This document shows positions 1 to 62,857 of a stretch of 62,857 nucleotides of DNA, piece by piece. The translations under genes were made by a program, and so were the position numbers. The notes beneath the pieces are model-generated. The model saw only the letters and a program-made list of their open reading frames with translations, ran no database searches and was not told the origin of the DNA. Positions within the stretch are counted from its first letter, which is position 1, and each line of letters begins with the position of its first letter. Source of the DNA: Pseudomonas sp. B6002 (GTDB lineage Bacteria > Pseudomonadota > Gammaproteobacteria > Pseudomonadales > Pseudomonadaceae); assembly GCF_013385985.1 (NCBI RefSeq), contig NZ_JACAOY010000022.1, positions 9,608 through 72,464 on the forward strand. The letters run 5' to 3'.

Positions 1-13
1 CGAGGTGCCGAGT

Positions 14-84
14 GTTGGGGCAAGAGCGTTTTGCTTACTTTTGCGCTCTATCAAAAGTGAGCCGCTGTAAGAGCGGAACCAATA
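14..84 (+). repeat. Structured intergenic repeat, copy 1
   Basis: This copy pairs with an inverted copy at 62789-62857. It starts with GTTGGGGCAAGAGC and can fold into two hairpins: arm 34-43 with arm 52-61 (one G-T pair), and CCGCT 62-66 with AGCGG 72-76 around the loop GTAAG. Between the two copies the stem bases differ in compensating ways. I recall similar repeats being common between genes in the P. fluorescens group; that part is from memory. Confidence 0.75.
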
Positions 85-124
85 GCCGCCGTTACCAAAG
101 AAATGGATATGTACACCGTGAGGC

Positions 125-160
125 CGCCATCGCAGGCAAGCCAGCTCCCACAGGTGGATT
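125..160 (+). repeat. Single REP element
   Basis: Half of a REP doublet (GCCATCGCAGGCAAGCCAGC followed by TCCCACAGG) upstream of aroA. No inverted partner is visible nearby. The stretch 85-287 otherwise holds no gene I can support. It reads open in the aroA frame, but it contains this repeat and has no conserved protein sequence. Confidence 0.7.
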
Positions 161-287
161 GATGCACAACCAGAAAATACCGGTGGCCGTTACCCCGCGC
201 TCGACAAGCACCGCATCTATACCCGATTATTCGGGTCCGCCCGTCGGCCACTCCGTGCCACCTTGCCTTGATCAGGAGCCCTGTACC

Positions 288-1544
288 TTGAGTTCGCAAA
301 AAACCGTGACCGTTACACCGCCCAACTTCCCCCTCAATGGCAAGGTCGCGCCCCCCGGCTCCAAATCCATCACCAACCGCGCCCTCCTGCTGGCCGCCCT
401 CGCCAAAGGCACCAGCCGCCTGAGCGGCGCCCTCAAAAGCGACGACACCCGCCACATGTCCGTGGCCCTGCGCCAAATGGGCGTGACCATCGACGAACCC
501 GACGACACCACCTTCGTGGTCACCGGCTCCGGCAAACTGCAACTGCCCACCCAGCCCCTGTTCCTCGGCAACGCCGGCACCGCCATGCGCTTTCTGACCG
601 CCGCCGTGGCCACCGTTGAAGGCACCGTGGTGCTGGACGGCGACGACTACATGCAAAAACGCCCGATCGGCCCCCTGCTGGCCACCCTCGGCCAGAACGG
701 CATCAAGGTCGACAGCCCCACCGGCTGCCCACCGGTCACCGTGCATGGCGTGGGCAAGGTGCAGGCCAAGCGTTTTGAAATCGACGGCGGCCTGTCCAGC
801 CAGTACGTGTCGGCGCTGCTGATGCTCGCGGCGTGCGGCGAAGCACCGATTGAAGTGGCATTGACCGGCAAGGACATCGGCGCCCGTGGCTACGTGGACC
901 TCACCCTGGACTGCATGCGCGCCTTCGGTGCCCAAGTGGAAGCCGTCAACGACACCACCTGGCGCGTCGCGCCTACCGGCTATACCGCCCATGACTACCT
1001 GATCGAACCGGACGCCTCCGCTGCCACCTACCTGTGGGCCGCTGAAGTGCTGACCGCTGGCCGTATCGACATCGGCGTGGCCGCTCAGGACTTCACCCAG
1101 CCGGACGCCAAGGCCCAGGCCGTGATCGCCCAGTTCCCGAACATGCAGGCCACGGTGGTCGGTTCGCAGATGCAGGACGCCATCCCGACCCTCGCAGTGC
1201 TGGCGGCGTTCAACAACACCCCGGTGCGCTTCACCGAGCTGGCCAACTTGCGCGTGAAGGAATGCGACCGCGTGCAAGCGCTGCACGACGGCCTCAACGA
1301 AATCCGTCCGGGCCTGGCGACCATCGAAGGCGACGATCTGTTGGTGGCCAGCGACCCGGCACTGGCCGGCACCGCTTGCAACGCGCTGATCGACACCCAC
1401 GCCGACCACCGCATCGCCATGTGCTTTGCGCTGGCGGGCCTGAAGGTGGCGGGCATCCGCATCCAGGACCCGGACTGCGTGGCCAAGACCTATCCTGAAT
1501 ACTGGAAAGCCCTGGGCAGTCTTGGGGTTCAACTGAGCTACTGA
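288..1544 (+). CDS. aroA: 3-phosphoshikimate 1-carboxyvinyltransferase (EPSP synthase), stand-alone copy
   Basis: Joins phosphoenolpyruvate to shikimate-3-phosphate in the cytoplasmic chorismate pathway. The 418-residue protein has the substrate-binding PPGSKSITNR near the N-terminus, GNAGTAMR at 94-101, GGLSSQYVSALLM, the RVKECDR segment and THADHRIAMCFAL near the C-terminus. The TTG start at 288 is preferred because AGGAG at 273-277 precedes it and known EPSP synthases begin here. Longer versions starting at 12 would translate the repeat and REP DNA. Most of the sequence is class I-like, but the residue after GNAGTAMR is Phe102, where the E. coli enzyme has Pro101. In pseudomonads the main aroA is normally fused to tyrA, so this is probably a second copy. 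Confidence 0.93.
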   Translation: MSSQKTVTVTPPNFPLNGKVAPPGSKSITNRALLLAALAKGTSRLSGALKSDDTRHMSVALRQMGVTIDEPDDTTFVVTGSGKLQLPTQPLFLGNAGTAMRFLTAAVATVEGTVVLDGDDYMQKRPIGPLLATLGQNGIKVDSPTGCPPVTVHGVGKVQAKRFEIDGGLSSQYVSALLMLAACGEAPIEVALTGKDIGARGYVDLTLDCMRAFGAQVEAVNDTTWRVAPTGYTAHDYLIEPDASAATYLWAAEVLTAGRIDIGVAAQDFTQPDAKAQAVIAQFPNMQATVVGSQMQDAIPTLAVLAAFNNTPVRFTELANLRVKECDRVQALHDGLNEIRPGLATIEGDDLLVASDPALAGTACNALIDTHADHRIAMCFALAGLKVAGIRIQDPDCVAKTYPEYWKALGSLGVQLSY

Positions 1545-1576
1545 GCACCAGGCGCTGGAACGGGGAGGCCTTGCAC

Positions 1577-1966
1577 ATGAACATTCGCCAACCCTGCCCA
1601 CCCGGCGCCTGCGACTGCCAGCGCGAACAGCTGTTGGAGGCGCCCGGCACCGACCAGCGCATCCTCCAGCTCACGCGCCAGGAAGAGAAAAAACTGCTCG
1701 AGCGCCTCGAAGACCTCAAGAGCCTGCAAGACCTGGAACGCATGCAACAGCTGATGTACCAGCAATTGGGCATCCGCGTGCATGTCGCGCCCGGCCACAC
1801 CGAGGTCAAGAGCATGCGCGGGATCCAGATCGTCATCGACGACCTGCCGGGCCTGTGCCGTAAAACTCGGCAATCGATCCCGGCCGCGATTCGCCGTGGC
1901 ATGGAGAAGCGCCCGGAAATCGCCTACCGCCTGCTCGATGCCCACGACCTGTTTCGCGAAGGTTGA
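1577..1966 (+). CDS. Conserved hypothetical protein, 129 aa
   Basis: Function not recognised. The ATG at 1577 follows GGGGAGG at 1562-1568; a TTG two codons earlier lacks this spacing. The protein begins with a Cys-rich piece (QPCPPGACDCQRE), followed by a strongly charged helical stretch around residues 28-62 rich in Glu, Lys, Leu and Gln that could form a coiled coil. A more globular C-terminal half (IQIVIDDLPGLCRKTRQ) follows. It starts 32 bp after aroA and so may be co-transcribed with it. Its stop ends 1 bp before the end of the opposite-strand quinone reductase gene. I recall similar proteins only from Pseudomonas. Confidence 0.75.
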   Translation: MNIRQPCPPGACDCQREQLLEAPGTDQRILQLTRQEEKKLLERLEDLKSLQDLERMQQLMYQQLGIRVHVAPGHTEVKSMRGIQIVIDDLPGLCRKTRQSIPAAIRRGMEKRPEIAYRLLDAHDLFREG

Positions 1967-1967
1967 C

Positions 1968-2567
1968 TCAGCCCGCCACCGCCTGCGCTTCAAACAGGTG
2001 CTTGCCGATGGACTTGGCCTTGTGCAGATGAACCTGTGCACTGCCGCTTTCCGACTCCAGCAACAATTCGGACGTCACCACCTGCGCGCCGCAGTAATCA
2101 AATATCCCGTAGTCGATCTGGGTGCCCATGGCCTTGGCATAACCGTGGCGATCAAACGCGCTTTCATCGGCGGCGCCCAGCGCCAGCAGGTGCACCTGCA
2201 AGTGCCGCAGTTTTTTCACCACCGGGGTATCCGGGCCGTAATCGATGGCCCAGCCATTAACGAACACACGGTCGACCCAGCCCTTGAGCAATGCCGGCAT
2301 CGACCACCAATAAATCGGGAAGGCCAGCACCAGCGCATCGGCGCAGTCGATACGCGCCTGTTCGGCGAGCACGTCGGCGGGCGGTGTGGCGCGGGTGCGG
2401 TGCACGAGGTGGTCTGCGGCGCTGTAACGTGGATCGAAGCCTTCGGCGGCCAGGTCGGCGATTTCGTAGGTGTGGCCTGCGGCCGCGAGCCCCGTGGCGA
2501 CCTGTGCGGCCAGGCTGTGGGTGAGGGATTGCGGGTCGTGATGAGCGACAACGATAAGTGCATGCAT
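1968..2567 (-). CDS. NAD(P)H dehydrogenase (quinone), flavodoxin-2 fold
   Basis: The 199-residue protein belongs to the NQO1/MdaB/KefF-like family, FMN- or FAD-dependent enzymes that reduce quinones by two electrons in the cytoplasm. The N-terminal strand and phosphate loop read LIVVAHHDPQSLTHSLA. The FPIYWWSMPALLKGWVDRVF motif near residue 85-105 is typical of the family. The ATG at 2567 follows a GGGAG site. The gene is divergent from a TetR regulator, and the 72 bp between them carry three regularly spaced direct repeats. This suggests the TetR protein controls it, perhaps in response to quinones or other electrophiles. The exact substrate cannot be read from the sequence. Confidence 0.88.
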   Translation of the reverse strand: MHALIVVAHHDPQSLTHSLAAQVATGLAAAGHTYEIADLAAEGFDPRYSAADHLVHRTRATPPADVLAEQARIDCADALVLAFPIYWWSMPALLKGWVDRVFVNGWAIDYGPDTPVVKKLRHLQVHLLALGAADESAFDRHGYAKAMGTQIDYGIFDYCGAQVVTSELLLESESGSAQVHLHKAKSIGKHLFEAQAVAG

Positions 2568-2587
2568 GACAGTGGCTCCCTTTCGGC

Positions 2588-2625
2588 TTAAGCTACGATT
2601 AGTAAGTTACGCCGATTAAGTTACT
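2588..2625. promoter_or_regulatory. Candidate TetR operator: three direct repeats at 14-bp spacing
   Basis: TAAGCTAC at 2589-2596, TAAGTTAC at 2603-2610 and TAAGTTAC at 2617-2624 are each exactly 14 bp apart. They lie in the 72-bp gap between the quinone reductase and its divergent TetR gene. Binding by the TetR protein is inferred. Confidence 0.5.
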
Positions 2626-2639
2626 TTTGGTATATAAGC

Positions 2640-3242
2640 ATGTCAAGCAGTGAATCCCCTGCCCCACGCCGTCGCCTGTCCCGTGAAGATCGCCTGCGCC
2701 AACTGTTGGATGTGGCCTGGCAGCTGGTGCGCGACGAAGGCACCGAAGCCCTGACCCTGGGCCGCCTGGCCGAACTGGCGGGTGTGACCAAGCCGGTGGT
2801 CTACGACCATTTTGTTACCCGTGCGGGCCTGCTGGCGGCGCTCTACGAAGATTTCGACGGGCGCCAGAACCAGGTGTTCAGCGATGCCATCGAAGCCAGC
2901 GCGGCCACCCTGGATGACCGCGCCTGGGTGATCGCCTCGTCCTATGTCGATTGCGTGTTGCTGCAAGGGCGGGAGATTCCCGGGGTGATCGCGGCGCTGA
3001 GCAGTTCGCCGGAACTGGAAACCCTCAAGCGCGAGTACGAGGCGATTTTCCTGGCCAAGTGTCGCGACGCGCTGTCGCCGTTCGCGGCGGCTGGCAGCGT
3101 GTCACAGGCGGGCCTGCGCGCCATGCTCGGGGCGGCGGAAGCATTGTCCCACGCGGCGGCCAGTGGCGAGATCAGCCGTGAAGAGGCGCAACAGGAGTTA
3201 CTGGCGACGATTCTGGCGATGGTCAATCGTGCGCGCGGTTAA
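2640..3242 (+). CDS. TetR/AcrR family transcriptional regulator
   Basis: The 200-residue protein has an N-terminal TetR helix-turn-helix around residues 15-62 (RLRQLLDVAWQLV, then LGRLAELAGVTKPVVYDHF). This is followed by an all-helical ligand and dimer domain of divergent sequence. It probably represses the divergent quinone reductase gene and itself. The 5-prime end of the gene is 15 bp from the last of three direct repeats in the shared promoter. The N-terminal 15 residues are rich in Ser, Pro and Arg, as in many of these regulators. The inducer is unknown. Confidence 0.88.
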   Translation: MSSSESPAPRRRLSREDRLRQLLDVAWQLVRDEGTEALTLGRLAELAGVTKPVVYDHFVTRAGLLAALYEDFDGRQNQVFSDAIEASAATLDDRAWVIASSYVDCVLLQGREIPGVIAALSSSPELETLKREYEAIFLAKCRDALSPFAAAGSVSQAGLRAMLGAAEALSHAAASGEISREEAQQELLATILAMVNRARG

Positions 3243-3354
3243 ATAATTGTTCACGTGCGAGGAATAAAGCGGCGCGGCGGGTGTTTACCTGAGTACGGCG
3301 TGTGAATACAGCACATGGCCAGTACCCAAACCAGAAAAGACCCAGGAGTTCGAC

Positions 3355-3732
3355 ATGCTGAACAAACGCTCCCTTGCTGCTGCCATCCTGATTGCCTGTG
3401 CTTCGTCCATGGCCTTCGCCGCCCCTGCCAAAATCGCCGACAGCGCCAAAGGCAAAGTGTTGGTGGACAGCAAAGGCATGACGCTTTACACCTTCGCCAA
3501 AGACAGCGCCGGCAAGTCGGCCTGCAGCGGCCAGTGCCTGGCCAACTGGCCGGCGTTCACCGCTTCGGCCGCCGCCAAGGATGCCGACGGCTACACCGTG
3601 ATCACCCGTGACGACGGCAGCAAACAATGGGCCTACAAGGGCCAGGCGCTGTACACCTGGGTCAAGGACAGCAAGCCGGGCGATATCACCGGTGACGGCG
3701 TTGGCGGCAACTGGAACCTGGCCAAGCCATAA
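3355..3732 (+). CDS. Secreted COG4315-type repeat protein
   Basis: The 125-residue protein has a clear signal peptide (MLNKRSLAAAILIACASSMAFA, cut before APAKI). Two copies of the family repeat follow: GMTLYTFAKDSAGKSACSGQ with CLANWPAF, then GSKQWAYKGQALYTWVKDSK. The family is predicted to be periplasmic or lipid-anchored, but no lipobox Cys lies at the cleavage site, so a soluble periplasmic protein is likely. The function of the family is not established. AGGAG precedes the ATG at 3355. A REP doublet lies directly downstream. Confidence 0.82.
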   Translation: MLNKRSLAAAILIACASSMAFAAPAKIADSAKGKVLVDSKGMTLYTFAKDSAGKSACSGQCLANWPAFTASAAAKDADGYTVITRDDGSKQWAYKGQALYTWVKDSKPGDITGDGVGGNWNLAKP

Positions 3733-3744
3733 CTAAACCCCGCC

Positions 3745-3814
3745 CCTGTAGGAGCCCGCTTGCGGGCGATAGCGAATTTGAGGGCGCCATCGCCGGCAAG
3801 CCGGCTCCTACAGG
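3745..3814. repeat. REP doublet
   Basis: Inverted pair: CCTGTAGGAGCCCGCTTGCG on the left and GCCGGCTCCTACAGG on the right. Its right arm supplies the TAG stop codon (3808-3810, minus strand) of the neighbouring GNAT gene. Confidence 0.9.
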
Positions 3815-4482
3815 TTTTGTACGAAGCGTTGGGCTTTGTGCGTGAGCTGGTCGAGGTGGCGATCACGCTGTTTCTCGGCATCCACCATTGCGCGCTTGCC
3901 GTGCTTTTGCAGCAAGTAGGTGTGAATCTGCCGCACTTCCAATGAGCTGTAGATCGACGCCACATCCAGCACGCCCATCAGGCCATCCGTTGCGTAATCC
4001 CGCGTGTTCATCAGCACCTGGGTGCCCCGCGCGCCGCGCACTTGAAAGCCCATGGCCTCGAACGCCGGCACCTTCTCCACCGCACAGGCCAGTTCGGCAT
4101 GCGGGTAGCGCGCCAACACGTCCTGCAGCATCGCCCGCGCCACGCCTTGGCGCCGCTTGCCGGCCTGCACCGCCATGAACGCAATGCCACACGCCTCGGG
4201 ATCGTCCTTGACCGGCAGGTACAGCACAAAGCCGACGACCTGTTCCGGGTCTTGCGCGTCGGTGGCAACGATCAACTCGACCGCAATGCCCTTGGCTCCG
4301 CCCAGTGCCTCCAGGTACAGGTGCACCTCAAAACCGATCGCATATTGGTAGATGTTGTACAGCAAGTTGCTCGGCGGCAGCGCCACGCTGCTGATGTCGG
4401 TGAGGTTGTCCACCACCATTTGCAGGATCTGACCGTTGATAGGCTCGGGGCACGGGGTGGTGTAACGGGTAAGGCTGAACAT
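3808..4482 (-). CDS. GNAT family N-acetyltransferase
   Basis: The 224-residue protein shows an acetyl-CoA-binding core: VVGFVLYLPV, then FMAVQAGKRRQGVARAMLQ around residues 105-125, the Q/R-x-x-G-x-A pyrophosphate loop. A longer than usual C-terminal tail (about 70 residues, helical, charged) ends in THKAQRFVQNL. The ATG at 4482 follows AGGAA; an in-frame upstream extension to 4548 would run into the LysR gene. It lies 22 bp after the LysR gene on the same strand, so the two may be co-transcribed. The acceptor substrate is unknown. The stop codon lies inside a REP element. Confidence 0.82.
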   Translation of the reverse strand: MFSLTRYTTPCPEPINGQILQMVVDNLTDISSVALPPSNLLYNIYQYAIGFEVHLYLEALGGAKGIAVELIVATDAQDPEQVVGFVLYLPVKDDPEACGIAFMAVQAGKRRQGVARAMLQDVLARYPHAELACAVEKVPAFEAMGFQVRGARGTQVLMNTRDYATDGLMGVLDVASIYSSLEVRQIHTYLLQKHGKRAMVDAEKQRDRHLDQLTHKAQRFVQNL

Positions 4483-4504
4483 GCAGGTTCCTGGGAATTT
4501 CGCG

Positions 4505-5413
4505 TCAAGACAGCGGCGATTGTACCTGTTGCAGCCCGCACACCTCACGTAAACATCCGCGCAACCAGCGATGGGCCAGGTCCGCGTCCAGGCGCGGGTG
4601 CCAGAGCATCGCCACGGTGAAGGCCGGTAAAGCCAATGGCAACTCGAAACTGTGCAGGCCCTCGCGCTGATGAGCGGTGTAGCGCTCGGGCACGCTGGCG
4701 ATCAGGTCGGTGTCCCGTGCCAGTGCGATGGCGGTGGAGAAGCCGGCAACGATGGTAATGATCTGTCGCGGCATGCCTTGGGACTCAAGCAAATCATCAA
4801 TCTGCCCTCGCGCTTGGCCACGGCGGGAGACGTACACGTGCTGCCCTTCGGCATAGCGCCGAATGCTGACAGTCCCCCGGCTGAGCGGATGCCCGCTGCG
4901 CACTACACCGATCAAGCGATCACGGAACAGCGCCTGGGTCAGCACCTCGGGGTTGGCACTGGCGTCGACCACACCGGTCTCCAGGTCGACGCTGCCATCG
5001 CGCAGCAAGGCGGTGTCCTTGTCGGTTTTAGTGACGAAGCGCAGGCGCACGCCAGGCGCCTCCCGGGCGATGCGCGCGAGCAATGCCGGGCCGAAGTTTT
5101 CGACGAACTCTTCGCTGGTGCGCAGGGTGAACGTACGTTCCACCCGGGCCATGTCCAAGGACTCGGCGGGCCGCAACACCGCCTGGGCCTCCTGCACCAA
5201 GCGGCTGACCTGCTCACGCAACGCCACCGCCCTGGGCGTCGGCACCAGGCCACGACCCGCGCGCACCAGCAGCGGGTCGCCGGTGGTCTCGCGCAGGCGT
5301 GCCAGCGCCCGGCTCATCGCCGACGGGCTCAAGCGCAGGCGTTCTGCGGCGCGGGCGACGCTGCCTTCGGCGAGCAACACGTCCAGGGTGATCAACAAAT
5401 TAAGGTCGGGCAT
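4505..5413 (-). CDS. LysR family transcriptional regulator
   Basis: The 302-residue protein has an N-terminal winged helix (residues 1-60; DLNLLITLDVLLAEGSVARA, then SPSAMSRALARLRETTGDPL) and a C-terminal periplasmic-binding-like effector domain. The ATG at 5413 lies 5 bp after GAGGAG; a GTG one codon earlier would be too close. It is divergent from a drug-type MFS gene with 113 bp between them, and a 19-bp inverted repeat sits 24 bp upstream of its own start. This fits the usual LysR layout of a regulator controlling a divergent neighbour. The effector is unknown. Confidence 0.9.
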   Translation of the reverse strand: MPDLNLLITLDVLLAEGSVARAAERLRLSPSAMSRALARLRETTGDPLLVRAGRGLVPTPRAVALREQVSRLVQEAQAVLRPAESLDMARVERTFTLRTSEEFVENFGPALLARIAREAPGVRLRFVTKTDKDTALLRDGSVDLETGVVDASANPEVLTQALFRDRLIGVVRSGHPLSRGTVSIRRYAEGQHVYVSRRGQARGQIDDLLESQGMPRQIITIVAGFSTAIALARDTDLIASVPERYTAHQREGLHSFELPLALPAFTVAMLWHPRLDADLAHRWLRGCLREVCGLQQVQSPLS

Positions 5414-5436
5414 CACGGCTCCTCATCAGGCGTTTC

Positions 5437-5455
5437 ATGCAGGTATTAACTGCAT
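5437..5455. promoter_or_regulatory. Candidate LysR operator
   Basis: Perfect inverted repeat ATGCAG-7 bp-CTGCAT in the 113-bp gap between the LysR regulator and the divergent MFS gene. It is placed like a LysR recognition site, but it is not an exact T-N11-A match. Confidence 0.4.
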
Positions 5456-5526
5456 ACCCGGCGTCTTCCGCCATGTTAGGCCACGCCATAGAGTTGTGAC
5501 AGTCGTGTTCACTCAAGGATTTACCC

Positions 5527-6708
5527 ATGCACACTGCTTCACGAGGCGCCCTTGTCAGCCTGTCCCTGTCCATGTTGCTGGCCGCCTTGGGCACCAGCAT
5601 TGCCAACGTCGGGTTGCCGGCGTTGGCCCATGTGTTTGATGCATCGTTTCACGCCGTGCAGTGGGTAGTGCTGGCCTACCTGCTGGCGATCACGGCGGTG
5701 ATTGTCAGCGCCGGCAGCCTGGGCGATCGCGTGGGCCGTCGGCGTTTGTTGCTCGCCGGCTTGTTGTTGTTCGCCGTGGCCTGTGGGCTGTGTGGGTTGG
5801 CGCCGTCACTGCCATGGCTGGTGGCGGCGCGCGTCCTGCAGGGGCTTGGTGCGGCGGTGATGATGGCAATGACCCTCGCGATGGTCGGCGACACCGTGAC
5901 CAAGGAACGCACCGGCCGGGTGATGGGCTTGCTCGGCACGATGTCGGCCGTGGGGACCGCGATGGGGCCTAGCGTGGGCGGGATGCTGCTCAGCTTGTGG
6001 GGTTGGCAAGCGTTGTTCCTGGTGGGCGTACCCTTGGGCCTGCTGGCCGCTGTCCTCGCCTGTCGCTACCTGCCGCTTGATCGACAGCCCCGGCTTCAGC
6101 CCACGGGCGAGCGCTTCTGGTCGCCGCTGAAAAATCCTGCCCTGCGCGTCGGCCTGGTCATCAGCGCGCTGGTGGCCGCCGTGATCATGACCACCTTTGT
6201 GGTGGGGCCGTTTTATCTGTCTCGGGGGCTGGGGCTCGATCCCGCCTGGATGGGCCTGGCCATGGCGGTCGGGCCTTGTGTGGCCGCGCTGACCGGTGTG
6301 CCCGCCGGCCGTCTGGTGGACCGCCTGGGCAGCCAACGCATGACCCTCGCGGGGCTAGGCGTCATGGCCCTCGGCGCCCTGCTGCTGTCTCTGGTCAGCG
6401 GGCTACCGGCCTATCTGGGTTCGCTGGTGTTGCTGACCGCCGGTTACAGCTTGTTCCAGGCCGCCAACAACACCGCGGTGATGAGCGATGTGCAGGCCTC
6501 ACGCCGTGGCAAGGTCTCGGGCCTGTTGAACCTGTCACGCAACCTCGGCCTGATCTTCGGCGCGTCGGCCCTCGGCGCGGTGTTTGCCTGGGCTACACCG
6601 GACGTTACTCGTGCGCTGCCGCAATCAGTCGCCTACGGCCTGCACGTCACCTTTGGCGTGGCGCTTGGCCTGATCCTGTTGGCGGCGGGGATACGACACA
6701 AATATTGA
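5527..6708 (+). CDS. MFS transporter, drug-efflux type
   Basis: The 393-residue inner-membrane protein should have 12 transmembrane segments. The loop between segments 2 and 3 reads GSLGDRVGRRRLLLAGLLLF (MFS motif A). Segment 5 carries the antiporter motif C as AVGTAMGPSVGGMLLSLWGW around residues 138-158, which points to proton-coupled export rather than uptake. It is divergent from a LysR regulator that probably controls it. AAGGA precedes the ATG. The substrate cannot be inferred. It ends 54 bp before the GntR gene but is probably a separate unit, because a GntR operator lies in that gap. Confidence 0.88.
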   Translation: MHTASRGALVSLSLSMLLAALGTSIANVGLPALAHVFDASFHAVQWVVLAYLLAITAVIVSAGSLGDRVGRRRLLLAGLLLFAVACGLCGLAPSLPWLVAARVLQGLGAAVMMAMTLAMVGDTVTKERTGRVMGLLGTMSAVGTAMGPSVGGMLLSLWGWQALFLVGVPLGLLAAVLACRYLPLDRQPRLQPTGERFWSPLKNPALRVGLVISALVAAVIMTTFVVGPFYLSRGLGLDPAWMGLAMAVGPCVAALTGVPAGRLVDRLGSQRMTLAGLGVMALGALLLSLVSGLPAYLGSLVLLTAGYSLFQAANNTAVMSDVQASRRGKVSGLLNLSRNLGLIFGASALGAVFAWATPDVTRALPQSVAYGLHVTFGVALGLILLAAGIRHKY

Positions 6709-6730
6709 CAAGTTAAAATCGTAACGACTA

Positions 6731-6741
6731 TTGTCTGACAA
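6731..6741. promoter_or_regulatory. GntR (FadR-type) operator, site 1
   Basis: TTGTCTGACAA is a perfect palindrome and matches the FadR-subfamily consensus TNGTNNNACNA. It lies 21 bp before the regulator start. The 15-mer GTCTGACAACCTGAT recurs before lhgO at 7526-7540. Confidence 0.65.
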
Positions 6742-6762
6742 CCTGATCACCAAGGCAGTCCC

Positions 6763-7473
6763 ATGCTTGAGCTCCAACGCCCCGATTCGCTCGTCGTCCG
6801 GGTTGTCAGTGCCATCCGCGCAGAAATCGACTCCGGCCAGCTGCCGCCCGAGTCGCGCATGCCCACCGAACAGCAACTGGCTGAACAACTCAACGTCAGC
6901 CGTTCCGTGGTGCGCGAGGCGATTGCCCAGCTCAAGGCCGATGGCGTGATCACCGCGCGCCGGGGCCTGGGCTCGTTCATTTCGCAGACGCCGGCCGGTA
7001 CGGTGTTCCGCTTCCCCCAGGCCGACGGCCGCCGCCCCGACCTGGCGCAGATGTTCGAAGTGCGCCTGTGGATCGAAACCCAGGCCGCCTCGATTGCCGC
7101 CCAGCGCCGCGATGACGCCGACCTGCAGCGCATGAAAAGCGCCCTGCAGGCCATGCAGGACAACCGCGAAAACTTTGAAGCCGCCGCCATCGCCGACGTC
7201 GAGTTCCACCGCGCCATCGCCGACGCCAGCAAGAATGACTACTTCGTGGCCTTCCACGACTTCCTGCGCAGCCAACTGGCCAGTGCACGCAAGACCGCGT
7301 GGGAAAACTCCGCATCTCGCTTTGTGATCGGCTCGGCCGATGCCACTCAGGAACACCAAGCGCTTTATCAAGCCATCGCCGATGGTGACGCCTCACGCGC
7401 CGCCGCGAGTGCAGAGGCACACCTGCGTGCTGCCGCGCGCCGCCTGAGCCTGGAGCTGCCCGCCACCTCTTGA
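6763..7473 (+). CDS. lhgR: GntR/FadR-type regulator of L-2-hydroxyglutarate use (LhgR-like)
   Basis: The 236-residue protein has an N-terminal GntR winged helix (residues 5-75; LPPESRMPTEQQLAEQLNVS with SRSVVREAIAQLKADGVI). A C-terminal all-helical FCD domain follows, with the metal-binding pattern typical of the FadR subfamily (DVEFHRAIADAS and a later EHQALYQAIADGD). It is followed by lhgO and a transporter. I recall that a GntR protein named LhgR represses lhgO in Azoarcus; this gene is probably its counterpart, with 2-hydroxyglutarate as likely ligand. Twin operators before it and before lhgO suggest self-repression and repression of the pathway. A terminator follows at 7486-7512. Confidence 0.78.
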   Translation: MLELQRPDSLVVRVVSAIRAEIDSGQLPPESRMPTEQQLAEQLNVSRSVVREAIAQLKADGVITARRGLGSFISQTPAGTVFRFPQADGRRPDLAQMFEVRLWIETQAASIAAQRRDDADLQRMKSALQAMQDNRENFEAAAIADVEFHRAIADASKNDYFVAFHDFLRSQLASARKTAWENSASRFVIGSADATQEHQALYQAIADGDASRAAASAEAHLRAAARRLSLELPATS

Positions 7474-7485
7474 TTGCTTTAAGTA

Positions 7486-7512
7486 GCGTGTCCCTGGACA
7501 CGCCCTTTTTTT
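7486..7512 (+). terminator. Rho-independent terminator after the GntR gene
   Basis: Stem GCGTGTCC / GGACACGC (7486-7493 with 7496-7503) followed within two bases by seven T residues. It separates regulator transcription from the lhgO promoter. Confidence 0.85.
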
Positions 7513-7523
7513 AACAAAAACAT

Positions 7524-7534
7524 TAGTCTGACAA
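7524..7534. promoter_or_regulatory. GntR (FadR-type) operator, site 2
   Basis: TAGTCTGACAA matches TNGTNNNACNA and shares the exact 15-mer GTCTGACAACCTGAT (7526-7540) with site 1. It lies 44 bp before lhgO, just past the terminator, where it could overlap the lhgO promoter. Confidence 0.65.
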
Positions 7535-7578
7535 CCTGATAAGCAGACCGAAATGTGCAACCTTAGAGACTCCGCGTA

Positions 7579-8772
7579 ATGATCCACGACTATTGCATCA
7601 TCGGTGGCGGCATCGTCGGCCTGGCCACCGCCATGGAACTGCTCAAGCGCAAGCCCGGCGCGTCCCTGGTGATCCTGGAAAAAGAGTCGGTGCTGGCCAA
7701 GCACCAGACCGGCCACAACAGCGGTGTGATCCACGCCGGCATCTACTACGCCCCGGGCAGCCTCAAGGCCGACCTGTGCAAGCGCGGCGCCGAGCAAACC
7801 AAACAGTTCTGCACCGAACACGGCATCAAGTTCGAGGTGTGCGGCAAGCTGCTGGTGGCGTCCAACCCGTTGGAAATGCAACGCATGGAAGCGTTGTATG
7901 CGCGGTCTCAGCTTAACGGTATGAAGGTCGAGCGCCTGGACGCCGACCAGCTGCGCCAGCGTGAACCGAACATCGTTGGCCTGGGCGGGCTGTTTCTCGA
8001 CGCCACCGGCATCGTCGACTACCGCCAGGTGTGCGAGACCATGGCCGAGGTGATCCGCCGTCGCTGTGGCCAGATCTGCCTGGACCGCACCGTGACCGCG
8101 ATCCGCGAAGACACCGACAAAGTCACCATCAGCACCCGTAGCGAAACCTGGCAGGCGCGGCATTTGGTGGTGTGTGCAGGCTTGCAGTCGGACCGCCTGG
8201 CGACCCTGGCCGGGATCAAGATCGACCACCAGATCATCCCGTTCCGGGGCGAATACTTCCGCCTGCCGCCGGAGAAAAACAACATCGTCAACCACCTGAT
8301 CTACCCGATTCCCGACCCGGAGCTGCCATTCCTTGGCGTGCACCTCACGCGCATGATCGACGGCAGCGTCACCGTCGGCCCGAATGCCGTGCTGGGCCTG
8401 GGCCGTGAGAATTACCGCAAGTTTTCGGTGAACTGGCGCGATGTGGCGCAGTACGCCAGCTTCCCGGGGTTCTGGAAAACCATCTGGCAGAACCTCGGCT
8501 CGGGCACCACCGAGATGAAAAATTCGCTGTTCAAGTCGGGCTACCTGGAGCAGTGCCGCAAGTACTGCCCATCGCTGACCCTCGACGACCTGCTGCCCTA
8601 TGAAGCGGGCATCCGCGCCCAGGCAGTGATGCGCGACGGCAGCCTGGTACACGACTTTTTGTTCGCCCAGACCTCGCGAATGCTGCACGTGTGCAACGCG
8701 CCCTCGCCGGCCGCCACGTCAGCCATGCCCATCGGCGCGATGATCGCCGACCGCCTGTTCACCCCCGCGTAA
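7579..8772 (+). CDS. lhgO: L-2-hydroxyglutarate oxidase/dehydrogenase
   Basis: FAD-dependent enzyme that oxidises L-2-hydroxyglutarate to 2-oxoglutarate, probably passing electrons to the membrane quinone pool. The 397-residue protein starts with the FAD-binding motif CIIGGGIVGLATAMELLKRK. It contains the family stretch GHNSGVIHAGIYYAPGSLKA near residue 50-70, with the His close to the flavin. It ends with an FAD-contacting HVCNAPSPAATSAMPIGAMI. The length and sequence are typical of LhgO (YgaF). It sits between its likely regulator and an MHS transporter. Here it is not next to csiD or glutarate genes, so this looks like a dedicated module for scavenging hydroxyglutarate. Confidence 0.92.
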   Translation: MIHDYCIIGGGIVGLATAMELLKRKPGASLVILEKESVLAKHQTGHNSGVIHAGIYYAPGSLKADLCKRGAEQTKQFCTEHGIKFEVCGKLLVASNPLEMQRMEALYARSQLNGMKVERLDADQLRQREPNIVGLGGLFLDATGIVDYRQVCETMAEVIRRRCGQICLDRTVTAIREDTDKVTISTRSETWQARHLVVCAGLQSDRLATLAGIKIDHQIIPFRGEYFRLPPEKNNIVNHLIYPIPDPELPFLGVHLTRMIDGSVTVGPNAVLGLGRENYRKFSVNWRDVAQYASFPGFWKTIWQNLGSGTTEMKNSLFKSGYLEQCRKYCPSLTLDDLLPYEAGIRAQAVMRDGSLVHDFLFAQTSRMLHVCNAPSPAATSAMPIGAMIADRLFTPA

Positions 8773-8797
8773 CACCCGGCACCAAACGTCCATTTGA

Positions 8798-8811
8798 CAA
8801 TAACTATAAAG
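8798..8811 (+). promoter_or_regulatory. Possible Hfq/Crc CA-motif before the MHS transporter
   Basis: ACAATAACTATAAA lies just before the AAGGAAG ribosome site of the transporter and resembles the A-rich AAnAAnAA target. Low-confidence reading. Confidence 0.3.
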
Positions 8812-8830
8812 ACTCAGAAGGAAGTAACGC

Positions 8831-10156
8831 ATGACGGCTCCCGCCTCCATCCCCAGCACTGAAACACCCGAGCAAACCCGCAAGCGCCTGCGCAAAGTCG
8901 CCGCCGCGACCATCTTTGGCTCGATGCTGGAGTGGTACGACTTTTACCTCTACGCCACCATGGCGGCGATTGTGTTTTCGAAGATCTTCTTCGATAACAG
9001 TGACCCGAAGACTGCCACGCTGATGGCCTTTTCCACCTTCGCCATCGGCTTTATCGCACGCCCGTTCGGCGGCATCCTGTTCGGCTACCTGGGCGACAAG
9101 TTCGGCCGCAAGCAAGTGCTGGTGCTGACGTTCTGCCTGATGGGCGTGTGCACCACGCTGATCGGCCTGATCCCCAGCTACGCTTCCATCGGCATCTGGG
9201 CGCCGATCGTGCTGGTGTTTATCCGCATCATCCAGGGCCTGGGCGCCGGTGCCGAGTTGTCTGGCGCGGCAGTGACGTCCTATGAACATGCCTCCCAAAA
9301 CAAACGCGGCAGCCAGGGTGCCTGGCCGGCGCTGGGCCTGAACCTGGGCCTGCTGCTGTCCTCGCTCACGGTGTACCTGCTGACCATCAACGGCAACGAG
9401 TTCCTGCTGGCCGGCGGCTGGCGCATCCCGTTTGTGTGCAGCATCGTGCTGGTGGGCGTGGGCCTGTGGGTGCGCAACAGCATCCCGGAAACCCCGCAGT
9501 TCAATGAGCTGAGCAAGGCCGAAAGCAAAGCCAAGGCGTCGCCACTCAAGGCCTTGTTCAAGAACGACCTGAAGGGCCTGGCGGTGGTGTTCTTCGTGGC
9601 CATTGGCTACAACGCCCTGAGCTACATCTTCAAGACCTTTTCCCTGGCCTACCTCACCCAGTTCAAAGGCGTGGACGTGCACGTCACCTCGTTGTCGGTG
9701 ACCATCGCCAGCCTGATCGCCATCGTCGCCGTGCCCTGCTTTGGCTGGCTGTGCGACAAGTGGAGCAGCAAGACCGTGCTGATGCTCGGCGGGGTTTGCT
9801 CGTTGCTGTTCGCTTACCCGTTCCTGGCGCTGCTCAACAGCGGCGAAAGCCTGATGATCTACCTCGCCATTGGCGTGGGCACCGGCATCCTCGCGCCGAT
9901 GATGTTTGCGCCGCAGGGCTCGTTCCTGAGCCGTCAGTTCCCGACCCAGACCCGCTCTTCGGGCTTCGGCACCGGGCGTGAAATCGGCACGGCCATCGCT
10001 GGCGGCCTGGCGCCATTAGGTGCGTTGTCGATGGTCGCGGCCTCGGCCACTCACTCCACTGATGGCGTTGTGATAATCCTCGCGGTTTCGGCCTTGCTGG
10101 TGGTGGTGTTCGCCTTGTGCGACCAGGGCCGCAAACACTCGGCATTCAAGAACTGA
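8831..10156 (+). CDS. MHS family MFS transporter (organic acid/proton symporter)
   Basis: The 441-residue inner-membrane protein has the metabolite/proton symporter signature: GSMLEWYDFYLYATMAAIVF in segment 1 and FARPFGG-like IARPFGGILFGYLGDKFGRK before segment 3. Twelve transmembrane segments are expected. AAGGAAG precedes the ATG. It follows lhgO by 58 bp on the same strand, so it is the likely importer for 2-hydroxyglutarate or a related dicarboxylate. That substrate is inferred only from position; relatives include KgtP, ShiA and ProP-like carriers. Confidence 0.85.
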   Translation: MTAPASIPSTETPEQTRKRLRKVAAATIFGSMLEWYDFYLYATMAAIVFSKIFFDNSDPKTATLMAFSTFAIGFIARPFGGILFGYLGDKFGRKQVLVLTFCLMGVCTTLIGLIPSYASIGIWAPIVLVFIRIIQGLGAGAELSGAAVTSYEHASQNKRGSQGAWPALGLNLGLLLSSLTVYLLTINGNEFLLAGGWRIPFVCSIVLVGVGLWVRNSIPETPQFNELSKAESKAKASPLKALFKNDLKGLAVVFFVAIGYNALSYIFKTFSLAYLTQFKGVDVHVTSLSVTIASLIAIVAVPCFGWLCDKWSSKTVLMLGGVCSLLFAYPFLALLNSGESLMIYLAIGVGTGILAPMMFAPQGSFLSRQFPTQTRSSGFGTGREIGTAIAGGLAPLGALSMVAASATHSTDGVVIILAVSALLVVVFALCDQGRKHSAFKN

Positions 10157-10237
10157 GGAAAAAAGTTCGGACCAACGGGTGCATGGACGCACCTACATCG
10201 CGCATCATGGGCACTTTCAAGCTCAAGGGTAACGTCC

Positions 10238-11089
10238 ATGCGCGTTCTGTCATTGATGATGGGTCTTACGACGCTGGCCGCCAGTACGGTGTTCTGCGCC
10301 AGCGCGATGGCGAATGAAGAAAGCCAGTTAGTCCAACAAATCAATCAATACCGCAGCCAGGTACAACGCTGCGGTAACCAGGGTTCCCAGGAACTGCCAC
10401 CGCTGGCCAGCGACACCCGGCTGGTGCTGCCCGCCACCAACGTTGGCGACCTGCAGCAGGCCCTGGCCCGTGCGGCCTACCCGATGGTCAACGTGCAGGC
10501 CATCAGCCTGTCGGGCCCCAAGGATGCGCAAGCGGCGATGAAAGCCGTACGCGAAAGCTTCTGCCGCGTGGTGCTCGACCCGCAATTTGTCGACATCGGC
10601 GTGAGCAACAGCGGCCAGGACTGGCGCATCGTGCTCGCCCGCCCGCTGCTGTCCAGTGGCCTGGGCGATTGGCAGACCGAGGGCAAGCAACTGCTCGGCC
10701 TGATCAACGCCGCCCGTGAACAGCCGCGCCAATGCGGCACCCAGGCCTTTACCGCCACCACCCCGCTGTCGTGGAACGACGACCTGGCCAACGCCGCCAA
10801 CAGTCACACACGCAACATGGCCAACGGTAACTTCTTCGACCACCTCGACCACGACGGCCGCACCCCCGGAGACCGCGCCGAACTGGCCGGGTATATCGCC
10901 AAGAACATCGGCGAGAACATCGCCGCCGGCCTGGACACCCCACGCAAGGTAGTCGACGGCTGGCTGGCCAGCCCGGGCCATTGCGCCAACCTGATGAACC
11001 CGCAATTCCGTGAGCTGGGCGCCGCCTATGCGATGGACCCCAAGAGCGATGCGGGGATCTACTGGACGGGGGTTTTCGGCGCGCAATAA
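10238..11089 (+). CDS. Secreted CAP (SCP/PR-1) domain protein
   Basis: The 283-residue protein has a signal peptide (MRVLSLMMGLTTLAASTVFC, cut after ASAMA). It has an N-terminal domain of unknown type and a CAP domain over roughly residues 150-283. CAP signatures visible are SHTRNMANGNFFDHLDHDGR, KNIGENIAAG and GWLASPGHCANLMNPQF; the His residues of the CAP cavity are present. Bacterial CAP proteins act outside the cytoplasm and their activity is poorly defined. Six Cys residues outside the signal peptide (for example RCGNQG, SFCRVV, RQCGTQ) suggest disulfides. Probably monocistronic; a small hairpin (10178-10193) lies upstream. Confidence 0.85.
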   Translation: MRVLSLMMGLTTLAASTVFCASAMANEESQLVQQINQYRSQVQRCGNQGSQELPPLASDTRLVLPATNVGDLQQALARAAYPMVNVQAISLSGPKDAQAAMKAVRESFCRVVLDPQFVDIGVSNSGQDWRIVLARPLLSSGLGDWQTEGKQLLGLINAAREQPRQCGTQAFTATTPLSWNDDLANAANSHTRNMANGNFFDHLDHDGRTPGDRAELAGYIAKNIGENIAAGLDTPRKVVDGWLASPGHCANLMNPQFRELGAAYAMDPKSDAGIYWTGVFGAQ

Positions 11090-11240
11090 CCGATTTTCAG
11101 CGGCCTCCACGCCACCGAAGCATCAAATTGATATCATTCGGAAAATCCCGCTGAACTGCCGGCGGGCATTCCGGTCTGTTGCTTGTCAGGCCACCCCTTC
11201 CTGGCGTTGAACCGACCGAGGCACACAAGGTGTTTTCCCA

Positions 11241-13427
11241 ATGATGAATTGGCTGCAAAGCAGCAGCGACATGGCTGAGCGGGTACGCCAGCATGATTGG
11301 GCAACCACGCCCCTGGGCCCATTGGAACAGTGGCCCGATGTCCTCAAGACCACCGTAGCCTTGTGCTTTGCCTCCAGCTTCCCGCAGTCCATCGCGTGGG
11401 GCCCTCACCTGACCATGCTCTACAACGATGCCATGACCCCGATCCTGGGCGACAAGCCCTATGCGCTGGGGCGTCCGTTCAACGAGGTGTGGCGTGAAGC
11501 CTGGGCAGAGGTCAGCCCCATCGCCCAGGCGGCCTTCGAAGGGCATGCGACTTATGTCGAGAACTTCCCGCTGGTGATCGAACGCGGCGCCGGGGCCGAG
11601 CAGGCGTATTTCACCTTTTGCTACAGCCCGATCCGCGACTCCCTGGGCAAAGTCGTGGGCATGCTCAATACCGTCACCGAAACCACCGCCACCGTGTTCC
11701 TCACGCGCCGTCTGGCGGTGCTGGACGCCATCGGCAGTGCAGTGGCCAATGCCATCGATGCAGAAGCCATCATGACCAGCACCACGCGGTTGCTGGCCGA
11801 GCACCTGCACGTGTCGAACTGCGCGTATGCCGACATGGACGACGACCAGGACGGCTTCACCATTCGCGGCAACTGGGCCGCGCCCGGGTCACCCAGCATC
11901 GTCGGGCGCTACAGCCTGGCGTCGTTCGGCGAGCTGGCAGTGCGCCGCTTGCGCGCTGGCGAACCGCTGGTGATCCACGACAACCGCGTGGAGTTCGCCC
12001 CCAACGAAGCCGCCAGTTACCAGGCCCTCGGCGCCCTGGCGACGGTGTGCTTCCCGCTGATCAAGGACGGGCACCTGACGGCCCTGATGGCGGTGCATCA
12101 CAAGAACGCCCGCGTCTGGTCGCCTTACGACCTGGCCTTGGTGGGCGAAGTCACCGAACGCTCCTGGGCGCATATCGAGCGCGTGCGCGCCGACGCGGCC
12201 GTGCGCGACGGGCTGACGGCCATCACCGAATTGAACGCCACCCTGGAGCAACGGGTAGAAGAGCGCACCACCGCGCTGACCCAGGCCGAAGCCGCCCTGC
12301 ACCAATCGCAAAAACTCGAAGCCATCGGCCAATTGACCGGTGGCGTGGCCCATGACTTCAACAACCTGCTGACCATCATTCGCTCGTCCATGGACTTCCT
12401 GCGCCAGCCCGGGCTGTCCGAAGAACGCCGCCAACGCTACATGGGCGCCGTCTCCGACACCGTCGAGCGGGCCAGTAAGCTCACCAGCCAACTGCTCGCC
12501 TTCGCCCGTCGCCAACCGCTGAACCCGGAAGTCTTCGACGTGGGCCTGCGGGTGAAGAACATCGGCGAAATGCTCGAAAGCGTGACCGGTGCGCGCATCC
12601 ACGTGCAAATCGAACTGCCCGCCACCCCGTGCCATGTTCGCGTCGATTCCAGCCAGTTTGAAACCGCCTTGATCAACATGGCGCTCAACGCCCGTGACGC
12701 CATGGACGGCCAGGGCCAACTGACCCTGCGCGTGGCCAGCGTGCCGGCCTTGCCGCGCATTCGCGGGGAGGCCGAGGTGCGCCAACCGTGTGTGGCGGTG
12801 TCCCTGGCCGACACCGGCAGCGGCATTCCCGGCGACAACGTGGAGCGCATTTTCGAGCCGTTTTTTACCACCAAGGCCGTCGGCAAAGGCACCGGTTTGG
12901 GCTTGTCCCAGGTGTTCGGATTTGCCAAGCAATCGGGCGGCAACGTCGATGTGGCCAGCACCCTCGGGCGCGGCACGGTGTTTACCCTGTACCTGCCCGA
13001 AGTGGCACCTCCCACCGTGCAACCCACTGCGCTTGCCGAAGAACACGCCCCGCTGCCCGACACCACGCTGCGGCATATCCTGATAGTGGAAGACAACCTG
13101 GAAGTGGGCCGCTTCGCCAACCAGATCCTGCAGGACCTCGGCTACCAGACCACCTGGGCCACCGATGCTGAACAGGCACTGGCGCTGGCCGGGGCGGATG
13201 CCATGGCCTTCGACGGGATTTTCTCGGACGTGGTCATGCCGGGCATGACCGGCGTGGCGATGGCCAGGCTGCTGCGCCAACGCCGCCCGGACCTGCCGGT
13301 GGTGCTCACGTCGGGCTACAGCGAAGAATTGGCAGACAGTGGTTACGAAGGCTTCGAGTTCCTGGCCAAGCCCTACTCGGCCGAGCAGGTGGCACGGGCG
13401 TTGGCCAAGTCGATGGCCCGGGACTGA
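11241..13427 (+). CDS. Hybrid histidine kinase (PAS-GAF-HisKA-HATPase-receiver)
   Basis: The 728-residue, apparently cytoplasmic protein lacks transmembrane segments. The domains in order are: an N-terminal PAS-like domain (1-150, opening TTPLGPLEQWPDVLKTTVAL), a GAF-like domain (about 155-325), a short coiled coil with LNATLEQRVEERTTAL, a HisKA box with GGVAHDFNNLLTII (phospho-His371), a HATPase domain (NMALNARDAMDG, DTGSGIP, GKGTGLGLSQV), and a C-terminal receiver with phospho-acceptor Asp663 in FSDVVMPGMTG. No output domain follows, so phosphate may pass to a separate partner. The signal sensed is unknown. It ends 3 bp before a convergent diguanylate cyclase gene. Confidence 0.9.
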   Translation: MMNWLQSSSDMAERVRQHDWATTPLGPLEQWPDVLKTTVALCFASSFPQSIAWGPHLTMLYNDAMTPILGDKPYALGRPFNEVWREAWAEVSPIAQAAFEGHATYVENFPLVIERGAGAEQAYFTFCYSPIRDSLGKVVGMLNTVTETTATVFLTRRLAVLDAIGSAVANAIDAEAIMTSTTRLLAEHLHVSNCAYADMDDDQDGFTIRGNWAAPGSPSIVGRYSLASFGELAVRRLRAGEPLVIHDNRVEFAPNEAASYQALGALATVCFPLIKDGHLTALMAVHHKNARVWSPYDLALVGEVTERSWAHIERVRADAAVRDGLTAITELNATLEQRVEERTTALTQAEAALHQSQKLEAIGQLTGGVAHDFNNLLTIIRSSMDFLRQPGLSEERRQRYMGAVSDTVERASKLTSQLLAFARRQPLNPEVFDVGLRVKNIGEMLESVTGARIHVQIELPATPCHVRVDSSQFETALINMALNARDAMDGQGQLTLRVASVPALPRIRGEAEVRQPCVAVSLADTGSGIPGDNVERIFEPFFTTKAVGKGTGLGLSQVFGFAKQSGGNVDVASTLGRGTVFTLYLPEVAPPTVQPTALAEEHAPLPDTTLRHILIVEDNLEVGRFANQILQDLGYQTTWATDAEQALALAGADAMAFDGIFSDVVMPGMTGVAMARLLRQRRPDLPVVLTSGYSEELADSGYEGFEFLAKPYSAEQVARALAKSMARD

Positions 13428-13430
13428 GCC

Positions 13431-14597
13431 TTACTCCGCCACCGCCACCTGATTGCGCCCTAGGGCCTTGGCCCGGTACAGCGCCTTGTCGGCGGTGTTC
13501 ATCAAGCTGTGCAGGTCCTGGTCGAGGCTGCGGGTGGTGGCCACGCCCAGGCTGGCGGTCAGGCCGTGCACGGGTTCGGCGGCCAGGCCGGAAATCGCCT
13601 TGATCAGTTGCTCGGCGATGTCGCGGGCGGTTTCCAATGACGTGTTGGGCAACAGCACGGCAAACTCTTCGCCACCCAGGCGGCCGTACACGTCGGCCTG
13701 GCGAAACGACGCGCTGATCACCCCGCCAATCTGACGCAACACCTGGTCACCCGCCTGGTGGCCGTAGGTGTCGTTGATGTCCTTGAAGTGGTCCATGTCC
13801 ATCATCAGCGCACTCAGCGGCTGCTGGTTGTGCCGGCACTGGGCGTACAAGAGTTGGGCATGTTCGAAGAAGGCGCGACGGTTCATCAGCCCGGTGAGCT
13901 CGTCGGTCTGTGCGGCGCGGGTGGAGATGTTGTGGGCGCGTTCCATCTGACGGGTCAGGCGGAAGGCTTTTTCCAGGGCATCGGACAATTTGCGCGTGGC
14001 GCTGACCACAAAGGTCGAGAACACCAGCACCGCCACCGCCACGCCCACTTGCATCGACGACGGCTGAAACAGCAGCCACAGCGTGCACGGCAGCAACACC
14101 AGGCCCATGGAACCCAGGGTCATGTAGCGATAAGCCGAGTAACAGGACACCGCGCTGACCGACATGCCGACGGTAAACAGCATGACCAGCACCTGGGAGA
14201 CACGGTCGTCGGTGGGCATCACGGCCAGGGCACCCAGGCCCCACACGCCTGCCGACAGCATCAGCGTGATCCAATAGCGGCGCTCCCAACGCTCGGGAGT
14301 GCGTTCGATGTTCGGGCAGCGGAACCAGTCCATGAACATCTTGAGGCGTAGCAGCGAGGTAACCGCCAGCACCACCATCCAGATCAGCATGACCTTATGG
14401 TCGAAGCGATCCCAGCACAGCCAGCAGAGCATGGCGGCGCCCAGGTAACTGCCGAAAATGGCGGCGAACGACTGACGAAACAGCTGGTGCAAACGGTCCG
14501 TTCGCACCTGCTCCTCGATAAAACAATCCTGGTCCCGCCCACGCCCAAGGCCGTTCATGAAATCCGCCTGCTTCGACTGCCACGACAAAGGCGCCAT
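13431..14597 (-). CDS. Membrane diguanylate cyclase (GGDEF)
   Basis: The 388-residue protein should make cyclic-di-GMP. About six transmembrane segments fill residues 40-190, followed by a short linker helix and a GGDEF domain. The active site reads RLGGEEFAVLLPN. Five residues before it is the allosteric inhibition motif RQAD (RxxD), so product feedback is expected. Conserved DELTGLMNRRAFFEHA opens the domain. The start could be 14597 or the in-frame ATG at 14558; neither has a strong ribosome site. Convergent with the hybrid kinase, 3 bp apart. The sensed signal is unknown. Confidence 0.88.
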   Translation of the reverse strand: MAPLSWQSKQADFMNGLGRGRDQDCFIEEQVRTDRLHQLFRQSFAAIFGSYLGAAMLCWLCWDRFDHKVMLIWMVVLAVTSLLRLKMFMDWFRCPNIERTPERWERRYWITLMLSAGVWGLGALAVMPTDDRVSQVLVMLFTVGMSVSAVSCYSAYRYMTLGSMGLVLLPCTLWLLFQPSSMQVGVAVAVLVFSTFVVSATRKLSDALEKAFRLTRQMERAHNISTRAAQTDELTGLMNRRAFFEHAQLLYAQCRHNQQPLSALMMDMDHFKDINDTYGHQAGDQVLRQIGGVISASFRQADVYGRLGGEEFAVLLPNTSLETARDIAEQLIKAISGLAAEPVHGLTASLGVATTRSLDQDLHSLMNTADKALYRAKALGRNQVAVAE

Positions 14598-14648
14598 TGT
14601 GGCACCCTGCCAGTAGCGCGGACAACAGAATCCAGCACGGTAGAGCCC

Positions 14649-16886
14649 TTAAAGCGGTTCCGGCCGCAGAATCAGCACGCCAAGGGGCGGCAAATTCAGC
14701 GACAGCGACACCGGTTGCCCGTGACGTGGCTCATCCTGAGTGAACACCGCCCCGCCATTGCCGTAGTTGGAGCCGGCATAGGTGTCGGCATCGCTGTTGA
14801 TCACCTCACTCCAACGCCCGGCAAACGGTACGCCCACGCCATAGGCCTCCCGCGGCACCGGGGTAAAGTTGGCGACCACCAGCACCGGCCGGCCATCCTT
14901 GCTCCAGCGCAGCCAGGCGTAGACGCTGTTGATCGCGTCGTCGCCGATCAGCCACTGGAAGCCCTGGGGCGCGTCGTCCTGCTCGTGCAGCGCCGGTTCC
15001 TCGCGGTACAGGCGGTTCAAATCGCCCACCAGTTTTTGCACGCCTTTGTGCTCGGCGTATTGCAGCAAGTACCAGTCGAGTTGCTGGTCGTGGTTCCACT
15101 CGCGCCACTGGCCGAACTCGCAGCCCATGAACAGCAGTTTCTTGCCCGGGTGCATCCACATGAACGCCAGGTAGGCGCGCAGGTTGGCAAACTTCTGCCA
15201 GCGGTCGCCGGGCATCTTGTCGATCAGCGAATGCTTGCCGTGCACCACCTCATCGTGGGAGATCGGCAGGATAAAACGCTCGGACCAGGCGTAGACCAGG
15301 CCGAAGCTCAACTCGTTGTGATGATGGGCGCGGTACACCGGATCCTGCTGGATGTAGTGCAGCGAATCGTGCATCCAGCCCATGTTCCACTTGTAGTTGA
15401 AGCCCAGGCCACCCTGCTGGGTTGGCTGGCTCACGCCGGGCCAGGCCGTGGACTCTTCGGCGATCACAAGCGCCCCGGGCGCTTCGAGGGCGACCACGTC
15501 ATTGAGGTGGCGCAAAAAGTCGATGGCTTCCAGGTTCTCGCGGCCGCCATGGCGGTTGGGCACCCACTCACCGGCTTTGCGCGAATAGTCGCGGTAGAGC
15601 ATCGAGGCCACCGCATCCACGCGCAGGCCGTCCACGTGGAAATGCTTGAGCCAATGCAGGGCCGAGGCCAGCATAAAGCCATGCACTTCGGTGCGACCCA
15701 GGTTGTAGATCAAGGTGTCCCAGTCCTGGTGGAAACCTTCCAGCGGGTTGCCGTATTCGTACAGCGCAGTGCCGTCGAACTGCGCCAGGCCGTGGGTATC
15801 GGTAGGAAAATGCGCCGGCACCCAGTCAAGGATCACACCGATATCCGCCCGGTGCAGGGCGTCGACAAAGTAGGCAAAGTCTTGCGGCGAACCAAACCGC
15901 GCAGTCGGCGCAAATTGTGACAGTGCCTGGTAACCCCACGAGCCGCCGAACGGGTGCTCCATGATCGGCATCAGCTCGACATGGGTGAAGCCCAATTGCT
16001 GCACATAGGGGATCAAGCGCTCGGCCAGCTCACGCCAGTTGTATTGGCGTGCCACTTCGCCCGCCTCGTCCAGCTCGGCCTGCCAGGACCCCACGTGCAG
16101 TTCGTAAATGGACAGCGGCGCGGTGTGCTTCTGTTTCTCGACCCGCGCCTGCATCCACTCATGGTCTTGCCACTCGACCTGCAGCGGTTCGGCGACCTTT
16201 GACGCGGTGTCGGGAGGCAACTGCGTGGCCAGCGCCACTGGGTCAGCCTTGAGCGGCAAAATGCCGTGGCTGCCGAGAATCTCGTACTTGTAGGCCGCTC
16301 CCGGTTGCAGGCGTGGGATAAAGATCTCCCACACACCCGACGGATGCCGCAGGCGCATTGGGTGACGGCGACCGTCCCAGATATTGAAGTCGCCCACCAC
16401 CGACACCCGCCGCGCATTCGGTGCCCACACCGCAAAGCGCACACCCTGCACGCCATCGACGCTGGTCACCTGAGCGCCCAGGCAGCTGCTGAGGTCCCGG
16501 TGGTTGCCTTCGGCAAACAGGTACAGGTCCATTTCGCCCAAGAGCAATTGGCTGAAACTGTAGGGATCTTCGGTGATCTGCTCGCCACCGGCCCACTGGA
16601 TTTTCAGCAGGTAATCCTGGCGCGTGCTGAAGTGGCCGACAAACAAGCCCGGCACCTGGGTCGCATCGAGGCTGCCGATAGGGTCGCCACTGTCGCGTGC
16701 CAGTACCTGGACACTCAAGGCTTCCGGCAGGAAGGCGCGGATGAATTGGCCGCCCTGCTCGTCATCATGGGGCCCGAGAATCGAGAACGGGTCATGGTGT
16801 TCGGCGCGTACCAGCGCCTCGACATCCTTGGCTGCCGGTAGTGCAGTCAACTTCGGTTGCAGCGGTTCTTTATGTGTAAAGCTCAT
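14649..16886 (-). CDS. glgB: 1,4-alpha-glucan branching enzyme
   Basis: Cuts alpha-1,4-glucan chains and re-attaches them as alpha-1,6 branches. The 745-residue protein carries an N-terminal extension and a CBM48-like domain ([20 protein letters not shown]; later [20 protein letters not shown]). Its GH13 barrel has [16 protein letters not shown] (nucleophile Asp) and [15 protein letters not shown] (acid/base Glu), plus [11 protein letters not shown]-terminal beta domain follows. Its ATG overlaps the treS stop by 4 bp, so translation is probably coupled. It is last in the glgE-treS-glgB operon. It should branch the linear maltosyl polymer made by GlgE. Confidence 0.95.
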
Positions 16887-19800
16887 GACGTCTCCCCACC
16901 GCGTGCAGTTTTCGATATAGGTGCTTTCTCACTGGAAGCAATCCCGCTGAGTAACCCGTGCAACCCCTGTAGGGGCACCGGCAACCAGGTCGGGCGGTTT
17001 TCCGCTTCGTAGGCCACTTCGTACGCGGCCTTCTCCAGGCTGAACAACGTCAGCGCTGCGTCCTGGCCGTTAGCATCCTGCCAGTCATGCGCCAGTGTAG
17101 ACGTAGCTGCCTGATAAGCCTGGATAAATGCCTCGCGCGCCTCTTTCAGGTAACGCTCGGTCACCCGTCTGCGCGACAACTCTGCTTCGGACGAGTGATC
17201 CACACCCTGCACATTCAGGGCCATGGCCGCCGCGTAATCAAACGAGCGCAGTACGCCACTCACATCTTTATAGGGGCTGTGCTTGCCACGCCGCTCGTGC
17301 AACGGGCGCGCCGGCTCCCCTTCAAAGTCGATCAGGTAGGCATCGCCCTGCACCACCAGCACCTGGCCCAGGTGCAAGTCGCCATGCACCCGGATGCGCA
17401 GCCCGCCTTTCGTGGCTTTCGCCAAGGCCTGCACGTAACGGCCTATGGCTTTTTCCTGGCCCAGCAATTCACTGACCAGCGCCTGATCGGCGGGGTTCAA
17501 CCGGGTTTCATGAAGTTTGAGTAATTGCAGCGCCCGGTCGAGCTGGACGCCCACATCCCGGGCCCAGGCCTGGGTGTCCTTCGCCGTGGTCACTTCGGGC
17601 GCGAAGTCCTTGTTCGGCGTGCTTGCGCCCAAGACAACGTGCATTTCCCCCAGGCGTTGCCCCAGCAACCCGGCAAAGTCCTGCAACTCGCCAAGGGCGT
17701 TGTAGTGCTGTTCCTGCTCGGACATCGCCTCGGCCAGCTCATCCCGAATCGCCCGCTCCAGGCTGTTCTGGGTCCACGCCCACGCGTCGCCCTGATTGCT
17801 CAGGTAACCCTGGGCAATCATCAGCAGATTGTCCTGCCCTTGCCCGTCACGGCGGATCACCGCCCCCATCAGCGGCGAGATATTCGGATAACCCGCCTCG
17901 GTCAGGTACGCGCTCATTTCCAGTTCGGGGTGCACCCCGGAGGCTACCTTGCGGATCAGCTTGAGCACCAGGCTTTCACCCACCACCACCGAGCTGTTGG
18001 ATTGTTCGGCCGACAGGTAACGCACCTGCGCCTCATCGGTCAGTTGCAACGCCGCCAGGTGCGGTGTGGCGGCAAAGTGCAAGGGGCCGTCGCTCGAATC
18101 GAGCACCGTACCGGCCTGCAGGCCCTGGATGACCGCACGAATAAAATGCTCAAGGCTGAAGGCATCGGTCACCAGCCCGACCTGGCGCGTGCGCCGTACC
18201 CGGGCCAGCGCCAACTGCTGGGGCAACGCGGTGGTGAGCTGGTCTTCGGCCAGGAAACCGAGCGGCAGTTGATAGCGGCTGACCTGGCCGTCGCTGGTCA
18301 CCTCGATTTCACTGAGCAACACCGGGTGCTGCGGGTCGCCAAAGCGCACACCGTAGGCGATATGCACGCGGTCAATGGCGGCGTCCTTGCCGGCAAACCA
18401 ACGTCGCTTGGGCAGCCAGGCCGGCAATGAGGTGCGCTCAAGGGTGTCGCGGCACGGCGCGTCCAGGAGTTCTTCCATTCGTTTCTTCAGGACCAATGTG
18501 GTGAAGTCCGGCATGCTCTGGGCCGGCTCCACATGCCAGCTCGGCATCTGGTTTTCCGCCGCCAGCACGAACCAGTAGAAACCGTAGGGCGCCAACGTCA
18601 GCAGGAAATTTAGCTGGCCGATGGGCGGGAAGGCATTCCCGCCGAGCATCTCCACCGGCACCATGCCGGCGAAGGCCGACAGGTCCAGCTCGGCCGCCTG
18701 GGCACTGCGCGACACGTTGGCCACGCACAGGATGATCTCGGTGCGGCCGTCCTCCCCAGTGAACTCCCGGGTGTACGCCAGGATGCGCCGGTTGCTCGGC
18801 GAGAGCATTTTCAAGCTGCCCCGGCCAAATGCCTTGGATTGCTTGCGCACGGCGAGCATGCGCCGGGTCCAGTTCAACAGCGAGTGCGGGTCTTGGGTCT
18901 GGGTCTCGACGTTGACCGATTGATAGCCGTACAGCGGGTCCATGATCGGCGGCAGCACCAGGCTGGCCGGGTTGGCACGGGAGAAACCGCCATTGCGGTC
19001 GATGGACCATTGCATCGGCGTGCGTACGCCATCGCGGTCGCCCAGGTAGATGTTGTCGCCCATGCCGATTTCATCGCCGTAATACAGGGTGGGCGTACCG
19101 GGCATCGACAGCAGCAGGCTATTGAGCAGTTCGACGCGGCGACGGTCACGCTCCATCAACGGCGCCAGACGCCGGCGAATGCCGAGGTTGATCCGCGCAC
19201 GACGGTCGGCGGCGTAGTAGTTCCACAGGTAGTCGCGCTCTTTGTCGGTGACCATTTCCAGGGTCAATTCGTCGTGATTGCGCAGGAAGATCGCCCATTG
19301 GCAATTGGCTGGGATCTCCGGGGTCTGGCGAAGAATGTCGGTGATAGGAAAGCGATCTTCCTGGGCCAGGGCCATGTACATGCGTGGCATCAGCGGAAAA
19401 TGGAAGGCCATGTGGCATTCATCGCCGTCGTCGCCTTTTTTGTCGCCAAAATAGAGTTGGGTGTCTTCGGGCCATTGATTGGCTTCGGCCAGCAGCATGC
19501 GGTCGGGGTAATGGGCGTCGATCTCGGCGCGGATCTGCTTGAGCACCTGATGGGTTTCGGGAAGGTTCTCGTTGTTGGTGCCGTCACGCTCGATCAGGTA
19601 CGGAATGGCGTCCAGGCGCAGGCCGTCGATGCCCATGTCCAGCCAGTAGCGCATCACCGACAGCACGGCCTCCATGACTTTCGGGTTGTCGAAATTCAGG
19701 TCCGGCTGGTGGGAATAAAAACGGTGCCAGAAGTACTGGCCGGCCACCGGGTCCCAAGTCCAGTTGGACTTTTCGGTGTCGAGAAAAATGATGCGGGTGC

Positions 19801-20245
19801 CGTCGTACTTCTGGTCGTCATCGGACCACACGTAGAAGTCCCGCGCCGCCGAGCCGGGCTTGGCTTTGCGCGCCCGCTGGAACCAGGGGTGCTGGTCGGA
19901 CGTATGGTTGATCACCAGCTCGGTGATCACCCGCAGACCACGCTTGTGGGCCTCGGCGATAAAGCGCTTGGCGTCGGCCAGGGTGCCGTAGTCGCTATGC
20001 ACACCTTGATATTCGGCGATGTCATAGCCGTCGTCGCGCCGTGGCGAGGGGTAGAACGGCAGCAGCCAGATCGTGTTCACGCCCAGGTCGGCGATGTAGT
20101 CCAGTTTGGCGATCAGCCCTGGAAAATCACCGATACCGTCGTTATTGGCGTCGAAATAGGATTTGACGTGAACCTGGTAGATCACCGCGTCCTTGTACCA
20201 GAGCGGGTCTTTGATGAAGGTGGACGGTGTGGGTTTCTTCGCCAT
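16883..20245 (-). CDS. treS: Trehalose synthase fused to maltokinase (TreS-Mak)
   Basis: The 1120-residue fusion carries out two steps. Residues 1 to about 550 are a GH13 trehalose synthase that interconverts trehalose and maltose ([38 protein letters not shown] with the nucleophile Asp, [11 protein letters not shown] with the acid/base Glu, [13 protein letters not shown]). The C-terminal half is a Pep2-like maltokinase ([12 protein letters not shown]; kinase loop [15 protein letters not shown] and [12 protein letters not shown]) that makes maltose-1-phosphate. The ATG at 20245 follows AGGAG; the upstream extension to 20323 translates REP DNA. It lies between glgE and glgB. The fused product hands maltose-1-phosphate to GlgE. 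Confidence 0.95.
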
Positions 20246-20294
20246 TGGAAACTCCTGGAATTCTTTGACATTTGCCCGATGGAGCACGGTCAAT

Positions 20295-20398
20295 GTGGGA
20301 GCTGGCTTGTCGGGTCGCCGCATCGCTGCGATAGCGGTGTGTCAGGGCCAGAAAGGCTGGCTGATAGACCGCTATCGCAGGCAAGCCAGCTCCCACAG
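20295..20398. repeat. REP doublet inside the glgE operon
   Basis: Left arm TGTGGGAGCTGGCTTGTCGG, right arm CAGGCAAGCCAGCTCCCACA, in the 168-bp gap between glgE and treS. Such doublets can protect upstream mRNA from 3-prime decay; here that would favour glgE message. Confidence 0.88.
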
Positions 20399-20413
20399 GG
20401 GTTCTCCATCGGC

Positions 20414-22402
20414 TCAGGAAACGGTGATACGCCAAATACCGAACGGCATGTGCGGCTCGATACGCATCCATTGGGTCTTGCCGTACCAGGTCCAGCGATG
20501 GCCGTTCATCAGGTCTTCGCCCTGGGTCTGGGCATCGTCGGGCAGGCCCAATTCCCACAGCGGCAACTCAAAATTCGCTTCCTGGGCGTTATACGGATCG
20601 AGGTTCACCGCCACCAGGATGAAGTTGCTGCCATCCTCGCTGCGCTTGCCGAAATACAGGATGTTGTCATTCCAGGCGTTGTACAGCTTGAGCCCCAGAT
20701 GGGTGTGCAAGGCCGGGTTTTGCCGGCGGATGCGGTTGAGCTGGGCGATCTCGGCAATGATGTTGCCGGGGGCGGTGAAATCCCTGACGCGGATCTCGTA
20801 CTTCTCCGAATCCAGGTATTCCTCTTTGCCCGGTACGGGTGCGGCTTCGCACAGCTCAAAGCCCGAATACATGCCCCACAGGCCCGAGCCCATGGTGGCC
20901 AGCGCCGCGCGGATCAAGAAACCCGGGCGGCCAGATTCGTGCAGGAAGCCTGGGTTGATATCCGGCGTGTTGACAAAAAAGTTCGGCCGGAAGCACTCGC
21001 GCCAGGGCGACTCGTTCAACTGGGTGAAATATTCGCTCAGTTCGGCCTTGGTATTGCGCCAGGTGAAATAGGTGTAGCTCTGGGAATAACCGACCTTGCC
21101 CAGCCGCGCCATCATCGCCGGGGTGGTAAAGGCTTCCGCCAGGAAGATCACCTCCGGGTGCTTGGCGCGCACGTCACTGATTAGCCATTGCCAGAACGGC
21201 AGCGGCTTGGTGTGCGGGTTGTCGACGCGAAAAGTCTTCACGCCCTCTTCCACCCAGCCCACCACGATGTCACGCAACTCAGTCCACAGGCTCGGAATCG
21301 CGTCCGCCGCATAGAAGTCGACGTTGACGATGTCCTGGTATTTCTTCGGCGGGTTTTCCGCATATTTGATCGTGCCGTCCGGCCGCCAGTTGAACCAGCC
21401 CGGGTGCTGCTTGAGCCACGGGTGGTCCTGGGAACACTGGATAGCAAAATCCAGGGCGATTTCCAGGCCATGCTCGGCGGCGGCCTTGACCAGGCGGCGG
21501 AAGTCTTCGCGGCTGCCCAGTTGCGGGTGAATCGCCTCGTGGCCGCCGTCCTCGCTACCGATGGCGTACGGGCTGCCCGGGTCGTCCGGCCCGGCAGTGA
21601 GGGCATTATTGCGGCCCTTGCGGTGGCTGCGACCGATGGGGTGGATCGGCGGGAAGTACAGCACGTCGAAGCCCATATCATGGATCATCGACAGCCGCGA
21701 GTGCACGTCATTGAAGGTGCCGTGACGGGAGGGATCGTCGGTGATCGAGCGGGGAAACAGCTCGTACCAACTGGCAAACTGCGCAGCCTCACGCTCCACA
21801 TCGATCGGGTACACCGTGCTGATGCTCAAATAGGCACGGTGGTCGGCCTGGGTCATCAGGTGTGCACTGTCTTCGTGCAGGAACTGCGCGACCTGCTCGG
21901 TTTCCAGCAAGCCCGAGAGTTCATGGTGCAACAGCATCAGACGGTCGCGCAGTTCGTTGTCGCTGCGCTCGGCCGCTTGCAGCACCAGGCTGCGCCCCTC
22001 CTGCAACTCCAGGCTGACCGGCACGCCGGCCTCGTGTTTCTTGCGCAGTTCGTAGCAGAAACTGGCGAAGGTATCGATCCAGGCCTCGATGCAATATTCG
22101 TGGGGCCCAAGCGCTTCGACGGTAAACGCCCCCTCCCAGCCATTGTTGCCCACGTCAGTCATCACCACGCTGTGCCAGCTTTCATCGCGCAGCGGGCGCC
22201 AGCGGATCAAGACAGCGAGATTGTCATGACCGTCGGCGAACACCTTGCTGGTCACGTGAACCCGCTGGCCAACCACGGCCTTGACGGCAAATTCGCCGCC
22301 GTCGATCACGGGTGTGGTGCTTTCGATGGCGATCCTGGGCAACAGCAAGGCCTGGGACAGCGGCAATATGGAATCGTCTGGAGCCAGTGTTTCAGCAGTC
22401 AT
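20414..22402 (-). CDS. glgE: Alpha-1,4-glucan:maltose-1-phosphate maltosyltransferase
   Basis: Extends alpha-glucan by two glucose units using maltose-1-phosphate. The 662-residue protein has an N-terminal beta domain (about 1-190, including a helical insert). A GH13_3 barrel follows with GFDVLYFPPIHPIGRSHRKG, VKTFRVDNPHTKPLPFW (nucleophile Asp) and VIFLAEAFTTPAMMARLG (Glu). A C-terminal beta domain ends the protein. The ATG at 22402 follows AGGGGAAG; the in-frame extension to 22744 crosses the promoter and is not credible. It is the first gene of the operon, with an AlgU-like promoter about 90 bp upstream, which suggests induction by osmotic or envelope stress. Confidence 0.95.
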   Translation of the reverse strand: MTAETLAPDDSILPLSQALLLPRIAIESTTPVIDGGEFAVKAVVGQRVHVTSKVFADGHDNLAVLIRWRPLRDESWHSVVMTDVGNNGWEGAFTVEALGPHEYCIEAWIDTFASFCYELRKKHEAGVPVSLELQEGRSLVLQAAERSDNELRDRLMLLHHELSGLLETEQVAQFLHEDSAHLMTQADHRAYLSISTVYPIDVEREAAQFASWYELFPRSITDDPSRHGTFNDVHSRLSMIHDMGFDVLYFPPIHPIGRSHRKGRNNALTAGPDDPGSPYAIGSEDGGHEAIHPQLGSREDFRRLVKAAAEHGLEIALDFAIQCSQDHPWLKQHPGWFNWRPDGTIKYAENPPKKYQDIVNVDFYAADAIPSLWTELRDIVVGWVEEGVKTFRVDNPHTKPLPFWQWLISDVRAKHPEVIFLAEAFTTPAMMARLGKVGYSQSYTYFTWRNTKAELSEYFTQLNESPWRECFRPNFFVNTPDINPGFLHESGRPGFLIRAALATMGSGLWGMYSGFELCEAAPVPGKEEYLDSEKYEIRVRDFTAPGNIIAEIAQLNRIRRQNPALHTHLGLKLYNAWNDNILYFGKRSEDGSNFILVAVNLDPYNAQEANFELPLWELGLPDDAQTQGEDLMNGHRWTWYGKTQWMRIEPHMPFGIWRITVS

Positions 22403-22491
22403 CGAGCATCTTCCCCTTACGCCCTGTGGACGCTCTTTGCTTGATCCGAATTCTGATACGGCGAAGCTCTCCCTGAGCGGGCCGTCATAGG

Positions 22492-22519
22492 TCCGAGCCC
22501 GGGCCCCGGTTAAAAGTTC
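22492..22519 (-). promoter_or_regulatory. AlgU (sigma-22)-like promoter of the glgE operon
   Basis: Read on the minus strand: GAACTT (22519-22514), a 17-bp spacer, then TCGGA (22496-22492). The AlgU consensus is GAACTT-N16/17-TCtgA, so there is one mismatch. The predicted transcript leader is about 80 nt long. Confidence 0.55.
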
Positions 22520-22605
22520 AGGTGGATGTGCCGCCATTGAGCGGGGAATCAATTCACCGCGCCGGCTGTCCACCGATAGAGCAAAGCACAAAGGAGGCCA
22601 CACCG

Positions 22606-22764
22606 ATGAATATCCCGATCCCGGCTGAAACGCCGGACCCGAATATCGACAACCCGACCCTGCCGCCCAGCGAACCAGAGCCGATTCCGGAGAAAGAACC
22701 GCCTGAAAACGAGCCGCCTGCGGTGGAGGAACCGCCGACGACAATGCCGCCTGTCATTGTTTGA
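22606..22764 (+). CDS. Pro/Glu-rich small protein, 52 aa
   Basis: Function not recognised. A strong AAAGGAGG site precedes the ATG at 22606. The product is almost wholly low-complexity: about a third Pro and a fifth Glu, no Cys or aromatic residues, net acidic, no signal peptide or membrane segment. It should be disordered. The strong ribosome site and the shift from the upstream non-coding sequence argue it is translated. It is divergent from the glgE operon. I recall similar short Pro-rich proteins annotated in other fluorescent pseudomonads, but cannot confirm that here. Confidence 0.55.
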   Translation: MNIPIPAETPDPNIDNPTLPPSEPEPIPEKEPPENEPPAVEEPPTTMPPVIV

Positions 22765-22982
22765 AACGCTCATACACGCAGGGGCTCGGTGCTCGACGCC
22801 GGGCCCTTTTCAGCACCTGCGTATGAGAGCCGTCCTTTCACTACAATTAGCGAAATGCCTTACAGCACTATCGGTCTACACCCCGCTTTACCACGATTCG
22901 ACGTCCTTATACTCGTGTGCGTAAACGCTCTGGTCAGGTTGCTGGCAGTAGCGTTTTGTTGAACTCCCACGAGGCCAAAACC

Positions 22983-23633
22983 ATGTCGATCATCAATCCG
23001 CATTACGTCCCCCCTGCCGGTGCTGGGCAAAACACCAACGTGCCGCCACGCCACTCATCACCGCCCGCCAATCTCCCGAATCCAACACCGAGCTCTGGCC
23101 CAAACTGGTCCACACCGCCCACGCAGCCTGCCCCGGGAAAAGGGGATAAGACCGTCAATGAATTGAACGCACTGCTGACCCCGGAAAACATCGAAGAACT
23201 CATGAACAACCCCGACTCGGACAAGTCGCGTGCGATCCTCACCCAGCTCCGCCCACTCATGACCCAAGCCAATATCAGCCAATGTTTGCAAGGTCCAAAT
23301 GCTGAAGCGAACGCCAAGACTCTTGAAAAAATTGGCGAGCGTCTAGACAAGAACAAGCTCGAAGCCAACCAGAATTCATGCCTCAAAGGGTTAGGTGATA
23401 AATACCTGCATCAGGCCAAATACAGAAATCTCGAAATGCTATTTAAAGCATTCGATGCGGAGCTTGGCGATTTCGCCAACTTTTTAAGCAGCTCGAATGA
23501 AAACCTGAAAAACCTCAAGACGCGAATGTTCGGGACGAAAGCTAACACCAAAGAGTTGAACGATTTCGGTGGCCGCCTGAGCAAAGGTAAAATCGAAAAG
23601 ATGCGACGCGAAGGCCCAGGCGGCCAAAGCTGA
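22983..23633 (+). CDS. Orphan protein with Pro-rich N-terminus, 216 aa
   Basis: Function not recognised. The ATG at 22983 follows GAGG. Residues 1-55 are Pro-, Ser- and Asn-rich (HYVPPAGAGQNTNVPPRH) with no signal peptide. Residues 58-216 look all-helical and charged, with two Cys residues (SQCLQG, NSCLKG). The DNA of the second half (23330-23600) is visibly more AT-rich than the neighbouring genes, with AAA, GAA and AAT codons common, which hints at horizontal acquisition. A disordered N-terminus plus helical body is also seen in type III effectors, but I found no hrp box upstream. It converges with mgtC, 19 bp apart. Confidence 0.7.
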   Translation: MSIINPHYVPPAGAGQNTNVPPRHSSPPANLPNPTPSSGPNWSTPPTQPAPGKGDKTVNELNALLTPENIEELMNNPDSDKSRAILTQLRPLMTQANISQCLQGPNAEANAKTLEKIGERLDKNKLEANQNSCLKGLGDKYLHQAKYRNLEMLFKAFDAELGDFANFLSSSNENLKNLKTRMFGTKANTKELNDFGGRLSKGKIEKMRREGPGGQS

Positions 23634-23652
23634 GTCAATGCTTTAACCCCGC

Positions 23653-24150
23653 TCACGGTTCCTTTTCGAGCAGTTTGACGATCCTCGGCATCAGGCTGAA
23701 GACCGCCAGGGCCAGCAACGTACTCAGCACCGCCGTCGACTCGCGCCCCAGCCCCGCCGCCACACCGATGGCGGCCGTCATCCACAACCCGGCTGCGGTG
23801 GTCAGGCCCTTGACGTGCTGTCCCGCCTCATCCTCCTTGCCTTTGAGGATGGTGCCAGCCCCGAGGAACCCGATCCCCGCAATCACACCCTGCAACACCC
23901 GGCTCATGGCATCCGCCTGGCTGCCAGACATCTGCGGTACCAACACAAACAGGGCAGCCCCCAAGGCCACCAGCATATGGGTGCGCACCCCGGCCGCCTT
24001 GCCCTTGCTCTCTCGTTCAAACCCGAGGATGCCGCCCAGCACAGCGGCAATCAGCAGGCGCACGGTAATCTGTGTCACCTGCCGGGCATCGCCGATATCG
24101 GCGAATTCGGCCTGCAGGGTTTGCCACACTTCATGCCACCAGGCGTCCAT
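23653..24150 (-). CDS. MgtC/SapB family membrane protein
   Basis: The 165-residue inner-membrane protein has about five transmembrane segments. MgtC-family signatures are present: LGGILGFERESKGKAAGVRT, RTHMLVALGAALF, GVIAGIGFLGAGTIL and VKGLTTAAGLWMTAAIGVAA. In enteric bacteria MgtC supports growth at low magnesium and within macrophages through effects on the F-type ATP synthase. The C-terminal soluble domain of long MgtC proteins is absent, so this is the short SapB-like form, and a virulence-type role is not implied. AAAGGA precedes the ATG. It is divergent from the small gene at 24272. Confidence 0.88.
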   Translation of the reverse strand: MDAWWHEVWQTLQAEFADIGDARQVTQITVRLLIAAVLGGILGFERESKGKAAGVRTHMLVALGAALFVLVPQMSGSQADAMSRVLQGVIAGIGFLGAGTILKGKEDEAGQHVKGLTTAAGLWMTAAIGVAAGLGRESTAVLSTLLALAVFSLMPRIVKLLEKEP

Positions 24151-24271
24151 GGATGCGTTCCTTTGTCGTTATGGGTAATGGATGGACAGCGGCGACCGTC
24201 AGTCAGTTGCCTGGAACGTTGGAGGACCTGGCCAAGCCCAATCTTTACCAGCCTGAGAAAAGGAACGTGTC

Positions 24272-24511
24272 ATGCCTGTACGTATCGAAAGCCACACCTG
24301 CCGCTTCAAGGTCGATGAGAACGGCCAGGAACAGAGCCTGCCCGCTGAGCAAGTGACGGTGAGCACCGACAGCGCCAAAGCCATGTCATTTGTGCAACTG
24401 GGCGCCGACCGGGTGTACATCACAGAAGCCGAGGCCGACGCCTTGACCGTTGCCGGCGCCAAGGACGGGCGTAAGCACTTGAAGGCCACCGACAGTGATT
24501 CGGTGATTTGA
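24272..24511 (+). CDS. Small hypothetical protein, DUF3203-like
   Basis: The 79-residue soluble protein resembles Pseudomonas proteins that I recall as DUF3203; the assignment is from memory. It has no signal peptide or membrane segment. The pattern of short beta strands (RIESHTCRFKV, QVTVSTDSAK, RVYITEAEADAL) suggests a small beta fold ending in a charged tail. The ATG at 24272 follows GAGAAAAGGA. It precedes ccoG by 184 bp. An Anr-like site starts at the base after its stop. Function unknown. Confidence 0.65.
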   Translation: MPVRIESHTCRFKVDENGQEQSLPAEQVTVSTDSAKAMSFVQLGADRVYITEAEADALTVAGAKDGRKHLKATDSDSVI

Positions 24512-24525
24512 TTGATCTGTATCAG
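24512..24525. promoter_or_regulatory. Candidate Anr (FNR-type) box upstream of ccoG
   Basis: TTGATCTGTATCAG differs at one base from TTGAT-N4-ATCAA. It lies 171 bp before the ccoG start, immediately after the DUF3203-like gene. Confidence 0.4.
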
Positions 24526-24541
24526 CACCTTCGTCAATGGC

Positions 24542-24568
24542 CTGCACCCCTTGCGGCACGGGGTGCAG
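24542..24568 (+). other. Strong hairpin without a T-run
   Basis: Perfect 9-bp arms CTGCACCCC and GGGGTGCAG around a 9-nt loop, in the gap between the DUF3203-like gene and ccoG. No T-run follows, so it is not a standard terminator; it may act as a leader structure or a 3-prime end stabiliser. Confidence 0.5.
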
Positions 24569-24695
24569 CACATTGTCGCAGGCGGTGAAACGCGCTTCAT
24601 CTGATCCGCTTTTTATCGCAATAGCTGAGTCTGTTATGCAAACAGAGCGCCGGTCATAGTTCATTCGCCTGATGGAGGCTGATGAGCAAACGACC

Positions 24696-26111
24696 ATGAG
24701 CGAAAGAATCCCCGTCCGAACCGTGGAAATCCATGAGCCTGCGCACCCAAAGAAGGTGAAGGCCAAATCCAGCGACACCCTGATCCATACCCGCAGTTTC
24801 ACCGGCTTGTTCCGCACCTTGCGCGTCAGTGGTGCAGGCTTTCTGTTCCTGGCCTTCTTCGGCACGGTGTGGCTGAACTGGGGCGGTCGCCAGGCTGTGC
24901 TGTGGGACCTGGCTGAAAGCAAGTTCCACATCTTTGGCGCCACCTTCTGGCCCCAGGATTTCATCCTGCTGTCGGCCCTGCTGATCATCTGTGCCTTTGG
25001 CCTGTTTGCGATCACCGTGTTTGCCGGGCGTGTGTGGTGCGGCTACACCTGCCCGCAAAGTTCGTTCACCTGGCTGTTCATGTGGTGCGAAAAGGTCACC
25101 GAGGGCGAGCGCAACCAACGCATCAAACTGCAGGCCGCGCCCTGGAGCCTGAACAAACTGGCACGGCGCTCGGCCAAGCACACCTTGTGGCTGGGCATCA
25201 GCGTGTTGACCGGCCTGACGTTTGTCGGCTACTTCACCCCCGTGCGCCCCCTGGCTGAAGAGCTGCTGACCTGGCAAATGGGCGGCGTAAGCCTGTTCTG
25301 GGTGCTGTTCTTTACCGGCGCCACCTACATCAATGCCGGTTGGCTGCGTGAAGCAGTGTGCATGCACATGTGTCCGTATGCGCGATTCCAAAGCGTGATG
25401 TTCGACAAGGACACCCTGACCATTTCCTACGATGCGGCCCGTGGCGAAAACCGTGGCCCGCGCAAACGTGAGGTCAAGCCCGCCGACGTCGGCCTGGGTG
25501 ACTGCATCGACTGCCAGCTGTGCGTGCAGGTGTGCCCCACCGGTATCGACATCCGGGACGGCCTGCAAATGGAGTGCATCGGCTGCGCCGCCTGCATCGA
25601 TGCCTGCGATTCGATCATGGACAAGATGGGTTACGCCCGTGGCCTGGTCAGCTACACCTCCGAACATCAGTTGCAAGGTGGCAAGACTCACCTGCTCAGG
25701 CCACGCCTGATCGGCTACAGTGCGGTGCTGCTGGTGATGATTGCGGCGTTGGTGGTGGCGTTGATCGAACGACCAATGGTGTCGCTGGACGTGACCAAGG
25801 ACCGTGGCATGTTCCGTGAGAACAGCCAGGGCCTGATCGAAAACATCTACAGCCTCAAGGTCATCAACAAGACCCAGCAACGCCAGGACTACCGCCTGGA
25901 ACTGGTGGATGCCGAAGGTTTCCAGCTGCAGGGTAAGACCGAGATCAGCCTGGCCCCGGGGGAAATCAGCGATGTGCCGGTGTCGGTGGCGCTGCTGGCC
26001 GACAAGCCGGCGAGCAGTTCGCAGACGTTGCGCTTCAAGGTCACGGATGTGGATGAGCCGTGGATCTACAGTGCCGCCGACAGCCGCTTTGTGGCGCCAT
26101 TGAACCGCTGA
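24696..26111 (+). CDS. ccoG: Cytochrome c oxidase accessory protein CcoG (RdxA/FixG)
   Basis: Membrane iron-sulfur protein that helps assemble cbb3-type cytochrome oxidase, by copper reduction during maturation. The 471-residue protein has about five transmembrane segments (four in the N-terminal half, one near residue 345). It carries a CGYTCPQSSF motif, two [4Fe-4S] ferredoxin motifs (CIDCQLCVQVCPTGIDIR and CIGCAACIDACDSIMDKM) and a C-terminal Ig-like FixG domain. The ATG at 24696 matches the usual N-terminus, though its ribosome site is weak. No ccoNOQP or ccoHIS gene is next to it, so this is either a second copy or a detached one. An Anr-like box upstream fits low-oxygen control. Confidence 0.92.
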   Translation: MSERIPVRTVEIHEPAHPKKVKAKSSDTLIHTRSFTGLFRTLRVSGAGFLFLAFFGTVWLNWGGRQAVLWDLAESKFHIFGATFWPQDFILLSALLIICAFGLFAITVFAGRVWCGYTCPQSSFTWLFMWCEKVTEGERNQRIKLQAAPWSLNKLARRSAKHTLWLGISVLTGLTFVGYFTPVRPLAEELLTWQMGGVSLFWVLFFTGATYINAGWLREAVCMHMCPYARFQSVMFDKDTLTISYDAARGENRGPRKREVKPADVGLGDCIDCQLCVQVCPTGIDIRDGLQMECIGCAACIDACDSIMDKMGYARGLVSYTSEHQLQGGKTHLLRPRLIGYSAVLLVMIAALVVALIERPMVSLDVTKDRGMFRENSQGLIENIYSLKVINKTQQRQDYRLELVDAEGFQLQGKTEISLAPGEISDVPVSVALLADKPASSSQTLRFKVTDVDEPWIYSAADSRFVAPLNR

Positions 26112-26139
26112 GGTCTATCCAGATCTGTGAAAATCCAAC

Positions 26140-26230
26140 TGTGGGAGCGGGCTTGCCCGCGATAGCGTCAGGTCAGCCAGCACTGCCGTCGGATGTGCCA
26201 CCGTCATCGCAGGCAAGCCAGCTCCCACAT
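26140..26230. repeat. REP doublet
   Basis: Left arm TGTGGGAGCGGGCTTGCCCG and right arm CAGGCAAGCCAGCTCCCACA between ccoG and the MocR gene. The two arms differ in type (GCGGGCTTGCCCGC against GCTGGCTTGCCTGC). Confidence 0.9.
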
Positions 26231-26269
26231 GTTGCCCGGCGTCAATTTCAACACGTTAATTAGGCCCCC

Positions 26270-27679
26270 ATGAAACGCTACGAAAAATTCGCCGATGACA
26301 TCGCAGAACTGATCCGCTCCGGGGTGCTTGGCCCCGGCCAGCGCGTGCCGTCGGTGCGCTATGCCAGCCAGACCTACGGCGTCAGCCCGTCCACGGTGTT
26401 CCAGGCCTACTACCTGCTGGAGCGGCGCGGGCTGATTCGCGCACGGCCGCGTTCGGGCTACTTTGTGAATACCCATGCGCCCAGCCCGTTTTCCGAACCG
26501 GTGGTAAGCGAACAGGTGCACGAGTCCACCGAAGTCGACGTCAGCGAACTGGTGTTCTCGGTGCTCGACTCGATCAAGGACCCGAACACCGTGCCGTTCG
26601 GCTCGGCGTTCCCCAGCCCCATGCTGTTCCCGCTGCCGCGCCTGGCCCGCTCCCTGGCCAGCGCCAGCCGCGAGATGGACCCGCGCCTGGTGGTCACCGA
26701 TATGTCGCCGGGCAACCCGCAACTGCGTCGGCAGATCGCCCTGCGCTACATGGTCGGCGGCCTGATGCTGCCGATGGAAGAACTGCTGATCACCAATGGC
26801 GCCCTGGAGGCACTCAACCTGTGCCTGCAAGCAGTGACGGAACCCGGCGATCTGGTAGCGATTGAAGCCCCGGCGTTCTACGCCTGCCTGCAGGTGCTGG
26901 AGCGCCTGAAACTCAAAGCCGTGGAAATCCCCGTGCACCCGCGCGACGGCATTGACCTCAACGCCCTGGCCCAGAGCCTCGAGCGCTATCCGATCAAGGC
27001 CTGCTGGACCATGACCAGCTTCCAGAACCCCATGGGCGCCACCCTGCCCGAAGCCAAGAAACAAGCACTGGTGGAACTGCTGCGCAGCCATCAGGTGCCA
27101 CTGATCGAAGACGACGTGTACGCCGAGCTGTATTACGGGCAGCAGGCACCGAAACCGGCCAAGGCCTTCGACACGGAAGGGCTGGTGATGCATTGCGGTT
27201 CGTTTGCCAAGAGCCTGGCGCCGGGTTATCGCGTGGGCTGGGTGGCGGCCGGGCGCTTTGCGCAGAAAGTCGAGCGCCTGAAGCTGATGACCTCGTTGTG
27301 CCCCTCAATGCCGGCCCAGGCGGCGATTGCCGACTACCTGCAACATGGCGGGTATGACCGGCACTTGCGCAAATTGCGCTATGCCCTGGAAGAACAGCAA
27401 AGTGCGATGTTGGCGGCGATTGCGCGCTACTTTCCGGCACAAACCCGGGTCAGCCAGCCGGCTGGAGGTTATTTCCTGTGGCTGGAACTGCCGGAGCAGA
27501 CCGACTCGCTGAAATTGTTCCAGATGGCGTTGGCGCAAGGCATCAGCATCGCACCAGGGCCGATCTTCTCGGCGACCCAGCGCTTTCGCAACTGCATTCG
27601 CCTGAACTATGGCAGCCCATGGACCGAGGCATCGGAGAAAGCAATGGAGACATTGGGGCGGATCGTGCGGTCATTTTGA
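26270..27679 (+). CDS. MocR-type GntR regulator with aminotransferase domain
   Basis: The 469-residue protein joins an N-terminal GntR winged helix (residues 1-70; LGPGQRVPSVRYASQTYGVS with SPSTVFQAYYLLERRG) to a class I aminotransferase-like PLP domain (about 105-469). The PLP lysine is in CGSFAKSLAPGYRVGW; TSFQNPMGATLPEAKK and EDDVYAELYYG are further PLP contacts. MocR proteins usually act as PLP- or amine-responsive transcription factors rather than enzymes. The target gene is not evident from the neighbourhood: upstream is ccoG in the same direction behind a REP, downstream a hypothetical gene. The ribosome site is weak (AGG). Confidence 0.88.
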   Translation: MKRYEKFADDIAELIRSGVLGPGQRVPSVRYASQTYGVSPSTVFQAYYLLERRGLIRARPRSGYFVNTHAPSPFSEPVVSEQVHESTEVDVSELVFSVLDSIKDPNTVPFGSAFPSPMLFPLPRLARSLASASREMDPRLVVTDMSPGNPQLRRQIALRYMVGGLMLPMEELLITNGALEALNLCLQAVTEPGDLVAIEAPAFYACLQVLERLKLKAVEIPVHPRDGIDLNALAQSLERYPIKACWTMTSFQNPMGATLPEAKKQALVELLRSHQVPLIEDDVYAELYYGQQAPKPAKAFDTEGLVMHCGSFAKSLAPGYRVGWVAAGRFAQKVERLKLMTSLCPSMPAQAAIADYLQHGGYDRHLRKLRYALEEQQSAMLAAIARYFPAQTRVSQPAGGYFLWLELPEQTDSLKLFQMALAQGISIAPGPIFSATQRFRNCIRLNYGSPWTEASEKAMETLGRIVRSF

Positions 27680-27771
27680 GCCGGAACCGAATCAAGGAAA
27701 TGGCCACACAGGAGGGCGCATTCTTCTCTTATTGAAGATTGCACCTTCCCTGGTTCAATGTTGAGTTCCTC

Positions 27772-28236
27772 ATGAGCATGCCTATTCGCACGGGCCTTCC
27801 ACGGCCACCCATCCCCCCCAACTACATGCGTGCAGCCGAACAGAAACAAGTGCGCGAGATGACCAGCCCGATGGGACGCCCGGCCGGCGACCATCGCTCG
27901 GCAGAACGGATCATCGAACAAAGCCCGGTGCTGAGGCGCTTACTGGACAACCACGACAACTACCACGTGCTTGATGAATTGATGATGCAGGTGGGTGACT
28001 GGACCGAGGCCAACCCCGACCCGGAATCCAGGGCAAACGCGGCCTACGACCTGGACAAAGTCCTGCGCTTCATCGACAACGTCGACGACCGCGCCCTCAG
28101 TTGCAGCCGAAACCGCAATGGCTATATCGACGGTTTTTGCACAAATGGCTATGGCACCGCCCACAACTCGGAGGCCCGCCTGTTGCAGGCCTTTTCCTAT
28201 AAAGGCTACGAGATTCTGCGCTACCTGCCGACCTGA
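27772..28236 (+). CDS. Orphan protein with degenerate EF-hand-like loop, 154 aa
   Basis: Function not recognised. The ATG at 27772 (or 27778) has a weak GAG site. Residues 1-20 are Pro-rich (MSMPIRTGLPRPPIPPNYMR); the rest looks helical and soluble, with no signal peptide. Near the C-terminus CSRNRNGYIDGFCTNGYG resembles a calcium EF-hand loop (Asn, Asn, Gly, Ile, Asp at positions 3, 5, 6, 8, 9), but the first Asp and the final Glu are missing, so calcium binding is doubtful. It lies 93 bp after the MocR gene and ends 12 bp before the convergent SDR gene. Confidence 0.65.
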   Translation: MSMPIRTGLPRPPIPPNYMRAAEQKQVREMTSPMGRPAGDHRSAERIIEQSPVLRRLLDNHDNYHVLDELMMQVGDWTEANPDPESRANAAYDLDKVLRFIDNVDDRALSCSRNRNGYIDGFCTNGYGTAHNSEARLLQAFSYKGYEILRYLPT

Positions 28237-28248
28237 CCACCCACGCCC

Positions 28249-28995
28249 TTAGCGGCCGCCGCCCAAATCCAGAAAGGTGCCGGTGGTATACGAGGCTTTG
28301 TCCGACAGCAACCAGATAATCGCCTCGGCCACTTCATCCGGGCGCCCGCCGCGCGCCATGGGGATGCCCGACTCGAGTTTGCTGACACGGTCCGGATCGC
28401 CACTGAGGGCATGGAAGTCAGTAAAGATATAGCCAGGACGTACGGCGTTGACCCGAATGCCCTCACCTGCCACTTCCTTGGACAGGCCCACGGTGAAGGT
28501 GTCGAGCGCGCCTTTGGACGCGGCATAGTCGACGTACTCGCCCGGCGACCCCAGGCGCGCCGCGACCGACGACACGTTGACAATGCTGCCGCCCTGCCCG
28601 CCATGCTTGGGCGACATGCGCAGCACCGCATGCTTGGCACACAGGATCGGGCCCAGCACGTTGGTCTTCATGATCTTGAGAATGCGGAACTCGGACATTT
28701 CATCGACCCGCGACTTATGCCCCACGGTACCGGCATTGTTGACCAGCGCAGTGACTCGGCCCAGCTCGGCATCGACGCGGTGGAACAGGCCGATCACTTC
28801 ATCCTCGATGCTCACATCGGCGCGCACAGTGATCGCCTGGGCACCCAGCGCACGGACCTGCTCCAGCACGCGATGGGCCGCCTCTTCGTCAGACTGGTAG
28901 TTGATGCAGATGCGATAGCCCTGGCGCGCCGCCAGCAAGGCCGTCTCGGCGCCAATCCCACGACTGCCCCCGGTGATGATGACGACTTTGTCCAT
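28249..28995 (-). CDS. SDR family NAD(P)-dependent oxidoreductase
   Basis: The 248-residue classical short-chain dehydrogenase carries the cofactor motif IITGGSRGIGAETALLA, NNAG at about 85-88, the catalytic Ser in VNVSSVAARLGS, and the YxxxK pair in EYVDYAASKGALD. The C-terminal loop reads RPGYIFTDFHA, and the protein ends in FLDLGGGR. It resembles the YgfF-like and glucose-1-dehydrogenase-like SDRs. The ATG at 28995 follows GGAG. NADP preference is hinted at by the basic residue in SRG. The substrate cannot be read from sequence or neighbours. Confidence 0.9.
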   Translation of the reverse strand: MDKVVIITGGSRGIGAETALLAARQGYRICINYQSDEEAAHRVLEQVRALGAQAITVRADVSIEDEVIGLFHRVDAELGRVTALVNNAGTVGHKSRVDEMSEFRILKIMKTNVLGPILCAKHAVLRMSPKHGGQGGSIVNVSSVAARLGSPGEYVDYAASKGALDTFTVGLSKEVAGEGIRVNAVRPGYIFTDFHALSGDPDRVSKLESGIPMARGGRPDEVAEAIIWLLSDKASYTTGTFLDLGGGR

Positions 28996-29049
28996 GCGTG
29001 TGGTCTCCTGATTCAACCTGATGTGTATGGCTGGATCCAAGAATACCTG

Positions 29050-31146
29050 TCACGCACGGCTTTTGTCAGGGGCTACGGCGTCTTCGGCGCGCTGGATATC
29101 GGCCATGAATCCATCGGCAGGCAGCGGGTGCCCCAACAGGTAGCCTTGCAGGGAATTACACCCCAGGCGCGTCAGGAAGTTCTGCTGCACATCGGTCTCC
29201 ACGCCTTCGGCCACAATACGCAGGCCCAGAGCCTGGCCCAAGGCGACGATGGCTGAAACGATGGCGGCGTCGTCGCTGTCGTGCTCCAGATCGCGCACGA
29301 AGCCCCGGTCAATCTTCAATTCGTTGGCCGGCAGGCGCTTGAGGTACATAAGGCTGGAGTAGCCGGTACCGAAATCATCGATGGACAGGTCGACGCCCAT
29401 GTCGGAGAGCTGTTGCAACACCGTCATGCTCGCGTCGGCGTCGCTCATGGCGGTGGTCTCGGTGATTTCCAGGGTCAGGCTGTTGGCCGGCAACTGGTGA
29501 CGCTCCAGTGCAGTGGCCACGCTCTTGACCAGCCCGGCGTGACAGAACTGCAAGGCCGACAGGTTCACCGCAATGCGCCAGTCCTCATAGCCCTGGGCGT
29601 ACCACAGCGCCATCTGGCGACAGGCTTCGTTGAGCACCCATTCGCCAATCGGAATGATCAGCCCGGTCTTTTCCGCCAGCTCGATAAACATCGCCGGCAA
29701 CAACAGGCCCTGTTGCGGATGCTCCCAACGCAACAAGGCCTCGGCGCCCACCGCGATACCACTGACCGCGTCGAACTTGGGCTGGTAATACAAACGGAAC
29801 TGCTCGTGCTCGACGGCGTTGCGCAAGTCCTGCAACAACTGCAATTGCTTGCGCGCATTGGTGTTCATCGACACATCGAAGAAGCTGTAGCCGTTCTTGC
29901 CCATGCCCTTGGCGTGGTACATCGCGGCATCGGCGTTCATCAACAGTTCCTGGGGGTTGTTACCGTTCCCCGGGAACATGGCAATGCCGACGCTGGCCGA
30001 AATCTTCAATTCGTGTTCCGCCACCTTGAACGCGCGATTGATCAGGCCCACCTGGCGCTCGGCCAGGCCCATGGCGTCATCGGGCTGGCTCAGTTGCACC
30101 AGCAGCACGAATTCATCGCCGCCGATACGCGCCAGGGTGTCCTGGCCGCGCAGGTCTTCCCGCAGACGCAGGCCGACTTCGCGCAGCAACTGGTCGCCCA
30201 TGTGGTGACCGAAGGCGTCGTTGACCGGCTTGAAGCCATCCAGGTCGATAAACATCAACGCAAAGCAACCGCCCTGCTCCTTCACTGCCTGAATGGCCTG
30301 CTGGATACGGTCGGCCAACAAGGTGCGATTGGGCAGGCCAGTGAGCATGTCGTGCAGCGCCAGGTGAGTCAGTTCCTGGTTGGCCAGGGTCAGGGAATCG
30401 GCCAGCACCGCCGTGCGGGCTTCCAGGCGAGCGTCGAGCAACGAGGTTAGCAGTGCGATGATCAACACCGCCAACGAGGTCACCAACACCACGTTGTCCA
30501 GGCCTTTACCGCTCAGGCCGGTCAGCGCCGCGCCACAGAAACTCTCGTCGGCAAAGCGTGCGGCGGCCATGCCGGTGTAGTGCATACCGACGATTGCCAC
30601 GCCCATCACCACCGCCGCGCCGCCGCGCGCCAGGCGCACGTACGGGGTGTTGCGCCGCAGGTTGTGGGCGATCCACAGCGCCGCACCGGACGCCACCACA
30701 GCGATCAGCAACGAAGCGCCAAACAAGGTGGGGTCGTAATCAATGCCGGGGGTCATGCGCATGGCGGCCATGCCGGTGTAGTGCATGCTGCTGATGCCGG
30801 CGCCCATGACCAATGCGCCAAACGCCAGTTGCCAGGCGAGCAAGCGGGGTTGGTTGATCAGCCATAATGCAAAGCCACTGGAGAGCACCGCGATCAACAG
30901 CGACAGCGCGGTAATGCCCACGTCAAAGCCCAGGGCGAACGGCAGGCGCAACGCCAACATGCCGATAAAGTGCATGGACCACACGCCCACCCCCATCGCC
31001 ACGGCCCCGCCGGTCATCCACAGGTACACCGCGCGGCCTTTGGTGGTCGCGATGCGACCGGCCAGGTCCAGGGCGGTATAGGACGCCAGGATCGCGACGA
31101 ACAAGGAGATCACGACAAGAGAGGGAGAATAACTACCGATGAGCAT
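29050..31146 (-). CDS. MHYT-GGDEF-EAL cyclic-di-GMP protein (MucR-like)
   Basis: The 698-residue inner-membrane protein has an N-terminal seven-helix MHYT sensor with three motifs (WSMHFIGM, SSMHYTGMAAMR, VGMHYTGMAAAR) proposed to bind copper and sense oxygen, CO or NO. A GGDEF domain (RIGGDEFVLLVQ, intact) and an EAL domain (GAEALLRWEHP, with later EITETTAM and DDFGTGYSSL) follow. Both enzymatic motifs look complete, so it could make and break cyclic-di-GMP. The layout matches P. aeruginosa MucR, which promotes alginate production. The ATG at 31146 follows GAGAAG. Confidence 0.92.
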   Translation of the reverse strand: MLIGSYSPSLVVISLFVAILASYTALDLAGRIATTKGRAVYLWMTGGAVAMGVGVWSMHFIGMLALRLPFALGFDVGITALSLLIAVLSSGFALWLINQPRLLAWQLAFGALVMGAGISSMHYTGMAAMRMTPGIDYDPTLFGASLLIAVVASGAALWIAHNLRRNTPYVRLARGGAAVVMGVAIVGMHYTGMAAARFADESFCGAALTGLSGKGLDNVVLVTSLAVLIIALLTSLLDARLEARTAVLADSLTLANQELTHLALHDMLTGLPNRTLLADRIQQAIQAVKEQGGCFALMFIDLDGFKPVNDAFGHHMGDQLLREVGLRLREDLRGQDTLARIGGDEFVLLVQLSQPDDAMGLAERQVGLINRAFKVAEHELKISASVGIAMFPGNGNNPQELLMNADAAMYHAKGMGKNGYSFFDVSMNTNARKQLQLLQDLRNAVEHEQFRLYYQPKFDAVSGIAVGAEALLRWEHPQQGLLLPAMFIELAEKTGLIIPIGEWVLNEACRQMALWYAQGYEDWRIAVNLSALQFCHAGLVKSVATALERHQLPANSLTLEITETTAMSDADASMTVLQQLSDMGVDLSIDDFGTGYSSLMYLKRLPANELKIDRGFVRDLEHDSDDAAIVSAIVALGQALGLRIVAEGVETDVQQNFLTRLGCNSLQGYLLGHPLPADGFMADIQRAEDAVAPDKSRA

Positions 31147-31331
31147 GGGACTTCTCAAAACCGACGGGCCTGAAAAGCCCGTGCCAGGTGGCAAAGCGAG
31201 CGATTGTAGCGAGAATAATTCTTGTACAGTTGAATTATTAGCGTATAGCCATCACTGGCATTTTGACGTCAATCTACCGACTCAAAACCGAAGGAAATTC
31301 GGCGCGAAATTGAATCCAAATATGGGGTTTG

Positions 31332-31424
31332 TGTGGGAGCTGGCTTGCCTGCGATAGCGGTGCATCAGCTACCGCATAAGTCGACTGGACCACCGCGATC
31401 GCCGGCAAGCCGGCTCCTACAGGG
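31332..31424. repeat. REP doublet, hybrid type
   Basis: Left arm TGTGGGAGCTGGCTTGCCTG and right arm GCCGGCAAGCCGGCTCCTAC belong to two different REP sequence types. It is followed 44 bp later by another doublet. Confidence 0.9.
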
Positions 31425-31467
31425 GTCGGTGGTGTACCCAGTTTCCCGGCCGGGCATAGATCCAAAT

Positions 31468-31553
31468 GTGGGAGCTGGCCTGCCTGCGATAGCATCGCCT
31501 CGTTGCACCTGACCACCGAGTCGCCTGTATCGCAGGCAAGCCAGCTCCCACAC
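31468..31553. repeat. REP doublet
   Basis: Left arm TGTGGGAGCTGGCCTGCCTG and right arm CAGGCAAGCCAGCTCCCACA, directly after the stop of opmB. Another GGCTCCCACA fragment follows at 31560-31569. The gap 31147-31570 between the MHYT gene and opmB holds the MHYT promoter region and these REPs and no visible gene. Confidence 0.9.
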
Positions 31554-31570
31554 AAGCCTGGCTCCCACAC

Positions 31571-33133
31571 TCAGTCAGCCTTCACATCCGTGTTGCCATC
31601 CCAACCGCCACCCAGCGCGGCGATCAGTTGCACACTGGCGACCAATCGAGTCTGCAGCAGGGTCAGCACCGTGCGCTCGTTGCTCAGCGCCGTGGCCTGT
31701 ACGGTAACCACATCCAGGTAGGCGATCAGGCCGGCCTTGTACTGGTTCTGGGTCAGGCGCAGGGATTCGCGTGCAGCGGCCAGCGCTTCGTTGCTGACCA
31801 CGGCCTCGTCTTCCAGCACCTTGAGCTGCACCATGTAGTTTTCCACTTCACGGAAGCCGTCGAGCACGGTCTGGCGGTACTTGGCCACGGTTTCGTCATA
31901 GCTGGCGATGCTGCGGTCGACTTCGGCCGAACGCTGGCCGCCGTCGAACAGGGTCATGGCCAGTTTGGGCCCCACCGACCAGAAACGGTTCGGCAGGCTG
32001 ATCCAGTCGGCGTAGGTGCTGCTCGAATAGCCACCGGCCAGGCTGAGGGTCAGGTCCGGGTAGTAGGCGGCCTTGGCCACGCCAATGTTGGCGTTGGCGG
32101 CGATCACCGAACGTTCGGCCGAGGCGATGTCCGGACGGCGTTCCAGCAGCTGCGACGGCAGGCTCGCCGGAATCTGCGGCAACGCCGGGATGCTTTGGCT
32201 GACGGCCAGGTTGAAGTTGGCCGGCGCCTCGCCGATCAACACCGCGATGGCGTTTTCCAGCTGGGCGCGCTGCCAGATCAGGTCGATCAGGCTGGCCTGG
32301 GTGGTCTTGAGCTGGGTTTGCGCCTGGGCGATGGCGTCCTTGCCGGAAATGCCGGCACGGTATTGGTTTTCGGTCATGGTCAGCGAACGCTGGTAGGCGT
32401 CCAATGTGGCTTGCAGCAGACGGGTCTGTTCGTCCATGACTCGCAGTTGCAGGTAGTCCTGCACCAGTTCCGATTGCTGGCTCAGGCGCATCGCCGCCAA
32501 GTCCGCCGAGCTGGCTTCGGCCGTGGCTTCATTGGCTTCCAGGCCTCGGCGCAGCTTGCCCCAGACGTCGGCTTCCCAACTCACACCCAGTTGAGCATTG
32601 AGGGTGTCACGGATACCGCTGCTGGAACTGCTCAGGCTGGCATTGCTGCTGCCGGTGCCCTGGCTGGCGCGGGTTTTACCGGCGCTCAGGTCCACCGTCG
32701 GGAAAAACGCGCCACGGGCACTGCGCACCTGGGCCTGGGCCTGGCGAAAGCGCGCTTCGGCCTGGGCGACGGTTTGGTTGGAAGTGTTCAGGCGCACCAC
32801 CAGGTCATTGAGCTGAGGGTCGCCGTAGAGCTCCCACCAGGCGCCACGGGCCAGGGAGTCGCTGGGGGTGGCTTGGCGCCAGCCCTGGGCTTCCTTGAAT
32901 TGCGCCGGTTCGATGACGTCCGGGCGTTTGTAGTCGGGGCCGATGGCGCAGGCGCTGAGCAGCAGGGCCAACCCGACGGTAGGCATCAGCTTGCTCGCGA
33001 AGGTGGTCAACGAGCGTGCGCTCAATCCGCCGGTTCGCGGTGCCTGGGCGTTTTTCGCCGGCAAGCCGGCTCCTACAGGGAGCATCGCAGCAGCGATCCG
33101 GTGCAGTGCATTGGCAGGTGTTGAATCGGTCAT
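31571..33133 (-). CDS. opmB: Outer-membrane efflux lipoprotein (OpmB/OprM family)
   Basis: The TolC-like outer-membrane channel of the adjoining RND pump. The 520-residue protein has a lipobox ending LALLLSAC near residue 60, followed by GPDYKRP, typical of the NodT/OprM family, and two outer-membrane efflux repeats with long helices (AEARFRQAQAQVRSARG; later SVIAANANIGVAKAAYYPDL). The predicted start overlaps muxC by 4 bp (ATGA). The N-terminal extension is odd: the first 50 residues are encoded partly by REP DNA (33055-33080, read as VGAGLPAKN), which separates the coupled start from the lipoprotein signal. Export may need a start nearer the signal. Confidence 0.88.
   Translation of the reverse strand: MTDSTPANALHRIAAAMLPVGAGLPAKNAQAPRTGGLSARSLTTFASKLMPTVGLALLLSACAIGPDYKRPDVIEPAQFKEAQGWRQATPSDSLARGAWWELYGDPQLNDLVVRLNTSNQTVAQAEARFRQAQAQVRSARGAFFPTVDLSAGKTRASQGTGSSNASLSSSSSGIRDTLNAQLGVSWEADVWGKLRRGLEANEATAEASSADLAAMRLSQQSELVQDYLQLRVMDEQTRLLQATLDAYQRSLTMTENQYRAGISGKDAIAQAQTQLKTTQASLIDLIWQRAQLENAIAVLIGEAPANFNLAVSQSIPALPQIPASLPSQLLERRPDIASAERSVIAANANIGVAKAAYYPDLTLSLAGGYSSSTYADWISLPNRFWSVGPKLAMTLFDGGQRSAEVDRSIASYDETVAKYRQTVLDGFREVENYMVQLKVLEDEAVVSNEALAAARESLRLTQNQYKAGLIAYLDVVTVQATALSNERTVLTLLQTRLVASVQLIAALGGGWDGNTDVKAD
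33055..33080 (-). repeat. REP element inside the opmB coding region
   Basis: Minus-strand CCTGTAGGAGCCGGCTTGCC continuing GGCGA lies in frame within the first 30 codons of opmB and encodes the VGAGLPAKN segment. Confidence 0.85.
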
Positions 33134-36100
33134 AGCGCAGTGTCCAAGGCAGCATCGGTCCGCACGCCGCGCCAGGCATTGAAGCGATGGCGTGCGCGGT
33201 CTAGATAGAGGTAAACCACCGGGGTGGTGTAAAGGGTAAGGATCTGGCTGAACACCAGGCCGCCGATAATGGTCAGGCCCAGGGGCTGGCGCATTTCGGC
33301 GCCGTCGCCAGCACCCAGTAGCAATGGCAAGGCGCCGAGGATCGCCGCCAGGGTGGTCATCAGGATCGGCCGCAGGCGCAGCAGACAGGCACTGCGGATC
33401 GACTCCAACGGGCTCATGCCATCGTGGCGCTCCAGTTGCAGCGCCAGGTCGATCATCAGGATCGCGTTTTTCTTCACCACGCCGATCAGCAGGAACAAGC
33501 CCAACAGCGAGATCAGGCTGAACTCGCCGCCCAACAGGTAGATGGACAGCAGCGCCCCCACCCCCGCCGACGGCAAGGTGGACAGGATGGTCAACGGATG
33601 AATGTAGCTTTCGTACAGGATGCCCAGCACCAGGTACACCGCCACCAGCGCGCCGAGGATCATGAACGGCTGGCCCTTCTGGGTCGCCGCAAACGCATCG
33701 GCGGTGCCGGCCATCTTGGCGATCACGTCTTCCGGCAAGCCGACCTTGGCCACCGCCCGTTCGATGGCGGCCATGCCCTGCTCCACCGTCACGCCGGGCG
33801 CCATATCGAAGGCAATGTTCTGCGAAGCGAACTGGCCCTCATGGCGCACGGTGTCATCGGCCAGGCTGTTTTCGTAATGGGCGATGGTCGACAGCGGAAT
33901 CCGCGCGCCCGTGGAGGTGATGACCTGCACCTGGTTGAGGGTGATCGGGTCCTTGGCATAAAGCGGGTTGACCTCCATCACCACCTGGTACTGGTTGAGG
34001 CTGTCGTAGATGGTCGAGATCTGCCGTTGGCTGTAGGCGTTGTTCAGCACCGAGGTGACCATGGCCATGTCCACCCCGAGGCGCTTGGCCTGGTCGCGGT
34101 CCACGATCAGCGTGACCTGCGCTGCGCCGCGTCCTTCACGGGCGTCGATGGCGGTCAGCTCAGGCAACGTATGGAACGCGGCCACCACCTTCGGGTACCA
34201 CTCGCGCAGCGCCGCCAGGTCACCGCTCTGCAGGATGTAGGAATACTGCGCGCTGCTCTGGTCACGGCTGCCACCAAACTGCAGGTCCTGGTCGGCCATC
34301 AGGAACAACCGCCCGCCCGGCACCAGTGGCACGTCCTTGCGCAGGCGCTCGATCACTGCCTGGGCGGAAATCTTGCGCTCGCTGATGGGCTTGAGGCGCA
34401 CCAGCATCACCGCGTTATTGGTGCCGTTGTTGCCACCAATGAAGCCGGCCACGCTGAGCACCGCCGGGTCCTTGAGCACGGCCTGGCGAAAGGTTTCCAT
34501 CTTCGGCTGCATCACGCCGAACGACAGGCCGTCGTCACCGCGCACAAAACCGATCAACTGCCCGGTGTCCTGCTGCGGCATGAACGTCTTCGGCACCACC
34601 ACATACAGGGCGACGTTGACGCCAATGGTCAGCAACAGACTGAACAAGGTCAGGCGCCGGTGGCGCAGCACCCAGTCAAGGCTGGTGGCATAACCGGCCA
34701 CCATACGGTCGTTGACCTTCTGGCTCCAGCGTTGCAGGCCGGTCATCTGGCCTTTGATATGCGGCTTGAGCCAGCGTGCGCAGAGCATCGGCGTCAGCGT
34801 CAGCGACACCACCAGCGACACGATGATCGCCGCCGACAGCGTGATGGAAAACTCGCGGAACAGGTTGGTGACAATCCCGCCCATGAACAGGATCGACAGG
34901 AACACCGCCACCAGCGACACGTTCATCGACAGCAAGGTAAACCCGACTTCCTGGGCGCCCAGGTACGCCGCCTTCATCGGCGGCACGCCTTCGTCGATGT
35001 GCCGGGAAATGTTCTCCAGCACTACGATGGCGTCATCCACCACCAGGCCGGTGGCCAGGATCAGCGCCATCAGCGAGAAGTTATTCAACGAGAAGCCAAA
35101 CAGGTACATCACCGCAAAAGTGCCCACCAGCGACACCGGCACCGCCAGGGTCGGAATCAGCGAAGCGCGGAAGTTGCCCAGGAACAAGTACACCACCAGG
35201 ATCACCAGCGCCACGGCAATCAGCAGGGTCATCTCGGCTTCATGCAAGGTCGCGGTGATCACCGGCGAGCGGTCCATGGCCAGGCTCAGCTTGACGCTGC
35301 TCGGCAGCACCGCCTGCAAGGCCGGCAATTGCGCCTTGATCTGCCGCACGGTCTCGATGATGTTGGCGCCGGACTGGCGGTTGATCACCAGCAGCACCGC
35401 CGCATCATTGTTGAAGAAGCCGCTGTTGTAGCGGTCTTCCACGCCGTCGCTGATCTTGGCCACATCCCCCAGGCGCAAGGCGGCGCCGTTCTGGTAGCGA
35501 ATCAGCAGCGGCTCGTAGTCCTTGGCTTTTTCCAGTTGGTCGTTGGCCTGGATCTGCCAGTTGCGCTCGCTGTCTTCCAGGGAACCTTTAGGCCGGCGCT
35601 GGTTGGCGTTGGCGATGGTATTGCGCACGTCGTCGAGGGCCACGCCGTATTGGTCGAGGGCCTTGGGCTGCAACTCGATGCGCACGGCGGGCAACGAACT
35701 GCCGCCGATCTGCACTTCGCCCACGCCCGGCACCTGGGACAAGCTTTGGGACAGGATGGTCGAGGCCAGGTCGTACAGCTCGCCCTTGGGCAACACGTCC
35801 GAGGTCAGCGACAGCACCATGATCGGCGCCTGGGACGGGTTGATCTTCTTGTAGGTGGGCATGCTGCGCATGCCGCTGGGCAACAGGTTGCGCGATGCGT
35901 TGATCGCCGCCTGCACTTCCCGCGCCGCGCCGTTGATGTCCCGGTCGGAGTCGAACGCCAGGATCACCCGCGTGGAGCCCTGGCTCGACGAGCTGCTCAT
36001 GGTGGTGATGCCGGCAATCGAGCCGAAGGAGCGCTCCAGCGGCGTGGCCACGGTGGACGCCATCACCTCGGGGCTGGCCCCGGGCAAGCTGGCCGACACC

Positions 36101-36237
36101 ACGATCACCGGGAAGTCGATCTGCGGCAACGGCGAGACCGGCAACAAGTTGAAGCTCACGCCGCCCAGCAACATGATCGCCAGGCTCAGCAGCATAGTGG
36201 CTACCGGCCGGCGAATGAAAGGTCCGGACAGGTTCAT
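33130..36237 (-). CDS. muxC: RND efflux transporter, MdtC/MuxC type
   Basis: Inner-membrane, proton-driven pump subunit of 1035 residues. It has the RND layout: 12 transmembrane segments with two large periplasmic loops. [19 protein letters not shown] in segment 4 carries the proton-relay Asp pair. [20 protein letters not shown] and [20 protein letters not shown] lie near segments 11-12. In this family MuxB and MuxC (MdtB and MdtC) form a mixed trimer. The start overlaps the muxB stop by 4 bp. P. aeruginosa MuxABC-OpmB exports aminocoumarins, beta-lactams and macrolides among others; the substrates here are not known. Confidence 0.93.
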
Positions 36238-39200
36238 GACTCAACCGGCTCCAGGCTTTGCGGCTCTTTGCGCCAGCGCCGGCCCAGACGATCGAAGTAC
36301 AGGTAGATCACCGGCGTGGTGAACAGGGTCAGTACCTGGCTGACCAGCAGGCCGCCAACCATCACCAGGCCCAGGGGCTGGCGCAACTCCGCGCCGGAAC
36401 CGGTGGCCAGCATCAACGGCACCGCGCCGAACAAGGCCGCCAGCGTGGTCATCAGGATCGGCCGGAAGCGCAACAGCGCCGCCTGGTAGATCGCGGTCTG
36501 CGGGTCCAGGCCCTGGTTGCGTTCAGCGTCGAGGGCGAAGTCGATCATCATGATCGCGTTCTTCTTCACGATACCGATCAGCAAGATGATGCCGATGATC
36601 GCGATCATGCCCAGGTCATTGCCGCTGAGCAGCAACGCCAACAGCGCCCCCACGGCGGCCGACGGCAAGGTCGAGAGAATGGTGATCGGGTGGATATAAC
36701 TCTCGTAGAGCACGCCGAGCACGATGTACATGGTGACCACTGCCGCCAGGATCAGCAGCAAGGTGCTCGACAACGAGGCTTCGAACGCCTGGGCTGCGCC
36801 CTGGAACTGGGTCTGCACGCCCACCGGCATGCCGATGTCCTTCTGGGTCTGGTTGATCAGCTCCACGCCCTTGCCCAGCGCCACGCCGGGGGCCAGGTTG
36901 AACGACATCATCACTGCCGGGAACTGGCCGATATGCGCGACGGCCAACTGTGCCTGGCGCTGTTCCACATGAGCCAGGCTGGACAGGCGCACCTGGCCGC
37001 CGTCGGTGGTTTTCACATGGATCTGGTTCAGCGCGGCCGGGCCGAGGGTTTCGCCGGACTGGGCCTGCAACACCACTCGGTACTGGCTGGCCTGGGTGTA
37101 AATCGTAGAAATCTGCCGCTGGCCGAAAGCGTCGTACAGCGCATCGGTGATGGTCGACACACTCACGCCCAGCCGCGAGGCGGCGTCGCGGTCGATCACC
37201 AGGAACACTTGCAGGCCCTTGTCCTGCAGGTCGCTGGCCACATCGGTGAGTTCCGGCAATTGGCTCAGGGCATGCACCAGCTTGTCGCTCCACAGCGCCA
37301 GCAGGTCGGCGTCAGGCGAGGACATGCTGAACTGGTACTGGGTACGGCTGACGCGGTCTTCGATGGTCAGGTCCTGCACCGGCTGCATGAACAGGCGGAT
37401 GCCCACCAGCTTGTCGATTTCCGGCTGCAGGCGCGTGATCACCTGGGCGGCGCTCAAGTCGCGCTGGCCGTGGGGCTTGAGGTTGATCAGCAGGCGACCG
37501 CTGTTGAGGGTGGCGTTATCACCGTCCACACCAATGTAAGAAGACAGGCTTTCCACGGCCGGGTCGGCCAGGATGATCTTGGCCAGCTCCTGCTGGCGCT
37601 GGCTCATGGCCGCAAACGAGATCGACTGCGGTGCCTCGGAAATGCCCTGGATGACGCCGGTGTCCTGCACCGGGAAGAAGCCCTTGGGCACCACCAGGTA
37701 CAGGAACACGGTGAGGCCCAGGGTGGCGATGGCCACCAGCAGGGTCAGCGGCTGGTGCTTGAGCACCCACTGCAATTTGCGCCCGTAGGCTTCGATCAGC
37801 CAATCGATCCACGCGCCGCTGGCCTTGTAGAAACGCCCCTGCTCTTCTTCCTTGGGCTCACGCTTGAGCAAGCGCGCGCACATCATCGGTGTAAGTGTCA
37901 GGGACACCACCAGGGAAATAAGGATGGCGACTGCCAGGGTGATGGCAAATTCGCGGAACAGGCGCCCGACCACATCGGCCATGAACAGCAACGGGATCAA
38001 TACGGCGATCAGCGACAAGGTCAGGGACACCAGGGTAAAACCGATCTGCTTGGCGCCCTTGAGGGCCGCGGCCAGCGGCGTCTCGCCTTCCTCGATGTAG
38101 CGGGAGATGTTCTCCAGCATCACGATGGCGTCGTCCACCACGAACCCGGTGGCGATGGTCAGGGCCATCAGCGTCAGGTTGTTGATGGAGAACCCCGCCA
38201 GGTACATCACGCCAAAGGTGCCCACCAGCGACAACGGCACGGCGATGGACGGAATGATCGTGGCGCTGAAACGGCGCAGGAACAGGAACGTCACCATCAC
38301 CACCAGGGCAATGGCGATCAGCAATTCGTGTTGTACATCGGTGACCGAGGCGCGGATGGTCTGGGTGCGGTCGGTGAGCACCGTCACGTCAAGGCCTGCG
38401 GGCAGGTTGTCGGTGATGCTCGGCAGCAACGCCTTGATGCGGTCCACCACTTCAATCACGTTGGCACCCGGCTGGCGCTGGATATTGAGCAGCACGGCCT
38501 GGTTTTCATTGGCCCAGGCGGCGAGGCGTTCGTTCTCGGCGCCATCGACGATCTGTGCCACGTCCTTCAGACGCAACGGCGCACCGTTGTTGTAGGCCAG
38601 GATCAGCTCGGCGTACTGCTGGGGCGAGACCAACTGATCGTTGGCATCGAGCATCGACACGCGAGTGGGGCCGTCAAAGTTGCCCTTGGGCTGGTTGACG
38701 TTGGACGCGGCGATCAGGGTACGCACATCCGACAGGTTCAAGCCATTGGCCGCCAGGGCCTCCGGGTTGACCTTGATGCGCACGGCCTGGCGCTGGCCAC
38801 CGGCGATGCTGACCATGCCGACACCGCTGATCTGTGCAATTTTTTGCGCCATGCGCGTGTCGACCAGGTCATTGAGCTTGGGCAACAGCATGGTCTTGGA
38901 AGTAATCGCCAGGGTCAGCACCGGCGTATCGGCCGGGTTGACCTTGTTGTACACCGGTGGCGCGGGCAAGTCCTTGGGCAGCAGGTTGGTGGCGGCGTTG
39001 ATCGCGGCCTGTACCTGTTGCTCGGCGACATCCATGTTGATGTCGAGGTTGAAACGCAGGGTCAGCACCGAAGCGCCGCCCGAGCTGGTGGACGCCATCT
39101 GCGTCAGCCCGGGCATTTGCCCGAACTGGCGTTCGAGGGGCGCGGTGACCGCGCTGGTCATCACGTCCGGGCTGGCGCCAGGGTACAAAGTCATCACTCG

Positions 39201-39335
39201 GATCGTCGGGTAATCCACCTGGGGCAGAGCCGACACCGGCAGCAAGCGGTACGCGATGATGCCGGCCAGGACAATGGCCAGCATGCTCAGCGTGGTAGCA
39301 ACCGGGCGAAGGATAAACAGCCGCGACAGGTTCAT
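36234..39335 (-). CDS. muxB: RND efflux transporter, MdtB/MuxB type
   Basis: The 1033-residue inner-membrane RND subunit is the first of two tandem pump genes. Segment 4 reads [19 protein letters not shown] with the proton-relay Asp pair; [20 protein letters not shown] and [20 protein letters not shown] match the family near segments 11-12. It overlaps muxA upstream and muxC downstream by 4 bp each, so the four proteins are probably made in fixed proportion. Being adjacent to the adaptor gene identifies it as the MuxB position. The long open frames opposite this gene are shadows. Confidence 0.93.
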
Positions 39336-40636
39336 GAACCGACCTTTTGCGCCTTGCCGGCGCTGGCGCCGGTCTCCCCTTTCGCCGCAGGCTTGCCTTG
39401 CAGGTGTTCGGTCGGGGTGGTCGGCACTTCGCTGCTGTCATTGACCACTTCGATCTCGCTGCCGTCCTTCAAGCGGTCGGTGCCTTCCAGCACCACACGG
39501 TCGCCCGCCGCCAGGCCTTCCTTGATCACGGTGTTGTCGCCATCGCTGTCGCCGATCACCAGGGGCTGAACCTTGACCTTCTTGTCGCCATCGAGCTTGT
39601 AGACAAAGGTGCCGTTGTTGCCGAACTGGATAGCCGCAGACGGTGCCAGCACCGCGTTGTGCAGGGTGTCGGCAAGCAAATGCACGTTGACGAACTGGTT
39701 GGGGAACAGCGCCTGGTCCTTGTTATCGAAGCGGCCCTTGAACTTCAGGGTGCCGGTGGTCACGTCGATCTGGTTGTCGAGGCTTTGCAGCACGCCGGTT
39801 GCCTGTTGTTTCAAGTCGCCTCGGTCCCAGGCTTCGACGGGCAGTTTGTTGCCGGCGTGGTAGCGGGTGAGCACGGTGTCCAGGGTGTTTTCCGGCAGGG
39901 TGAAGACCACGCTGATGGGCTGGGTCTGGGTGATCACGGCGAGGAAGGTGGTGTCATTGGCCGCCACCAGGTTGCCCACATCGACTTGACGCAGGCCGAC
40001 ACGGCCGCTGATCGGCGCACGGATCTTGGTGAATTCGAGGTTGAGCTTGGCGTCGTCCACCGCGCCCTGGTTGGTCTTGACCGTGCCCTGGTATTGCAGG
40101 ACCAGCGCTTCGGCGGTGTCCAGCGTCTGTTTGGCGATGCTGTCCTGGGCATACAGGTCGCGGTAACGCTGCACGTCGACCTGGGCGTTCTTCAGCTGCG
40201 CCTGGTTCTGCAATAGCGTGCCCTGGGCCTGGAGCAAGGCGTTCTGGTAGCTGCGCGGGTCGATTTCCGCCAGCAGGTCACCGGCCTTGACCATCTGCCC
40301 TTCTTCAAAGGCGATCTTCACCAGTTCGCCACCCACCCGGCTGCGCACATTGATGGTGTTGAGCGCCGTCACCGTGCCCAACGCCTTGTAGTACACCGGG
40401 AAGTCACCCAATACCGCCGGCGCCACGCGCACCGGGATCGGGCCGGTAGAACCGCCGAAGCCCGGGCGCATCATCCCCGACTTGCCGGCGCGCTCGGCCG
40501 GCTTTTTGGCGGCGGCGTCCTTGTGGCTGGCGGGCCAGAATTTCCAGCACAGGCCGGCGATGACCAGCAGCACGAGCAGGCCGAACAGCCAGCGGCGGGA
40601 ATTGCGGGGGGAGGATTGCATGGAATGATCAACCAT
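39332..40636 (-). CDS. muxA: RND efflux adaptor (membrane fusion protein), MdtA/MuxA type
   Basis: The 434-residue periplasmic adaptor links the MuxB/MuxC pump to OpmB. An N-terminal membrane anchor ([20 protein letters not shown]) is followed by the lipoyl halves ([20 protein letters not shown] and [20 protein letters not shown]), a coiled-coil hairpin between them, and beta-barrel and membrane-proximal domains. It ends in a low-complexity tail. The start is 40636 or the in-frame ATG at 40621; both lack a strong ribosome site. It heads the operon muxA-muxB-muxC-opmB, in which all joints are 4-bp overlaps. No local regulator gene is adjacent. Confidence 0.92.
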
Positions 40637-40785
40637 TGGGCGCGAGAGCTTCTTCTTTGGGAGGCTGAAAGATAAGCACTGGTGCGCATTAAGAAAAGCG
40701 CCTTTACCGGCTATTTACCTTGGACTTACAACTTTTAACTTCTGACCTTAGTCCATTCGCTAATGGGCTAAGCGTTTGAGCGACA

Positions 40786-40814
40786 AATAAAAACGGCCTG
40801 GACTAGGCCAGGCC
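40786..40814 (-). terminator. Rho-independent terminator of tpx
   Basis: On the minus strand, GGCCTGG and CCAGGCC arms (40814-40808 with 40801-40795) around a 6-nt loop are followed by a T-rich run (40793-40786). Confidence 0.85.
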
Positions 40815-40867
40815 GCAATCATGCAGCACGCGTGTTACTGCAAAACGACAGTAATGCGCAGAAACAG

Positions 40868-41368
40868 TTACTTCAAAACAGCCAGGGCTGCTTCGTAGTT
40901 CGGCTCTTGGCCGATTTCAGCAACTAGCTCGCTGTGCAACACCTTGTCATTTTCATCCAGCACGACCACAGCACGAGCGGTCAGGCCCTTGAGTGCGCCT
41001 TCAGCGATGGCCACACCGTAGTCGACGGCGAAGGCAGCGCTGCGGAAGTCCGACAGGTTCTTAACGTTTTCCAGGCCTTCAGCACCGCAGAAGCGCGCCT
41101 GGGCGAATGGCAGGTCGGTGGAGATGCACAGCACAACGGCGTTGTTCAGGTCGTTGGCCTGGGCGTTGAACTTGCGAACCGACGTAGCGCAGGTCGGCGT
41201 GTCGACGCTTGGGAAGATATTCAGCACTTTGCGCTTGCCGGCAAAGGTGGCCAGGGTTGCGTCCGACAGGTCGCCGGCGGTCAGGGTGAAGTCCGGCGCC
41301 TGGGAACCGATTTGCGGCAGATCGCCTTCAACCTGGATCGGGTTGCCACGGTGGGTGACTTGAGCCAT
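40868..41368 (-). CDS. tpx: Thiol peroxidase (atypical 2-Cys peroxiredoxin)
   Basis: Reduces hydrogen and alkyl peroxides with electrons from thioredoxin. The 166-residue protein has peroxidatic Cys60 in [15 protein letters not shown] and resolving Cys94 in [12 protein letters not shown], the Tpx pattern. It has no signal peptide, so it acts in the cytoplasm. The ATG at 41368 follows AAGGAT at the usual distance and matches known N-termini; the open extension to 41557 overlaps the divergent glycosyltransferase start and is rejected. A clear terminator lies downstream. Single-gene transcription unit, divergent from the next gene with 157 bp between. Confidence 0.96.
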
Positions 41369-41525
41369 GAACAGAATCCTTATGCTGGGTTTAATGAAAC
41401 GAATTCGAGAGGCCGAAGTTAACCACAAACTACGGTGGCTACCTATCGCTGCGCACAAATTCTCATGCCGGTGGTTGTGGTTTAATTGCGTGCTTTTCCC
41501 CTGCCCTTCAAGGAATGCGTTGTTG

Positions 41526-42815
41526 ATGAATCCACCTGCCACCAAAGTCCTGGTCATTGGTTACGTCTGGCCGGAACCGCGTTCCTCGGCGGCAGGCGGG
41601 CACATGATGCAAATCCTTGAGAGTTTTCTGACGCAAGGCTGGGACATCACCTTCAGCAGCCCCGCCACTGTCGGCGAACACAAGGCTGACCTGCCCGCAC
41701 TGGGCATCCGCGAATGCGCGATTGAACTCAATAGCAGCAGCTTCGACGACTTTATCCGCGAACTGGCCCCGGATATCGTGCTGTTCGACCGTTTCATGAT
41801 GGAAGAGCAGTTCGGCTGGCGCGTGGAGAAATGCTGCCCCAACGCCTTGCGCGTACTGGAAACTTCCGACCTGCAGAGCCTGCGCGACGCACGTCACCAA
41901 CGCCAGAAGAACCACCTGAAAGCCGATCCGGACAGCGACGACTTCACCGCACTGTTCGCACCCGCGCTGGAAGAAGAGTTCCAGTTGATGGCCGACACTG
42001 ACCTGGCCAAGCGCGAAATCGCGGCGATTTACCGCTGTGATATCAGCCTGATGATCTCTGACGTGGAGATCCGCCTGCTCACCGAGCAGTTCAAAGTGCC
42101 CGCCGCCCTGCTCCATTGGTGCCCACTGATGCTGCAGCCGCCGACCGAGGCGTTCGCGCCATTCGAGGACCGCGCGCACTTTCTCAGCATCGGCAACTTC
42201 CGTCATGCGCCGAACTGGGACGCGGTGCTGTGGATGAAGAACAGCCTGTGGCCGCTGATCCGCCAGCAACTGCCGGGCGCCCAGCTGCATGTCTACGGCG
42301 CGTACACGCCGCCCAAGGCCACGGCGCTGCACAACCCGGCGCAGGGCTTTCATGTGATGAACTGGGCCGAAGACGCGTTGCAGGTGATGACCGCCGCACG
42401 TCTCTGCCTGGCGCCGCTGCGCTTTGGCGCCGGCATCAAGGGCAAGCTGGTGGACGCGATGCTCTGCGGCACGCCGAGTGTCACCACGCCGATCGGTGCC
42501 GAAGCCATGGGCGACGGCCAACCGTGGCCGGGTGTGATCGAACAGAGCGCCTCGGCCCTGGCAGCGGCGGCCGTGGCGCTGTATCAAGACCGCGCACGCT
42601 GGACCGAGGCCCAGGAAAACGGGCGCCGGTTGCTGGCTCGCCGTTATGACCAAAACATGCATGGCCCGGCGCTGGTGGCGTGCCTGGAACACTGTCGCCG
42701 CAACCTGGCAGCCCATCGCCGGGACAACTTCACCGGCAGCATGCTGCGCCACCATGCGCATAAAAGTACGCAGTACATGTCCCAATGGATCGAAGCGAAA
42801 AACCGCGTCGTGTAA
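41526..42815 (+). CDS. Glycosyltransferase, GT4-like
   Basis: The 429-residue soluble protein has two Rossmann-like halves. The N-terminal one opens [20 protein letters not shown], the second contains [20 protein letters not shown] and the donor-binding segment [20 protein letters not shown], which matches the GPGTIP-like end of GT-B retaining transferases. AAGGA precedes the ATG at 41526. It stands alone, without other polysaccharide genes, so the acceptor (for example a surface glycan or protein) cannot be inferred. Convergence or operon structure gives no hint: tpx is divergent, mtlR follows 72 bp later. Confidence 0.8.
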
Positions 42816-42887
42816 ACACCAGCGCTGGCGAGGTCGCGCACGAGGGGGCATTATCCTACGCAGCAACCACAATAAAGCGACGGCAGC

Positions 42888-43793
42888 ATGACCCGAGCAG
42901 CGCGTATCACCGACCCTTCCTACGAGCTGATGGACGACCACAACGGACTGTCCATCATCTATCGCCAGCACGGTTTCCCCTGCCCGCTGGTGCGCTGGCA
43001 TTTCCACAAGGAATACGAGCTGCACCTGATTGTCGCCAGTTCCGGCAAAGTGTTCATCGGCGACTATATCGGCAACTTCTACCCGGAAAGCCTGTTCCTC
43101 ACCGGCCCCAACCTGCCCCACAACTGGATCAGCCAGGTGGAGGAAGACGAGGTGGTGCCCAAGCGCGACATGCTGGTGAACTTCACGGATGAGCTGTTTG
43201 AAAGCGGCAGCCAGATCTTCGCTGAACTCAAGACCCTGGCACCGTTGTTGGAGCGCGCCCAATATGGCATCGAGTTTCGCTGCAAAAAAACCATCGCCCA
43301 GGCCATGACCTTGATGCAACGCATCGAAGACGCCCAGGGCATGGCGCGCCTGGGGCACTTTTTTATCCTGCTGGAGGTGCTCAGCGCCTGCGAGGACTAC
43401 CAGTTGCTGTCCGGGGTGAACACGCCGCAACTGGCCGACGAACACAGCATCGACCGCACCAACCGCGCGGTGGACTACATCTTTGCCCACTATGCGCGCG
43501 AGTTGCCCCTGGAGGAAGTGGCGGATTACCTGGGTATGAAGCCGACGTATTTCTCACGGGTGTTTAAACAGGCTACGGGGCGCACGTTTATCGAGTTCGT
43601 CAACCGGCTGCGCATCAGCAAGTCATGCGAGTTGTTGGCCGATGGCGACAAGGCGGTGACGGATGTGTGCTTTGAGTCGGGTTTCAACAATATTTCCAAC
43701 TTCAACCGGCGCTTCCAACAGCTCAAGGGCATGACCCCTTCCCACTACCGCCGCCTGGCGGTGCAGCGGTTGACTGAGCAGAACCTGGCCTGA
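42888..43793 (+). CDS. mtlR: AraC family activator of the mannitol operon
   Basis: The 301-residue regulator has an N-terminal cupin-like sugar-sensing domain (RWHFHKEYELHLIVASSGKV) and a C-terminal AraC DNA-binding domain (about 195-295) with two helix-turn-helix units: LPLEEVADYLGMKPTYFSRV and KAVTDVCFESGFNNISNFNR. It lies directly before mtlE in the same direction, matching the described P. fluorescens arrangement, in which MtlR activates mtlEFGKDYZ in the presence of mannitol, sorbitol or arabitol. A REP doublet after it may limit read-through into mtlE. The ribosome site is not strong. Confidence 0.93.
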   Translation: MTRAARITDPSYELMDDHNGLSIIYRQHGFPCPLVRWHFHKEYELHLIVASSGKVFIGDYIGNFYPESLFLTGPNLPHNWISQVEEDEVVPKRDMLVNFTDELFESGSQIFAELKTLAPLLERAQYGIEFRCKKTIAQAMTLMQRIEDAQGMARLGHFFILLEVLSACEDYQLLSGVNTPQLADEHSIDRTNRAVDYIFAHYARELPLEEVADYLGMKPTYFSRVFKQATGRTFIEFVNRLRISKSCELLADGDKAVTDVCFESGFNNISNFNRRFQQLKGMTPSHYRRLAVQRLTEQNLA

Positions 43794-43801
43794 ATCGCTT
43801 T

Positions 43802-43893
43802 CTGTGGGCGCCGGCTGGCTGGCGATGCAGGTACCTCGGCGTGTCGGGGGCACCGTGTCGTTGCCATCGCCGGCAAGCCGGCTCCTACAGGGG
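43802..43893. repeat. REP doublet between mtlR and mtlE
   Basis: Left arm CTGTGGGCGCCGGCTGGCTG (diverged), right arm GCCGGCAAGCCGGCTCCTAC. This is part of the 301-bp gap 43794-44094, which also holds the likely mtl promoter, AGTGC repeats and an A-rich leader motif. Confidence 0.8.
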
Positions 43894-43937
43894 GGCGGGG
43901 TCTGCTTGGGTCAATCGTTTCAGCCTATCACGACGCA

Positions 43938-43964
43938 AGTGCAAAAAAGTATCAGTGCCAGTGC
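43938..43964. promoter_or_regulatory. Candidate MtlR binding region
   Basis: Three direct AGTGC repeats at 43938-43942, 43954-43958 and 43960-43964, about 130-155 bp before mtlE and after the REP. AraC proteins bind direct repeats; the link to MtlR is inferred. Confidence 0.4.
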
Positions 43965-44039
43965 GCCCAAGGATTTGTCACATCGCCATTTCAAGGCTGT
44001 AATCAACCGCACACTCTTCCTGGCTCGTTGCAGGAAGAC

Positions 44040-44053
44040 ACAACAACAATAAC
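44040..44053 (+). promoter_or_regulatory. Possible Hfq/Crc CA-motif in the mtlE leader
   Basis: ACAACAACAATAAC, 41 nt before the mtlE start, contains AACAACAA and fits the AAnAAnAA target through which Hfq and Crc repress catabolic genes. Confidence 0.45.
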
Positions 44054-44094
44054 TGTCCTTCTGTAGCCCCCTGGGCGCAGAAATGGAGTGCGCG

Positions 44095-45417
44095 ATGAAG
44101 TTCACAGCAAAAGCTCTGCTTGCCTCTACCTGCATGATGACCTGCATGACCCTCAGCGCCATCAGCTTTGGCGCGCAGACCCTGACCATTGCCACCGTCA
44201 ACAACAGCGACATGATCCGCATGCAAAAGCTCTCGAAAACCTTCGAGACCGAGCATCCGGAGATCAAGCTGAATTGGGTGGTGCTCGAAGAAAACGTGCT
44301 GCGCCAGCGCTTGACCACTGACATCGCCACCCAGGGCGGACAGTTCGACGTGTTGACCATCGGCATGTACGAAGCTGCACTCTGGGGCGCCAAGGGTTGG
44401 CTGGAGCCAATGAAAGACCTGCCGGCGTCCTACGACCTCGACGATGTTTTCCCTTCTGTGCGTGACGGTTTGTCTGTCAAAGGCTCGCTGTACGCCCTGC
44501 CGTTCTACGCCGAAAGCTCGATTACCTATTACCGCACCGACCTGTTCAAGGACGCCGGGCTGACCATGCCCGAGCACCCGACCTGGACCCAGATCGGCGA
44601 ATTCGCGGAAAAACTCACCGACAAGACCAAAGAACAGTACGGCCTGTGCCTGCGCGGCAAAGCCGGCTGGGGTGAGAACATGGCGCTCATCACCACCTTG
44701 GCCAACGGCTACGGTGCGCGTTGGTTCGACGAAAAATGGCAACCGGAATTCAATGGCCCCGAGTGGAAGAACGCGCTGACCTTCTACGTCGACAATATGA
44801 AAAAATCCGGCCCGCCGGGCGCTTCCAGCAACGGTTTCAACGAGAACCTGGCTCTGTTCAACAGCGGCAAGTGCGCGATCTGGGTCGACGCCAGTGTTGC
44901 CGGCTCGTTCGTGACCGACAAGACCCAGAGCAAAGTGGCCGACCACGTCGGCTTTACCTTTGCCCCTCACGAGAAAACCGACAAGGGCACCTCGTGGCTG
45001 TACTCCTGGAGCCTGGCGATTCCGACCAGTTCCAAGGCCAAGGACGCCGCCAAGGTGTTCACCAGCTGGGCGACCTCCAAGGAATACAGCCAGCTCGTGG
45101 CCAAGACGGACGGCATCGCCAATGTACCGCCAGGCACGCGCAAATCGACCTACAGCGACGAATACATGAAGGCCGCGCCGTTTGCCAAAGTGACCCTGGA
45201 ATCGCTGAAAGTCGCGGACCCGACCAAACCGACCCTCAAGCCGGTGCCGTACATCGGTATCCAGTTGGTGACCATTCCTGAGTTCCAGGCCATTGGCACC
45301 CAGGTCGGCAAGTTCTTCTCCGGCGCCTTGACCGGTCAGCAAACGGTGGACCAGGCCCTGACTGCCGCGCAGACCACCACCGAGCGCGAGATGAAGCGCG
45401 CCGGTTATCCCAAATAG
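44095..45417 (+). CDS. mtlE: Mannitol/polyol ABC transporter, periplasmic binding protein
   Basis: The 440-residue family-1 solute-binding protein begins with a signal peptide (MKFTAKALLASTCMMTCMTL, cut near SFGAQT). The mature protein has the sugar-binding fold features VNNSDMIRMQKLSKTFETEH, YALPFYAESSITYYRTDLFK and KCAIWVDASVAGSFVT. The ATG at 44095 lies 6 bp after GGAG; an in-frame ATG four codons earlier is less well placed. It captures mannitol, sorbitol or arabitol in the periplasm and hands it to MtlF/MtlG. A REP doublet separates it from mtlF, as in several binding-protein operons where the first gene is expressed most. Confidence 0.94.
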   Translation: MKFTAKALLASTCMMTCMTLSAISFGAQTLTIATVNNSDMIRMQKLSKTFETEHPEIKLNWVVLEENVLRQRLTTDIATQGGQFDVLTIGMYEAALWGAKGWLEPMKDLPASYDLDDVFPSVRDGLSVKGSLYALPFYAESSITYYRTDLFKDAGLTMPEHPTWTQIGEFAEKLTDKTKEQYGLCLRGKAGWGENMALITTLANGYGARWFDEKWQPEFNGPEWKNALTFYVDNMKKSGPPGASSNGFNENLALFNSGKCAIWVDASVAGSFVTDKTQSKVADHVGFTFAPHEKTDKGTSWLYSWSLAIPTSSKAKDAAKVFTSWATSKEYSQLVAKTDGIANVPPGTRKSTYSDEYMKAAPFAKVTLESLKVADPTKPTLKPVPYIGIQLVTIPEFQAIGTQVGKFFSGALTGQQTVDQALTAAQTTTEREMKRAGYPK

Positions 45418-45454
45418 GCCTGACTCACCCTTGTAAATGTGGGAACCCCATCAA

Positions 45455-45546
45455 TGTGGGAGCCGGGCTTGCCCGCGATAGCGGTCTGTCAGTTGATGAA
45501 TGTGTGTGCTGACACACCGCTATCGCAGGCAAGCCAGCTCCCACAT
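45455..45546. repeat. REP doublet between mtlE and mtlF
   Basis: Left arm GTGGGAGCCGGGCTTGCCCG, right arm CAGGCAAGCCAGCTCCCACA. A partial AATGTGGGAACCCC fragment precedes it at 45437. Confidence 0.9.
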
Positions 45547-45598
45547 TGGATCGCGCTCCGACGCTGGCCCTGCCTGTAATCGACTGGTTTTGATCACC

Positions 45599-46489
45599 AT
45601 GAATACACCACCCAAAAACCGCCTGGCCAACCCCGGCTGGTTCCTTGTCAGCCCCTCGGTGGCCTTGCTGCTACTGTGGATGATCGTGCCGCTGGGCATG
45701 ACCCTGTACTTCTCCTTGATCCGCTACAACCTGCTCTACCCCGGTGAAAACCAATTCGTGGGGCTGGAGAACTTCACCTACTTCATCACCGATTCGGGCT
45801 TCTTGCCCGGCGCCACCAATACCTTGCTGCTGGTGGGCAGTGTGCTGTTGATCAGCGTGGTGTTTGGCGTGTTGATCAGTGCGTTGCTGGAGGCCAGTGA
45901 GTTCTTCGGTCGCGGCCTGGTACGGGTGTTGCTGATTTCGCCGTTCTTCATCATGCCCACCGTCGGTGCGCTGATCTGGAAGAACCTGATTTTCCACCCG
46001 GTGTCGGGGATTCTCGCCGCCGTGTGGAAGCTGTTCGGTGCCGAGCCGGTGGACTGGCTCGCGCACTACCCGCTGCTGTCGATCATCATCATTGTGTCGT
46101 GGCAATGGCTGCCCTTCGCCATCCTGCTGCTGATGACTGCCATGCAGTCCCTCGACCAGGAGCAAAAGGAAGCCGCACGCCTGGACGGGGCCGGCGCCAT
46201 CGCGATCTTCTGGCACCTCACCCTGCCCCACCTGGCCCGTCCGATTGCCGTGGTGGTGATGATCGAAACGATCTTCCTGCTCTCGGTGTTTGCCGAAATC
46301 TTCACCACCACCAACGGCGGCCCGGGCTACGCCTCGACCAACCTGGCGTACCTCATCTACAACCAGGCGCTGGTGCAGTTCGACGTGGGCATGGCCTCGG
46401 CCGGCGGCTTGATTGCCGTGGTCATCGCCAATATCGCGGCGATCATCCTGGTGCGGATGATCGGCAAAAACCTGACTGACAAGCCTTGA
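45599..46489 (+). CDS. mtlF: Mannitol/polyol ABC transporter, permease 1
   Basis: The 296-residue inner-membrane permease of the MalF type has six transmembrane segments. The EAA loop that docks on the ATPase reads EAARLDGAGAIAIFWHLTLP near residue 190-210. The N-terminus NPGWFLVSPSVALLLLWMIV is typical. The ATG at 45599 has a weak ribosome site; the upstream extension is REP-derived and rejected. It ends 10 bp before mtlG. With MtlG it forms the transport channel for mannitol. Confidence 0.93.
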   Translation: MNTPPKNRLANPGWFLVSPSVALLLLWMIVPLGMTLYFSLIRYNLLYPGENQFVGLENFTYFITDSGFLPGATNTLLLVGSVLLISVVFGVLISALLEASEFFGRGLVRVLLISPFFIMPTVGALIWKNLIFHPVSGILAAVWKLFGAEPVDWLAHYPLLSIIIIVSWQWLPFAILLLMTAMQSLDQEQKEAARLDGAGAIAIFWHLTLPHLARPIAVVVMIETIFLLSVFAEIFTTTNGGPGYASTNLAYLIYNQALVQFDVGMASAGGLIAVVIANIAAIILVRMIGKNLTDKP

Positions 46490-46499
46490 GGGCCGCGCC

Positions 46500-47330
46500 A
46501 TGACGCTTCAACAATCCCGCCGCCTGCAAAGCCTGCTGCTCGGCACCCTGGCCTGGGCCATCGCGATCCTGATTTTCTTCCCGATCTTCTGGATGGTGCT
46601 GACCAGCTTCAAGACCGAAATCGACGCGTTCGCCACACCGCCGCAGTTCATCTTCACGCCGACGCTGGAGAACTACCTGCACATCAACGAGCGCAGCAAC
46701 TACTTCGCCTACGCCTGGAACTCGGTGGTGATCTCGTTCAGCGCCACCGCCCTGTGCCTGCTGATCTCGGTGCCGGCCGCCTACTCCATGGCGTTCTACG
46801 AAACCCAGCGCACCAAGGGCACGCTGCTGTGGATGCTCTCCACCAAGATGCTGCCGCCGGTGGGCGTGCTGATGCCGATCTACCTGCTGGCCAAGAGCTT
46901 TGGCCTGCTGGATACGCGGATCGCGCTGATCATCATCTACACGCTGATCAACCTGCCGATCGTGGTGTGGATGGTTTACACCTACTTCAAGGACATCCCC
47001 AAGGACATCCTCGAGGCTGCCCGCCTGGACGGCGCCACCCTGTGGCAAGAAATGGTCCGCGTGCTGCTGCCGATTGCCAAGGGTGGCCTGGCGTCCACGG
47101 TGCTGCTGTCGTTGATCCTGTGCTGGAACGAGGCGTTCTGGTCGCTGAACCTCACCTCGTCCAACGCCGCGCCACTGACCGCGCTGATTGCCTCCTACTC
47201 CAGCCCCGAAGGGTTGTTCTGGGCCAAATTGTCTGCCGTCTCGACCCTGGCCTGCGCGCCGATCCTGATTTTTGGCTGGATCAGCCAGAAACAGCTGGTG
47301 CGCGGTTTGTCCTTCGGCGCCGTGAAATAA
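46500..47330 (+). CDS. mtlG: Mannitol/polyol ABC transporter, permease 2
   Basis: The 276-residue MalG-type permease has six transmembrane segments and an EAA loop EAARLDGATLWQEMVRVLLP around residue 168-188. It starts RLQSLLLGTLAWAIAILIFF in the first segment. GAGGG precedes the ATG, 10 bp after mtlF, so the two are transcribed and probably translated together. A REP doublet separates it from mtlK. Confidence 0.93.
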   Translation: MTLQQSRRLQSLLLGTLAWAIAILIFFPIFWMVLTSFKTEIDAFATPPQFIFTPTLENYLHINERSNYFAYAWNSVVISFSATALCLLISVPAAYSMAFYETQRTKGTLLWMLSTKMLPPVGVLMPIYLLAKSFGLLDTRIALIIIYTLINLPIVVWMVYTYFKDIPKDILEAARLDGATLWQEMVRVLLPIAKGGLASTVLLSLILCWNEAFWSLNLTSSNAAPLTALIASYSSPEGLFWAKLSAVSTLACAPILIFGWISQKQLVRGLSFGAVK

Positions 47331-47339
47331 CCCACATAC

Positions 47340-47424
47340 CCTGTAGGAGCCGGCTTGCCGGCGATAAGGCCCTTGAGCCTTGTGGCGGCCATGAAGCCGC
47401 CATCGCCGGCAAGCCGGCTCCTAC
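47340..47424. repeat. REP doublet between mtlG and mtlK
   Basis: Left arm CTGTAGGAGCCGGCTTGCCG and right arm GCCGGCAAGCCGGCTCCTAC, 9 bp after the mtlG stop. Confidence 0.92.
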
Positions 47425-47471
47425 GAAGAGCGTGTGCGGTTTTAACGAATAACTACAAGCGGAGGCCCATC

Positions 47472-48575
<1,104 letters not shown>

Positions 48576-48591
48576 TTTTGCGAGAGTTGCC

Positions 48592-50073
48592 ATGAAACTG
48601 AATAAACATAACCTCACCCAGTTGGCGCCGCAGGTGAAAATCCCGGCGTATGCCATTGCCAGCACCACCCAGGGCATCGCCCACATTGGCGTCGGCGGTT
48701 TCCACCGTGCGCACCAGGCCTATTACACCGACGCGCTGATGAACACCGGCGTGGGCCTGGACTGGAGCATCTGCGGCGTCGGCCTGCGTGCCGAGGACCG
48801 CAAGGCCCGCGACGACCTGGCCGGCCAGGACTACCTGTTCACCCTGTATGAACTGGGCGATACCGACGACACCGAAGTGCGCGTGATCGGCGCCATCAGC
48901 GACATGTTGCTGGCCGAAGACGGTGCCCAAGCGTTGATCGACAAACTGGCCGACCCGGCGATTCGCATCGTCTCGCTGACCATCACCGAAGGCGGCTACT
49001 GCATCGACGACAGCAACGGCGAGTTCATGGCCCACTTGCCACAGATCCAGCACGATTTGGCGCACCCGACTGCACCCAAGACCGTGTTCGGTTTCATCTG
49101 CGCCGCCCTCACTCAACGGCGCGCCGCCGGCACCCCGGCGTTTACTGTGATGTCTTGCGATAACCTGCCGCACAACGGCGCCGTCACGCGCAAGGCACTG
49201 CTGGCGTTCGCCGCACTGCACAACGCCGAGCTGCACGACTGGATCAAAGCCAATGTGAGCTTCCCCAATGCAATGGTCGACCGCATCACGCCGATGACCA
49301 GCACCGCGCACCGTCTGCAATTGCACGACGAGCACGGTATCGACGATGCCTGGCCGGTGGTCTGCGAGCCTTTTGTGCAGTGGGTGCTGGAAGACAAATT
49401 CGTTAACGGCCGCCCGGCCTGGGAAAAGGTCGGCGTGCAGTTCACCGACGACGTGACGCCCTACGAAGAGATGAAGATCGGCCTGCTCAACGGAAGCCAC
49501 CTGGCCCTCACTTACCTGGGCTTTCTCAAAGGCTACCGGTTTGTCCACGAAACCATGAATGACCCGGTGTTCGTGGCCTACATGCGTGCGTACATGGACC
49601 TGGACGTCACACCGAACCTGGCGCCGGTGCCGGGCATCGACCTGACCGAATATAAGCAGACACTGGTGGACCGCTTCTCCAACCAGGCGATTGCCGACCA
49701 GTTGGAACGCGTCTGTTCCGATGGCTCGTCGAAGTTTCCCAAGTTCACCGTGCCGACCATCAACCGCCTGATTGCCGACGGGCGCGAGACCGACCGCGCG
49801 GCGCTGGTGGTGGCGGCCTGGGCGTTGTACCTGAAGGGTGTGGATGAGAATGGCGTGAGCTACAAGATCCCGGATCCCCGTGCGCAGTTTTGCCAAGAGC
49901 TGGTGAGTGACGATGCGCTGATCAGCAAGCGCCTGCTGGGGGTGGAGGAGATTTTCGGCACGGCTATTCCCAACTCGCCTGCGTTTGTGGCAGCGTTCGA
50001 GCGGTATTTTGCGAGCCTGCGCGACCACGGCGTGACCGCCACCCTGCAAACCCTCCTGAAGCAACCCGCTTAA
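48592..50073 (+). CDS. mtlD: Mannitol 2-dehydrogenase
   Basis: Oxidises D-mannitol to D-fructose with NAD (EC 1.1.1.67). The 493 residues match the length of the P. fluorescens enzyme. The N-terminal cofactor fold shows GIAHIGVGGFHRAHQAYYTD. The long-chain dehydrogenase active site lies in MKIGLLNGSHLALTYLGFL, with Lys295, Asn300 and His303 at the published positions. The ATG at 48592 follows mtlK by 16 bp. The 3-prime end uses more G-ending codons than the rest of the gene. A REP doublet follows. Confidence 0.97.
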   Translation: MKLNKHNLTQLAPQVKIPAYAIASTTQGIAHIGVGGFHRAHQAYYTDALMNTGVGLDWSICGVGLRAEDRKARDDLAGQDYLFTLYELGDTDDTEVRVIGAISDMLLAEDGAQALIDKLADPAIRIVSLTITEGGYCIDDSNGEFMAHLPQIQHDLAHPTAPKTVFGFICAALTQRRAAGTPAFTVMSCDNLPHNGAVTRKALLAFAALHNAELHDWIKANVSFPNAMVDRITPMTSTAHRLQLHDEHGIDDAWPVVCEPFVQWVLEDKFVNGRPAWEKVGVQFTDDVTPYEEMKIGLLNGSHLALTYLGFLKGYRFVHETMNDPVFVAYMRAYMDLDVTPNLAPVPGIDLTEYKQTLVDRFSNQAIADQLERVCSDGSSKFPKFTVPTINRLIADGRETDRAALVVAAWALYLKGVDENGVSYKIPDPRAQFCQELVSDDALISKRLLGVEEIFGTAIPNSPAFVAAFERYFASLRDHGVTATLQTLLKQPA

Positions 50074-50074
50074 A

Positions 50075-50167
50075 CCTGTAGGAGCCGGCTTGCCGGCGAT
50101 AGCGGTCTGTCAGTCACTTCTTGGCTGGCTGAACCACCGCCATCGCCGGCAAGCCGGCTCCTGCAGG
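50075..50167. repeat. REP doublet between mtlD and mtlY
   Basis: Left arm CTGTAGGAGCCGGCTTGCCG and right arm GCCGGCAAGCCGGCTCCTGC, starting 1 bp after the mtlD stop codon. Confidence 0.92.
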
Positions 50168-50207
50168 GAGCGTATTTCACTCCGACAATACTGCTGAGCA
50201 GACCACC

Positions 50208-51689
50208 ATGACCCAGCAAAACCTGTTTCTCGGCATCGACTGCGGCACCCAGGGCACCAAGGCCATCGTCCTCGACGCCAGCAGCGGCAAGGTGCTGGGC
50301 CTGGGCGCGGCTGCGCACAGCCTGATCAGCGGCGCCAATGGCCGTCGCGAGCAGCACACCCAGGAATGGTTGGACGCCTTTACCGAAGCCACCCACCGTG
50401 CCTTGCAGCAGGCTGGCGTGGACGGCCAGGACGTTCTTGGCATCGGCGTTTCCGGTCAGCAACATGGCCTGGTGCTGCTGGATGACAGTGGCCAGGTTCT
50501 GCGTCCGGCCAAGCTGTGGTGCGACACTGAAACCGCGCCCGAAAACGACCGCCTGCTCGAATACCTGGGCGGTGAAAGCGGTTCGCTGGAGCGCCTCGGC
50601 GTGGCGATTGCGCCGGGCTACACCGTCTCCAAGTTGCTGTGGACCCGCGAGCAGCACCCGGATATTTTCGCGCGCATCGCGCATATCCTGCTGCCCCATG
50701 ACTACCTCAACTACTGGCTCACCGGCCGTGCCGTGGCGGAATATGGCGATGCATCGGGCACCGGGTATTTCAACGTGCGCAACCGCCAGTGGGACGTGGA
50801 CCTGCTCAAGCACATCGACCCCAGCGGGCGCCTTGAAGCCGCGCTGCCCACCTTGGTCGAGGCCGATCAACGCGTCGGCACGATCCTGCCGGCAATCGCC
50901 GAACGCCTGGGCATCAACCCCAACGCCATCGTCGCCAGTGGCGGCGGTGACAACATGATGGGCGCCATCGGTACCGGCAATATCGCGCCGGGCGTGATCA
51001 CCATGAGCCTCGGCTCATCGGGCACCGTGTATGCGTTCGCCGACCAGCCGAATGTAAGCCCGCAGGCCTCGGTCGCCACGTTCTGCTCATCCAGCGGTGG
51101 CTGGCTGCCGCTGATCTGCACCATGAACCTGACCAACGCCACCGGGGTGATCCGCGAGCTGTTCGACCTCGACCTGGTCGCGTTCAACACGCTGGTGGAA
51201 CAGGCCCCCATCGGCGCCGATGGCGTGAGCATGCTGCCGTTCCTCAACGGTGAACGGGTGCCCGCCCTGCCCCACGCCACCGGCAGCCTGCATGGCCTGA
51301 CCATGAGCAACCTGACGCGCGCCAACCTGTGCCGCGCCGTGATCGAGGGCGCCACCTTCGGCCTGCGCTACGGCCTCGACCTGCTGCGCCAGACCGGCCT
51401 GCAAAGCCAGAGTATCCGCTTGATCGGGGGCGGTTCGAAGAGCCCGGTGTGGCGGCAGATGGTTGCCGATATCATGAACACCGAAGTGATCTGTACAGAA
51501 CAAAGCGAAGCCGCCGCCCTGGGCGCGGCGATCCAGGCGGCGTGGTGCCAGTCCGGCGAAACCCTGGCCAGCCTGTGCGACAAATGCGTGAGCGTCGACC
51601 CGGCCAGCCGTACCCTGCCGGTGGCGGCCAGTGTCAGCGCCTATCAACAGGCGTACGAACGCTATCAACAACTCGTGGCAACCCTTTAA
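50208..51689 (+). CDS. mtlY: Xylulokinase
   Basis: FGGY-family kinase of 493 residues that phosphorylates D-xylulose, the product of arabitol oxidation. The N-terminal phosphate loop reads FLGIDCGTQGTKAIVLDASS. The catalytic region holds VSGQQHGLVLLDDSG, RPAKLWCDTETAPENDRLLE and, in the C-terminal half, GGGDNMMGAIGTGNI and RLIGGGSKSPVWRQMVADIM. It lets the same operon handle arabitol as well as mannitol. It ends 12 bp before mtlZ. The ribosome site is weak and the REP upstream may isolate mtlYZ expression from mtlD. Confidence 0.94.
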   Translation: MTQQNLFLGIDCGTQGTKAIVLDASSGKVLGLGAAAHSLISGANGRREQHTQEWLDAFTEATHRALQQAGVDGQDVLGIGVSGQQHGLVLLDDSGQVLRPAKLWCDTETAPENDRLLEYLGGESGSLERLGVAIAPGYTVSKLLWTREQHPDIFARIAHILLPHDYLNYWLTGRAVAEYGDASGTGYFNVRNRQWDVDLLKHIDPSGRLEAALPTLVEADQRVGTILPAIAERLGINPNAIVASGGGDNMMGAIGTGNIAPGVITMSLGSSGTVYAFADQPNVSPQASVATFCSSSGGWLPLICTMNLTNATGVIRELFDLDLVAFNTLVEQAPIGADGVSMLPFLNGERVPALPHATGSLHGLTMSNLTRANLCRAVIEGATFGLRYGLDLLRQTGLQSQSIRLIGGGSKSPVWRQMVADIMNTEVICTEQSEAAALGAAIQAAWCQSGETLASLCDKCVSVDPASRTLPVAASVSAYQQAYERYQQLVATL

Positions 51690-51701
51690 GAGCGAACGAC
51701 T

Positions 51702-52640
51702 ATGTATCTGGTGTGTGGTGAAGCGCTGTTCGATTTCTTCAGCGAGGAAGATGCCAGCGGGCAGGCTTCCAAGGTCAACTACAAGGCCATTGCCGGGGGC
51801 TCGCCGTTCAACGTGGCCGTGGGTTTGCGCCGCCTGGGCATCGAAGCCGGGCTGTTTGGCGGCGTGTCCACCGACTTCCTCGGCCGCCGCCTGTTGCAGG
51901 TGCTCAGGGACGAAGGCGTCAGCGAGCAGTTCCTGGTGGAGTTCGCCGCACCAACCACCCTGTCGATGGTGGCCGTGGGCGCCAACGGCTCACCGCAGTA
52001 CAACTTCCGTGGTGAAGGCTGTGCCGACCGGCTGCTGGAAGTCACCCATCTGCCCGAGTTGGGCGCAGACATCCGTGGCCTGCACATTGGCTCGTTCTCC
52101 CTGGTCGTGCAGCCGATTGGCGACACGCTGCTGAACCTGGTCAAGCGTGAAAGCGGCAAGCGCTTGATCAGCCTCGACCCCAACGTGCGCCTCAACCCGC
52201 AACCGGATATCCAGTTGTGGCGTGACCGTGTGGCCGAACTGGTCAAGCATGCCGACCTGATCAAGGTCAGCGACGAAGACCTGCACTTGCTCTACCCCGA
52301 TCAGTCGCCGGAAAGCGTGCTGCAAGGCTGGCTGCAACACCGCTGCCAGTTGGTGTTCCTCACCCGGGGTGGCGAAGGGGCCAGCGTGTTCAGCCGCCAG
52401 CACGGCCATTGGTCGCAACCGGCCGTAGAGGTGGTGATGGCCGATACGGTCGGCGCCGGCGATACCTTCCAGGCCGCGCTGATTGCCTGGTTGACCGAGC
52501 AGGATCTGGATTCGGTCGAGGGCCTGCAACAGCTCACCCGCGCGCAGATCGACGCCATGCTCGGCTTCGCGATCCGCGCCGCCGCCCTCACCTGTGGCAA
52601 GACCGGGCCGGACCTGCCGTATCGCCAGCAGTTGGGCTGA
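51702..52640 (+). CDS. mtlZ: Fructokinase
   Basis: PfkB-family sugar kinase of 312 residues that phosphorylates fructose formed by MtlD. The N-terminal signature is YKAIAGGSPFNVAVGLRRLG; the C-terminal anion hole and catalytic Asp are in DTVGAGDTFQAALIAWL. Last gene of the mannitol operon, 12 bp after mtlY. No terminator is clear downstream; the gap to the next gene (52641-52799) shows a GC-rich hairpin-prone stretch but no T-run. Confidence 0.94.
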   Translation: MYLVCGEALFDFFSEEDASGQASKVNYKAIAGGSPFNVAVGLRRLGIEAGLFGGVSTDFLGRRLLQVLRDEGVSEQFLVEFAAPTTLSMVAVGANGSPQYNFRGEGCADRLLEVTHLPELGADIRGLHIGSFSLVVQPIGDTLLNLVKRESGKRLISLDPNVRLNPQPDIQLWRDRVAELVKHADLIKVSDEDLHLLYPDQSPESVLQGWLQHRCQLVFLTRGGEGASVFSRQHGHWSQPAVEVVMADTVGAGDTFQAALIAWLTEQDLDSVEGLQQLTRAQIDAMLGFAIRAAALTCGKTGPDLPYRQQLG

Positions 52641-52799
52641 ACACGCGTTCATGAAGGTTTTGTCAGTTAGCGCATCATTAATCGAAGGTTAATCCCCCAG
52701 GTCGACAGTGAACTTGACCGCACTCACCGCCCCCGGGGGCCCGTGCGGCCGCCGGCCCGTCGTGTTGATGGGCCTGCGAACGACTTGCGGAGAACCCTC

Positions 52800-53072
52800 A
52801 TGAAACTGCGTACTTTACTGTTCACCGGCACCTTGGCCCTGGCCGCGCTCTCAGGCGTCGCCCAGGCTGACACTGCCCAGCAAACGGATGCCAAACCCGT
52901 GCCCTATCAATACGGCATGCCCTTGAACATCGACAAAGTGATTGCCATGCACGAAACCGACACCAATGTGTGCAAAGTCATCAACGCCGACATCAAGTTC
53001 GTCGATAAAGCCGGCAAAATCGAAGATGTGGGCTACCGCAAGATGTCGGAAGCCTGCGACTTCCAGAACTGA
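52800..53072 (+). CDS. DUF2790 periplasmic small protein
   Basis: The 90-residue protein has a signal peptide (MKLRTLLFTGTLALAALSGV, cut after AQA). A DUF2790 domain follows (YQYGMPLNIDKVIAMHETDT, then VCKVINADIKFVDKAGKIED and YRKMSEACDF), with two Cys that may form a disulfide. GGAG precedes the ATG at 52800. The family is common and multi-copy in Pseudomonas; members often respond to metals or envelope conditions, but the role is not established. Monocistronic by appearance. Confidence 0.88.
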   Translation: MKLRTLLFTGTLALAALSGVAQADTAQQTDAKPVPYQYGMPLNIDKVIAMHETDTNVCKVINADIKFVDKAGKIEDVGYRKMSEACDFQN

Positions 53073-53150
53073 GCCGTTGAAACAGACAAGGCAGGCCCGC
53101 GCATAAACGAGTAGTCTTGCGGGCTTGTCACCAGGCTGAAAGGATTCGCC

Positions 53151-53549
53151 ATGTCACTGAGCTTCCGCGCCCTCGCTACGTTTACCGCCCTGCTGTGCTT
53201 TGCCCTCGCGTTGGTCTGGGGCCTGCGTCCCGACCTGCTGCTGTGGTTGTGGAGCGTCGAGTATTCCAGCGCGACCGGGCTGGTCTCACGCCGCAACGCC
53301 GCGCTGTTCCTGGCGATCGGCATCATGTTCTACCGCGCTCGCCATGCACCGCCCTCTGACACACGAAGCGCCCTGACCACCGGCTTTATCACCGGTTGCC
53401 TGGTATTGGCTGTGCTGGGGTTCAGTGAATGGATCAATGGCAATGCAGGGCCAGGCATCCTGCTGGCAGTGGCAACAGAAACCGTACTGGGCCTGGCGTT
53501 TATCCAGGCCCACAGGTCGTCGGTGATTCAACCTCAGACGTCGGCCTAG
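53151..53549 (+). CDS. Hypothetical membrane protein, 4 TM, 132 aa
   Basis: Function not recognised. Four predicted transmembrane segments lie at about residues 5-28, 47-63, 74-92 and 98-115 (LATFTALLCFALALVWGL; NAALFLAIGIMFY; GFITGCLVLAVLGF; GILLAVATETVLGLAFI). Short charged loops lie between them. AAAGGA precedes the ATG at 53151. Its stop codon overlaps that of the opposite-strand DUF1652 gene: both stops lie within CTAG at 53546-53549. Confidence 0.75.
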   Translation: MSLSFRALATFTALLCFALALVWGLRPDLLLWLWSVEYSSATGLVSRRNAALFLAIGIMFYRARHAPPSDTRSALTTGFITGCLVLAVLGFSEWINGNAGPGILLAVATETVLGLAFIQAHRSSVIQPQTSA

Positions 53550-53815
53550 TAGTAGCCGCGTCCTCCCACTCTTTGCAGGGCGGGTGCATGGGTGTGCTTG
53601 AGGTCTTCGCGCAACCCGGTGATCAGGTTGCAAATGGCTCGACTGCTGTCGAGCTTGTCGGCGTTGATGCCTTTGACTTCCAGATCCACTCGGTCACGGT
53701 CGCGGTCGTCATAGACCTTGATCGTCAGCGAGGCATCTTCGGCTTTGGTGCACTCGCACCGTTTAGGCAGGAAACTTCCTTCAATAATGCTGCGAAGTTC
53801 TAATTCCGAAAGCAT
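53546..53815 (-). CDS. DUF1652 protein
   Basis: The 89-residue cytoplasmic protein matches the small Pseudomonas DUF1652 family: it starts MLSELELRSIIEGSFLPKRC and continues CTKAEDASLTIKVYD, then SSRAICNLITGLREDLKH. The fold looks like alpha-beta with conserved Cys pairs (KRCECT). GGAGAGG precedes the ATG at 53815; a TTG two codons earlier is closer to the ribosome site and less likely. Function unknown. It converges with the 4-TM protein gene, sharing a CTAG at the ends. Confidence 0.82.
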   Translation of the reverse strand: MLSELELRSIIEGSFLPKRCECTKAEDASLTIKVYDDRDRDRVDLEVKGINADKLDSSRAICNLITGLREDLKHTHAPALQRVGGRGYY

Positions 53816-53956
53816 GGCCAACCTCTCCTTTTATGAGACTGCCAATCAGTTTTTATGAACGCTCAAGTTGCTGGCAGGTGCGTGCCTGCCACGTCTTGCC
53901 AACCCTGGAAGACGCTTTCAATCACCAGCCTACTCGGCAAAATCCCCTCTCGTTGT

Positions 53957-54004
53957 AACCTTTCCTCATAAGTGACGAGGATTGTTATATATCCCGGAAA
54001 GGTT
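53957..54004 (+). other. Long-spaced inverted repeat
   Basis: AACCTTTCC (53957-53965) and GGAAAGGTT (53996-54004) with 30 nt between, followed by TTT. It lies in the 247-bp gap between the DUF1652 and threonine dehydratase genes. It could be a terminator or a regulatory stem; no gene is visible in the gap. Confidence 0.4.
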
Positions 54005-54039
54005 TTTACATTCAGTCATCAAACTCTCGGCGAAAGGCA

Positions 54040-54059
54040 GGGATTAAACGTTTAATCCC
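54040..54059. promoter_or_regulatory. Perfect 20-bp palindrome after the threonine dehydratase gene
   Basis: GGGATTAAACGTTTAATCCC, 10 bp beyond the stop of the dehydratase gene (minus strand). No T-run follows on either strand, so it looks more like a protein-binding site than a terminator. Confidence 0.45.
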
Positions 54060-54069
54060 GGACTTCCGG

Positions 54070-55092
54070 TTAAACAGCCGTTTGCGCCGCCACTCTTTCA
54101 GCAACATGTCGCAAACTATCGAAATTGATATTGGCGCCTGAATTGATCGCCACCAGGGTTTGGCCACGCGTACCGGTTCGCTCGACGTAACGACGAATGC
54201 CTGCCACGGCGAGTGCGCCTGAGGGTTCGGTGATCGAGCGGGTATCGTCGTAGATCAGCTTGATGGCGCTGCACAACTCGTCGTTGCTCACGGTGATCAC
54301 TTCATCCACCCAGTCGCGGCAGATTTCATACCCATAGGCACCGACCTGCGCCACGGCGGTGCCATCGGCAAACCCGTCGACACTGGGCAACACCACCCGC
54401 TCACCGGCACGCAAGGCCGCCAACAGGCAGCTGGAGCCTTCGGTCTCGACGCCGATGATGCGCACCTGGGGCCGCAGGTATTTGACGTAGGCGGCAACGC
54501 CGGCGATCAAGCCCCCGCCGCCGACCGGTACGAAGATCGCATCCAGCGCACCCTGTTGCTGGCGCAGCACTTCCATGGCCACTGTGCCCTGGCCCGCGAT
54601 CACGTCCGGGTCATCGAACGGCGACACAAAGGTGCAACCCGAAGTCTTGGCCAATTGCAGCGCATGGGCCAGCGCGAAGGGAAAGCTCTCCCCATGCAGC
54701 ACCGCCTCGGCACCTCGGGAGCGCACACCCAGCACCTTCAGTTGCGGCGTGCTGCAGGGCATGACGATGCGTGCCTTGATCCCCAGCTCCAGCGCGGCCA
54801 GTGCCACACCTTGGGCGTGGTTGCCCGCCGACGCGGTGACCACGCCCCGGGCCCTTTGCTCGGCCGTGAGCTGCACCAACTTGTTGTAGGCGCCGCGAAT
54901 CTTGAAGGAAAAGGTCGGCTGCAGGTCCTCACGCTTGAGCAACACCTGATTGCCCAACAACGCCGACAGCGCCGGGGCTGCCTGCAAGGGCGTGCGCACT
55001 GCCAAGTCATAGACCGGTGCGGCGAGGATCTTTTTCACGTAGTGCTCAAGCAGTTCCGGGTTGGCGGTGTGGGGAACGGGGCACGTGCTCAT
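54070..55092 (-). CDS. Threonine dehydratase without ACT domains
   Basis: PLP enzyme that converts threonine to 2-oxobutanoate and ammonia, the first step to isoleucine. The 340 residues contain only the catalytic fold: PLP-lysine Lys64 in TFSFKIRGAYNK, TASAGNHAQGVALAA, PLP-phosphate loop VPVGGGGLIAG and INSGANINFDSLRHVAERVA at the end. The C-terminal ACT-like regulatory region of IlvA (about 500 residues) is missing, as in catabolic TdcB. AGGAG precedes the ATG at 55092. It is preceded by a leader peptide and an attenuator rich in Ile and Thr codons, so it is controlled as a biosynthetic gene although allosteric feedback through ACT domains is impossible. Confidence 0.92.
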   Translation of the reverse strand: MSTCPVPHTANPELLEHYVKKILAAPVYDLAVRTPLQAAPALSALLGNQVLLKREDLQPTFSFKIRGAYNKLVQLTAEQRARGVVTASAGNHAQGVALAALELGIKARIVMPCSTPQLKVLGVRSRGAEAVLHGESFPFALAHALQLAKTSGCTFVSPFDDPDVIAGQGTVAMEVLRQQQGALDAIFVPVGGGGLIAGVAAYVKYLRPQVRIIGVETEGSSCLLAALRAGERVVLPSVDGFADGTAVAQVGAYGYEICRDWVDEVITVSNDELCSAIKLIYDDTRSITEPSGALAVAGIRRYVERTGTRGQTLVAINSGANINFDSLRHVAERVAAQTAV

Positions 55093-55132
55093 CGGTGTCT
55101 CCTGGCGCTTTGTTTGAAGGCCCTGGAGACGG

Positions 55133-55161
55133 AAAAACAAAACCCGCCTCTAGGGCGGGTT
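55133..55161 (-). terminator. Attenuator terminator before the threonine dehydratase gene
   Basis: On the minus strand, arms AACCCGCC and GGCGGGTT (55161-55154 with 55148-55141) with a 5-nt loop, followed by TTGTTTTT. It lies 16 nt after the leader-peptide stop and 40 nt before the gene. It can be replaced by an alternative pairing with 55182-55187. Confidence 0.88.
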
Positions 55162-55177
55162 GGGGTGCAGCCGTGTG

Positions 55178-55243
55178 CTATCCCGCCAAATGAGGAATGG
55201 CGGTAATAATCATCAGCGGGCTACGCAAGGTTTGTAATGTCAT
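55178..55243 (-). CDS. Leader peptide of the threonine dehydratase attenuator, 21 aa
   Basis: A short open frame of 22 codons from ATG (55243) to TAG (55178), directly before a rho-independent terminator. Ten of 21 residues are Ile, Leu or Thr (MTLQTLRSPLMIITA, then IPHLAG). The control run Ile-Ile-Thr-Ala-Ile (codons 12-16) overlaps the first arm of a set of mutually exclusive hairpins. The ribosome site is not strong. Its placement and composition match leader peptides of amino-acid biosynthetic operons. Confidence 0.72.
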   Translation of the reverse strand: MTLQTLRSPLMIITAIPHLAG

Positions 55244-55328
55244 GCAACGAAATTAACCGGCGCCTGGCGGGCAAGTCAATGGCCTGCTGCCATTTAGCCG
55301 CTGGGGGTTTACGACGAACATACGAAAC

Positions 55329-55345
55329 ATATACGCTTTGTATAT
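55329..55345. promoter_or_regulatory. Candidate operator of the ParD-like/map pair
   Basis: ATATAC-gcttt-GTATAT, a 17-bp inverted repeat 21 bp before the ATG of the ParD-like gene. Antitoxins of this fold often repress their own promoter; that role is inferred here. Confidence 0.4.
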
Positions 55346-55366
55346 CAACCCTGCACAGTGAAGACC

Positions 55367-55567
55367 ATGGGCATCGTCAAGATCACCGACCAACTGCACG
55401 AACAGCTTCGCCTGGCCAGCGCCGCCATGGACCGCTCCATCAACGCCCAGGCCGAGTTCTGGATCAAGATCGGCCTGCTCGCCGAACTCAACCCCCACCT
55501 GCCCTACAACGAGTTGATCAACAAACTGTTGCTGGACAAGCCCGACCTGATCCGGGGGCGCAGTTGA
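55367..55567 (+). CDS. ParD-like antitoxin-family protein, 66 aa
   Basis: The small protein matches the ParD-like family (PF11903 from memory): MGIVKITDQLHEQLRLASAA opens with a ribbon-type strand and a helix, then MDRSINAQAEFWIKIGLLAE, then a Leu-rich end (INKLLLDKPDLI). A ribbon-helix-helix DNA-binding N-terminus is likely. The start is ATG 55367 or GTG 55358. Its stop overlaps the start of a methionine aminopeptidase by one base (TGATG), so the two are made together. No ParE, RelE or other toxin gene is next to it; the aminopeptidase occupies the toxin position. Confidence 0.8.
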   Translation: MGIVKITDQLHEQLRLASAAMDRSINAQAEFWIKIGLLAELNPHLPYNELINKLLLDKPDLIRGRS

Positions 55568-56322
55568 TGATCAAGACCGCCCCACAATTGGCCGTAATGC
55601 GTGAATCCGGCCGCCTGCTGGCCCAGGTGTTCAGCATGCTCGACGGGTTTGTCTGTGCCGGCCGCTCCACCCTGGAGCTGGACGCCGCCGTCGAGGCCTT
55701 CATCCGCAACGACCTGAAAGCCCGCCCCGCCAGCCTCGGCCAATACGACTACCCATTTAGCATCAACACCTCGATCAACGAGGTGGTTTGCCATGGCATG
55801 CCCAGCGCCAAGGACATCCTCAAGGACGGCGACATCATCAACATCGACATCACCCTGGAAAAAGGCGGGTTTATCGCCGATTCCAGCAAGATGTACATGA
55901 TCGGCAACGTGGCGCCCAAGGCGCGGCGCCTGGTGGAAATGACCTTCGAGGCGATGTGGGCCGGCATTCGCCAGGTCAAGCCCGGGGCGCGGCTGGGTGA
56001 TATCGGCCATGCGATCCAGAGCCACGCACAGGCCAACGGCTACAGCGTGGTGCGTGATTACTGCGGCCATGGCATCGGCCGGCAGATGCATGAAGAGCCG
56101 CAAGTGCTGCACTTCGGTCGCCCTGGCACCGGGCTGGAACTGCGCGAAGGCATGGTGTTCACCATCGAGCCCATGCTCAACCAGGGTGGCGCCAAGGTGC
56201 GCAGCCTCAAGGATGGCTGGACGGTGGTGACCCGGGACAACAGCCTGTCGGCACAGTGGGAACACACTGTGGCGGTGACGGCGGATGGTTTCGAGGTGCT
56301 GACCTTGCAACCCACCCCCTAA
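55567..56322 (+). CDS. map: Type I methionine aminopeptidase, second copy
   Basis: Removes the initiator Met from proteins. The 251-residue enzyme keeps all expected residues: His76 (VCHGMP), metal ligands Asp94 (INIDITLE), Asp105 (IADSSKMY), His168 (CGHGIG), Glu201 (TIEPML) and Glu232 (QWEHTV), and His175 (MHEEP). There is no N-terminal zinc finger. The essential map gene of pseudomonads normally lies near rpsB, so this is probably a paralog. It overlaps the ParD-like gene by one base. A REP doublet follows. Confidence 0.92.
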   Translation: MIKTAPQLAVMRESGRLLAQVFSMLDGFVCAGRSTLELDAAVEAFIRNDLKARPASLGQYDYPFSINTSINEVVCHGMPSAKDILKDGDIINIDITLEKGGFIADSSKMYMIGNVAPKARRLVEMTFEAMWAGIRQVKPGARLGDIGHAIQSHAQANGYSVVRDYCGHGIGRQMHEEPQVLHFGRPGTGLELREGMVFTIEPMLNQGGAKVRSLKDGWTVVTRDNSLSAQWEHTVAVTADGFEVLTLQPTP

Positions 56323-56331
56323 CGACATAAC

Positions 56332-56421
56332 CCTGTAGGAGCCGGCTTGCCGGCGATGGCATCACTGCGGTACTCCTGAAACACCGCGGCGTCCGCATCG
56401 CAGGCAAGCCAGCTCCCACAG
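56332..56421. repeat. REP doublet, hybrid type
   Basis: Left arm CTGTAGGAGCCGGCTTGCCG and right arm CAGGCAAGCCAGCTCCCACA are of different REP types, between map and the convergent corA-like gene. Confidence 0.9.
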
Positions 56422-56444
56422 AGTCAGGGGACAGGGGACAGAGG

Positions 56445-57383
56445 TCACACGACGTTGGCGCCGCCGGCGATTCGCTTGAGCCCCAACACCATCAACCCCG
56501 CCCCCAGCCCCATCGCCGCCAGGAACAGCGGGTACGAAATCCACCACGGCGTACCCGCCGTCATCATGCTGAATTCCGACATGCCGCCCACGCTGGCGAT
56601 CAGGTTGAGCGGCAGGAACACCACGTTGATCAACGTCAGCTTGCGCAACAGGTTGTTCATGCTGTTGTTCATCAGGTTGCCGCGTGCGTCGATCAGCCCA
56701 GAGAACACGTTGGAGTAGATCTCTGCCTGTTTGTAGCACTGGTGGTTTTCGATGATCAGGTCGTCGATCAGGCCCAGGGTCTGGGCGCTGAAGTGTTCCT
56801 TCTCGGCGTGATTGCGCAGCCGCGTCAGCACGGCGCCGTTGCTGTGCAGGGCGTTGATGTAATAGATCAGGCTCTCGCTGAGGCTGAACATCTGCATCAG
56901 GTGATGGTTGCTCATGGAGGCGTTGAACTGTTGCTGCAACTCCCGTGCAACCAGCTTGATCACCTTGAGGTGGCCCAGGTAGTGGTGGATGTTGTTGAGC
57001 AGCAAGTCGAGCAGCACGTCCAGTGGCGCGTGCAAGGGGTGGCGCTTGCCCAAGCCGGTCAGCGGGGTTTCATCGGGGGCAATCACCAGCAGCCGGTCCG
57101 GTGAAAACAGCAAGCCGCAGGACGACACTTCAAACACCAGGCTGCCACCGCCGGAGTAGTTTTCCGGGCGTTTCCAGATCAGGAACAGGTTGTCGGGGTG
57201 GAACTCGATTCGCGAGACTTCGTCCGGGTCGAGTGCCGAGGCCAGTGCGTGTTCATCCAGCTTGTAATGGTCACGCAGCCTGTCTCGCTCGGCCGGGTCA
57301 GGGTTGTTGAACAACAGGATGGGGGCCTCGTCACTGTCCCCGCTGCGCAGCGTGCCATCGATCAGGTCAAAGCGCTGGATCAT
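56445..57383 (-). CDS. CorA/ZntB-family divalent cation transporter
   Basis: The 312-residue protein has an N-terminal cytoplasmic funnel domain (about 1-245, long helices) and two C-terminal transmembrane segments (LTLINVVFLPLNLIASVGGM and WWISYPLFLAAMGLGAGLMV). The signature after segment 1 reads GGMS instead of the GMN of CorA magnesium channels, so ion selectivity may differ. It begins 6 bp after the stop of the RimK-like gene and so is in the same operon. The funnel domain and the fold are clear; the ion is not. Confidence 0.85.
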   Translation of the reverse strand: MIQRFDLIDGTLRSGDSDEAPILLFNNPDPAERDRLRDHYKLDEHALASALDPDEVSRIEFHPDNLFLIWKRPENYSGGGSLVFEVSSCGLLFSPDRLLVIAPDETPLTGLGKRHPLHAPLDVLLDLLLNNIHHYLGHLKVIKLVARELQQQFNASMSNHHLMQMFSLSESLIYYINALHSNGAVLTRLRNHAEKEHFSAQTLGLIDDLIIENHQCYKQAEIYSNVFSGLIDARGNLMNNSMNNLLRKLTLINVVFLPLNLIASVGGMSEFSMMTAGTPWWISYPLFLAAMGLGAGLMVLGLKRIAGGANVV

Positions 57384-57389
57384 CGCCGG

Positions 57390-58976
57390 CTACCAGACCT
57401 GGCCTTGGCGCTTGAGCTCCAGGCGCCGCACAAACTCCTCCAGCACCAGGGCATACAGGTCGTCCTGCAAATAGGCATCTTCGATGCCGGCGTCCATATT
57501 GGGGTTGTCGTTGACCTCGATCACCACCACCTTGTCACCGGATTGCTTGAGGTCCACGCCATACAGGCCGTCACCGATCAGGTTGGCGGTCTTCACAGCC
57601 AGTTCGACCACGGCCTTCGGCGCCTCGTGGACCGCAAGGGTGCGGCATTCGCCGTTGATGTCCTGGCCGATGGCCTTGTGGTTGTAGATCTGCCAATGGC
57701 CCTTGGACATGAAGTACTGGCAGGCAAAGATCGGCTTGCGATTGAGCACGCCGATGCGCCAGTCATACTCGGTGTAGAAAAACTCCTGGGCCAGCAACAG
57801 CACCGAATGTTCGAACAGCTCGGCGGTAGCCTTGAGCAGGGCCTCCTGGCTCTCCACCTTGATCACACCCCGGGAAAAACAACCGTCGGGGATCTTCAGC
57901 ACCAAGGGGAAGCCCAGGCGTTCGCCGACCCGTTCGAAGTCTTCCGGTCGTTCCTTGTAGAGAATCTCGGTGGCGGGCATGCCCAGTTGATGGCTGTTAA
58001 GCAGGTCGGTGAGGTAGACCTTGTTGGTGCAGCGCAGGATCGACGCCGGGTCATCCATCACCACCAGGCCTTCGCTCTCGGCCTTCTTGGCGAAGCGGTA
58101 GGTGTGGTTGTCGACGCTGGTGGTCTCACGGATCAGCAAGGCGTCGTATTCGGCGAGGCGTGCGTAGTCCTTGCGTTCAATCAGCTCCACGTCGATACCC
58201 AGGCCTTTGCCGACCCGTACGAAGTTTTCCAGGGCACGGGCGTTGGACGGGGGCAGTTGCTCCTGGGGGTCGTGAAGAATGGCCAGGTCATAACGGGCCA
58301 ATCGGCGTGAACGGGGTTGGCGCCAGATCTTGCGGCTGAAGTTGTCGAGGGCGTGGGCGAACTGATCTTCCTGATCATCACGCAACTTGTGCAGCACGCC
58401 GGACTTGACCCCTTCGATATGCCAGCCGTTGTTCTTTCTGAATTCAACTAAGAGGATCGGGCACGGGAAGGTTTCAAATAACTGGCGGGCCAGATCCTGC
58501 AACGGTTCTATATTGGTGCGGCCGAAGTAAAGGGTCAGGGTAAACCCTTCGGTATTGCTGTAAAGGTGATGACTCAAGGCTTTATCGAGGGTTTTATCCA
58601 GGTCATCCAGCGCCAGGCCATACAGTGATTTTTTGGTCAGTTCACTGATGGTGCGCACCGACGGAATTACTTTGTGCCCCCGCGCTTCAGCCAGCAGCGA
58701 GCAGTAGTAACCGTGCCCCAGGTACTTGTAGCTGCGGCACAGGTTGATCACCTGCACGCGCTTGCCGCTCTCGTTTTCCCGCGTCTGTTCCAGGTATTCC
58801 TGGGCGGTGACGATGTCTTCGCTGGGGAAGTAGGAGGCCCAATCTTCCTTGCGTTCGACAATGATCACAACTTGACTGGCCCCTTTGGGTGGTGCGGAAA
58901 AATAACCTTTGTTAGTTATTGTCGCCGCGAGGGTTTGCTCGGATACTTCACGCCAATGACCTTGTACCGCCGACAT
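57390..58976 (-). CDS. RimK-like ATP-grasp ligase with N-terminal RLAN domain
   Basis: The 528-residue protein probably forms an amide bond between an amino acid or peptide and a carboxylate with ATP. Residues 1 to about 200 form a RimK-like-ATP-grasp N-terminal domain (VIIVERKEDWASYFPSEDIV, RVQVINLCRSYKYLGHGYYC). A RimK-type pre-ATP-grasp and ATP-grasp region follows (TNKVYLTDLLNSHQLGMPAT, PLVLKIPDGCFSRGVIKVES, DWRIGVLNRKPIFACQYFM, YGVDLKQSGDKVVVIEVNDN, with NPNMDAGIED at the metal site). True RimK, which adds Glu to ribosomal protein S6, is much shorter. It is divergent from a GNAT-C39 gene and precedes a CorA-like gene. Confidence 0.87.
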   Translation of the reverse strand: MSAVQGHWREVSEQTLAATITNKGYFSAPPKGASQVVIIVERKEDWASYFPSEDIVTAQEYLEQTRENESGKRVQVINLCRSYKYLGHGYYCSLLAEARGHKVIPSVRTISELTKKSLYGLALDDLDKTLDKALSHHLYSNTEGFTLTLYFGRTNIEPLQDLARQLFETFPCPILLVEFRKNNGWHIEGVKSGVLHKLRDDQEDQFAHALDNFSRKIWRQPRSRRLARYDLAILHDPQEQLPPSNARALENFVRVGKGLGIDVELIERKDYARLAEYDALLIRETTSVDNHTYRFAKKAESEGLVVMDDPASILRCTNKVYLTDLLNSHQLGMPATEILYKERPEDFERVGERLGFPLVLKIPDGCFSRGVIKVESQEALLKATAELFEHSVLLLAQEFFYTEYDWRIGVLNRKPIFACQYFMSKGHWQIYNHKAIGQDINGECRTLAVHEAPKAVVELAVKTANLIGDGLYGVDLKQSGDKVVVIEVNDNPNMDAGIEDAYLQDDLYALVLEEFVRRLELKRQGQVW

Positions 58977-59070
58977 AATATTTGATCCGCTTTAGAGAAC
59001 TCGACCTTTTCTATTAAGCACGATCTTTTAGAGAAGTCCCGTTTCGTTACGCAACTTTTACGGCGGTTAT

Positions 59071-60171
59071 ATGGCTCTTTCCTTTCGCGTTGCAACACCG
59101 GCCGATGTGCCTGAATTGGTGGCCTTGGAACAGCATTGTTTCACCACCGACCGGCTCTCGCCGCGCAGTTTCCAGTGGATGGTCAGCCGCGCCCACGGGC
59201 AGTTGCTGGTGGCGGAAAATGACGAGCAGTTGCTCGGCTACGCCCTGGTGCTGTTCCATCGCGGCACCTCATTGGCGCGCCTGTACTCCATCGCCATTGC
59301 CGAACACGCGCGCGGCATAGGCCTGGGCAAGCAATTGCTGGCCCGCATCGAGGCCTGCGCCGTCGAGCACGACTGTGCCTACCTGCGCCTGGAAGTGCGC
59401 ACCGACAACCCCGGCGCCCTCGCCCTCTACGAACGCAATGGCTACCGGCGCTTCGCCCTGATCAACGATTACTACGAAGACCACACCGCCGCCCTGCGCC
59501 TGGAAAAACGCATCCTGCAGCATCACACCGCACGCCCGCAGAGCGTGCCGTATTACCAACAGACCACCGACTTCACCTGCGGCGCCGCCTGCCTGCTGAT
59601 GGCCATGGGCGCGTTGGTGCCTGGGCGTGTGGCGCAACGGCGCGAAGAGCTGCAAATCTGGCGCGAAGCGACCACCGTGTTCATGACCGCCGGCCATGGC
59701 GGTTGCAGCCCTCAGGGGTTGGCGCTGGCCGCCTGGCGTCGGGGGTTTCGCGTGCGGATGCAGGTGAATGTACGTGGGCCGTTGTTTCTCGATGGCGTGC
59801 GCGACCCGCACAAGAAGGACGTGATGCGTGTGGTGCACGAGGCGTTCGAGGAAGAACTGGCAGGCAGCGACGTCGAACAGGTGCTCGGCGGCGCCCTGGA
59901 CTTGCCACGGGTGCTGCAGGCAGGCGGGCAACCGCTGGTGTTGATCAGCAGCTACCGCCTTACGCGCTCCAAGTCGCCGCACTGGGTGATGGTTACTGAC
60001 TGCGACGACGAGTTTGTCTACCTACACGACCCGGATGTGGACCACAGCCAGCACCGCCAGCCCCTGGACTGCCAGCACCTGCCGGTCAGCCATGGGGAGT
60101 TCGAGCGCATGTGCCGGTTTGGCAATAACAAGTTGCGCGCGGCGGTGGTGCTGTTTATGCCACCTGCTTGA
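59071..60171 (+). CDS. GNAT acetyltransferase fused to C39-like peptidase
   Basis: The 366-residue fusion has an N-terminal GNAT domain (1-150; LARLYSIAIAEHARGIGLGK with the acetyl-CoA loop, then VRTDNPGALALYERNGYRRF). The C-terminal half is a C39-type papain-like peptidase (PYYQQTTDFTCGAACLLMAM with the catalytic Cys, SKSPHWVMVTDCDDEFVYLH with the catalytic His, then DPD). It has no transporter domains, so it is not a bacteriocin exporter. It is divergent from the RimK-like gene, 94 bp apart. The pair is seen together in many proteobacteria and is thought to make and process a peptide. It overlaps sfnG tail to tail by 17 bp. Confidence 0.88.
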   Translation: MALSFRVATPADVPELVALEQHCFTTDRLSPRSFQWMVSRAHGQLLVAENDEQLLGYALVLFHRGTSLARLYSIAIAEHARGIGLGKQLLARIEACAVEHDCAYLRLEVRTDNPGALALYERNGYRRFALINDYYEDHTAALRLEKRILQHHTARPQSVPYYQQTTDFTCGAACLLMAMGALVPGRVAQRREELQIWREATTVFMTAGHGGCSPQGLALAAWRRGFRVRMQVNVRGPLFLDGVRDPHKKDVMRVVHEAFEEELAGSDVEQVLGGALDLPRVLQAGGQPLVLISSYRLTRSKSPHWVMVTDCDDEFVYLHDPDVDHSQHRQPLDCQHLPVSHGEFERMCRFGNNKLRAAVVLFMPPA

Positions 60172-61240
60172 TCGCGGCCTTGGCTTCCAGCTCGCGCACC
60201 AGCGGCAACACGCGCTTGCCGAAGTACTCGACTTCTTCCTGGAAGTGCAGGAAGCCGGCGAGCACCAGGTCCACACCGACCGCCTTGAGCGCGACGATGC
60301 GCTCGGCAATCTGTTGCGGGGTGCCGATCAGGTTGGTCTTGAAGCCGTCGTTGTACTGCACCAGGTCTTCAAAGCTGGACTTGGCCCAGTTGCCCTCGCC
60401 TTCGGGCGACGCCTTGCCCGCTTGCTTCGCCGCATCGCCAAATGCATTCACGGCTTCCGGGTCGGCTTTTTCGATGATTTCGGCGAGCACGGCGCGGGCT
60501 TCTTCCTCGGTATCCCGGGCGATGACAAACGCGTTCACACCGACTTTGACCGAATGATTATTCGCGGCCGCCTTGGCGCGGATATCGTCGACCTGGGCCT
60601 TGATGCCTTCCGGGGTGTTGCCGTTGGTGAAATACCAGTCCGACACCCGCGCCGCCATGTCCCGCGCGGCCCGTGAGCTGCCGCCCTGGAACACTTCGGG
60701 CTGGCCCAGTGGCTTGGGCTTGAGGGTGTAGTTGTTGAAGCGGTAGAAGTCGCCCTTGAAAGTGAAGTCGTCCTGGCTCCAGATGCCCTTGAGGGCACGG
60801 ATGAACTCTTCGGAACGGCGATAACGCTCATCGTGTTCCAGCCAATGTTCGCCGATGGCCTGGAACTCGCCCTTGAACCAGCCGCTGACGATGTTCACCG
60901 CAATGCGGCCGTTGGTGAGCTGGTCGATGGTCGCCAATTGCTTGGCCGCCAACGCCGGTTGCCACGGGCCGGGCAGGATCGCTGCAATGACTTTGAGCTT
61001 GGTAGTCGCTGCCAGCAACGCATGGCTGAACGCCACGGACTCGTGCTGGTTCTCGGCACCGTAGCCGGCGGTAAAGCGAATTTGCGTCAGGCCATATTCA
61101 AAGCCGGCCTCTTCGGCCAACTGCGCCAGTTTGCGGTTGTAGTCGATGCCCCAATGGGTGCGCTGTTCGATCTTGCTCACCACCAGCCCACCGCTGACGT
61201 TGGGCACCCAATAGGCAAATTTCACGGCTTGCTGACTCAT
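60155..61240 (-). CDS. sfnG: FMNH2-dependent dimethylsulfone monooxygenase
   Basis: Splits dimethylsulfone to methanesulfinate with reduced flavin from a partner reductase, for sulfur scavenging. The 361-residue protein is of the bacterial luciferase family: it opens KFAYWVPNVSGGLVVSKIEQ and has RHWGIDYN-like THWGIDYNRKLAQLAEEAGF, VNIVSGWFKGEFQAIGEHWL and EVFQGGSSRAARDMAARVSD. The length and motifs match SfnG of P. putida. A sigma-54 promoter 28 bp before its start and a shared palindrome fit control by the activator SfnR. It overlaps the GNAT-C39 gene by 17 bp at the 3-prime end. Confidence 0.93.
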   Translation of the reverse strand: MSQQAVKFAYWVPNVSGGLVVSKIEQRTHWGIDYNRKLAQLAEEAGFEYGLTQIRFTAGYGAENQHESVAFSHALLAATTKLKVIAAILPGPWQPALAAKQLATIDQLTNGRIAVNIVSGWFKGEFQAIGEHWLEHDERYRRSEEFIRALKGIWSQDDFTFKGDFYRFNNYTLKPKPLGQPEVFQGGSSRAARDMAARVSDWYFTNGNTPEGIKAQVDDIRAKAAANNHSVKVGVNAFVIARDTEEEARAVLAEIIEKADPEAVNAFGDAAKQAGKASPEGEGNWAKSSFEDLVQYNDGFKTNLIGTPQQIAERIVALKAVGVDLVLAGFLHFQEEVEYFGKRVLPLVRELEAKAAIKQVA

Positions 61241-61278
61241 CGGACCTTACCTCGCACACAGGGATGTAGGAGGGTCAG

Positions 61279-61294
61279 AGCAGCAAGCGTGCCA
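61279..61294 (-). promoter_or_regulatory. Sigma-54 promoter of sfnG
   Basis: Minus-strand TGGCACGCTTGCTGCT fits TGGCACG-N4-TTGCW with one mismatch; the GG and GC are 12 bp apart as required. The leader to the ATG at 61240 is about 28 nt. Confidence 0.7.
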
Positions 61295-61392
61295 GCCACC
61301 GGCAAAGGCCCGGCGTAAGGGCGCTGCCTTAAGAAACCGGGCAGTGACGGACTGTATCGCGGGTGTCAGGGATCGCACTGCTTTGTCGTTCC

Positions 61393-61412
61393 ACTGTTGC
61401 TGGAGCAACAGT
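61393..61412. promoter_or_regulatory. 20-bp palindrome, candidate activator site for sfnG/sfnB
   Basis: ACTGTTGCTGGAGCAACAGT has perfect 9-bp arms. It lies about 75 bp upstream of the sfnB start site and about 135 bp upstream of that of sfnG, where a sigma-54 activator such as SfnR would bind. Confidence 0.6.
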
Positions 61413-61426
61413 CAGCCAAGGTTGTA

Positions 61427-61442
61427 GCCCGTAAATACGGGC
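61427..61442. other. 16-bp palindrome near the sfnB promoter
   Basis: GCCCGTAAATACGGGC is a perfect inverted repeat 10 bp upstream of the sfnB -24 element. Function unknown. Confidence 0.4.
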
Positions 61443-61451
61443 TGGAACACC

Positions 61452-61468
61452 CGGCACGGACTGTGCAA
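61452..61468 (+). promoter_or_regulatory. Sigma-54 promoter of sfnB
   Basis: CGGCACGGACTGTGCAA matches the -24 GG and -12 GC at 12-bp spacing (61453 and 61465) with TGGCACG-N4-TTGCA differing at two bases. It lies about 40 bp before the ATG. Confidence 0.65.
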
Positions 61469-61507
61469 TCGCCCTGGTACTTGAACACTGCCAAGGAGCT
61501 GCCTCCC

Positions 61508-62746
61508 ATGACCGAGCAACACGTGATCAACCCGCTGTCCATCGGCGTCGACTACCCCGCACTGGCCGCACGCTTTCGGCCGATCTTCCAGCGCATCGCC
61601 GACGGCGCGGTTGAGCGTGAGCAAACCCGCACCCTGCCCTACGAACCCATCCGGTGGCTCAAGGAAGCCGGCTTTGGCGCGGTGCGGGTGCCGGTGGAAT
61701 ATGGCGGTGGCGGCGCGTCCCTGCCGCAGTTGTTCGAACTGCTGATCGAGTTGGCCGCTGCCGACTCCAACGTGCCCCAGGCCCTGCGCGGGCACTTTGC
61801 GTTTGCCGAGGACCGACTGAACGCGCCACCCGGTGCCGGACGCGACCTGTGGTTCAAGCGTTTTGTCGACGGCGATATCGTCGGCTGCGCCTGGACGGAA
61901 ATCGGTGATGTCGCGATTGGCGATGTGGTGACCCAGGTCAGCCCGGACGGCGATCAGTGGAAGCTCAACGGTGAGAAGTTCTACAGCACCGGCAGCCTGT
62001 TTTCGGACTGGATCGATGTGTACGCCCAGCGCAGCGACACCGGCGCCTCGGTGATTGCCGCCACCCGCACGCGCCAGCCGGGTGTGGTGCAGAGCGATGA
62101 TTGGGACGGGTTTGGCCAGCGCACCACGGGCAGTGGCACTACGCGATTTACCGACGCGGTGGTCGAGGGCGACAACGTTATCGATTTTGCTACCCGGTTC
62201 AAGTATCAGACGGCCTTCTACCAACTGGTGCTGCTGGCAAGCCTGGCGGGGATTGGGCGGGCGGCGCTTAACGATGTGGCCCGGCAGGTGCGCAGCCGTA
62301 AACGTATCTATAGCCATGGCAATGCGGCGCATGTGAGTCAGGATGCGCAGGTTCTGCAAGTGGTGGGTGAGGTGGCGGCTTTGGTGTATGCGGCTGAGGC
62401 CAGCGCGTTGAAGGCGGCTGTTCCGGCGCAGCGGGCTTACTTGTCGCGGTTTTCGGGGGATGCGGAGTTGGAGCGGGAGGCCAATGTGGTGGCGGAGATT
62501 GAGTCGGCGACGGCGCAGGTGGTGGTGTCGCAGTTGGTGCAGCGGGCGACCACTGAGTTGTTCAATGCGCTGGGGGCTTCGGATGTGCGCCAGGGGAAAG
62601 CGCTGGACCGGCATTGGCGGAATGCGCGGACGGTGTCGTCGCATAATCCGGTGATTTACAAGGCGCGGATTGTGGGGGATTGGGTGGTGAATGGGAGTGA
62701 GCCGCCGTTTGTTTGGCAGATTGGGAATGGGGTGGGTCGGGGGTGA
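61508..62746 (+). CDS. sfnB: SfnB-family sulfur acquisition oxidoreductase (acyl-CoA dehydrogenase fold)
   Basis: The 412-residue flavoprotein has the acyl-CoA dehydrogenase fold: an N-terminal helical domain (YEPIRWLKEAGFGAVRVPVE), a middle beta domain (CAWTEIGDVAIGDVVTQVSP; LNGEKFYSTGSLFSDWIDVY), and a C-terminal helical domain (FNALGASDVRQGKALDRHWR). It lacks the active-site Glu pattern of fatty-acid enzymes and resembles SfnB/DszC-like monooxygenases, which oxidise sulfur compounds with FMNH2. AAGGAG precedes the ATG at 61508; the extension to 61397 lies upstream of the promoter. From about 62200 the codons end in G or T far more than before. It is divergent from sfnG. Confidence 0.85.
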   Translation: MTEQHVINPLSIGVDYPALAARFRPIFQRIADGAVEREQTRTLPYEPIRWLKEAGFGAVRVPVEYGGGGASLPQLFELLIELAAADSNVPQALRGHFAFAEDRLNAPPGAGRDLWFKRFVDGDIVGCAWTEIGDVAIGDVVTQVSPDGDQWKLNGEKFYSTGSLFSDWIDVYAQRSDTGASVIAATRTRQPGVVQSDDWDGFGQRTTGSGTTRFTDAVVEGDNVIDFATRFKYQTAFYQLVLLASLAGIGRAALNDVARQVRSRKRIYSHGNAAHVSQDAQVLQVVGEVAALVYAAEASALKAAVPAQRAYLSRFSGDAELEREANVVAEIESATAQVVVSQLVQRATTELFNALGASDVRQGKALDRHWRNARTVSSHNPVIYKARIVGDWVVNGSEPPFVWQIGNGVGRG

Positions 62747-62788
62747 GGTTTGATTGGGGGCTTATCCGTTATTGGGGTGATGGCTGAG

Positions 62789-62857
62789 TATGGTTTCGCC
62801 CTTACGGCGACTCACTTTGGAAAAGCCCCAAAGTAAGCAAAGGGCTCTTGCCCCAAC
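62789..62857 (-). repeat. Structured intergenic repeat, copy 2
   Basis: Inverted relative to copy 1 at 14-84. On the minus strand it reads GTTGGGGCAAGAGCCCTTTG onward, with stem CTTACTTTGG/CCAAAGTGAG and stem TCGCC/GGCGA around the GTAAG loop. Stem changes against copy 1 are compensated. The bases 62747-62788 before it hold no other feature. Confidence 0.75.

Follow-up and report, generated by a model that had tools for sequence, protein, structure and literature searches.

The window, which denotes the whole analysed stretch of 62,857 nt, originates from Pseudomonas sp. B6002 (GCF_013385985.1, NZ_JACAOY010000022.1, positions 9,608-72,464, forward strand). A short threonine dehydratase gene, ilvA2, lies on its minus strand and is preceded by a promoter, a short leader frame and an intrinsic terminator (Table 1). 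Threonine dehydratase is the first enzyme of isoleucine synthesis. A longer dehydratase paralog, 70% identical and encoded in a 566-residue open frame, was found elsewhere in the same genome. A DUF1652 gene (53549-53821, minus strand) is located downstream of ilvA2, and divergently from it (55367-56319, plus strand) a ParD_like gene (PF11903, 81.8 bits) directly precedes a type I methionine aminopeptidase gene.

Table 1. Features of the ilvA2 leader region, in window positions.
Feature	Position	Strand	Basis and conservation
-35 element TTGACT	55274..55279	-	TTGAC at most 45 nt upstream of the leader ATG in 130/131 ilvA-type loci; 35-38 nt in 127
-10 element TAATTT	55250..55255	-	spacer 18; 6 nt to the leader ATG; TTGAC + TANNNT complete in 129/131 loci
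Predicted transcription start, A of the leader AUG	55243	-	predicted from promoter spacing, C at -1 (97%) and few Shine-Dalgarno-like 4-mers
Leader ORF, 21 codons + TAG, MTLQTLRSPLMIITAIPHLAG	55178..55243	-	sequence; frame kept in 131/131 loci
Control codons Ile12-Ile13 (ATT ATT)	55205..55210	-	Ile run in 131/131 leaders: two in 83, three in 48
Segment A, CCGCC	55199..55203	-	A:B helix covaries across gene classes
Segment B, GGCGGG, in the last codons of the leader	55182..55187	-	partner of A or of C
Segment C, CCCGCC	55154..55159	-	partner of B in the antiterminator, of D in the terminator
Segment D, GGCGGG, 3' arm of the intrinsic terminator	55143..55148	-	C:D helix covaries
Terminator T-tract TTTTGTTTTT	55133..55142	-	sequence; 6-8 T in 9 nt in 127/131 loci
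Shine-Dalgarno AGGAG of the dehydratase gene	55099..55103	-	sequence
Threonine dehydratase gene ilvA2, 340 aa, catalytic PALP domain only, ATG at 55092	54070..55092	-	domain search
Rfam RF00624 P9 match	55139..55213	-	Met11 of the leader to the terminator; leader start outside the match

The original prediction had placed on the minus strand a peptide of 21 residues, ten of them Ile, Leu or Thr, followed by the segments A-D and a T-run; the peptide was borne out from the sequence and all the coordinates proved correct. The leader codons are ATG ACA TTA CAA ACC TTG CGT AGC CCG CTG ATG ATT ATT ACC GCC ATT CCT CAT TTG GCG GGA TAG. Counted from the A of the AUG, Ile12-Ile13 occupy nt 34-39, A 41-45, B 57-62, the stop codon 64-66, C 85-90 and D 96-101. 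Folded in isolation, the A:B, B:C and C:D helices of the window resulted in -10.9, -11.8 and -14.2 kcal/mol, respectively, and the corresponding medians for 130 of the 131 ilvA-type loci were -10.9, -12.8 and -14.5 kcal/mol. The 141-nt stretch folded better than its dinucleotide shuffles (z -3.11; 1 of 200 shuffles was as good).

The switch RNA before ilvA2 is already catalogued, as small RNA P9. The match to RF00624 'Pseudomonas sRNA P9' scored 84.6 bits against a cut-off of 43 (E 1e-16) and was the sole gathering-score Rfam match in the whole window; no riboswitch or T-box family reached its cut-off anywhere in the window in the Rfam scan. P9 and the window element are the same RNA. Rfam, however, types it as an RNA gene with a model starting inside the leader frame, at Met11, so that the leader ATG and the codons preceding Met11 lie outside the model. 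The structure line of the model consists of the A:B and C:D hairpins, and the leader start, the promoter and the antiterminator B:C are absent from the model as displayed. Livny 2006 is reportedly the source of P9, and we take the entry to describe an RNA of unknown function. Matches to RF00624 were obtained in 225 of 299 Pseudomonas genomes, 218 above the cut-off. A search of the own genome for more copies gave one strong match, the next two having E values of 0.006-0.008.

The leader was examined in 170 oriented loci comprising the own locus, fetched genus loci (30 best, 30 from lower-scoring or multi-match genomes and 80 more, a subset of the 225) and order-level matches. In 131 of these loci a dehydratase with above 55% identity follows, and they formed the ilvA-type set. 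Loss of the leader frame among relatives that keep the terminator had been named beforehand as an outcome speaking against the original prediction; the comparison spoke in its favour. An ATG leader of 20-23 codons with the expected stop and an Ile run before segment A was found in 131/131 ilvA-type loci (97 distinct peptides); as being in frame had entered the choice of the ATG in this count, a blind test was added. In the latter, the first ATG after a promoter located independently of the frame opened the leader in 129/131 loci, again with lengths of 20-23 codons, the exceptions being L021 (an out-of-frame ATG 4 nt earlier) and L056 (no promoter). The leader lengths vary by whole codons, and for the spacer between the stop codon and C eight different lengths between 12 and 20 were counted. 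When 39 disjoint pairs of similar leaders were compared, 27 of the 72 single-change codons in the variable N-terminal part, ahead of the Ile run, were changed synonymously, compared with 18.8 expected (34 of 2000 simulations were as high).

The loop between B and C of the ilvA leaders (alignment A1; window 55177-55160, minus strand) contains a TGCA motif in at least 90%, and the stop codon is always followed by C; this might be a pause signal or additional pairing. T-tracts of 6-8 T in 9 nt are the rule (Table 1); poor ones (3-4 T in 9 nt) were detected on the P9-type leaders of L054, L056 and L154, whose terminators are perhaps decaying. In L141 (genome G030), which is counted among the 131, leader and terminator are kept before an internally deleted dehydratase remnant.

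Order-wide, RF00624 matched in 34 of 293 genomes, 10 above the cut-off, and several of the weak matches showed the same anatomy with a different downstream gene. One such gene encodes a P-loop kinase, the leader of which reads ...RIIIIP; its nearest NCBIfam model is NF005994 'DNA topology modulation protein' with 82-84 bits, under the cut-off of 215. The same leader type was observed before SnoaL/DUF4440-like genes in L062, L063, L065, L066, L072, L073, L075, L187 and L189, the gene being assigned by Pfam in L065 and L072 and by resemblance in the others. AAA_33 proteins were identified in L064 and as the product of the second gene in L072, where the AAA_33 gene follows the SnoaL-like gene directly. 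Another ilvA type (NF006390) lies behind the leader in L092 and L093. In L089 (1499-1586, minus strand), a leader, MNNTTHAIAITILAGIIIAGVSARVG, and a terminator precede a gene for an HMGL + LeuA_dimer protein; the scores at this locus were weak, 34.3 with Thr_leader and 32.8 with P9. The SnoaL-like protein of L065 resembles the hypothetical protein YybH (2gxf; 1.4e-37 in the solved-structure search). Apart from this strong relative, the solved-structure and PADLOC searches assigned no function to the kinase, SnoaL and AAA_33 proteins.

A covariation search had been proposed with the original prediction. Among 122 distinct leaders of the ilvA class, the segments A-D show almost no variation, which makes covariation within the class uninformative as a test. 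Across gene classes, A:B and C:D covary and B:C hardly does. These values were determined from alignment A2, in which 36 members of several gene classes were hand-picked from the 170 loci. Ten RF00624 matches of 27.9-34.5 bits were left out, as an Ile pair within an ATG-started frame was lacking (L067-L069, L087, L088, L090, L094-L096, L098); L089, L092 and L093 (31-33 bits), in which such a frame is present, were kept, and L066 and L075 were left out because near rows were already included. For the A:B helix, pairing was observed in 84.9% of cells, and double changes amounted to 32 cells versus 12.2 in shuffles; the C:D helix was paired in 96.6% of cells with 10 double changes against 1.2. 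These counts lean towards A:B and C:D since the rows were found via P9's own model, already containing both helices. The number of A:B pairs showing a double change was 5 compared with 4.4 in shuffles (245 of 500 shuffles as high). Sliding the partners reduced both the A:B and the C:D signals. The B:C helix was paired in 87.2% of cells, and in 214 of 216 cells of its six-pair core, with a single double change, a count reached in 162 of 500 shuffles; its covariation score was reached by 21 of 500.

Kinase loci were additionally collected by protein, without the RNA as bait, and the best 80 of 187 were searched with R1, a model built from alignment A2. Among the first 45 loci, of which none is titled cyanobacterium, 40 gave an R1 match at a distance of about 35-45 nt before the kinase; the match was absent in L233, L251, L253, L256 and L259. 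R1 matched in none of the other 35 loci, 34 titled cyanobacteria and one Gracilibacteria. Kinase attenuators were thus found in 40/80 of these best loci, or in 40/46 of those not titled cyanobacteria. An Ile-run leader was present at all 40 loci with a match (L216-L250 except L233; L252, L254, L255, L257, L258, L260), with ATG as the start codon in 39 and GTG in one; these leaders were observed in Vibrio, Pseudoalteromonas, Neptuniibacter and others (e.g. L219:1851-1964). For the kinase-class alignment, 36 of the 40 R1-filtered loci, gathered by protein, were used after four near-duplicates had been dropped. Its B:C core was paired in 215 of 216 cells. In the C:D pair of columns 103:115, G-C was found in 14/36 and A-U in 19/36 rows, and the U in B pairs with either. 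B:C is conserved but hardly covarying.

In a class-wide sample, any R1 match was obtained in 42 of 369 genomes, mostly weak. Four genomes besides the own one reached about 60 bits or more: L188 before a kinase and L187, L189 and L190 before SnoaL-like genes (by resemblance only). Class-wide matches of 35.4 bits or less were set aside. When 19 weak matches were scanned (L180-L183, L191-L205; the short L206 was skipped), a frame with an Ile pair was found in six (L192, L194, L196, L199, L200, L203), started by ATG in L192 and L199. The match in L192 (34.9 bits) has the ATG frame MAPHSTASIIRILHGKAG. L199 is probably a thrA attenuator, scoring 46.5 bits with Thr_leader, below the cut-off of 55.

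No Shine-Dalgarno sequence precedes the leader ATG of the window, and the TTGACT...TAATTT promoter ends 6 nt upstream of it. TANNNT is located 6, 7 and 8 nt from the leader ATG in 65, 42 and 23 of the 131 loci, respectively, and C stands immediately before the ATG in 97%. Shine-Dalgarno-like 4-mers were detected at 6 of 131 leader starts, compared with 123 of 130 dehydratase genes, where any in-frame start was counted. In the kinase class, the corresponding values were 5/40 for the leaders and 39/40 for the kinase genes. Due to the promoter spacing, the C at -1 and the near absence of Shine-Dalgarno sequences, the simplest reading seems to be that the RNA begins at, or at most 1-2 bases from, the AUG. 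An attenuator whose leader has an ordinary start, with the RNA beginning further upstream and the term leaderless being wrong, is unlikely: boxes of the TANNNT type are weak by themselves, but TTGAC and TANNNT at a fixed distance, with a spacer of 17-18 nt, precede 129/131 leader ATGs and 0/9279 other ATGs of the same loci, the TTGAC -35 element with A at -11 and T at -7 precedes 38/40 kinase-class leaders and 0/5858 control ATGs, and the scarcity of Shine-Dalgarno-like 4-mers at the leaders (6/131) points in the same direction.

The leader-peptide attenuator claimed in the original prediction is well supported by the frame kept in 131/131 loci and by the alternative helices kept across gene classes. 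It is very likely that the element is a ribosome-mediated transcription attenuator which ties ilvA2 expression to the supply of charged tRNA-Ile. As judged from the promoter, the first transcribed base would be the A of the leader AUG or a neighbour of it, and the leader peptide would be begun on a leaderless RNA. With isoleucine short, the ribosome would stall at Ile12/Ile13, just 5' of A, and cover A; B would then pair with C, the terminator C:D would be blocked and RNA polymerase would read into ilvA2. With isoleucine plentiful, the ribosome would reach the UAG and cover B, or depart and let A:B form. C would pair with D and transcription would end about 110 nt from its start, the terminated leader being the RNA catalogued as 'sRNA P9'. 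The footprint of a ribosome extends about 12 nt ahead of the A-site codon. By this geometry, a stall at Ile12, Ile13 or Thr14 would cover A but not B, and B would be covered by a ribosome that has reached the stop codon. A stall at Leu19 would cover B as well, and leucine should therefore not be sensed.

The distribution of P9 was compared with the number of dehydratase genes. In the 22 P9-less genomes tested (19 of the 20 listed in the genus scan and three order-level ones), a single dehydratase match (E <1e-60) was found in 22/22, with open frames of 507-621 residues, that of G031 having an internal TGA. In contrast, two dehydratases were present in 20 of 22 P9-bearing genomes; the exceptions are G022, where the P9-linked copy alone was seen, and G030, whose P9-linked copy carries the internal deletion. 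P9 thus goes with the second paralog. Three leader types, IP-x-LAG, II-x-LAG and PVMAG, cover 127 of the 131 loci. Of the 70 loci with IP-x-LAG leaders, 61 have a downstream frame below 380 residues (6 at 380-480, 3 cut by the locus end), and behind II-x-LAG leaders the frame has at least 480 residues in 28 of 37 (1 short, 8 cut). Among the 20 PVMAG-type loci, 17 were cut, 1 was short and 2 were long. The window belongs to the branch with 61/70 frames below 380 residues, one of these being the G030 remnant. Such frames are too short for the regulatory C-terminal domain, and attenuation may therefore be the main isoleucine control there.

The linkage to the second paralog bears also on the nature of P9, which might be an independent trans-acting sRNA adjoining ilvA2, with the terminator as its own 3' end and an incidental short frame. 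In Rfam, the family carries the type 'Gene' and an sRNA name, and terminated attenuator RNAs can act in trans too, as described for S. meliloti rnTrpL in the available part of PMC7298713. Such an independent sRNA is nevertheless very unlikely, as P9 occurs together with the second dehydratase gene, leader frame and Ile codons are conserved, the codons ahead of the Ile run show a synonymous excess and relatives of P9 lie about 40 nt before other genes. The trans-sRNA and the attenuator readings can, however, hold together.

For the amino acid sensed, threonine (the substrate) or several amino acids could be considered in place of isoleucine. The leader had been described as rich in Ile, Leu and Thr in the original prediction; the Ile run is indeed common to all the leaders, but Leu is missing from 16 and Val from 56 of the 131, and Thr14 is partly set by segment A. 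Thr14 directly follows Ile13 in the window leader and Thr is present in all 131 ilvA-type leaders, which would agree with threonine sensing. However, the Thr14 codon ACC is part of segment A, and the other classes have Ile, Pro or Leu at this position with the Ile run kept; besides, the induction of a threonine-consuming enzyme when threonine is short would make little sense. Threonine or several amino acids as the signal are hence very unlikely. A fixed terminator or an RNA-only switch (a riboswitch or a protein-binding leader) with a coincidental frame is extremely improbable, as, although C:D, the terminator, has the lowest energy of the three helices folded in isolation, no riboswitch or T-box family came up to its cut-off in the window and the conserved frame, the blind ATG test and the synonymous excess argue against it.

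The enterobacterial trp, his, thr, ilv and leu leaders possess control codons, 1:2, 2:3 and 3:4 helices and an intrinsic terminator, and they start from a Shine-Dalgarno sequence some distance from the transcription start. A short leader with control codons, alternative helices and a terminator, as in the enterobacterial attenuators RF00506, RF00512 and RF00513, are found at P9 as well. The difference lies in the start, which is Shine-Dalgarno-led in enterobacteria and seemingly leaderless at P9. Membership in Trp_leader RF00513 was rejected (16.7 bits against a cut-off of 41), as was that in Thr_leader RF00506: in the window stretch, neither Thr_leader nor Leu_leader matched at E values up to 10. 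In the literature searched, no leaderless or near-leaderless attenuator was found in a gammaproteobacterium. Trans roles for P9 are not known to us. Leaderless or nearly leaderless attenuators are on record elsewhere, a nearly leaderless one in the actinobacterium Corynebacterium glutamicum. According to the available part of PMC11857589, transcription of its ilvL, the ilvBNC attenuator, starts one nucleotide from the start codon. Both ilvL and P9 have a branched-chain leader peptide, and the ilvL transcript starts near the start codon, as is predicted for P9; ilvL belongs to another gene and has Val/Ile/Leu codons. In S. meliloti rnTrpL/peTrpL, the leaderless attenuator RNA (trpL) begins with the leader ATG and the terminated leader is a small RNA; as far as the available part of PMC7298713 goes, it differs from P9 in its Trp codons, its trp genes and the trans roles shown for it. 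These two examples indicate, within the same parts of the sources, that a Shine-Dalgarno start is not a defining feature of attenuators.

That no attenuator at this gene in Pseudomonas was known to be described, as had been remarked in the original prediction, agrees with the literature searched by titles and abstract openings, in which none was found at a Pseudomonas threonine dehydratase; the RNA itself is nonetheless catalogued, as Rfam P9. No paper naming RF00624 was found in the literature searched. The terms ilvA, threonine and isoleucine are absent from the main text of Naville and Gautheret 2010 (PMC2965389) in its available part, and leaderless, leader peptide and threonine from that of Wurtzel 2012 (PMC3460626). 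The best reading, as far as sequence comparison allows, is a known kind of isoleucine-sensing transcription attenuator in a leaderless form. What appears to be new here is the predicted leaderless start of the leader and the unexpected recurrence of its anatomy before the P-loop kinase and some SnoaL-like genes.

The proposed attenuator offers a testable cis function for the catalogued RNA P9, and it suggests that the observed P9 RNA is the terminated ilvA2 leader. A conserved leaderless attenuator in a gammaproteobacterium would suit the study of leaderless initiation coupled to transcription. More tentatively, P9 could be one branch of widespread gammaproteobacterial leaderless isoleucine-stall sensors, controlling ilvA2, the other ilvA type and the HMGL/LeuA_dimer gene as well as kinase, SnoaL/YybH-like and AAA_33 genes without a known tie to isoleucine, with stalled isoleucine decoding read as a stress signal; this is possible, though rather doubtful. 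If it were true, stalled isoleucine decoding, e.g. upon inhibition of isoleucyl-tRNA synthetase, would be sensed beyond the shortage of an end product, and the switch before the kinase and SnoaL-like genes would point to unrecognised isoleucine-responsive functions.
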